Source: Paracoccaceae bacterium
GTDB taxonomy: Bacteria > Pseudomonadota > Alphaproteobacteria > Rhodobacterales > Rhodobacteraceae
Direction of reading: 5' to 3'
Assembly (NCBI GenBank): GCA_947449875.1
Contig: CANFSY010000015.1
Location: 1 to 33,204 of the forward strand
DNA length: 33,204 nucleotides
Shown here piece after piece: positions 1-33,204 of this stretch. Position numbers and translations under genes: made by a program. The notes beneath the pieces were generated by a model. That model was given only the letters and a program-made list of their open reading frames with translations, did no database searches and was not told the DNA's origin. Numbering within the stretch: the stretch's first letter is position 1; the number at the start of each line of letters is the position of its first letter.

Positions 1-508
1 AGGCCAGTTTGCCCTTGGGCTTGTCGTACAGATAGCCTTCCAGAAACAACAGGCTGGCCTGGCCCGCCACGGCGTCTGACACATCGTCAGGCCCCAGTTC
101 AGACGAGATGCCCAGATAGGTGTTCATCGACCGCTCGCCATCGGGTGCCACAAAGATCATCGACCGCGAGGTGGGCAGTTCGCCCCCCACCACCGGCGGG
201 TTGACAAAATCTGTGCCGCCCTGCGCCATTTGCTCGGCATAAAAGCGCCCCAGCGCATCGTCATGCACCCGCCCGATAAAGGCTGTCGTCAGGCCCAGAT
301 TGCCCAAGCCCGCCAGCGTATTGGCCACTGACCCGCCGGGGGCCTGCACGCGGTTGTGCATCGCGGCATACAGCACCTCGCCCCGGCCTTTTTCGACCAG
401 TTGCATGATGCCCTTTTCAATGCCCATGCTGGCCAGAAAGCTGTCTTCGGCGGCAGAGATCACGTCAACAATCGCATTGCCAATGCCGACGACCTGATAT
501 GTCTTCAT
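1..508 (-). CDS. Adenosine kinase / PfkB-family sugar kinase (partial, C-terminus missing)
   Basis: This is the first ~169 codons of a ribokinase/PfkB-fold kinase that phosphorylates a sugar or nucleoside with ATP in the cytoplasm. The rest lies to the left of the window. The N-terminus reads MKTYQVVGIGNAIVDV, and the substrate-binding GGSVANT motif is at residues 58-64, as in alphaproteobacterial proteins annotated as adenosine kinase. The ATG (508-506) overlaps the stop of nth in an ATGA arrangement, so the two are probably translationally coupled, with the kinase second in the operon. The C-terminal catalytic GAGD motif cannot be checked, so adenosine rather than another sugar is inferred from overall resemblance. 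Confidence 0.8.
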   Translation of the reverse strand, partial: MKTYQVVGIGNAIVDVISAAEDSFLASMGIEKGIMQLVEKGRGEVLYAAMHNRVQAPGGSVANTLAGLGNLGLTTAFIGRVHDDALGRFYAEQMAQGGTDFVNPPVVGGELPTSRSMIFVAPDGERSMNTYLGISSELGPDDVSDAVAGQASLLFLEGYLYDKPKGKLA

Positions 509-1146
509 GTTTTTTCCTTGAACAAGCAGAAGGCGTTAATCGGGCAAATACTGCATTTGGGGCTGCGCGCGGTGCAGATGTAGCGGCCATGCAAGATCAG
601 CCAGTGGTGGGCGTGGGTTTGATATTCCACCGGCACGTTGTCTTCAATGGCGCGCTCCACGGCCAATTCGTCTTTGCCCGGCGCGATGCCCGTACGGTTG
701 CCCACCCGAAACAGGTGGGTGTCAACCGCTTGGGATGGGTGGTGGAACCACATGTTCAACACCACATTCGCAGTCTTGCGCCCCACACCGGGCAAGCTTT
801 GCAGCGCCGCGCGCGAGGACGGGACTTGGCCGTCATAGTCATCCATCAGCTTTTGCGACAGGCGGATCACGTTCTTGGCCTTGTTGCGAAACAGGCCGAT
901 GGTTTTGATGTGGTCGATCACCGCCGCCTCGCCCAAAGCGAGCATCTTTTGCGGCGTATCGGCCAGCGCAAACAGCGCCTTGGTCGCCTTGTTCACCCCC
1001 ACATCGGTCGCCTGCGCCGACAAAGCGACGGCGACCAGAAGGGTGTAGGCGTTGGTGTGATCTAACTCTCCCTTTGGGGCGGGGTCGGCCGCCTGAAAGG
1101 TTTGGAAGATCTTTTGCAGCGTGGCATAGGGCAATTGCGCGGTCAT
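505..1146 (-). CDS. nth: Endonuclease III (DNA glycosylase/AP lyase)
   Basis: This base-excision repair enzyme removes oxidised pyrimidines and nicks the abasic site. From the chosen ATG at 1146 (MTAQLPYATL) it is 213 aa, the normal Nth size. The helix-hairpin-helix LPGVGRKTA is at 118-126 with catalytic Lys124. The catalytic Asp is in VDTH at 142. The C-terminal [4Fe-4S] loop has Cys191, Cys198, Cys201 and Cys207 in the standard C-x6-C-x2-C-x5-C spacing. The frame stays open upstream to 1185, but conservation begins at MTAQ. It is divergent from the Ada-like gene, so two DNA-repair genes share a ~100-bp intergenic region, and its stop overlaps the start of the downstream kinase gene. Confidence 0.95.
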   Translation of the reverse strand: MTAQLPYATLQKIFQTFQAADPAPKGELDHTNAYTLLVAVALSAQATDVGVNKATKALFALADTPQKMLALGEAAVIDHIKTIGLFRNKAKNVIRLSQKLMDDYDGQVPSSRAALQSLPGVGRKTANVVLNMWFHHPSQAVDTHLFRVGNRTGIAPGKDELAVERAIEDNVPVEYQTHAHHWLILHGRYICTARSPKCSICPINAFCLFKEKT

Positions 1147-1248
1147 GGCGGCGATATGCCCGCTTGACGCGCTTTGGGCAAGCATTTGCGCAGGTTTCGG
1201 GTGTTTTTGGCGGGGTTTGCGGGTTAAATGACGCTAAGGGGGGAAACG

Positions 1249-2076
1249 ATGGACAAATCCTACCACTACACCGTCATCGAACGCGCCCTACGCGAGATTG
1301 ATGCCGCAGGCCCCGCGCTGACGCTAGAGGCATTGGCCGACCGCATGGGCATGAGTGTGGCGCATTTTCAGCGGGTGTTTTCGGCTTGGGTCGGCGTGTC
1401 GCCCAAGCGATACCAGCAATACCTGACGCTGGATCATGCCCGCAGCCTGCTGGCCGAGCGTTTCACCGTGCTGGATACGGCGCTGTCCACGGGCCTGTCA
1501 GGCCCCTCACGCCTGCATGATCTGTTCCTGACTTGGGAGGCGATGAGCCCGGGGGATTATGCCCGTGGCGGCGCGGGCGTGACGATTGCGTGGGGCTGGT
1601 TTGACACCCCCTTTGGCCCTGCCGTGGTGATGGGCACAGATCGGGGCATTTGTGGGATGGGCTTTGCCGCCGACATGGGCGAGGCTGAGGCCTTTGACGA
1701 TTTGCAACGCCGTTGGCCGCTGGCCGAATTTGTCGAAGATGCCGCACGTCTGACCCCATGGGTGCAGGCCGCCTTGGGCGGGCAAGCGGCCCCGCTGACG
1801 CTGATCGGCGCGCCGTTTCAGATCAAGGTTTGGGAGGCGTTGCTGCGCATCCCCTCGGGCTATGTCACGACCTACGGTGAAATCGCCGCCGCTATCGGCC
1901 ACCCCAAAGCCGTGCGCGCCGTGGGCACGGCGGTGGGGCGTAATCCGATCAGCCTGTTGATCCCCTGCCACCGCGCCTTGCGCAAATCGGGGGGCTTGGG
2001 CGGGTATCACTGGGGCCTGCCTGTCAAGCGCGCGATTTTGGCATGGGAATCGGCGCGCGCCGATGCCGCGCGCTAA
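1249..2076 (+). CDS. Ada-like AraC regulator fused to O6-methylguanine-DNA methyltransferase (no N-terminal AdA domain)
   Basis: This 275-aa protein has an AraC-type helix-turn-helix region (about residues 8-105, including MSVAHFQRVF and SPKRYQ) followed by an Ogt/Ada-C methyltransferase domain. The suicide cysteine is Cys240 in the IPCHRAL motif. It should transfer the methyl group from O6-methylguanine to itself and may also bind DNA as a regulator. The zinc-bound Cys domain that senses methylphosphotriesters in enterobacterial Ada is absent, so induction by the classical route is not possible. The start at 1249 is supported by a strong AAGGGGGG ribosome-binding site 6-7 bases upstream; an upstream in-frame ATG at 1228 lacks this. 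It is divergent from nth. Confidence 0.9.
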   Translation: MDKSYHYTVIERALREIDAAGPALTLEALADRMGMSVAHFQRVFSAWVGVSPKRYQQYLTLDHARSLLAERFTVLDTALSTGLSGPSRLHDLFLTWEAMSPGDYARGGAGVTIAWGWFDTPFGPAVVMGTDRGICGMGFAADMGEAEAFDDLQRRWPLAEFVEDAARLTPWVQAALGGQAAPLTLIGAPFQIKVWEALLRIPSGYVTTYGEIAAAIGHPKAVRAVGTAVGRNPISLLIPCHRALRKSGGLGGYHWGLPVKRAILAWESARADAAR

Positions 2077-2192
2077 CGGCCATGTGATGCGCTAAAAGCC
2101 GCGCAAAGTGACGCATGTATGGGATGTAAGCGCCATTCGTGCTACACTGGCCAAAGGGCCGGAACCTCGGCCTGTTTAGACGAGGCAGCAGA

Positions 2193-2852
2193 ATGATGAA
2201 AAACAATCTCACCCTTTCCTTTGCACTGGTGGCGGGCCTTGGGCTTGCGGCGTGCCAAAGCACCACCTCTAGCATTCAAGATCCCAACTACCGCACCAAG
2301 AACGGTGCCGCGACCGGTGCCATTGCCGGTGCGCTGATTGGCGGGCTATTTGCCAAAGACGACCACGCCGAAGGCGCGCTGCGCGGGGCCTTGATCGGCG
2401 GCTTGGTCGGCGGCGGCATTGGGGCCAACCTTGACGCGCAGGCGGCCGATATGCGCCAGCGCTTGGGCAACCCCAATGTCACCGTCACCAATATGGGCAG
2501 CTACCTGCTGGTCAACCTGCCCGATGATGTGCTGTTCGCCACGGGCAGCGCCACGTTGCAACCAGCGCTTCAAGGTGAAATCCGCTCGATCGCGGCCAAT
2601 CTTGTGACCTACCCGAAAAGCACGATCGAAGTTGTGGGCCACACCGACAGCGTCGGGTCCGAGGCGATGAACATGGACCTGTCCCAGCGCCGCGCCTATT
2701 CGGTGGCCAATATCCTGATCGGGTCGGGCGTGCCTGCGGGCCGCGTGTCGGCCTATGGGTTGGGCATGTCGCAGCCGGTTGACACCAATGCCACCGCGTC
2801 TGGCCGCGCCCATAACCGCCGCGTGGAAATTCTGATCCGTCCGACGAATTGA
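2193..2852 (+). CDS. OmpA-family outer-membrane lipoprotein with glycine-zipper domain
   Basis: This 219-aa protein has a lipoprotein signal peptide ending in LAAC, with the acylated cysteine at residue 21. A glycine-zipper segment follows (about 38-75, repeated GA/GG motifs such as GALIGGL twice). The C-terminal OmpA/Pal-like peptidoglycan-binding domain occupies about 105-219, with VVGHTDSVG and AHNRRVEI. The layout matches the YiaD/Pal-like lipoproteins that tether outer membrane to cell wall. A GAGGCAG ribosome-binding site precedes the ATG at 2193; a second ATG follows immediately. The gene ends just before the strong terminator at 2875. Its exact physiological role is not known from sequence. 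Confidence 0.9.
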   Translation: MMKNNLTLSFALVAGLGLAACQSTTSSIQDPNYRTKNGAATGAIAGALIGGLFAKDDHAEGALRGALIGGLVGGGIGANLDAQAADMRQRLGNPNVTVTNMGSYLLVNLPDDVLFATGSATLQPALQGEIRSIAANLVTYPKSTIEVVGHTDSVGSEAMNMDLSQRRAYSVANILIGSGVPAGRVSAYGLGMSQPVDTNATASGRAHNRRVEILIRPTN

Positions 2853-2874
2853 TCAGCAAGCGTTCAGGCAAACG

Positions 2875-2906
2875 AAAAGGGCCCAGAGTTTCCTCTGGGC
2901 CCTTTT
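2875..2906. terminator. Bidirectional rho-independent terminator between lipoprotein gene and atpF
   Basis: A perfect 14-bp inverted repeat (2875-2888 and 2893-2906) encloses a TTTC loop. It starts with AAAA and ends with TTTT, so it gives a U-tract on either strand. It lies between the convergent ends of the OmpA-type gene (plus) and atpF (minus), and probably ends both transcripts. Confidence 0.9.
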
Positions 2907-2921
2907 CATAAGACGGTCCGC

Positions 2922-3485
2922 TTAGTGCAGCTTGGCTGCAACCTGTTGGATAGACGCATCAATCGCCGCATTGGCTTGTGCTGCGGTCATCTGGCCTTGC
3001 AGAACATCTGCCGCGACCGCGACCGATACCGAAATCGCCTGATCGCGCACGGCACGTTCCGCAGCCTTCACCGACGATTCGATCTGATCTGCCGCAGCCG
3101 TCATCCGGCGCGCGATAGAGGCTTTCAGATCCACCTTGGCTTGCGCTGCGGCGGCTTCGGCTTCTTGCTTGGCGGTGGCGACGATACGGGCAGACTGCTC
3201 TGCCACTTCGCGTTGCTTGGCTTCATAGGTTTCCAGCAAGGCGCGGGCTTCGTCGCGCAACTGGCGCGCTTCGTCCAAGTCAGACTTGATGCCAGCGGCG
3301 CGGGCATCCAGCATGCCGCCGACCTTTTTGGGAATACCCATATAGATCAGCAGCCCGATGAAGGCCACGAAAGCCACGCCCACCACAAATTCGGCATTGC
3401 GCAGCGAGAAGAACGGGCCTTCCTCGGCGGCAAAGGCCGGGGCGGCGGCAAGGATCAAGCTGGCAGAGGTCAGAAGTTTTTTCAT
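2922..3485 (-). CDS. atpF: F0F1 ATP synthase subunit b
   Basis: This 187-aa subunit is part of the peripheral stalk that holds F1 against the rotor. It has an N-terminal hydrophobic stretch ending AFA before AEEGPF, which resembles a cleavable signal peptide. A membrane helix follows (about 33-50, VVGVAFVAFIGLLIYMGIP), then a long Ala/Glu/Lys-rich coiled coil. It follows atpF' by four bases (TAA GATC ATG) and is the last gene of the atpI-B-E-F'-F operon. Duplicated b and b' subunits are typical of phototrophic alphaproteobacteria and cyanobacteria. Assignment as b rather than b' rests on operon position and the signal-like N-terminus found in Rhodobacterales AtpF. Confidence 0.93.
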   Translation of the reverse strand: MKKLLTSASLILAAAPAFAAEEGPFFSLRNAEFVVGVAFVAFIGLLIYMGIPKKVGGMLDARAAGIKSDLDEARQLRDEARALLETYEAKQREVAEQSARIVATAKQEAEAAAAQAKVDLKASIARRMTAAADQIESSVKAAERAVRDQAISVSVAVAADVLQGQMTAAQANAAIDASIQQVAAKLH

Positions 3486-3489
3486 GATC

Positions 3490-4026
3490 TTACCCTTTCA
3501 GCCGGACAGCTACCGCAGCCGCAATCGCCGCATCGTCAGCCGTGCCGCCAAGAGCGGCAACCAAGGCCCCCGCCGTGTCACGGGCCACTTCGCCCACAGC
3601 CTGTTCGGCACCAGCGCGAATTTCCGCGATGCGCTTTTCGCTTTCCGCAGCTTTCGCCGCGATTTGTGCATCAGCGTCAGCCATGGCGGCGTTCAGATCT
3701 TTCTGGATCTCGGCCTTGGTGGCGACGATGATTTTAGCCGCCTCAACACGCGCCTGTTCAAGCGCAAGGTTATAGGCCTTTTCAGCAGCTTTGGCTTTGG
3801 ATTTCAGTTCTTCCGCTGCGGCCAGATCGCCAGTGATCTTGCCCTTACGCTCGGCCAGAACCGACGCGATGCGGGGCATCGCGATTTTGGTCATCACGAT
3901 GTACAAGATGACCAAAGCCACCAAAAGCCAAAACACTTGGTTCGGCCAAGTGGCGAAATTCAGTTGCGGCATCCCTTTTTGGGAAGCCTCACCCGCAGCA
4001 CCGGCCACGGTTTCCGTTGTCGACAT
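3490..4026 (-). CDS. F0F1 ATP synthase subunit b'
   Basis: This 178-aa second stalk subunit pairs with atpF. It has a short polar N-terminus ([15 protein letters not shown]), then [20 protein letters not shown], the characteristic b' membrane-anchor region, and a charged coiled coil with repeated [12 protein letters not shown] blocks. It is sometimes named atpG or atpX. It lies 87 bases downstream of atpE, separated by a strong hairpin, and 4 bases upstream of atpF. Length and layout match Rhodobacterales b' proteins. Confidence 0.93.
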
Positions 4027-4062
4027 GGCGGACCCCTAGAGTCTATCGGGCGTGGATGGAAC

Positions 4063-4094
4063 CCGGCCGGACAGGGCGAACCCCGTCCGGCCGG
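4063..4094 (-). promoter_or_regulatory. Intercistronic UUCG hairpin between atpE and atpF'
   Basis: Read in the operon sense, 4094-4063 folds as a 14-bp stem: ten GC-rich pairs (CCGGCCGGAC with GUCCGGCCGG), one G-U pair and three G-C pairs, capped by a UUCG loop. No U-tract follows, so it is unlikely to be a terminator. It sits directly after the stop of atpE, whose product is needed in many copies per complex, which fits a role as 3'-end stabiliser or processing point. That function is inference. Confidence 0.75.
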
Positions 4095-4113
4095 TGATCA
4101 AATCCGTCAAAAA

Positions 4114-4359
4114 TCAGACGGCGAACATCAGCAGCAAAGCGATGAGGAACGAGAAGATCCCCAAAGCTTCGGCAAACGCGATGCCGACGAACAGGTTCGC
4201 CATTTGGCCCGGAGCGGCCGAGGGGTTGCGCAGCGCGCCGGACAGGAAGTTGCCCGCAATCGTGCCCACGCCGATGCCAGCGCCGCCAAGGCCCATGGTT
4301 GCCAGACCGGCACCGATGTATTTGCCCATCAGTGCGAATTGGATGAGATCGCCAGTCAT
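4114..4359 (-). CDS. atpE: F0F1 ATP synthase subunit c
   Basis: This 81-aa proteolipid forms the rotating c-ring. It has two membrane helices. The first carries the glycine-rich [14 protein letters not shown] packing motif, and the polar loop is RNPSAAPGQ. The second carries [15 protein letters not shown], in which the Glu is the ion-carrying carboxylate. A good AAGGAGC ribosome-binding site precedes the ATG. It lies 35 bases downstream of atpB and is followed by the UUCG hairpin. Confidence 0.97.
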
Positions 4360-4394
4360 TGGAAAGCTCCTTCAGAGTTCAGGTTATAGGGTGA

Positions 4395-5144
4395 TTAGTG
4401 ATGTGCTTCGCCAACGGCGTCGCGCAGATAGACGCAGGTCAGGATCGTGAAAACATAAGCTTGCACAACCGCAACCAGCAGTTCGAGACCGTAAATCGCC
4501 GCAATCGCCGCGATCGGAACGATAGACGCCAGCCCCATGACGCCAGCAAAGCCAGCGAACACTTTCATCACGGCGTGACCGGCCATGATATTGCCGCCCA
4601 GACGAATGGAATGGGACAGCGGGCGAACAAAGTAAGAAATCAGCTCGATCAAGGCCAAGATCGGGCGCAGCACCAAGGGTGCGGAAGACACCCAGAACAT
4701 GCCCAAGAAGCCGATGCCTTTTTTGTAGAACCCAACCAAAGTCACGGTCAGGAACACCATCAACGCCAGAACCGCCGTCACCGCGATATGCGATGTGGGC
4801 GCAAACGATCCCGGGATCAGACCCAGCAGGTTCGAGGTGACGATAAAGGTGAACAAAACCATCAGATAGGGGAAGAATTTCGCCCCTTCGTGGCCCGTCA
4901 CCTCTTCAACCATGTCATGGATGAAGGTGTACAGAAGTTCGGTGATAGATTGCGTACGGCCCGGAATAACCTTGCGCGGGGCAGACCCGATCAGCATCAA
5001 AATGCTGATCACCACGACCGCAATCCCCAGCCACAAGGTCTGGTTCGTCGGTGTGTACCACGTCAGCGGGCCTTCCCCGAACAGGGGATGGATCTGAAAC
5101 TGGTGCATCGGGTCGATGACAAGGCCGCCTGCTTCGTCTGCCAC
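4395..5144 (-). CDS. atpB: F0F1 ATP synthase subunit a
   Basis: This integral membrane subunit provides the proton half-channels next to the c-ring. It is about 249 aa with five or six hydrophobic helices. The conserved Arg is within [14 protein letters not shown], and the C-terminal helix has the usual [21 protein letters not shown] pattern split around its Gln. The start is taken as GTG at 5144 (giving MADEAGG), because an AAAGGG ribosome-binding site lies 8 bases upstream. A TTG at 5150 overlapping the atpI stop is an alternative that would add two residues, but it is too close to that site. Confidence 0.95.
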
Positions 5145-5146
5145 GT

Positions 5147-5473
5147 TCAATCCCTTTCGTCGCTCGCGGATGTCTCCGCGTCTTTTGCCATTTGCCTTGC
5201 TGTCCCCAACATCACGCGGATGCCAGCGCCAAAGCCGAGCAAGGAGAAGATCACCAGAAAAACGGGGCGGGTGTTGAACACAACATCCAACCCAAAGCCA
5301 ATCGCCAGCCCCAGGACCATGCCCGTCACCAGCTCGACCACCATTCTCCAGGCCACCTCGCCTTGCGAGAAAACCACGCCTGTGTCGGCACGCTTGAGCG
5401 GCCCTTTGCCCTTCAGCTTTTCGATGCGTTGTTCCAACGCGCGCAGCCGATCGGGGTCGGGATCCTTCTCCAT
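5147..5473 (-). CDS. atpI: ATP synthase protein I (assembly/Mg2+ uptake factor)
   Basis: This 108-aa membrane protein is the first gene of the F0 operon. It has an N-terminal charged helix ([15 protein letters not shown]) and two hydrophobic helices (about 44-62, [19 protein letters not shown], and 69-87), the AtpI/Gene-1 family layout. AtpI is not part of the finished enzyme; in other bacteria it aids c-ring assembly or ion supply. Its stop overlaps the possible TTG start of atpB, indicating tight coupling. Confidence 0.92.
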
Positions 5474-5497
5474 AACGCTCTCTTCACAGGTGGGGGA

Positions 5498-5526
5498 TAC
5501 CTACGCAGAGGCGCGCTGTGAGTCAA
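5498..5526 (-). promoter_or_regulatory. Candidate sigma-70 promoter of the atp (F0) operon
   Basis: On the minus strand TTGACT (5526-5521) and TAGGTA (5503-5498) are separated by exactly 17 bases, about 25 bases upstream of the atpI ATG. The -35 matches consensus in 5 of 6 positions; the -10 is weaker. Seen by eye only. Confidence 0.5.
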
Positions 5527-5641
5527 GCAGGGATAAATCTTGGGTATTGTATTGATATATATGCACTTTATTTTCTGCCACGTACAGGTTTTCCCGCGCG
5601 CCACCCCGCAATTCCACCCGCTTTCATATTCAACCATCCGG

Positions 5642-5670
5642 TTGACCTTGCCCGCTGCGCCCCCAATACT
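5642..5670 (+). promoter_or_regulatory. Candidate promoter of the ArsR gene (predicts a leaderless mRNA)
   Basis: TTGACC (5642-5647) and AATACT (5665-5670) are spaced by 17 bases. Transcription would begin about six bases after the -10, at or next to the ATG at 5677, and no Shine-Dalgarno sequence is visible before that ATG. Confidence 0.45.
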
Positions 5671-5676
5671 GCCCCT

Positions 5677-6009
5677 ATGTCAGACACGCTTGACCACGTT
5701 TTCGCAGCCCTTGCCGACCCGACCCGTCGGGCGATCTTGGGCATGTTGCTGGAAGATGACATGGCCGTAACCGATGTGGCCGAGCCTTTTGCCATGTCGC
5801 TTGCGGCGATTTCCAAGCACCTGCAAATCTTGGCCGAGGCGGGCCTGATCGCCCAAGAAAAGCGCGGCCGCGTCAAGTGGTGCAAGCTAGAGCCCGACGC
5901 GCTGCGCGCCGCGTCGGTTTGGATGCAGGGCTTTGGGGTGTTCGATCCCGTGGACCTTGACGCCTTTGAGCGGTTCTTAGAGGGCGAGTTGTCGGACCCT
6001 TCGCCTTAA
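5677..6009 (+). CDS. ArsR/SmtB-family winged-helix transcriptional regulator
   Basis: This 110-aa protein starts MSDTLDHVFAALADPTRRAI, the hallmark of the metal-independent ArsR subgroup. The recognition region is AMSLAAISKHLQILAEAGLI, followed by a wing with EKRGRVKWCKLEP. Only one cysteine is present and there is no CxC metal site, so it is unlikely to sense metals. Such proteins often autoregulate with a downstream SRPBCC/AHSA1 or transporter gene, but none follows; the next gene is convergent (matB). The ATG at 5677 is set by the family N-terminus, although no ribosome-binding site precedes it. The target genes are unknown. Confidence 0.88.
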   Translation: MSDTLDHVFAALADPTRRAILGMLLEDDMAVTDVAEPFAMSLAAISKHLQILAEAGLIAQEKRGRVKWCKLEPDALRAASVWMQGFGVFDPVDLDAFERFLEGELSDPSP

Positions 6010-6043
6010 CGCGGGTATCTTGGCCTAAGACACCACGCCGCCC

Positions 6044-7552
6044 CTAGGCTTTGGGCTGAAACCACGCCGCATAACTGGCGCGCAGCGCGGCCTTTTGCAC
6101 CTTGCCCATGGTGTTGCGCGGCAATTCTGCCACGACAACGGCGGCTTTGGGCTGTTTGAACCGCGCCAGACGGTCTGACAGGCTGGCCAAAACGGCGTCA
6201 GCGTCCAACGTGCGGCCCTTTTGCGCGACCAGTACGGCAAAGACTGCCTCGCCAAAGTCAGGATGCGGCAGGCCGATGACGGCACTTTCCAGCACGTCGG
6301 GGTGATCGTCCAGCGCCAGTTCCACCTCGATCGGGTAAATGTTGAACCCGCCCGAGATCACCAGATCCTTCGCCCGCCCCACGATCTGCACATAGCCGTC
6401 GGGGTCAATCTGGCCCAGATCGCCGGTGATAAACCAGCCATCCGGCCGCAGCTCTTCGCGGGTTTTTTCGGGCATCTGCCAGTAACCAGCAAAGACATTC
6501 GGGCCGCGCACTTCAATGCCACCCACCCCGCCTTGCGGCACTTCGGCCCCATCGGCCATGATCCGCAGCTCTACCCCCGGCAAGGGAAAGCCCACGGTGC
6601 CTGCGCGCCGCTCGCCGTCGTAGGGGTTGGACGTGTTCATATTGGTTTCGGTCATCCCGTAGCGTTCCAGAATGCTTTGGCCGGTGCGGGCGTGAAACTG
6701 GCGGTGGGTTTCGGCCAAAAGCGGGGCAGAGCCGGAGACAAACAGCCGCATATGCGCCGTAAGGCCACGGTCAAACCGCGCATCTTCCAGCAGGCGGGTG
6801 TAAAACGTCGGCACACCCATCAGCGCAGTGGCCTGTGGCAACAGGCGCAGAACCGTGCCCAATTCAAACGTGGGCAGGAAGATCATCTGCCCACCGGTCA
6901 GCAAACTGACGTTCGAGGCGACAAACAGCCCATGTGTATGAAAGATCGGCAAAGCGTGCAGCAGCACGTCTGTCTGTGTAAAGCGCCACAGGTCCGCCAA
7001 GGTCTGCGCGTTCGACAGCAAATTGTCCTGCGTCAGCATCGCGCCCTTTGAGCGGCCCGTTGTGCCCGATGTGTATAAGATCGCGGCCAAATCAGACCCC
7101 AACCGTATTTGGGGAACAAACTGCGCGTCAGCCGCGGCAATGTCTTCGCCAAAGCTGCCATCGCCCTTGGCATCCAGCGTTTTAAGCGTGGTTTGGCTGG
7201 CCACAGCGGCCAGTGCCTCAGCCTTGGCGGGGTCGCACAGGAACAGGCGGGGGGTGGCATCGGTCAGGAAATAGCCCACCTCGGGCGGGGTATAGGCGGG
7301 GTTCAGCGGTAGAAAGACTGCGCCGATGGACACGGTCGCGGCGTAGATGGCCAAAGCCTCGGGCGATTTGGCGATCTGCACCGCCACACGGTCGCCCGCT
7401 TGCACGCCTGCGGCGCGCAAAGCGTTTGCGGCGCGGGCGATCATGGCGTGAAAGGCAGTGCCTGTGATCGTTTCGCTATCTTGCAAGATCAACAGCGGGC
7501 CGGCGCGGTGGGCCAGCGGAGCGAAAAGGGCGTCATACAGCGGGTTGGGCAT
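6044..7552 (-). CDS. matB: Malonyl-CoA synthetase-like acyl-adenylate ligase
   Basis: This 502-aa member of the ANL superfamily (AMP-dependent acyl-CoA synthetases) probably converts malonate or methylmalonate plus CoA and ATP to the CoA ester. The P-loop-like YTSGTTGRSKG is at about 160-170. The ERYGMTE adenylate motif, the hinge GRAKDLVISGGFNIYP and the C-terminal catalytic Lys in RNTMGKVQK are all present. The context around ERYGMTETNMNTSNPYDG resembles MatB rather than long-chain or acetate ligases, but substrate cannot be proven from sequence. The start at 7552 (MPNPLYDALF) has an AAGG site upstream; the frame is open further, but that region overlaps mipZ. It lies 16 bases downstream of mipZ and may be co-transcribed. 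Confidence 0.8.
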   Translation of the reverse strand: MPNPLYDALFAPLAHRAGPLLILQDSETITGTAFHAMIARAANALRAAGVQAGDRVAVQIAKSPEALAIYAATVSIGAVFLPLNPAYTPPEVGYFLTDATPRLFLCDPAKAEALAAVASQTTLKTLDAKGDGSFGEDIAAADAQFVPQIRLGSDLAAILYTSGTTGRSKGAMLTQDNLLSNAQTLADLWRFTQTDVLLHALPIFHTHGLFVASNVSLLTGGQMIFLPTFELGTVLRLLPQATALMGVPTFYTRLLEDARFDRGLTAHMRLFVSGSAPLLAETHRQFHARTGQSILERYGMTETNMNTSNPYDGERRAGTVGFPLPGVELRIMADGAEVPQGGVGGIEVRGPNVFAGYWQMPEKTREELRPDGWFITGDLGQIDPDGYVQIVGRAKDLVISGGFNIYPIEVELALDDHPDVLESAVIGLPHPDFGEAVFAVLVAQKGRTLDADAVLASLSDRLARFKQPKAAVVVAELPRNTMGKVQKAALRASYAAWFQPKA

Positions 7553-7568
7553 CGGGCACCTTGGCGGT

Positions 7569-8387
7569 TCAGGTGGCAGCGGGGCCACCGTCAACCCCGG
7601 GCAGGCGCAACTCGCGCAACAGATCGCGCACCTCTTGGCGGGCCGCGATATTGGACAGGTTGAGCGCATCGACGCCGGTATCTTTCAGGTCCAGCACGGT
7701 TAGGCCACGGGGAAAAAGCTCGCGGAAGATCACGCGTTCGGAAAAGCCCGGCGCGACGCGAAAGCCGATTCGGCGTGACAGGTCTTCCAGCGCGGTGCCG
7801 ACCTTTTTCTTATTCAGCATCTGTTGCGCCCCCAAGCGATTGCGCACCACGATCCAGTCGATCGGCTTTAACCCAGCCTTGGCGCGCAACTGGCGGGCAT
7901 TCCAGACCATTTCCGAATAGATCGACGGGCCTTTCACCTTGCCCGTTTCGGAATCGACATGGGCCAGCAGGTCAAAGTCGACAAAGCTGTCATTGAGCGG
8001 CGTGATCAGCGTATCGGCCAGCGAATGCGCCACCTGCGACAGGCGGGTGTGGCTGCCGGGACAATCAATAATGATGAAATCTGACTCGCCTTCCAGCGCC
8101 ACCATCGCGTCTGACAGGCGGCGGTCAAAGGCGTTTTCCGTCGGGCCTAGCAAGGCGGGGTCAATCTCGGCCAGTTCGCGGTAGTCGGGCGAGGGCAGGT
8201 TGATGCCGGCACGGTCCAGATAGGCCAAGCGGTTTTCGACATAGCGGCCAAAGCTGCGTTGGCGCAGGTCAAGATCCAGCGCCCCCACACGAAATCCCGC
8301 GCGGCAGAGCGCGGTTGCCACATGCATCGACGTGGTCGATTTGCCCGACCCGCCCTTTTCGTTGCCAACGACGATGATATGCGCCAT
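7569..8387 (-). CDS. mipZ: Division-plane positioning ATPase MipZ
   Basis: This 272-aa ParA/MinD-superfamily ATPase has a deviant Walker A KGGSGKST at 11-18, the LDLDLRQRSFGRYVENR region and a Walker B-like FIIIDCPG. Further conserved stretches (NDSFVDFDLLAHVD, and RVIFRELFPRGLTVLDL near the C-terminus) match Caulobacter MipZ rather than plasmid ParA. MipZ forms polar gradients through ParB and inhibits FtsZ near the poles, so division occurs at mid-cell. The ATG at 8387 is chosen because AGGGG lies 8 bases upstream; a GTG at 8396 is too close to that site. It sits downstream of tspO on the same strand and just upstream of matB. Confidence 0.92.
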   Translation of the reverse strand: MAHIIVVGNEKGGSGKSTTSMHVATALCRAGFRVGALDLDLRQRSFGRYVENRLAYLDRAGINLPSPDYRELAEIDPALLGPTENAFDRRLSDAMVALEGESDFIIIDCPGSHTRLSQVAHSLADTLITPLNDSFVDFDLLAHVDSETGKVKGPSIYSEMVWNARQLRAKAGLKPIDWIVVRNRLGAQQMLNKKKVGTALEDLSRRIGFRVAPGFSERVIFRELFPRGLTVLDLKDTGVDALNLSNIAARQEVRDLLRELRLPGVDGGPAAT

Positions 8388-8476
8388 GCCACGCACCCCT
8401 ATGGTTTGGCTAAGCTATAAGGGGGGCAAGCGCGGGTGGAAAGGGTGGATGGGTGGCCCGCCCCCGTTTTGCCGCC

Positions 8477-8953
8477 CTAAACCAAGGCATCCGCCCCGTC
8501 TGCTTTGGGGTTCAGCCGGATCGAGGCGATGTTCAACGCCGCCGCAATCGTGACCCAAGCGACATAGGGCACAAACAACAGCCCCGCGACAAAATCGACG
8601 CCAAAGAAGCACCACGTCGTCGCAGCCACGCTGGCCCACAAAAAGCCCATCACAATCAACGCCGTGCGCATCCGGTGCAGGCCAAAGAAGATCGGTGACC
8701 ACAGCGTGTTCAGCGCGATCTGCAACGCCCAAAAGCCCATGCCCTGCGCCGCCCCCGGCAAGGGCGCCACCCGCATCGCCGCCAGCGACATCAGAATGTA
8801 AAGCGTGGTCCAAGCAACCGGAAAAACCCAGCGCGGCGGGAACCAATCGGGTTTGATCAAGCCTTCATACCAAGGGCCGGGCTGAAACATCGCCCCCGTC
8901 GCCGCCGCCGCCATACACGAGGCGAGAAAGGTGAAAAACAAGCTCCAGTCCAT
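8477..8953 (-). CDS. tspO: TspO/MBR tryptophan-rich sensory protein
   Basis: This 158-aa membrane protein has five hydrophobic helices. It carries TspO family signatures PGPWYEGLIKPDWFPPRWVFPVAWTT (split by its Pro/Trp positions) and ALNTLWSPIFFGLHR. In Rhodobacter sphaeroides TspO sits in the outer membrane, binds or moves tetrapyrrole intermediates, and restrains photosynthesis gene expression under oxygen. Here it lies 35 bases downstream of crtB on the same strand, the same neighbour as in Rhodobacter, so co-expression with crtI-crtB is likely. AAGGGGG precedes the ATG. Confidence 0.95.
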   Translation of the reverse strand: MDWSLFFTFLASCMAAAATGAMFQPGPWYEGLIKPDWFPPRWVFPVAWTTLYILMSLAAMRVAPLPGAAQGMGFWALQIALNTLWSPIFFGLHRMRTALIVMGFLWASVAATTWCFFGVDFVAGLLFVPYVAWVTIAAALNIASIRLNPKADGADALV

Positions 8954-8988
8954 AGCGGCCCCCTTGGCGTCTTGACCGCTTACTTATG

Positions 8989-10014
8989 TCACGCGCCCGC
9001 CCGATCCAAGGAGCGATTGGCGCGATCTTTGCGTTCCAACTGGGCAAGAGCTGCAAAAAGGGCGTCAGACCGGCTAAAGCGCGTGCTTTTGCGCGCAGCG
9101 GCGTCGACAAGAAAGGCCACCTCGGGCTCTGGCGCGGCATGCAGAACGGCCGAAACCGGCCAAACCGCCGTCGCCGCCGTTTGCAGCACTGACAGACTCA
9201 ACCAACCCAGCTTTTGGCGGCTTGTGGTGCGGGCGCGGGCAGAAAAACTGTCGTAGTTCAACCGCGCCACGGCCCCGCCGATACCGGCATAGACATGGCG
9301 CGCGGCAAAGATGCCCGGACGGCAGGATAGGGGCAGCACGGGCACGCCGGTTGTGGAGCGTTCATAAAACACATCCGCCTGATCCAGCAGGCGTTTGGTC
9401 AAAGCGGGCAAGGCGGGATGGGCGGTGGGGGCGGCCAAAAGGGCGGCGGGGTCAATCCCCACCTCGGCCAGCCAGTCCAGCGGCAGGTACAAGCGACCCT
9501 CGCGGGCATCTTCGCCCACATCGCGGGCGATGTTGGTCAACTGCATCGCAAGGCCCAAATCGCAGGCCCGCGCCAAAGCATCAGCGTCGCGCACCCGCAT
9601 CAAGACGCACATCATGGCCCCAACGGCGCTGGCAACGCGGGCGCAATAGGCCAAAAGGTCAGGCATGGATTGGTATTGGCGGCCAAAGGCATCCCATGCC
9701 AGCCCTTCCAACAACGCCTCGGGCAGGGCGCGGGGCATGTCGAAATCTTGCACCACAGCGGCAAAGGCGCGGTCAGCGGGCACGTTGCGGGGGCGTCCGG
9801 CATAGACCAGATCCAGCCTGTCACGCAGGGCCAAAACGGCGGGGGCCTTATCGGCGCTGTCGTCCACCGCATCATCGGCCAAGCGGCAAAAGGCATATAG
9901 CGCCAAGGCCGGATCGCGCACTTTGGCGGGCAGCAGCTTAGATGCGGCATGAAACGACAGCGACCCTGTGCGGATCGCCTCGCGGCAGTGGTGCAAATCT
10001 TGCGGAGCGATCAT
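8989..10014 (-). CDS. crtB: Phytoene synthase
   Basis: This 341-aa enzyme condenses two geranylgeranyl diphosphates to phytoene, the first committed carotenoid step. The two Mg-binding Asp motifs are visible: DDAVD at 47-51 and DVGED at 165-169, the latter in NIARDVGEDAREGRLYLP. The length is typical. Its ATG overlaps the crtI stop (ATGA at 10014-10011), so the two are translationally coupled. tspO follows 35 bases downstream. Confidence 0.96.
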   Translation of the reverse strand: MIAPQDLHHCREAIRTGSLSFHAASKLLPAKVRDPALALYAFCRLADDAVDDSADKAPAVLALRDRLDLVYAGRPRNVPADRAFAAVVQDFDMPRALPEALLEGLAWDAFGRQYQSMPDLLAYCARVASAVGAMMCVLMRVRDADALARACDLGLAMQLTNIARDVGEDAREGRLYLPLDWLAEVGIDPAALLAAPTAHPALPALTKRLLDQADVFYERSTTGVPVLPLSCRPGIFAARHVYAGIGGAVARLNYDSFSARARTTSRQKLGWLSLSVLQTAATAVWPVSAVLHAAPEPEVAFLVDAAARKSTRFSRSDALFAALAQLERKDRANRSLDRAGA

Positions 10015-11573
10015 TCGGCAGCCATCCTTCGGGCCATGCGGCGGGGCGCATCGGGCACCAGTTTTCCCAAAACCTCGGCGCTGGAAATCACCCCCGGCAG
10101 GCCTGCGCCGGGATGGGTGCCAGCGCCCACCAGATACAGCCCCTTCGCCTCTTCCGAGACGTTATGCGGGCGAAACCAAGCCGATTGCAAAATGCGCGGT
10201 TCAATCGAAAAACCGCTGCCATAGGGCGACAGGTAGCGGGTTTCAAAGCTGTTGGGGGTAAAGACCAATTGTTCGGTCAAATGATCGCCCAAATCCGGCA
10301 ACAAACGCTCTTCCAGCATCTTTTGCATCTTTTGGCGATAGGGCTCGGCCTCGGCCGCCCAGTCGGTTTGGCCTATGCCAAGGTGCGGCACGGGGGACAG
10401 GGCGTAAAACGTATCATCGCCCGCTGGCGCTGCCGAAGGATCGGTAACGGTGGGGCGATGCACATACAGGCTCATATCCTCGGCCAGTTTGCCGCGGATG
10501 AAGATGTCGCGGATATGCTGTTTATAGCGCGGGCCGACGACGATGGTATGGTGGCCGACATCGGGCCATTTCAGCTTGGTGCCCTTGGTGCCAAAGTACC
10601 AGACAAACAGCCCCATCGACCACCGCTTGCGGGCCAGCTTCGCCTGTGTCCAGCTTTTGCGCGGATGGTTGCGCAGCAACCGGTCGTAGGTGTGCCCCGA
10701 ATCAGCGTTCGAGACGACCACATCCGCCGCCAGCACCTGCCCGTCGGTCAACCGCACACCCGTGGCGCGGCCGTCTGACAGCAAAATCTCGTCCACCTCG
10801 GCGTTCAGGCGCAAGGTGCCGCCTTGGTCGCCAATCGCCCCCGCCATGGCCAAAGCAATCGCCGCCACCCCGCCCATGGCGTAATGAACACCGAATTCCT
10901 TTTCCAGATGCGAGACGAGGATATACATCGACGTCACATGAAACGGGTCGCCGCCGATAAACAGCGGGTGAAACGACAAGGCAAAGCGCAAGCGTTCGTC
11001 TTTGACGCGCGATGCGGCATGGGCATAGACCGACTTATCCGCCCGTAACGCGGCAAAGGTCGGCAAAACCTTGATCAGGTCCCACAGCTTGTGCATCGGG
11101 CGGCGGCCAAGGTCTTCGAAGCCAAAGGCATAACGACGCTCGGAATCCTTTAAAAAGCGGTCGTAGCCGGGCAAATCGCCGGGCGACAGGCGGGCCACCT
11201 CGGCGCGCATGGCGTCGGTGGACTGGCGGGCGGTGAAGTTTGACCCATCCGGCCAGCGGATTTCATAGAACGGATCCATCGCGCGCAGATCGACATCGCG
11301 GTCAAAATCGCGGCCGCAGGCGGCCCAAAGCTCGCGCAGCACTTGCGGCACGGTCACGATGGTCGGCCCCAGATCGAAGCGGTAGCCGCCTTGGCTGATC
11401 GAAGACCCGCGCCCGCCCGGCATATCCAAGCGGTCAATCACGGTGACACGGTAGCCCTTGGCCCCCAGCCGCATCGCCGCCGCAAGGCCGCCAAGGCCTG
11501 CGCCGATGACAATCGCGTCAGACCCCGCGTTCGGGGTGGATTCAGAGGGGCGGGGTTTGGATTCTGTCAGCAT
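10011..11573 (-). CDS. crtI: Phytoene desaturase
   Basis: This 520-aa FAD enzyme converts phytoene to neurosporene (three steps) or lycopene (four). The N-terminal dinucleotide motif VIGAGLGGLAAA is at about 22-33 and is followed by PGGRGSS. The C-terminal CrtI signature GAGTHPGAGLPGVISSAE is present. The usual Rhodobacter product is neurosporene, which fits with crtA nearby, but step number cannot be read from sequence. It is divergent from crtA across a ~130-base regulatory region with two PpsR-type palindromes. No strong ribosome-binding site is visible before the ATG at 11573. Confidence 0.96.
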   Translation of the reverse strand: MLTESKPRPSESTPNAGSDAIVIGAGLGGLAAAMRLGAKGYRVTVIDRLDMPGGRGSSISQGGYRFDLGPTIVTVPQVLRELWAACGRDFDRDVDLRAMDPFYEIRWPDGSNFTARQSTDAMRAEVARLSPGDLPGYDRFLKDSERRYAFGFEDLGRRPMHKLWDLIKVLPTFAALRADKSVYAHAASRVKDERLRFALSFHPLFIGGDPFHVTSMYILVSHLEKEFGVHYAMGGVAAIALAMAGAIGDQGGTLRLNAEVDEILLSDGRATGVRLTDGQVLAADVVVSNADSGHTYDRLLRNHPRKSWTQAKLARKRWSMGLFVWYFGTKGTKLKWPDVGHHTIVVGPRYKQHIRDIFIRGKLAEDMSLYVHRPTVTDPSAAPAGDDTFYALSPVPHLGIGQTDWAAEAEPYRQKMQKMLEERLLPDLGDHLTEQLVFTPNSFETRYLSPYGSGFSIEPRILQSAWFRPHNVSEEAKGLYLVGAGTHPGAGLPGVISSAEVLGKLVPDAPRRMARRMAAE

Positions 11574-11588
11574 GGGCCCACGATATAC

Positions 11589-11606
11589 TGTCTAGTTCAA
11601 TTTACA
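11589..11606. promoter_or_regulatory. PpsR/CrtJ-type palindrome 1 (crtI-proximal)
   Basis: The sequence TGTCTAGTTCAATTTACA fits the TGT-N12-ACA operator of the redox/light repressor PpsR (CrtJ). It covers the putative -10 of crtI and lies 16 bases upstream of the crtI ATG. Its centre is 76 bases from palindrome 2, which fits the pairwise binding known for this repressor. Confidence 0.75.
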
Positions 11607-11627
11607 ATACTTGCCTTTCTATTGCAA
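11599..11627 (-). promoter_or_regulatory. Candidate crtI-crtB-tspO promoter
   Basis: On the minus strand TTGCAA (11627-11622) and TAAATT (11604-11599) are spaced by 17 bases, each with 4 of 6 consensus positions. The -10 lies inside palindrome 1, so repressor binding would block polymerase. Confidence 0.45.
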
Positions 11628-11664
11628 AATTTCTCTCAATCCGCTTTGCTATGCGGGCAGATAC

Positions 11665-11682
11665 TGTCAAACTCGTCTAACA
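11665..11682. promoter_or_regulatory. PpsR/CrtJ-type palindrome 2 (crtA-proximal)
   Basis: The sequence TGTCAAACTCGTCTAACA fits TGT-N12-ACA. It lies just upstream of the crtA ribosome-binding site, probably overlapping the transcription start of the crtA-bchI-bchD-bchO operon. Confidence 0.72.
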
Positions 11683-11702
11683 CAGGTTTCAGGAGGCGCA
11701 TC

Positions 11703-12413
11703 ATCAACGTCGTCACGCTCTCGCTGTTTCGCTTCCCCACACTCGCAACCCGTCTTTGGGTTCTGGGGCAGATGGGGGCTGCGCGGGTGTCGTTTCTGCG
11801 CATGCCGCAGGTGGGGTTTTGGAAGCTGTGCGGGTCGGGCACGGGGCAAGGCTTTACGCCCAAGCCCAATTTCGGCGTATGGGCGATCTTGGCCACGTGG
11901 CCAGATGCGCAAACCGCGCGCACCAGCGTTGACACCGCCCCCGTCTATCGCCGCTGGCGCAACCACGCCGCCGAAAGCTGGACGATTTTGTTGGAACCCA
12001 CCTCGGCCCGTGGCTTGTGGTCAGGAAAAACGCCCTTTGTGCCGCCACCAGATGCCACGCCGCCCAAGGGCCCGATCGTGGCGCTGACCCGTGCGTCGAT
12101 GAAGGCATCCACCTTCCTGCGCTTTTGGCGGCGGGTGCCCGATATTTCTGCCGTCATCGGCCAAGACCCCAATGTGATCTTCAAGATCGGCATCGGCGAG
12201 GTGCCCTTGCTGCATCAAGTCACCTTCTCGATCTGGCCAGATGCCGCCGCTATGGCCAACTTTGCCCGCGGCAACGGCCCCCATGGCCGCGCCATCCAAG
12301 CGGTGCGCGCCGAAAACTGGTTTTCCGAAGAGCTTTACGCCCGCTTTCGCATTCTGGACGATTGGGGCAGTTGGGGCGGGCAAAGCCCCCTGATGAAAAA
12401 GGACGCAGCATGA
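11703..12413 (+). CDS. crtA: Spheroidene monooxygenase (apparent AUC start codon)
   Basis: This 236-aa protein oxygenates spheroidene to spheroidenone in aerobic cells. The CrtA family N-terminus VVTLSLFRF and the blocks FWKLCGSGTGQGFTP, VIGQDPNVIFKIGIGEVP and LHQVTFSIWPDAAAM identify it. No ATG, GTG or TTG lies at the expected start. A perfect AGGAGG (11691-11696) is followed 6 bases later by ATC at 11703, which would give (M)NVVTLSLFRF, the family N-terminus. In-frame CTG (11664) and TTG (11646) lie upstream but lack ribosome-binding sites; the next ATG (11773) would cut into the conserved domain. Its stop overlaps the bchI start (ATGA), making it the first gene of crtA-bchI-bchD-bchO. Confidence 0.9.
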   Translation: MNVVTLSLFRFPTLATRLWVLGQMGAARVSFLRMPQVGFWKLCGSGTGQGFTPKPNFGVWAILATWPDAQTARTSVDTAPVYRRWRNHAAESWTILLEPTSARGLWSGKTPFVPPPDATPPKGPIVALTRASMKASTFLRFWRRVPDISAVIGQDPNVIFKIGIGEVPLLHQVTFSIWPDAAAMANFARGNGPHGRAIQAVRAENWFSEELYARFRILDDWGSWGGQSPLMKKDAA

Positions 12414-13414
12414 GCCAACCTTTCCCCTTCTCGGCCATCGTGGGTCAAGGCGCGATGAAGCAAGCCATGGTGCTGACCGCGATTGATCCGGGCATTGGCG
12501 GGGTTTTGGTGTTTGGCGACAGGGGCACGGGCAAATCCACCGCCGTGCGCGCTTTGGCCGCCCTATTGCCGGAAATCGAAGCGGTTGAGGGGTGTCCCGT
12601 CAACTCTGCCCGCATCGAAGATGTGCCCGATTGGGCCGGGCCAAAATCAGGCAAGATGGTCAAACGCCCCACGCCTGTCATCGACCTGCCCTTGGGGGCC
12701 ACCGAAGACCGCGTGGTCGGCGCGTTAGACATCGAACGCGCCCTGACACGCGGCGAAAAGGCCTTTGAACCCGGCCTTCTGGCCCGCGCCAATCGGGGCT
12801 ATCTGTACATCGACGAGGTCAACCTGCTGGAAGACCATATCGTCGATCTGCTGTTAGACGTGGCCCAATCCGGCCAAAACGTGGTGGAGCGGGAGGGCCT
12901 GTCGATCCGCCACGCCGCGCGCTTTGTGCTGGTGGGGTCAGGCAACCCCGAAGAGGGCGAACTGCGCCCGCAGTTGCTGGACCGTTTCGGCCTGTCGGTC
13001 GAGGTGAGCTCGCCACGTGACATAGAAACGCGGGTCGAGGTGATGCGCCGCCGCGATGCCTATGAGAACGACCATGCGGCCTTTATGAAGAAATGGCGCA
13101 CAAAAGACATGGCGCTGCGCAAGCAAATTCTGGCTGCGCGTGCGGCTTTGCCTGCGCTAAAGACCCCCGGTGCTGTGCTGCACGATTGCGCGGCTTTGTG
13201 CATAGCCCTTGGGTCAGACGGTTTGCGCGGAGAGTTGACCTTGCTGCGCGCCGCCCGCGCGATTGCGGCCTATGACGGGGCTGAAACGGTGACACGGGCA
13301 CATCTGAAACAGGTCGCCACCAGCGCCTTGGGCCACCGCCTGCGCCGCGATCCGCTGGACGAGGCGGGGTCGGCCTCGCGCGTGGCGCGGGTGGTGGAAG
13401 AAACCCTGCCATGA
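12410..13414 (+). CDS. bchI: Magnesium chelatase ATPase subunit I
   Basis: This 334-aa AAA+ ATPase works with BchD and BchH to insert Mg2+ into protoporphyrin IX, the first step committed to bacteriochlorophyll. Walker A GDRGTGKST is at 36-44 and Walker B YLYIDEVNLL at 131-140. The sensor/arginine-finger region VGSGNPEEGELRPQLLDRFG follows. The start at 12410 overlaps the crtA stop by ATGA and has AAGGA upstream. The stop overlaps the start of bchD (ATGA at 13411-13414). BchH is not in this window. Confidence 0.97.
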   Translation: MSQPFPFSAIVGQGAMKQAMVLTAIDPGIGGVLVFGDRGTGKSTAVRALAALLPEIEAVEGCPVNSARIEDVPDWAGPKSGKMVKRPTPVIDLPLGATEDRVVGALDIERALTRGEKAFEPGLLARANRGYLYIDEVNLLEDHIVDLLLDVAQSGQNVVEREGLSIRHAARFVLVGSGNPEEGELRPQLLDRFGLSVEVSSPRDIETRVEVMRRRDAYENDHAAFMKKWRTKDMALRKQILAARAALPALKTPGAVLHDCAALCIALGSDGLRGELTLLRAARAIAAYDGAETVTRAHLKQVATSALGHRLRRDPLDEAGSASRVARVVEETLP

Positions 13415-15078
13415 GCGATCCGCTGACGCCGTGGCAGCGCGCAGAACTGGCGCTGGCTGTGCTGGCGGTTGATCCTGCGGGTGTTAAGGGCCTGTGGCTG
13501 CGCGCCCGCAGTTCGGCGGTGCGCGATAGGGTCACGCAAGCCCTGCCCCTTGCACGGCGGATCCATCCGGGGTTGGATGACACGGCGCTGTTTGGCGGGG
13601 TTGATCTGGCTGCAACCTTGGCGGCAGGCAGTTTGGTTGCAACGGCTGGTCTTTTGGCGTCAACCGACCCTGTGATCCTGACCATGGCCGAACGCTGCCC
13701 CCTTGGCCTATCCGCCCGCCTGTCGCGCTGGCTGGACGAGACGGGGCCGTGCCTGATCACCCTTGATGAGGGGGCAGAGCCGGAAGAAAGCCTGCCCACT
13801 GGCCTGTCAGACCGCTTGGGCCTGTTTTTGGATCTGACAGAGGTTGGCTATTCTGACACGCAAGACATCACCCTGTCGCCCGATGCCATAGCCGCCGCCC
13901 GTGCGCGGCGTGCGACCACCACCTTGCCCAAAACGGCGCTGGAAAGCTTGACGACTGTGGCTGCGGCGATGGGCATCGCGTCGCTGCGGGCGCCGATGCT
14001 GGCCTTGGCCGCAGCACGGGCTTTGGCGGCGTGGCGCGGCGAGGATCAGGCGTCAGACACCACGCTGCGCCATGCGGCAGAGCTGACGCTGGCCCATCGC
14101 GGCGATCTGCCGCCGCAGGCGGAGGACAGCGACGCCCCACCGCCACCGCCAGAACCCCCTGACTCGCCCGACCAAGGCGATCAAGACCAAGAGCAAACCC
14201 AACAAGACCGCCTGCCCGATGACATCTTGCTGGAGGCGATCCGCGCCGCCCTGCCCGCCGATCTTTTGGCGCGGCTTGCGGCAGGCAAAGCGGCCCGCAG
14301 TGCCAAGGGGTCAGGCAGTGGGGCGGTGCGCAAAGGCAACCATCGCGGGCGTCCCCTGCCCTCTCGGCCCGGCACGCCGGGGTCGGGCAAGCGGATTGAT
14401 CTGGTGGCCACGCTGCGCGCTGCGGCCCCTTGGCAACCGCTGCGCCGCCGGGCGCCCGATGCGACACGGCTAGAGATTCGCCAAAGCGACCTGCGGTTGA
14501 AGCGGTATCAGGAAACCTCTGACAGGGTGCTGATCTTTGCGGTCGATGCCTCTGGCTCGTCGGCTTTGGCGCGGTTGGGCGAGGCGAAAGGCGCGGTAGA
14601 GTTGCTTTTGGCGCAGGCCTATGCGCGGCGCGACCATGTGGCGCTCATCGCCTTTCGCGGCACGGCGGCGGAACTCATGCTGCCGCCGACACGGTCTTTG
14701 GTGCAAACCAAGCGGCGGCTGGCATCGTTGCCCGGTGGCGGTGGCACACCCCTTGCAGCGGGGTTGCAGATGGCGTTTGAACTGGCGGGCCAGACCAAAG
14801 CGCGGGGCATGACGCCCACGGTGGCCCTGCTGACCGACGGGCGCGGCAATATCGCGCTGGACGGCACCGCCAACCGCGAGGCGGCCGAGGCTGACAGCCT
14901 GAAACTGGCCCGCGCCTTGCGCGCCACGGGCATTCCGGCGCTGGTGATTGACATCGCCAACCGCCCGCAACCCGCCCTGCGCCGCTTGGCAGAGGTGCTG
15001 GATGCCCCCTATCTGCCCCTGCCCCGCGCCGATGCCCAGCGCCTGTCTGCCGCTTTACAAGGGGCGCTGGGCAGCTAG
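13411..15078 (+). CDS. bchD: Magnesium chelatase subunit D
   Basis: This 555-aa partner of BchI has a degenerate N-terminal AAA+ domain without a proper Walker A. A central low-complexity linker at about 244-268 is rich in Pro, Asp and Gln (APPPPPEPPDSPDQ). The C-terminal integrin-I (von Willebrand A) domain carries the MIDAS motif DASGSS at about 378-383 and a later LLTDGRGNIAL. This layout is diagnostic for BchD. It is coupled to bchI by ATGA, and its TAG stop is directly followed by the ATG of bchO. Confidence 0.97.
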   Translation: MSDPLTPWQRAELALAVLAVDPAGVKGLWLRARSSAVRDRVTQALPLARRIHPGLDDTALFGGVDLAATLAAGSLVATAGLLASTDPVILTMAERCPLGLSARLSRWLDETGPCLITLDEGAEPEESLPTGLSDRLGLFLDLTEVGYSDTQDITLSPDAIAAARARRATTTLPKTALESLTTVAAAMGIASLRAPMLALAAARALAAWRGEDQASDTTLRHAAELTLAHRGDLPPQAEDSDAPPPPPEPPDSPDQGDQDQEQTQQDRLPDDILLEAIRAALPADLLARLAAGKAARSAKGSGSGAVRKGNHRGRPLPSRPGTPGSGKRIDLVATLRAAAPWQPLRRRAPDATRLEIRQSDLRLKRYQETSDRVLIFAVDASGSSALARLGEAKGAVELLLAQAYARRDHVALIAFRGTAAELMLPPTRSLVQTKRRLASLPGGGGTPLAAGLQMAFELAGQTKARGMTPTVALLTDGRGNIALDGTANREAAEADSLKLARALRATGIPALVIDIANRPQPALRRLAEVLDAPYLPLPRADAQRLSAALQGALGS

Positions 15079-15951
15079 ATGCGCACGCCAACACTCCCCG
15101 CCTTTTGGCCCTATCGCGCGGCATCGCGCCATATCGCGTGCAAGCCGCATCTGTGGCATGTGCAAGAGGTGGGCACAGGCCCGCTGGTGCTGCTGCTGCA
15201 CGGCGCGGGCGGGGCAACGCACAGCTTTCGCCATCTGATTCCGCTGTTAAGCCCGCACTACCGGATCGTGGCGCTGGATTTGCCCGGGCAGGGATTTACC
15301 GTTCTGGGCGCGCGGGGGCGCTGCGGGCTGGACCCTGTGGCAGAAGATATCGCGGCCCTGATCCGGCAACAGGGCTGGCAGCCCTTTGCCGTGATCGGCC
15401 ATTCCGCAGGGGCGGCAATCGCGCAACGGTTGGCGGAGATTTTGCCGCTTAAGGCGTTGGTCGGCATCAACTCTGCCCTTGGCCCGTTTGAAGGGGTAGA
15501 GGGCTGGCTTTTCCCTGTCATGGCAAAGGCACTGGCGCTGACCCCCTTTGTGCCCAACCTGTTTAGCAAACTGGCCGGAACCCCATCACAGGTGCGCCAG
15601 TTGATTGCCACCACGGGCAGCACGCTGGATGACGCAGGGCTGGCCCAGTACCTGCATCTGATGCAAAAGCCTGCGCATGTCGGTGCGACCTTGGCGATGA
15701 TGGCGCAATGGACGCTGAAGTCGTTTTTGCGGCGGCTGAAGGATCAAAAGGTGCCAAGCTTGCTGCTGACCGCCACCAACGACCGCGCCGTGCCGCCTGC
15801 CGTGTCAGCACGCGCAGCGCAGGTTATGCCAAACGCCACTTGGCACGACATCGCAGGCTATGGCCATTTGGTGCATGAAGAGGCGGCACAGCTGGTCGCC
15901 GCGCCGATCTTGGCGTTTCTTGCAAACCTGCACGCGGCAGGTGCCGCATGA
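15079..15951 (+). CDS. bchO: Alpha/beta hydrolase BchO, Mg-chelatase accessory protein
   Basis: This 290-aa alpha/beta-hydrolase is found almost only next to bchID in purple bacteria. The oxyanion region LLLHGAGGATHSF and the nucleophile elbow IGHSAGAA (Ser at about 109) are present. The late catalytic Asp (TATNDRAVPP) and His (YGHLVHEE) are also in place, so the triad looks intact. Its substrate is unproven; it is usually described as a Mg-chelatase accessory protein. The ATG abuts the bchD stop with no gap. It ends five bases from the convergent hemC, and no terminator is visible between them. Confidence 0.92.
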   Translation: MRTPTLPAFWPYRAASRHIACKPHLWHVQEVGTGPLVLLLHGAGGATHSFRHLIPLLSPHYRIVALDLPGQGFTVLGARGRCGLDPVAEDIAALIRQQGWQPFAVIGHSAGAAIAQRLAEILPLKALVGINSALGPFEGVEGWLFPVMAKALALTPFVPNLFSKLAGTPSQVRQLIATTGSTLDDAGLAQYLHLMQKPAHVGATLAMMAQWTLKSFLRRLKDQKVPSLLLTATNDRAVPPAVSARAAQVMPNATWHDIAGYGHLVHEEAAQLVAAPILAFLANLHAAGAA

Positions 15952-15956
15952 CAGGT

Positions 15957-16892
15957 TCAGTCAAAAAACCCCGGCCCGGCCTCGGCCAGCAACTGATCGG
16001 CCAAGGCAGCACCTATGGCCGCAGCCTCGGCCACGGGGCCGCGCAAGTCACCGCTGATGACCCTTGCCCCGTCAGGGCGCAGAATTTCACCGCGCAGCCA
16101 CAGGGTGGACCCTTCCAGGACGGCAAGGCCCGCAATCGGGGTTTCGCACGACCCATCCAGCCGCGCCAGAAAGCCGCGCTCGGCGGCGAGTTGTTGGCCC
16201 GTGGGGGTGTGGTGAATGGCGGCGAGCATCGATTCCGCGCGGGGGTCATCCAAGCGGCGTTCAACGCCGATGGCGCCCTGCGCCACGGCGGGCAGCATCT
16301 CGGTCACGGCGATGGGCTTGGCGTGATGCGCCATGCCCAAACGGTTCAGGCCCGCCATGGCCAAGAACGTGGCGGTCGCCACGCCGTCTTCCAGCTTTTT
16401 CATCCGCGTTTGCACATTGCCACGAAACTCGACCAAGTTCAGATCGGGCCTGCGGTGCGCCAACTGCGCACGCCGGCGCAAGCTGGAAGAGCCAACGGTG
16501 GCCCCCTGCGGCAAGTCCATCAACGCGGCGACACTGGGCGACACGAAGCCATCGCGCACATCTTCGCGCGGCAGATAGCAGTCCAACAGCAGACCCGCAG
16601 GCTGAACCGTGGGCATATCTTTCATCGAATGCACGGCGATATCGATGCCGCCGTCCAACAGCGCCTCTTCAATCTCGCGGGTGAACAGACCCTTGCCGCC
16701 GATCTCTTTCAGCGCCTTGTCCAGAATCTGGTCGCCGGTGACTTTGATCACCACGATCTCGAACGCCGCTTCGGGCAGGGAATAGGCGGCCATAAGACAG
16801 CGCCGCACCTCGTGCGCCTGCCAAAGCGCGAGGGGAGAGCCGCGCGTGCCGATTTTGAAAGGGTGGGCGGGGGTGGGAAGTGCGTGTGTCAT
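15957..16892 (-). CDS. hemC: Porphobilinogen deaminase (hydroxymethylbilane synthase)
   Basis: This 311-aa enzyme polymerises four porphobilinogens to hydroxymethylbilane. It has the family N-terminus FKIGTRGSPLALWQA, the KDMPT and GSSSLRRRAQL motifs, and the dipyrromethane-cofactor Cys in LDGSCETPIAG. The start at 16892 (MTHALPTPAH) has no clear ribosome-binding site. A possible promoter (TTGTCA, 17 bases, TATGCC at 16904-16899) would place the transcript start near the ATG. It is divergent from hemE across 88 bases containing a PpsR-type palindrome, and convergent with bchO. Confidence 0.96.
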   Translation of the reverse strand: MTHALPTPAHPFKIGTRGSPLALWQAHEVRRCLMAAYSLPEAAFEIVVIKVTGDQILDKALKEIGGKGLFTREIEEALLDGGIDIAVHSMKDMPTVQPAGLLLDCYLPREDVRDGFVSPSVAALMDLPQGATVGSSSLRRRAQLAHRRPDLNLVEFRGNVQTRMKKLEDGVATATFLAMAGLNRLGMAHHAKPIAVTEMLPAVAQGAIGVERRLDDPRAESMLAAIHHTPTGQQLAAERGFLARLDGSCETPIAGLAVLEGSTLWLRGEILRPDGARVISGDLRGPVAEAAAIGAALADQLLAEAGPGFFD

Positions 16893-16908
16893 GCCCTAGG
16901 CATAACGC

Positions 16909-16926
16909 TGTCATTCTGCCCTGACA
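16909..16926. promoter_or_regulatory. PpsR/CrtJ-type palindrome between hemC and hemE
   Basis: The sequence TGTCATTCTGCCCTGACA fits TGT-N12-ACA, with arms extended to TGTCA/TGACA. It covers CTGACA (16921-16926), a plausible -35 for hemE, with TTAAAC 17 bases downstream. On the other strand it overlaps a possible hemC promoter. hemC and hemE are reported members of the PpsR regulon in Rhodobacter sphaeroides, which supports the reading. Confidence 0.7.
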
Positions 16927-16980
16927 ACTGCCACAACGCGATGTTAAACAGAACTATCCTCAGACCTGACGGAGCCTGAC

Positions 16981-18009
16981 ATGTCAAACAAGACCATCCT
17001 GCGCGCCTTGGCCGGCGAAGTCCTTCCCACACCGCCCATCTGGATGATGCGGCAGGCGGGGCGTTATCTGCCGGAATACCGCGCGACGCGCGCACAGGCG
17101 GGGGATTTTCTAGCGTTGTGCTATAACTCGGACCTTGCGGCAGAGGTGACATTGCAACCGATCCGCCGCTACGGGTTTGACGCCGCGATCTTGTTTGCCG
17201 ACATCTTGCTGTTGCCACAGGCCATGGGGGCCGATCTGTGGTTTGAAACGGGCGAAGGCCCTCGCTTGTCGACCATCACCACGATGGCAGGGGTTAAGGG
17301 CCTGAAGCCCAAGGAAGATATCCACGACACGCTGGCCCCCATTTACGAAACCGTGCGCATTTTAGCGCGCGAACTGCCCCGCGAAACCACGCTGATCGGC
17401 TTTGCAGGCGCACCGTGGACGGTGGCCACCTATATGATCGCAGGTCGCGGCAGCAAAGATCAGGGTGCGGCCCATGCTTTGAAGGCGGCAGACCGTGCCA
17501 CGTTCCAAGCTTTGATTGATGCGATTACGGCGGCGACGATTGAATATCTGTCGATGCAGGTGCTGGCTGGGGCCGAGGTGGTGAAGCTGTTTGACAGCTG
17601 GGCCGGTAGCCTAAAGGGCCAAGATTTCATCGACTTCGCGCTGACCCCCGCCAAACAGATCATCCATGCTCTCAAAGCGCGCCACCCTGACTTGCCCGTG
17701 ATCGCCTTCCCGCGAGAGGCGGGGCAGGGCTATGTGGGCTTTGCCAAAGCAACGGGGGCGGATTGCGTGGCCTTGGACAATTCGGTCAGCCCCGAATGGG
17801 CGGCAGAACATGTGCAGATTTCTGGCTGCGTGCAGGGCAATCTTGCGCCCGAGCATATGGTGACAGGGGGCGCAGCCCTTGTGCGCGAAACCCGCCGTGT
17901 GGTGGATGCGTTCAAAGGCGGGGCGCATATCTTCAACCTTGGGCATGGCATCACGCCCGATGCCGACCCTCACAACGTGTCGCGCATGATTGAAGCGGTG
18001 CGCGGTTAA
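16981..18009 (+). CDS. hemE: Uroporphyrinogen decarboxylase
   Basis: This 342-aa enzyme decarboxylates the four acetate side chains of uroporphyrinogen III to give coproporphyrinogen III, shared by haem and bacteriochlorophyll synthesis. Signature 1 ([16 protein letters not shown]) is at about 19-34 and signature 2 ([14 protein letters not shown]) at about 140-153. GGAG lies 6 bases before the ATG. It is divergent from hemC. Its TAA stop shares the palindrome TTAA with the stop of hemY on the other strand. Confidence 0.97.
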
Positions 18010-19445
18010 TTCGCCCGTCGACCGATGGCTTCCAGATCAATCGGTTTGGGGCCATCAGGGGCGGGTTTTGGCGCTGCGACGATCACGGGCAACATCTCGG
18101 CCGCCGTGGCGCTGGTGCCAGTGGTTTCGACCGGAGCGCGCCAGCTCAGGGTGTCAAACCCCTGACAATTGTCGCAAATCGGGGCCCATTCCGAATGCAC
18201 CGCATGGCATTTGTCGCAGCACCATTGCGGGCCGCGCGGGGCTGTCAGCGCTTTAGACAGCCAAGCGCGCACAGTCGCCTCATCCCCGCCTTCGCCGCGC
18301 TCGACGGCGGCCATGATGGCCAAGATGCGGCGGGTGGGCTGGCTTGTGGGCAGATCGCCCAAGGCGCGGCGGGCGGCGGGGAAATCTTCGGCGGCGATGG
18401 AAAGTTCGGCCAGCAGTTGCTTGGTTTCCAAATCGTCAGGGTGCAGGGCGGTCAGCGCAAGAAAGCGTTTCAGGCGGGCGTCGGGGGTTTCTTCGGGCTC
18501 GATCTCGGCAAAGGCGGCGGCTAGGTCGGGGTGGGGCATCGCCTCCCACGCTTTTTTCAGCACGCGGGTGGCGTTTTTCTTGTCGCCACGGTTCAGATAG
18601 CTGCGCGCGGCCATGGCGGCGGCGGGGATCAGGTCGGGCGATTGCTTGTTGGCGGCAATGGCGGCTTCTTGGGCGTCAATGCTGGCCCCTTCGTCAAAGA
18701 CGCCTTTCGCCTCTTGCAAGGCCAAGACAGCATCGCGGCGGCGGAACAGGTCTTTGGGCAGCGCACCCGATTTGGCCTGCGCGTTCAGCGTGGCACGGGC
18801 CCCTTTCCAATCGGCGGCACCTGATTGCAGCTTTAGCAAGATGTCTTGTGATTCGGCGTGGCGGGGCTTCAGCTCGAACGCCTTTTGCGCCAGTTTCAGG
18901 GCGGTGTCGGTATCGCCTTCGGCCAGTTTTTGTTTCAGCAGGCCGCGAATGCCCACAAAGCGGGTGCGCGGGTCGGCGAGCAGGGCCTTGAACGCCTCGG
19001 ATGCGCGGGGGGTGTCGCCTGACAGGTCGGCGGCTTGGGCGATCAGCAGGTTGGTCAGTTCGGGACGGTCAAGATAAGATTGCGCCCGCTGCGCCTTGAT
19101 CAGGGCCAAGCGGCCTTCGCCTGCGGCAAGCGCCATCATGCCATCGGCGAGGGATTGAAAGCCGCGCTTTTCGCGGTTGCGGTCAAGATAGCGGGAAATG
19201 GCGGTCTCATCCCCGTTAACAAAGCGCAAGACGGCGAAAAGCAGGCCCAAAAGCTTTAAGATGCCCCAAACGATAACCAAAGCCACAAGACCCGCGATGG
19301 CGATTTGCAGCGGGTGCAGAGTCAGTTCCCATCCGGCAAAAGACAGGCGCAGCACCGCATCGGCCTGCGCCAGAAGGGTAAAGCCAAAGGCCAGCGCCAA
19401 AAGGGCGGCCAGAAAGACAACGATGCGCAACAGCGACCAGATCAT
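18006..19445 (-). CDS. HemY-like membrane protein with TPR region and C-terminal zinc ribbon
   Basis: This 479-aa protein starts with two membrane helices ([20 protein letters not shown] and a second at about 45-70), the HemY N-terminal domain. A long alpha-helical tetratricopeptide-like region follows. Near the C-terminus are two CxxC pairs (Cys410/413 and Cys424/427), a rubredoxin-like zinc ribbon resembling the one in LapB. It is not the protoporphyrinogen oxidase also called HemY. The ATG at 19445 is one base after the stop of the mic60 gene, so it is the last gene of hemD-mic60-hemY. Its function in tetrapyrrole synthesis is suggested only by linkage. Confidence 0.85.
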
Positions 19446-19446
19446 C

Positions 19447-20439
19447 TTAGCCTGCCTTTGCCAAAAGGGCTTGAAGGGCCGCTTGTGCATCTAGCCGCAA
19501 CTGCGCCTGCGCACGCCAAGCGGCCAGCGCGTCCTGTGCGGGGGCGGGCAGGGTGGCGATTTCGGCCAAAGCCTGCGCGACATCTCCCGCCGTCAGGGCC
19601 GCCTCGGACCGCGACAGGACCGCGTCAGGATCGGCCCCCTCGCGCGGGGTCAGTGCGCGCACGCCCACTTGGGTGCGCAAGAAGTTCGCCACCCGATCCG
19701 ACCAGCTTTCGCCCATATTGGCCCGCAAAGCGGAGTCGAGCGCTGCGCGGGCGCTGTCGGGGAAGCTGGCTTGCAAGGCTTGCAGGCTGGGCAGGCCCGT
19801 TGCGGCATGGTCAGCCAAGACAGGCGCAAGGTTTGCCTCTGACAGCACCGCCACCGCCGAAGGATAGGGCGCGCCGCTGTCCATCGCGGCGGCGATCTGG
19901 CGCAGGGCGGCGCGGGTCAGTGTGGCGGCGGCCTGGGATTGGGCGGATTGTTCGATGGCGGCCAGTTTCGCCTCGGTCGCTTTGACCTTGGCGTCAAGAT
20001 CGGCCTGCACTTGGGCCGACACCACCGCCGCGCCATCGGTTTGGATCGCCGCAACCTCGGCCCGCAATTGGGCGAGGGCGGCGCTGTCGGTGCCGATGGG
20101 GGCGGGTTTGGATTCAAGCGCGGCCAGACGGGCCTCGATCACGGCGAGGTTTTGGGGGTCTAGCTGCGGGGCGGTTTCAAGGGTGGCAAGACGCTCACCC
20201 GCCTGTTGCAGGTCTTGCTGAAGGGCTTGCACCTGATCAGACAGTGCCGCCACTTTGTCTTGCAAGGTCACGACAGACGCCATTGGCCAGCCATTGGGCA
20301 CATATTGCGCCACCCCGTAGCCTGCCGCCGCCGCCAGAACGCCGCCCAGAAGGGGCCAGATCAGCCAAGCAAAGCCCCTGCGCTTTGGGCGGGGGGGGGT
20401 TGGGGCCTGTGTCGTCCCAGCGTCATCGGGGGTTGGCAT
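19447..20439 (-). CDS. Alphaproteobacterial Mic60/mitofilin homologue
   Basis: This 330-aa protein has a Pro/Lys/Arg-rich cytoplasmic start (APTPPRPKRRG) and one membrane helix (about 22-42, FAWLIWPLLGGVLAAAAGYG). A periplasmic coiled coil rich in Ala, Gln and Leu follows (about 60-170), then a helical C-terminal mitofilin-like domain. This order and the hemD/hemY neighbourhood match bacterial Mic60, the relative of the mitochondrial cristae-junction protein, implicated in shaping intracytoplasmic membranes. The ATG at 20439 is preferred over a GTG at 20460 because AAGGA lies about 7 bases upstream of it. Sequence conservation in this family is low, so the call rests on layout and context. 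Confidence 0.78.
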   Translation of the reverse strand: MPTPDDAGTTQAPTPPRPKRRGFAWLIWPLLGGVLAAAAGYGVAQYVPNGWPMASVVTLQDKVAALSDQVQALQQDLQQAGERLATLETAPQLDPQNLAVIEARLAALESKPAPIGTDSAALAQLRAEVAAIQTDGAAVVSAQVQADLDAKVKATEAKLAAIEQSAQSQAAATLTRAALRQIAAAMDSGAPYPSAVAVLSEANLAPVLADHAATGLPSLQALQASFPDSARAALDSALRANMGESWSDRVANFLRTQVGVRALTPREGADPDAVLSRSEAALTAGDVAQALAEIATLPAPAQDALAAWRAQAQLRLDAQAALQALLAKAG

Positions 20440-20494
20440 GGCGGATCCTTCGTTTGTCACTTGGTGTCAAAGTAATGCCGCGCGATGGGCTAGT

Positions 20495-21217
20495 TCAAGG
20501 ACTCCGCAGCGCGGCAAGCACCGCAGCCTGCATCGAAGGCGCGTCAGGATGGGCGGCGATCACCGGTGGGAGGGCGCCAAAAGCGGCGGCTTGGGCCACG
20601 GCGGGGCTGATGGCAACCACGATCAGCGGGGCGGATGCACCAAGGCGGTGCCACTCTGCCCCAAGGATTTCAGCACTTCTGGGGGAAAAGAGGGGCACAA
20701 GAACGGGGGTGTGGCCTGTCAGCAGGGCCGCAGCGTCATGTGTCAGCGCGACGGGGTCTTGGGCGTAAACCACGCGCTCTTGGGTGGGAATGCCGGCGGC
20801 TGAAAGCCGCTGAGCCAGATCACCCCGCGCCTCGCGCCCGCGCAGGTGGAGCAGGTTTTTGGGGTTTTGCTGCAGAATCAGCGCCAAAAGCGCCTCGGCA
20901 TCGCCTTGGGCAGACAGAACGCGAAACCCCGCATCGCGCGCCACCTGTGCGGTGCGCGCACCCACACAATAGGCCAGATCGGGCAGTTGGGCGCGCAGAT
21001 GGCCTGCCGCTTCCGCGCCGGTTTGCGAGGTTAGGATTATGCCTTGCAGGGGGCCTTGGGGCAGGGTCACGGCCACAAACACCGGTGCCATTAGGGGCGA
21101 AATCACCACCCGCAGCCCCGCCACCTGCGCCCGCAGGCTTTGCGCAAAGCTGTCAGACTGCGCGGCAGGGCGGGTCAGCAGAACGGTTGGGGCCGTGGAT
21201 TGTGCGGGGTTGGGCAA
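20495..21217 (-). CDS. hemD: Uroporphyrinogen-III synthase
   Basis: This 240-aa enzyme cyclises hydroxymethylbilane with inversion of ring D. The family is poorly conserved, but the two-lobed pattern is visible: an N-terminal [17 protein letters not shown], a central [16 protein letters not shown], and a C-terminal [11 protein letters not shown] with [12 protein letters not shown]. The start is TTG at 21217 with GAGGT about 7 bases upstream; no ATG or GTG fits the N-terminus. It is divergent from tsaD across 56 bases and is the first gene of hemD-mic60-hemY, with a 55-base gap to mic60. Confidence 0.9.
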
Positions 21218-21273
21218 GGTGCTACCTCGGGCGGGTGAGGGGCCTATCTGGCCTGAACTTTGTCAGGGGCGCA

Positions 21274-22371
21274 ATGGGCGGGACGTTAACCTTTCTGGGC
21301 ATCGAAAGCAGCTGCGACGACACCGCAGCCGCCGTGGTGCGCCGCCATGCCGACGGGCGGGCAGAGGTGCTCAGTTCGCAGGTCGAAGGGCAAGCGGCCC
21401 TGCACGCCGATTTCGGCGGCGTGGTGCCGGAAATTGCGGCACGGGCCCATGCCGAGCGGTTGGATCATTGCGTGGAACGCGCCTTGGCTGAGGCGGGCGT
21501 TGGATTGGCCGATCTGGACGCCGTGGCCGTGACGGCGGGGCCGGGGTTGATCGGCGGGGTTCTGTCAGGCGTGATGCTGGCCAAGGGGATTGCGGCGGCG
21601 ACTGGGTTGCCTTTGTTGGGGGTGAACCATTTGGCAGGCCATGCGCTGACACCGCGCCTGACCGATGGGGTGGGCTTTCCCTATCTGATGCTGTTGGTGT
21701 CGGGCGGGCATTGCCAGTTCTTGATCGTGCACGCGGCCGACCAGTTCGAACGCCTTGGCGGCACGATTGACGATGCCCCGGGCGAGGCGTTTGACAAAGT
21801 GGCCAAGCTGTTGGCCCTGCCCCAACCCGGTGGCCCGTGGGTCGAGGGGGAAGCGGCAAAGGGCGATGCCAAACGCTTTGCGCTGCCGCGTCCTTTGCTA
21901 GACCGTGCGGGTTGCGATATGTCGTTTTCCGGTTTGAAAACTGCTGTGCTGCGGGCGCGCGATGGGGTTATCGCGGCCAAGGGTGGCATCACGGTGCAAG
22001 ACCGCGCCGATCTGTGCGCGGGGTTTCAGGCGGCAGTGGCGGCGGTGCTGGCCGAAAAAACCCGCCGTGCGTTAGAGATTTACCTGTCGCTGTCGCCCGA
22101 TGCCCCCACCTTGGCGGTGGCGGGCGGGGTTGCGGCGAACTCTGCCATTCGCACGGCGCTGCAAGGCGTGTGTGCGGCATTGGGCGTGGCCTTTACCGCC
22201 CCGCCCTTGCGGCTTTGCACCGATAACGCGGCGATGATCGCTTGGGCAGGGATAGAGCGGCATTTGACGGGGGGCACATCGCAGGCCGACCTGACCGCCC
22301 GCCCGCGCTGGCCGCTGGACAGTCTGGCCGCGCCGCTGATCGGGTCGGGCAAAAAGGGGGCCAAGGGGTGA
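21274..22371 (+). CDS. tsaD: tRNA N6-threonylcarbamoyladenosine transferase TsaD
   Basis: This 365-aa ASKHA-fold enzyme transfers threonylcarbamoyl to A37 of ANN-decoding tRNAs together with TsaB and TsaE (tsaE lies at 29978). The N-terminal [15 protein letters not shown], the metal-binding VNHLAGHA (two His), LLVSGGHCQ, and GVAANSAIR near the C-terminus are all in place. The start at 21274 ([13 protein letters not shown]) has AGGGG upstream. The frame stays open far upstream over hemD, but that is antisense coding. Its TGA overlaps the GTG start of gpsA. Confidence 0.96.
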
Positions 22372-23321
22372 TCGGCGTTGTGGGCGCTGGGGCTTTTGGC
22401 ACGGCCTTGGGCGTGGCTTTGGCGACAGCGGGGCGCTCGGTGAGCCTATGGGCGCGGGATTTGGTTCATGTGGCGGCGATGGCGCAGGGCCGCACCAACG
22501 CGGCGCGGTTGGCGGGGGTGCGCTTTCCGCTTAGCCTGACAGTGACGGGTGACCTGCGGGATCTGAGCGGGGCTCAGGCTGTTTTGTTGGCCCTGCCGAT
22601 GCAGGCTTTGGCGGGGTTTTTGGCCGCGCATGGCGAGGGTTTGAACGGGTTGCCGCTGGTGGCAGCGTGTAAGGGCATCGACCTTGGCAGCCTGCGCGGG
22701 CCAACGGCCATTGTGCGCGGCTTTTGCCCGCAAAGCGCTGTGTCGATCCTGACGGGGCCAAGTTTTGCGGCAGATATTGCGCGGGGTTTGCCGACCGCCC
22801 TGACGCTGGCGGGCGAGGGTGCCGAAGATCTGCAATTGCTGCTGTCTACCCCCACCTTGCGGCTGTATCGCAGCGCCGATGTCGTGGGGGCCGAACTGGG
22901 CGGGGCGTTGAAGAATGTCATCGCAATTGCCGCAGGCGTGGTGATGGGCGCGGGCTTGGGCGACTCTGCCCGTGCGGCGCTGGTCACGCGCGGCTTTGCC
23001 GAAATGCAGCGCTTTGCTTTGGCGCAGGGGGCGGCGGGGGATACGCTGTTGGGGCTTTCGGGGTTGGGTGATTTGATTTTGACCTGCACCTCGACCCAAT
23101 CGCGCAATCTGCGCTATGGGATGGCGCTGGGGTCTGGTGCGGCGTTTGACACCAAAACGACAGTGGAGGGGGTGGCCACGGCGCAAGCAATCGGCCAGAT
23201 TGCCCGCACCCTATCGCTGGATATGCCAGTGTCCACGATGGTCGCCCGACTGATCGGGCAAGAAATCACGCTGGATCAGGCCATCCACAGCCTGATGTCC
23301 CGCCCGCTGCGAAAGGAATGA
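22368..23321 (+). CDS. gpsA: Glycerol-3-phosphate dehydrogenase [NAD(P)+]
   Basis: This 317-aa enzyme reduces dihydroxyacetone phosphate to sn-glycerol 3-phosphate for phospholipid synthesis. The dinucleotide motif [13 protein letters not shown] starts right at the N-terminus. SILTGPSFA, the catalytic Lys in [14 protein letters not shown], and [11 protein letters not shown] are all present. The start is GTG at 22368, overlapping the tsaD stop as GTGA; AAGGG of the preceding codons serves as ribosome-binding site. It is followed after one base by the YciI gene. Confidence 0.96.
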
Positions 23322-23322
23322 C

Positions 23323-23595
23323 ATGCGCGTTGCTTTGATCTGTATCGACAAGCCGAACTCGTTAGAGGTGCGGATGGCCAACCGGCCTGCGCATGTAGAC
23401 CATTTGAACGCCTCGGGCGTGGTGGAACTGGCGGGGCCGTTTTTGGATGCCCAAGGGCAGATGTGCGGGTCGATGATTGTGCTGTCGGTGGACAGTATCG
23501 AACAAGCACAGGCGTGGGTGGCGCAAGATGCCTATACGCAGGCGGGGCTTTTCGCCTCGGTCGATATTCGGGAATGGAAAAAGGTGATCGGATGA
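23323..23595 (+). CDS. YciI family protein
   Basis: This 90-aa ferredoxin-fold protein has the YciI pattern: short strand VALICIDKPNS, RPAHVDHLNASG with conserved His and Asp, GPFLDAQGQMCGSMIVL, and DAYTQAGLF near the end. The family has no settled general function; the His/Asp pair suggests a small-molecule enzyme. AAAGGA precedes the ATG. It overlaps the EVE-domain gene by ATGA and follows gpsA by one base, an arrangement common in alphaproteobacteria. Confidence 0.9.
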   Translation: MRVALICIDKPNSLEVRMANRPAHVDHLNASGVVELAGPFLDAQGQMCGSMIVLSVDSIEQAQAWVAQDAYTQAGLFASVDIREWKKVIG

Positions 23596-24011
23596 GCTTT
23601 TGGCTGTTCAAATCCGAACCCAATGTCATCAGCTTTCAAAGCCTGTGGGATAAGCTGCCCGCAGATGAGGAATGGCACGGCATCCGCAACTACGGCGCGC
23701 GCAACAACATGCGGTTGATGCAACTGGGCGAGCGGGGGTTTTTTTACCACTCCAACGTCGGCAAAGAGGTGGTGGGCATTGTCGAGGTCACGCGCCTGTC
23801 GCAGCAAGACAGCAAAACCGACGACCCGCGCTGGGATTGCGTGTGCTTTCGCCCCGTGGCCAAGCTGCAACGGCCTGTGACGCTGGAGATGTGCAAGGTG
23901 CAACCCGGTTTGGAAAAGATGGTGCTGATCAACAACTCGCGCCTGTCAGTGCAGCCGGTGTCGGCGGAAGAATGGCGGATCATTTGCGATCTGGGCGGGG
24001 TTGGGGCGTAA
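23592..24011 (+). CDS. EVE domain-containing protein
   Basis: This 139-aa PUA-like protein begins SFWLFKSEPNVISF and contains WHGIRNYGARNNMR, FFYHSNVGKEVVGIVEV and DPRWDCVCFRPV, the pattern of the EVE/thymocyte nuclear protein 1 family. EVE domains are thought to bind modified bases in DNA or RNA; the target here is unknown. It is the last gene of tsaD-gpsA-yciI-EVE, overlapping yciI by ATGA. A 63-base gap separates it from the next gene. Confidence 0.92.
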   Translation: MSFWLFKSEPNVISFQSLWDKLPADEEWHGIRNYGARNNMRLMQLGERGFFYHSNVGKEVVGIVEVTRLSQQDSKTDDPRWDCVCFRPVAKLQRPVTLEMCKVQPGLEKMVLINNSRLSVQPVSAEEWRIICDLGGVGA

Positions 24012-24074
24012 TTTCCGTTTCCTTGCGGGGCTGGTGCCGCTAGCCTTGCCCTGCCCCGCAACAGGAGAAATGGG

Positions 24075-24476
24075 ATGCAGTTTCTGGTCGTGATCTTGGC
24101 AGCCTTTGTGGCCTATGCCTTTGGTGCCTTTTGGTACACGTTTATGTCAAAGCCGTGGATGGTGGCGGCTGGTATTCCGATGGACGCCAGCGGCAAGCCT
24201 ACGCGCAATGGCGGGGCGATGCCCTTTGTCATCGGCTTTATCGCCACGCTGCTGGTGGCGGGCATGATGCGGCACGTGTTTGTGCAAAGCCATCTGGCAA
24301 CCGTTGGGCTAGGTGCTATGGGCGGCTTTGGGATCGGGGCGTTCTTGATCACCCCTTGGGTGGCGATGAACTACACGTTTTCGGGGCGGCCGTTTCAGTT
24401 GACCCTGATTGACGGCGCGAATTCAGTGGTGGGCTGCACCTTGATGGGTATCATTTTCGGCGCGTTCGGGGTTTGA
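24075..24476 (+). CDS. DUF1761 family small membrane protein
   Basis: This 133-aa protein has four hydrophobic helices, with the first two split by a short polar loop around MDASGKPTRNGG. The family landmarks are AFGAFWYTFMSKPWM near the N-terminus and WVAMNYTFSGRPFQLTLIDG near the C-terminus. Function is unknown. ACAGGAGAAATGGG provides a good ribosome-binding site before the ATG at 24075. It may be transcribed with the EVE gene or alone. Confidence 0.82.
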   Translation: MQFLVVILAAFVAYAFGAFWYTFMSKPWMVAAGIPMDASGKPTRNGGAMPFVIGFIATLLVAGMMRHVFVQSHLATVGLGAMGGFGIGAFLITPWVAMNYTFSGRPFQLTLIDGANSVVGCTLMGIIFGAFGV

Positions 24477-24484
24477 GAATAAAA

Positions 24485-24514
24485 TGAGGGGCCCCTACCC
24501 CTAGGAACCCCTCA
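24485..24514 (+). terminator. Possible terminator after the DUF1761 gene
   Basis: TGAGGGG (24485-24491) pairs with CCCCTCA (24508-24514) over a 16-base loop that can pair further with itself. There is no U-tract, so it is a weak or factor-assisted terminator at best. The rest of the 220-base gap to ahcY shows no gene or tRNA. Confidence 0.4.
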
Positions 24515-24646
24515 TCCACCCCACGCGCCCCAGCACCGCACGTGTTCTATGAAAGGTTCAGGACATGATGCCCTTGGACTGACCATAGGCGAAAAGCGGT
24601 CCCATGGCAAAAGCAAAGCCCCTAAACCTTTAGTCAAACCAAAAGC

Positions 24647-24674
24647 AAAAGCCCGCCAAACGGCGGGCTTTTGG
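24647..24674. terminator. Rho-independent terminator downstream of ahcY (bidirectional)
   Basis: A 12-bp perfect stem (24647-24658 and 24663-24674, core AAAAGCCCGCC / GGCGGGCTTTT) with an AAAC loop lies 22 bases after the ahcY stop. A T-rich stretch follows on the minus strand. Confidence 0.88.
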
Positions 24675-24696
24675 CATTTTCGCTCTGCTGTGCAAA

Positions 24697-26097
24697 TCAA
24701 TAGCGGTAATGTTCGCTCTTGAAGGGCCCATCAACCTTGACGCCGATGTAGCTGGCCTGTTCGGGGCGCAGCTGCGTGAGCTTCACGCCGATTTTCTTCA
24801 GATGCAGGCGGGCGACCTTTTCATCCAGCTCTTTGGGCAGAATGTAGACGCCGGGCGCATAGGATTTGCCCTTGGTCCACAGTTCCAGCTGGGCCAGCAC
24901 TTGGTTGGTGAAAGACGCGCTCATCACGAAGGACGGGTGGCCGGTGGCGTTTCCAAGGTTCAAAAGGCGGCCTTCGGACAGCAGGATGATGCGGTGCCCG
25001 TTGGGCATTTCGATCATGTCCACTTGTTCTTTGATGTTGGTCCATTTGTGGTTGCGCAGAGCGGCCACTTGAATTTCGTTGTCAAAGTGGCCGATGTTGC
25101 CGACGATGGCCATGTCTTTCATCGCGCGGATATGCTCGATCCGGATCACGTCTTTGTTGCCGGTGGTGGTGATGAAGATATCGGCCGATCCAACCTCGTC
25201 CTCAAGCAGGGTCACTTCGAACCCGTCCATCGCGGCTTGCAGGGCGCAGATCGGGTCAACTTCCGTCACCTTCACCCGCGCACCAGCCCCGCGCAGCGAC
25301 GCGGCAGAGCCTTTGCCAACATCGCCGTAGCCGCACACGACAGCAACTTTGCCCGCCATCATGGTATCGGTGGCGCGGCGGATGCCGTCGACCAGCGATT
25401 CCTTGCAGCCGTACTTGTTGTCGAACTTCGACTTGGTGACAGAATCGTTCACGTTGATCGCGGGGAAGGGCAGCTGGCCTGCCTTGTGCAGCTCGTACAA
25501 ACGGTGCACGCCGGTGGTGGTTTCTTCGGACACGCCCTGAATGGCGGCGCGTTGTGCGGTGAACCAGCCGGGCGAGGCGGCGAGGCGCTTTTTGATCTGG
25601 TTGAACAGGCAGACTTCCTCGTCCGATGTCGGAACGGCGATCAGATCGGTTTCGCCCGCTTCCACCCGCGCACCCATCAGGATGTACAGCGTGGCATCGC
25701 CGCCATCGTCAAGGATCATGTTGCAGGTGCCGCCCACGCCGCCGAATTGAAAGATGCGGTCGGTGTAATCCCAATAGTCTTCCAGCGTTTCGCCCTTGAT
25801 GGCGAAGACAGGCGTGCCAGAGGCGGCAATGGCGGCAGCGGCGTGATCTTGCGTCGAGAAGATGTTGCACGAGGCCCAACGCACATCAGCGCCCAACGCT
25901 TTGAGCGTTTCGATCAAGACGCCGGTTTGGATCGTCATGTGCAACGATCCGGCAATCCGCGCGCCTTTGAGGGGCTGGCTGGCGCCGAATTCTTCGCGGC
26001 AGGCCATCAGGCCGGGCATTTCGGTTTCTGCGATGGTCAGTTCCTTGCGACCGAAATCTGCAAGAGCAATATCTTTGACGATGTAATCCGTGGTCAT
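24697..26097 (-). CDS. ahcY: Adenosylhomocysteinase (S-adenosyl-L-homocysteine hydrolase)
   Basis: This 466-aa NAD-dependent enzyme splits S-adenosylhomocysteine into adenosine and homocysteine, relieving product inhibition of methyltransferases, including those of bacteriochlorophyll and carotenoid synthesis. GSLHMTIQT is near residue 50, [16 protein letters not shown] in the middle, the NAD motif CGYGDVGKG at 255-263, and the C-terminal KSEHYRY is intact. The ATG at 26097 has GGAG upstream, and the family N-terminus [17 protein letters not shown] follows. In Rhodobacter capsulatus it lies next to the reg genes; here the HD gene separates it from hvrA. Confidence 0.97.
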
Positions 26098-26129
26098 GCG
26101 GCAAACTCCTTGAACCTGATCTTGCGGGG

Positions 26130-26158
26130 CAGATAGCATTCCTCAGGCAATTCGACAA
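26130..26158 (-). promoter_or_regulatory. Candidate ahcY promoter
   Basis: On the minus strand TTGTCG (26158-26153) and TATCTG (26135-26130) are 17 bases apart, 33 bases upstream of the ahcY ATG. I see no known S-adenosylhomocysteine or SAM riboswitch fold in the short leader. Confidence 0.4.
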
Positions 26159-26172
26159 CTCTTGGTGAACCG

Positions 26173-26763
26173 ATGAAGCAAGCACGCGCATGGCAACGAA
26201 TGCTGTCAGGCCGCAGGCTAGACCTGCTGGACCCGACACCCGTGGATATCGAGATCGAGGATATCGCCCACGGCTTGGCCTTTGTGGCGCGCTGGAACGG
26301 CCAGACGCGGGGGGATTGGCCCTATTCGGTGGCCGAGCATTCCTTGCTGGTGGAAGACGCCTATCGCCGCCAAGGGGGCGATGATCCGCGCTGGCAGTTG
26401 GCGGCTTTGCTGCATGACGCGCCCGAATATGTGATCGGCGACATGATTAGCCCCGTCAAAGCCGCCATAGGCACAGGGTATGGTGAGCTGGACGCCCGCC
26501 TGACCGCCGCGATCCACATCCGCTTTGGATTGCCCGCCGCGTTGCCCGTGCCCATCAAGAAGGCGATCAAACAGGCTGACAAAGTGTCCGCTTGGCTGGA
26601 AGCGGTTCACATCGCCGGATTTTCGCAGGCAGAGGCCGACAAGTTCTTCGGGCGGCCGGCAGCAGAATTGCTGGCGGGGTTGCAGATCAAACTGCGCCCG
26701 CCAGCCGTGGTGCGGGCCGAATTTATTGCGCGCCACAAGGCTTTACTGGAAAATATCGCCTAG
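26173..26763 (+). CDS. HD-domain hydrolase (YfbR/5'-deoxynucleotidase-like)
   Basis: This 196-aa metal-dependent phosphohydrolase has the HD ligands in SVAEHSLLVED (His), LLHDAPEYVIGDM (His-Asp) and a later conserved Asp in KQADKVSAW. The opening MLSGRRLDLLDPTPVDIEIEDIA (split) is typical of alphaproteobacterial YfbR-like proteins, which act on nucleoside monophosphates; the true substrate is unproven. GGTGA precedes the ATG. It is divergent from ahcY with 75 bases between them and convergent with hvrA across a shared terminator. Confidence 0.85.
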   Translation: MKQARAWQRMLSGRRLDLLDPTPVDIEIEDIAHGLAFVARWNGQTRGDWPYSVAEHSLLVEDAYRRQGGDDPRWQLAALLHDAPEYVIGDMISPVKAAIGTGYGELDARLTAAIHIRFGLPAALPVPIKKAIKQADKVSAWLEAVHIAGFSQAEADKFFGRPAAELLAGLQIKLRPPAVVRAEFIARHKALLENIA

Positions 26764-26778
26764 AGGTTGCAAACACAA

Positions 26779-26806
26779 AAAAGGCCGACCTTTCGGTCAG
26801 CCTTTT
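26779..26806. terminator. Bidirectional terminator between the HD gene and hvrA
   Basis: AAAAGGCCGACC (26779-26790) pairs with GGTCAGCCTTTT (26795-26806) with one C-A mismatch around a TTTC loop. A- and T-runs flank both sides, fitting the convergent genes on either side. Confidence 0.85.
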
Positions 26807-26827
26807 CAAATTTAGGTCCAGCCGTTG

Positions 26828-27139
26828 TTATATCGACAGGTCTTCCGGTGTATGGCCAGATGCCAGCGCCTGAAGGAACCAGCGCGGCTTGCGACCACGG
26901 CCCGACCAAGTATCGCTCGCATCTGCGGGGTTTGCATACTTTGCAACCGCGGGCGAGCGGCGGCGAACAACCGACGCACCCGTCAGTTCTTCCAGCGTAA
27001 AGCCCTTGGCGCGTGCCATTTCCTGCAGCTCGACCAAAGCGATCTTCTTTTTTCTATCTTCAAACGTTGCAATGGCTTTTGCCACGTGCTGCTGCAACTC
27101 TTTAAGTTCTTTAAGCGAAAGGTTGTTGATACTGTCCAT
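26828..27139 (-). CDS. hvrA: H-NS family DNA-binding regulator HvrA/Spb
   Basis: This 103-aa protein has an N-terminal dimerising coiled coil (LSLKELKELQQHVAKAI) and a C-terminal H-NS DNA-binding motif TWSGRGRKPRWF at 77-88. Size and layout equal HvrA of Rhodobacter capsulatus and Spb of R. sphaeroides, which bind curved DNA and tune photosynthesis (puf/puh) and nitrogen-fixation genes. The ATG at 27139 is chosen over 27154 because AGGA lies 8 bases upstream. In Rhodobacter it follows regA; here regA is missing and the next gene upstream is senC, 290 bases away. Confidence 0.92.
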   Translation of the reverse strand: MDSINNLSLKELKELQQHVAKAIATFEDRKKKIALVELQEMARAKGFTLEELTGASVVRRRSPAVAKYANPADASDTWSGRGRKPRWFLQALASGHTPEDLSI

Positions 27140-27429
27140 TTGTTGGATCCTCATATGGCCACGCGGTATTAATAGAATTTTGCCAAGACCTATGCAAGCA
27201 AATTTTAACCGAAGATCAAAAACCTGTGTCAACACTGCTTTAGGTTACCATCGGGGCCAAAAAATGGCGCTATTGTTTCGAAAGGAGAACCGATTGCCCT
27301 GCAGTGCTGGCGGATATTAACCTGTCAACGGCGGTTTTCTAACCAAACCGACCCAGCACCGGCAGCTGAAAAAACGCAGCGCCCGCTTAAGATGCGAGCG
27401 GTGCCGTCCTTCTCAAAGTGACACAAGAC
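27140..27429. other. AT-rich intergenic region between senC and hvrA (site normally holding regA)
   Basis: This 290-base stretch has no credible gene on either strand and no sequence resembling the highly conserved RegA helix-turn-helix region. It holds the putative hvrA promoter and, next to senC, a weak stem (27383-27387 with 27397-27401) followed on the minus strand by six Ts (plus-strand A-run near 27369-27374), a possible senC terminator. Confidence 0.7.
27202..27232 (-). promoter_or_regulatory. Candidate hvrA promoter
   Basis: On the minus strand a perfect TTGACA (27232-27227) is followed after 19 bases by TAAAAT (27207-27202). The leader to the ATG at 27139 would be about 55 bases. 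The long spacer may mean regulator dependence. Confidence 0.5.
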
Positions 27430-28041
27430 TTATTGGGCTTTCAGAAAACAAGCGGTCCTTTCGGCAACATCTTTTGATGACGTATCTCTTTGAAAAAAGT
27501 CAACAAATCCTACCTTGGGCAGCATAAGATACGTCATGGTTGTATGATCAACCATATACCCCGGATCGCGCTTTTCAGGAATTTGATAGTAGACCTTATA
27601 GGCCTTGGCAGCCGCGGCCGTTTGCGCCTCACTTCCTGTCAGGGCAACAAGACCGTCAAAGTTGCTGGCGTAATCCGCCAAGACGGCCGGAGTGTCACGC
27701 GCAGGGTCGACCGTGATAAAAACTGGCGTCACATCCACGCCAGTCTTGGCCAGCAACCCTGCCGCTTCAGCATTGCGGGCATTGTCCAAGGGGCAGACGT
27801 CGGGGCACGAGGCATAGCCGAAATAGACCAATGCAGGCTTGGACAGCACGGTTGCATCCGTAACAGCAGCGCCTTTGGTATCAAGCAGATCGAAAGCCCC
27901 GCCAATTTCGCCGCCCGCAATAGCGCCACTGCGGCAGGCGGCAAAGGCATCTGCGCTTTGCCTTTGCATGACCACATAACCTTGCCATCCAAGCAATGCT
28001 GCCAAAGTAATGGCGGCGACGCCGGTGTAGAACTTAAGCAT
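27430..28041 (-). CDS. senC: SCO1/SenC/PrrC family copper/thiol protein
   Basis: This 203-aa membrane-anchored thioredoxin-fold protein has an N-terminal membrane helix (about 4-25). The copper-binding CxxxC (Cys79 and Cys83 in YASCPDVCPLD) is followed by VFITVDPARDTP and the third ligand His166 in YMVDHTTMTY. SenC/PrrC helps assemble the CuA or CuB site of cytochrome oxidase and, in Rhodobacter, influences signalling through RegB/PrrB. The start at 28041 is favoured by GGAG six bases upstream; an in-frame ATG at 28053 is the alternative. regB and regA, its usual neighbours on either side, are absent. Confidence 0.93.
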   Translation of the reverse strand: MLKFYTGVAAITLAALLGWQGYVVMQRQSADAFAACRSGAIAGGEIGGAFDLLDTKGAAVTDATVLSKPALVYFGYASCPDVCPLDNARNAEAAGLLAKTGVDVTPVFITVDPARDTPAVLADYASNFDGLVALTGSEAQTAAAAKAYKVYYQIPEKRDPGYMVDHTTMTYLMLPKVGFVDFFQRDTSSKDVAERTACFLKAQ

Positions 28042-28241
28042 CAGAGTCTCCATTATCCGGCGGCATGGGGCAAGATTGGGCCTGCGCTTACCAACATAAG
28101 TCTGCTAGCGCCACAACATGCGTTATACATCACTATTATGTGTGTAAGCGTGATTTTCCAACTCCTCTGCGGGCCTATTTTCGGTTCAGCGGGGCATCTG
28201 TTATCGCAAACATTAACGAATTGGGCGAATTTGTGGCATCG

Positions 28242-28256
28242 TTAAAATATGTCTAA
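28242..28256. promoter_or_regulatory. CtrA-like half-consensus box upstream of the DivL-like gene
   Basis: TTAA-N7-CTAA (28242-28256) differs by one base from the CtrA consensus TTAA-N7-TTAA and lies 40 bases upstream of a perfect copy. Confidence 0.4.
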
Positions 28257-28262
28257 GTTCTA

Positions 28263-28287
28263 GATCAATAAAAATAAAGTTTTGATC
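28263..28287. repeat. AT-rich inverted repeat upstream of the DivL-like gene
   Basis: GATCAA (28263-28268) and TTGATC (28282-28287) form an inverted repeat with a 13-base AT-rich centre. The half-sites look like FNR half-sites in the wrong orientation and spacing, so a different regulator or a chance hairpin is possible. It lies in the 312-base senC-divL gap, which otherwise holds no gene. Confidence 0.4.
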
Positions 28288-28295
28288 CGGTTCCA

Positions 28296-28310
28296 TTAAG
28301 GCTTCGTTAA
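28296..28310. promoter_or_regulatory. Full-consensus CtrA binding site
   Basis: TTAAGGCTTCGTTAA matches TTAA-N7-TTAA and is followed by C, as in the Caulobacter consensus. It lies 43 bases upstream of the DivL-like ATG at 28354. Confidence 0.65.
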
Positions 28311-28353
28311 CTCAATTCGGCGTAGGCTTCCAGAATACTGCGGGTGAGGTGTG

Positions 28354-29934
28354 ATGCAAACCAACTGGGCGGCGGAAATTTTTGTGGTGTCCATTGCCCT
28401 GCTTGCCGCCGCCTTGGCAATTGCAGCGATCGTATTTCTGGAACGGCGCGGCAAGCTGCGGCCGACACCCCTGTTCGCCGACGACACGGCCACCACGGTT
28501 TTCCTGTTTGATGGCGAGGGGTTGATTGACGCCACGCCGTCTGCTCGTGCCCTTTTGGCATCCCGCGCGGTGCCCGGCTCTGCTTGGGTGAAGCTGCTGG
28601 CCTATCTTGAGCCGCACTTTGCCGACATCGCGGACAAACTCGCCCATCTGCCCGTTGCGGGGGTACTTACCCTGACATCGTCTAAAGATCCCGACAGCCC
28701 GCTGTTCTTGCAAGCCGAGGTGCGCGGCGGTTTAACCCGCCTTGTGCTTGCCGACCCCAACCAGACCGGCGCTGCCAAAGGCCAAGATCTGATGGCCCAG
28801 CGCGCGATGCAAGAAGAGCTAGACCTCTTGCGTGACACCGTAGCGCGCGCACCGGTTTTGATTTGGCGCGAAAGGTTCAACGGCGACATCGTGTGGGCGA
28901 ACACGGCCTATATGCTGAAAGCCATTGAAATCCTTGGCAATGGCCAAGACTTAACTTGGCCCCTGCCCCGGCTTTTTGAACGTCAGGCCACAGCGCAGGG
29001 CGTCACAGGGCAGCGTCAAAAGCTGTTGCCACGGCAGGGAAAGGCGAACTGGTACGATCTGACCGGCTTTGCCGAAGGCGAAGATCGGCTGACCTTTGCA
29101 AGCTCTGCCGATCAAGCCGTGCACGCCGAAACCGCGCTGCGCGACTTTATGATGACGCTGACCAAGACATTTGCCCACCTGCATGTGGGCCTTGCGATTT
29201 TTGACAAAGACCGCCAGCTGATTTTGTTCAACCCGGCTCTGTTGGATCTGACCGAGCTTCCGGCCGAATTTCTGGCAATGCGCCCGTCTTTGGTATCCTT
29301 TCTTGACGGAATGCGCGACCGCAGCATGATACCGGAACCCAAAGACTACCACAGTTGGCGCCGCCAGATGACAGAGATGGAACGCGCCGCGGCCTCGGGG
29401 CTATATGAAGACACATGGAGTTTGCCGGGCGGTCAGACCTACCGCGTGATCGGGCGCCCCCATCCCAACGGCGCGCTGGCCTTGATGATCGAGGATATCT
29501 CCAGCGAAATGCTGCGCACCCGCCGTTTTCGCGCTGATCTAGAGCTGAGCCAATCTGTCATGGACGAGGTTGACGAGGCCATCGTGGTCTTTTCTGCCGC
29601 TGGCCATCTGGTGATGTCAAACACCGCCTACGCACGCCTTTGGTCGGCAGAGCCTGACACCGGCCTGCGCGAGGAAACCCTGCGCGCGGTGTCAGCCCGC
29701 TGGCGGGCGCAATGCGCGCCAAGTGCGATCTGGGCCGATCTTGAGGACTTCGCCTCTAACCCCGGCGACCGCACCGCTTGGCGGGCCGAGGTGCGGCGAC
29801 TGGACGGGCGGCTGGTGGATTGCCGATTCGCTCCGCTGTCAGGTGGGGCCACGATGGCAACGTTCCGCCCGCACGATGCCGGCGGCGGGCCAAAAGCGGT
29901 GCCTGACGCGGAAGGTAGGCGCAAACGGGCGTAA
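28354..29934 (+). CDS. divL: PAS-domain protein, DivL-like, lacking a kinase domain
   Basis: This 526-aa protein has one N-terminal membrane helix (about 8-30, IFVVSIALLAAALAIAAIVF) and then several PAS-like domains. The clearest begin around FAHLHVGLAIFDKDRQLILFN and VMDEVDEAIVVFSAAGHLVMSN. No HisKA H-box and no HATPase N/G boxes follow; the protein ends in a polar tail. In many alphaproteobacteria DivL precedes tsaE, a phosphotransferase, a nucleotidyltransferase, addB and addA, exactly the order here, and Rhodobacter DivL is a PAS protein acting on the CckA-ChpT-CtrA pathway. The identity is inferred mainly from this synteny. GTGAGG lies upstream of the ATG; a GTG at 28351 is an alternative. 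Two CtrA-type boxes precede it. Confidence 0.72.
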   Translation: MQTNWAAEIFVVSIALLAAALAIAAIVFLERRGKLRPTPLFADDTATTVFLFDGEGLIDATPSARALLASRAVPGSAWVKLLAYLEPHFADIADKLAHLPVAGVLTLTSSKDPDSPLFLQAEVRGGLTRLVLADPNQTGAAKGQDLMAQRAMQEELDLLRDTVARAPVLIWRERFNGDIVWANTAYMLKAIEILGNGQDLTWPLPRLFERQATAQGVTGQRQKLLPRQGKANWYDLTGFAEGEDRLTFASSADQAVHAETALRDFMMTLTKTFAHLHVGLAIFDKDRQLILFNPALLDLTELPAEFLAMRPSLVSFLDGMRDRSMIPEPKDYHSWRRQMTEMERAAASGLYEDTWSLPGGQTYRVIGRPHPNGALALMIEDISSEMLRTRRFRADLELSQSVMDEVDEAIVVFSAAGHLVMSNTAYARLWSAEPDTGLREETLRAVSARWRAQCAPSAIWADLEDFASNPGDRTAWRAEVRRLDGRLVDCRFAPLSGGATMATFRPHDAGGGPKAVPDAEGRRKRA

Positions 29935-29977
29935 CGGGCGGATTCCCTTGGCCTGAAAGGTGATCTAATGTCAAAGA

Positions 29978-31441
29978 ATGACCGTGCAACCTTTGACCAT
30001 AGACCTCGTGACAGAGGCTGACACGACCCGACTGGGGCAAGCCTTGGCCCGCGTGGTGGGGGCGGGGGATTGTGTGTTGCTGGAAGGGTCGATCGGGGCG
30101 GGCAAATCGCACTTGGCCCGCGCCCTGATTCGCGCCCTGCGCAGCCCGAATGAAGAGGTGCCCTCTCCGACCTTCACGCTGGTGCAGACCTATCCGGGAC
30201 AGCCCGATATCTGGCACGCCGACCTGTACCGGCTGACCCATCCCGACGAGGTGCATGAGCTGGGGCTAGAGACGGCTTTTGGTGATTCGATTTGCCTGAT
30301 CGAATGGCCAGACCGCTTGGGCCGTTACGCACCCCAAAACCCCATCCGTCTGCGTCTGGACGCCAAAGGCGACGGCAGGGTGGCGCAGATCTGGCTTGGC
30401 GCACGGCCGCACGGCTTTGGCGCGGCACTTTTGGCCCATCTGCGTAAGCTACAAGCTGCGGAGTTTTTGGCGCAAGCCGGTTGGGGGCAGGCGCGCGCTG
30501 AACTTTTGGCCCAAGACGCCTCTGCCCGTCAGTACACGCGGCTTTTCGGGCACGGCACAGCGATATTCATGGATGCGCCGACCGGTCAGGCTGATTCGGT
30601 TGCGGATTTTGTCAAGGTTGACGGCCACCTTTTGTCGCTTGGCTTGTCGGCCCCGAAGATCCTTGCGCAAGACATAGCACAGGGTTTCTTGCTGCTGGAA
30701 GATCTGGGCGATGGCCTTTACCCCGCCGCCATCGCATCCGATCCGGCGGTGGAGGTTGGCCTTTATGAAGCCGCAACCGATGTTCTGGTGCACGTACAAT
30801 CCCACCCACCCGCCGCGAACCTGCCGGACCTGTCCGCGCAAGAGTGGGCCGAATCGGCAGGGCTTGTTGCAGATTGGTACGCTATGGCTATCACGGGCGC
30901 AGCGCAGGGGCGGGCCGAGATTACGGCAAGCCTAGCCCAAACGCTAAGGCTGCTGGCCGATGGGCCGCGCGTGATGATCTTGCGCGATTACCACGCCGAA
31001 AACCTGCTGTATCTGCCAGACCGCGCAGGTTTGGCGCGGGTCGGGGTGTTGGATTTTCAGTTGGCCCAAATGGGGCAGCCTGCCTATGATCTGGTGTCGT
31101 TGCTGCAAGACGCGCGGCGCGATGTGCCGCAGCGGATTAAAGCGGCAATGGTGGCGCGCTTTGCCGTGGCACGCGGCTTTGATCTGGCGGCGTTTCAGGC
31201 CAGCTACGCTGCGCTTGGCGCGCTGCGGGCCTTGCGGATTTTAGGGATTTTCGCGCGGCTGTGTCTGGCCGAAGGCAAGCCGAAGTATCTGGATTTGGTT
31301 CCGCGGGTTTGGGGACAGTTGCAAGCGAACCTGTCGCATCCCGCGCTGTCTGATCTGCGGGCCGTCTGCGCCCGTTTTCTGCCACCACCCGACCCGTCGG
31401 CCCTGCAAAAAGTGAGGGCGCAATGCAAACCTTCCCCCTGA
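29978..31441 (+). CDS. Fusion of TsaE ATPase with AmgK-like sugar kinase
   Basis: This is a 487-aa two-part protein. Residues 1 to about 155 are TsaE, the ATPase of the tRNA threonylcarbamoyladenosine complex: P-loop GSIGAGKSH at 37-45, SPTFTLVQTY, HADLYRL and IEWPDRLG. Residues from about 160 onward form an APH-type phosphotransferase with the catalytic loop RDYHAENLLYL (His about 339) and the metal-binding LDFQLAQ (Asp about 358). This half resembles AmgK, the anomeric MurNAc/GlcNAc kinase of cell-wall recycling, and murU follows directly, overlapping by 19 bases. No stop or frameshift separates the halves. The ATG at 29978 lacks a well-spaced ribosome-binding site; a better site serves a short overlapping frame starting at 29968. 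Confidence 0.9.
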   Translation: MTVQPLTIDLVTEADTTRLGQALARVVGAGDCVLLEGSIGAGKSHLARALIRALRSPNEEVPSPTFTLVQTYPGQPDIWHADLYRLTHPDEVHELGLETAFGDSICLIEWPDRLGRYAPQNPIRLRLDAKGDGRVAQIWLGARPHGFGAALLAHLRKLQAAEFLAQAGWGQARAELLAQDASARQYTRLFGHGTAIFMDAPTGQADSVADFVKVDGHLLSLGLSAPKILAQDIAQGFLLLEDLGDGLYPAAIASDPAVEVGLYEAATDVLVHVQSHPPAANLPDLSAQEWAESAGLVADWYAMAITGAAQGRAEITASLAQTLRLLADGPRVMILRDYHAENLLYLPDRAGLARVGVLDFQLAQMGQPAYDLVSLLQDARRDVPQRIKAAMVARFAVARGFDLAAFQASYAALGALRALRILGIFARLCLAEGKPKYLDLVPRVWGQLQANLSHPALSDLRAVCARFLPPPDPSALQKVRAQCKPSP

Positions 31442-32106
31442 TGCTGTTTGCGGCAGGCTTTGGGACCCGCATGGGGGCCCTGACGCGCGACAGGCCCAAA
31501 CCGCTGGTCACAGTGGCGGGGCGGGCGTTGCTGGACTATGCTTTAGACATCTCGACAGACCCCTGCGTAGCTCGCCGCGTGATGAACCTGCACTATCTGG
31601 GTGCACAGATCGCGCAGCATATCCAAGGCCAAGATATCGCCCTGTCGTGGGAGGATCCTATCCTTGACACCGGCGGTGGCCTGCGGGCGGCTTTGCCGCT
31701 GCTCGGATCGGGGCCTGTGATGATGCTGAACACCGATGCGGTTTGGACGGGCCAAAACCCTTTGGCGCAACTGGCGGCGGCGTGGGACCCTGACCGCATG
31801 GACGGGCTTTTGCTGCTGGCCCACCCCGATCAGGCGCGGGGGCATAAAGGGGCGGGTGACTTTTTGATCGACACTCAGGGCAGGCTATCACGGGCGAAGG
31901 GCGCATCTGGCCCCGTCTACCTTGGCGCGCAGATTTTGCGCACCGAAGGGTTGGCAGGCTTTGAGCAGCAAGCGTTTTCGCTGAACCTGCTGTGGGACAA
32001 GATGATCGCCCAAGGTCGCGCTTACGGCCTATTTCACCAAGGCGGCTGGTGCGATGTGGGCTACCGCGATGCCATCCCTTTGGCCGAAAGCCTGCTGCAT
32101 GAATAG
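31423..32106 (+). CDS. murU: N-acetylmuramate-1-phosphate uridylyltransferase-like nucleotidyltransferase
   Basis: This 227-aa sugar-phosphate nucleotidyltransferase has LFAAGFGTRMG at about 8-18 and RPKPLVTVAGR just after. DTGGGLRAALPLLG and MLNTDAVW follow in the middle. With AmgK it converts MurNAc-1-phosphate and UTP to UDP-MurNAc, a recycling route that bypasses MurA and so fosfomycin. Older annotations call such proteins mannose-1-phosphate guanylyltransferase; the AmgK neighbour favours MurU. It overlaps the fusion gene by 19 bases and addB by 8 bases, with GAGGG as ribosome-binding site. Confidence 0.87.
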   Translation: MQTFPLMLFAAGFGTRMGALTRDRPKPLVTVAGRALLDYALDISTDPCVARRVMNLHYLGAQIAQHIQGQDIALSWEDPILDTGGGLRAALPLLGSGPVMMLNTDAVWTGQNPLAQLAAAWDPDRMDGLLLLAHPDQARGHKGAGDFLIDTQGRLSRAKGASGPVYLGAQILRTEGLAGFEQQAFSLNLLWDKMIAQGRAYGLFHQGGWCDVGYRDAIPLAESLLHE

Positions 32107-33204
32107 CGTGTTCGCCCTGCCCTGCGGTGTTGATTTCGCCACCGAACTAGTGCGCGGCCTGACCACGCGCCTAAGCGATCAACCGCCCGAGGCGATGGCC
32201 CAAGTCACCCTGTACCTCAACAGCCAAAGAATGCGCCGCCGTGTGATCGAGGCCTTCGTGCAAGGTAAAGCCAGCTTTCTGCCGCGCCTATGGGTGCTGT
32301 CAGACCTTGGCCAGCACCCGATCCTGTCTGACCTGCCGGCCGCCCCCAGCGCCCTTGGCCGCCAGTTGGAACTTGCCCGCCTGATCGAGCGTCTTTTAAC
32401 GGCACAGCCCGACCTAGCCCCCCGCGCCGCCCTGTTCGATCTGGCGCAAAGCCTTGGGCTGTTGGTGGATGAAATGCAGGACGAGGGGGTGGTGGCCTCT
32501 GCCCTGTCGGCCTTGGATGTCACGGGTCATTCCGAACATTGGGCGCGCACGCAAGAGTTTCTTAAGATCATCGCCCCCTTCATGCTGGCCCAAGACGGCC
32601 CCGCCCGCCCCCGTCTTGCGGCAGAGCGGTTGGCAGCCCTTTGGGCGACCCATCCGCCACAGGGGCCGGTGATCATCGCGGGGTCCACCGGATCGCGCGG
32701 GCCGGTGGCGACTTTGATGCAGGCGGTGGCAGCCCTGCCGCAAGGGCAGATCGTGCTGCCGGGTTTTGACTTTGACCTGCCCGCTCCCGTGTGGGCGCGG
32801 ATGCAAGACGCGCTAAGCTTTGAAGACCACCCGCAATACCGCTTCCGCCGCCTGATGGATGCGTTGCAGATCACGCCAGACCAGATCAAACCGTGGCGCG
32901 ACACGCCTCCCGTTGACGCGGCGCGCAACTGGTTGATCTCGCTTTCGCTGCGGCCTGCGCCTGTGACCGACCAATGGCTGGCAGAGGGGCAATCGCTGCC
33001 CGATCTGACCACCAGCACTGCCCATTTGACCCTGCTCAAAGCCGCCAACCCACGGCAAGAGGCTTTGGCCCTCGCCCTGATCTTGCGGCGCGCGATTTCG
33101 CGCAACCAAAAGGCGGCGCTGATCACGCCCGACCACACCCTTGCCCGCAGGGTCGAGGCGCAGTTGGATCGTTGGGGTGTTTTGCCCGACGACTCTGCTG
33201 GTAG
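32099..33204 (+). CDS. addB: Double-strand break repair protein AddB, alphaproteobacterial type (partial, C-terminus missing)
   Basis: The frame starting at ATG 32099 (MNSVFALPCGVDFATELVRG) stays open for 368 codons to the window edge. It has the alphaproteobacterial AddB pattern: YLNSQRMRRRVIEAF, PRLWVLSDLG, VIIAGSTGSRGPVATLMQAV, LPGFDFDLPAPVW, and NPRQEALALALILRRA followed by ITPDHTLARRV. AddB pairs with AddA as a helicase-nuclease that prepares DNA ends for RecA; its own nuclease domain would lie beyond the window. No Walker A motif is seen at the N-terminus, consistent with a helicase-dead partner. It overlaps murU by 8 bases, and addA is expected next. Confidence 0.9.
   Translation, partial: MNSVFALPCGVDFATELVRGLTTRLSDQPPEAMAQVTLYLNSQRMRRRVIEAFVQGKASFLPRLWVLSDLGQHPILSDLPAAPSALGRQLELARLIERLLTAQPDLAPRAALFDLAQSLGLLVDEMQDEGVVASALSALDVTGHSEHWARTQEFLKIIAPFMLAQDGPARPRLAAERLAALWATHPPQGPVIIAGSTGSRGPVATLMQAVAALPQGQIVLPGFDFDLPAPVWARMQDALSFEDHPQYRFRRLMDALQITPDQIKPWRDTPPVDAARNWLISLSLRPAPVTDQWLAEGQSLPDLTTSTAHLTLLKAANPRQEALALALILRRAISRNQKAALITPDHTLARRVEAQLDRWGVLPDDSAG

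Follow-up and report, generated by a model that had tools for sequence, protein, structure and literature searches.

What has become of a reg locus in which hvrA and senC have kept their places and the two-component pair that belongs with them is missing? In the Rhodobacteraceae the RegB/RegA pair is seen as a conserved regulator with global control over both phototrophy and respiration. The available text of PMC9147068 describes regA and/or regB as invariably cotranscribed with senC, and that of PMC5359404 describes hvrA as transcriptionally coupled with regA. The stretch that raises the question, here called the window, is 33,204 nucleotides of a Paracoccaceae bacterium; it makes up contig C15 of the draft genome G000, which has 3.05 Mb in 179 contigs and is 86.6% complete.

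Two short spacers and the missing pair

The genes in the window run ahcY (minus strand), an HD-domain/YfbR-like gene (plus), hvrA (minus), senC (minus), a divL-like PAS gene (plus) and a tsaE-amgK fusion (plus), to the right of a block of tspO, crtB and crtI (minus) and bchI, bchD and bchO (plus) at 8477..15951, named by NCBIfam matches. On the hvrA side the locus is flanked by ahcY, for adenosylhomocysteinase (24697..26139; TIGR00936, 591.5 bits against a cut-off of 497.6), and by the HD-domain gene (26173..26763; PF12917, 31.9 bits against 25.9), whose position is common to relatives. senC (27430..28053) encodes a Sco1-type copper chaperone (PF02630, 137 bits). The PAS-domain gene (28351..29934; PF12860 PAS_7, 65.5 bits), in which a domain profile search found no kinase domain, owes its DivL label to the sequence-only reading of the window, given without comparison to the R. 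capsulatus DivL (rcc00042); the latter is described, in the portion of the source available, as a PAS domain protein. The fusion (29978..31441) matches TIGR00150 and PF02367 at its N-terminal end and NF045698 and PF01636 behind, and is followed by a nucleotidyltransferase gene which we take to be murU-like (31423..32106, plus), a neighbor found in relatives as well. Within the genus tsaE and amgK form one continuous match; in most other loci of the family they are two separate matches.

The hvrA-like gene, of the H-NS family (PF00816, 59.3 bits), has a longest open frame of 26828-27235, and its start is likely the ATG at 27154, from which close relatives' genes align at residue 1, giving 108 residues (26828..27154, minus). 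With this start the spacer between hvrA and senC, the site of regA in relatives, is 275 bp (27155..27429), and that between senC and the divL-like gene, the site of regB, is 297 bp (28054..28350). The earlier figures of 290 and 312 bp are thus replaced, and the statement that neither gap holds a gene stands.

How do these spacers compare with the same places in relatives? The locus was compared in 38 stretches from 37 genomes, found by tblastn with the window's proteins. Eleven of the 16 genomes of the genus bear RegBA (G001-G003 and G007-G014). A space of about 1.55-1.68 kb between senC and the PAS gene holds regB in all 11, and one of 656-688 bp between senC and hvrA holds regA in 10; in the eleventh, G014, hvrA is off its contig and there is no figure. 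The placement of the two genes was read out directly in G010 and was also taken from tblastn. In G000, G004, G006 and G015 the corresponding spaces are only about 275-300 bp (senC-hvrA) and 296-307 bp (senC-PAS); G005 has 297 bp on the PAS side, its contig ending in senC so that the other side is off it. The locus is contiguous and unbroken in G000, G006 and G015, and the window is collinear end to end with contig C49 of G006, except for short unaligned stretches around both spacers. senC and hvrA keep the order and strand that they have in the RegBA-bearing members, but the clade locus is without both genes of the Group-1 RegB/RegA (PrrB/PrrA) locus of the Rhodobacter type: regB is not beside senC, nor is regA between senC and hvrA. 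The comparison bears out what had been read from the window alone, that regA and regB are gone while their neighbors were kept.

Contigs C116 and C137 of G004 (L043 and L044) overlap in senC yet differ there (dS 0.44), and one of the two senC versions is nearly identical to that of G015 (dS 0.06 for the pair G015/G004-C137), so that the G004 bin may be mixed. Contig C116 by itself has both short spaces.

No remnant of RegA or RegB was recognized in the gaps of the five species: the best E was 0.13, and no match was better than those of shuffled sequence (five sequences per gap, 100 shuffles each, with at least 9 of 100 shuffles scoring as high in 20 of 20 comparisons). Likewise, blastn of the gaps against five relatives' loci gave a best E of about 0.05 among the matches listed. 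Within the clade the gaps give poor alignments, the exceptions being the promoter-like and CtrA-type sites discussed below.

The rest of each genome tells the same story. With the RegA protein of G010 as query, matches of 77-100% identity were found in 11 of the 16 genus genomes (in two pieces in G014), and the best matches in G000, G004, G005, G006 and G015 were of 27-30% identity and in the receiver domain only. The same 11 genomes pass the 350-bit cut-off of the RegB family NF033792 with 531-553 bits; the other five reach 75-84 bits. The sequence-only reading had allowed for a relocated copy. None was found in any of the five drafts, which is strong evidence, short of absolute at 87-95% completeness, and relocation is very unlikely. 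A second, divergent RegBA-like pair occurs in the RegBA-bearing genomes G001 (C17), G003 (C7, C24) and G010 (C2), with RegA-like proteins of 43-45% identity and RegB-like proteins of 160-190 bits, under the cut-off; it was not found in the five.

History of the loss in the genus and the family

In a tree of five proteins from this one locus, in which G005 is represented by little of senC and by no hvrA, the five RegBA-less species form one clade (support 100) that is grouped with the carriers G002, G008 and G010 (support 96). Because the five form one clade nested among carriers, the absence of regA and regB is most likely real rather than an assembly fault, and most likely reflects one ancestral event on the branch leading to the clade. 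It had been proposed that the ancestral order contained the pair, and the relatives that carry both genes at senC agree. It had also been proposed that the two genes were lost independently; one deletion step or two would leave the same finished state, which all five share, so that the loss itself stands and the number of steps does not follow from it.

What might have brought about the loss? The clade genomes are small, 2.9-3.2 Mb versus 3.4-4.9 Mb in congeners, and comparatively poor in signalling genes, with 12 RegB-like matches per genome versus 13-28, and 11-13 RegA-like matches versus 15-26. The simplest account is a shedding of signalling genes, in which RegBA would have gone as part of a genome reduction that removed many two-component systems. 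The loss does not follow from shrinkage alone, however, since G012 (100% complete, 3.8 Mb, without PufLM) is likewise poor in kinases (13) and regulators (15) and yet keeps RegBA.

Is the clade a singular case? The window had been taken as evidence of an unusual loss, and a search of titles and abstracts found no report of RegBA loss in the Rhodobacteraceae. We sampled 248 genomes of the family, nearly one per genus, 214 of them good. RegB was found in 229 of the 248 and 204 of the 214 by a search that scored no more than six candidates from each genome, with E 1e-70 as the upper limit, and that a broken or partial RegB would escape. Reaction-centre genes are present in 99 of the 248 and 79 of the 214. 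Seven of these 99 lack a RegB match (G068, G072, G107, G204, G205, G245 and G247, from tables crossed by hand); G072, G107 and G245, at 74-83% complete, are not counted as good. G204 was rejected as a loss, as regA is present and regB is cut by a contig end. Ten of the 214 good genomes are thus without a RegB match, 3 of 79 with a reaction centre and 7 of 135 without, which are small numbers, and the loss does not stand as a singular case.

Among 18 other RegB-less genomes, checked with the carrier G028 as control, a RegA orthologue is present in one (G204) and SenC in eight. A weak locus tree pairs G029 with G247 (support 100), and places G205 with the carrier G026 (99) and G107 with the carrier G025 (97); the remaining RegB-less genomes are poorly placed in it. 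With these placements several separate losses are likely, and RegBA loss in the family is uncommon but recurrent. Six of these genomes resemble the clade in having no RegB match and no RegA orthologue while keeping senC: G068, G205 and G247, with PufLM, and G029, G147 and G168, without. Unlike the clade, all six have no match to hvrA near senC, and in G029, G068, G205 and G247 the divL-like gene is unmatched there as well; in G168 it lies 404 bp from senC, and the short contig of G147 does not reach the divL side. In G068 the interval from tsaE to senC, which in relatives houses divL and regB, contains a 930-residue open frame (L183:5029-7818).

What the locus has kept

Did senC lose its function along with RegB? 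Such was the earlier expectation, which held that a role of SenC in signalling to RegB would be moot. In comparisons that left out G005, dN/dS for senC is 0.07-0.12 in nine of ten clade comparisons, the tenth, between the nearly identical genes of G015 and G004-C137, giving 0.27; for hvrA it is 0.04-0.08 in five, the sixth being undefined. Both genes are still under purifying selection. The SCO1-SenC domain of the protein retains the CxxxC motif of the Sco1/SenC chaperones, as CPDVC, and CcoN, a subunit of the cbb3 oxidase, is present in 15 of the 16 genus genomes, all five clade members included (it is split in two in G015, and G012 has none). In the available parts of PMC8475189 and PMC9147068, SenC is a copper chaperone for cbb3, needed at low copper. 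The purifying selection and the presence of cbb3 in all five suggest that SenC has most likely been retained as the oxidase's copper chaperone. These findings run counter to the idea of an idle SenC.

The spacers may have kept the control sites of the neighbors. A promoter-like site, TTGCAT-N17-TATTAA (27169..27197, minus), lies upstream of hvrA and ends 14 bp before it. A similar site at the same distance, a likeness for which there is no chance control, is found in G004, G006 and G015 and in the RegBA-bearing G002, G008 and G010; with a loose pattern no such site turned up in G001, G007, G009, G012, G025, G031 and G036. In the other spacer a box, TTAA-N7-TTAA (28296..28310), begins 55 bp before the divL-like gene; this matches the CtrA consensus, and CtrA may bind the box. 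Of 24 Rhodobacteraceae genomes, 22 have the exact box in front of their divL-like gene, and G005 and G013 have near matches. The window has a single copy of the pattern; L040-L077, 594 kb in all, have 31, those boxes among them. The divL-like gene's own control site is therefore probably older than the loss of RegBA. As a separate matter, a conserved putative CtrA-type box before this gene suggests that a gene of the CtrA pathway is itself under CtrA.

Might HvrA, or another two-component pair, have taken over RegBA's activation of the photosynthesis genes? The clade's hvrA genes are 87-92% identical to the window's and constrained, and HvrA is named among light-responsive factors in the available portion of PMC10037100. 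The gene is, however, equally constrained in the RegBA-bearing G002, G008 and G010 (dN/dS 0.04-0.06), and the clade's best kinase matches align with the RegB profile in its kinase part only, so that we regard a takeover as unlikely.

Probable phototrophy without RegBA

Is the clade phototrophic at all? PufL and PufM (PF00124) are found in 10 of the 16 genus genomes, including G004, G005, G006 and G015. A PF00124 search did not find them in the window's own bin, and a query of 19.9 kb from the photosynthesis cluster of G006 gave at least 15 matches there (40 of 236 candidates having been scored), two of them, at 67 and 77% identity, on contig C119, and the others repeat-like, of 33-43 bp. The making of photopigments that had been read from the window thus holds, by gene content, for the four sister species, while the window's bin yields only a partial cluster; for the window's own species phototrophy would rest on the bch and crt genes of the window and on the sister species. 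One repeat-like piece, L176:1099-1141, between bchH and bchL of the G006 cluster, recurs at a dozen places in the window's genome at 86-95% identity.

One might think that the clade is abandoning phototrophy as a whole, the loss of RegBA being one step of the decay, as the missing PufLM and the little puf-side cluster in the window's bin, and the lack of PufLM in five other genus genomes, would allow. This is quite unlikely, as the PufL and PufM frames are of intact length in all four other clade members, and the five genus genomes without PufLM outside the clade all keep RegBA. Binning often loses small replicons, and the five genomes are drafts, but it is highly improbable that regA and regB sit on an unbinned replicon or in the incomplete part of the bins, given that five separate bins agree, that RegA and RegB were found in all 11 other genus drafts (75-100% complete), even in pieces in G014, and that the locus itself is continuous in three of the five.

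We return to a loss of RegBA on the clade branch. What would control photosynthesis in its place? PpsR was found in all three clade genomes checked (G004, G006 and G015; 500-509 bits), and in G006 ppsR adjoins a B12-binding gene (PF02310, 30.6 bits, short of the 32.1 needed). G006 also has AcsF, PuhA, PuhB, PuhE, BchL, BchM and part of BchH. The RegA-type binding motif is degenerate. It would be PpsR, with its partner, that controls the clade's photosynthesis without RegBA. There is a precedent of sorts in Congregibacter litoralis KT71, an aerobic phototroph in which, in the available text of PMC2654016, PpsR is present and RegA and RegB are reported absent. KT71 differs in being a gammaproteobacterium, and that text does not describe a scar left by an earlier reg locus.

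Taken as a whole, the explanation that we consider probably right is that RegBA was lost on the clade branch and that the loss was tolerated. It would have been tolerated because PpsR and a PpaA-like partner stayed with the photosynthesis genes in their cluster, because SenC has its own task in supplying copper to the cbb3 oxidase, and because hvrA and divL have their own promoters in the remaining spacers. Photosynthesis would then proceed without activation by RegBA at low oxygen, which may suit an aerobic phototroph, as the AcsF of one genome hints. More tentatively, and with somewhat more doubt than belief, we suggest that a whole phototrophic clade has dropped RegBA control and runs on PpsR and its partner, with HvrA alone, and that RegBA may be optional for aerobic phototrophy, the loss being recurrent and about equally frequent in phototrophs and non-phototrophs of the family.

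That four of the five RegBA-less species still have reaction-centre genes suggests that RegBA is dispensable. Lacking both genes in a locus that is otherwise whole, the clade is a natural deletion experiment that separates SenC's role at the oxidase from signalling, and the RegBA-bearing sister species are matched controls for what RegBA does in such phototrophs.
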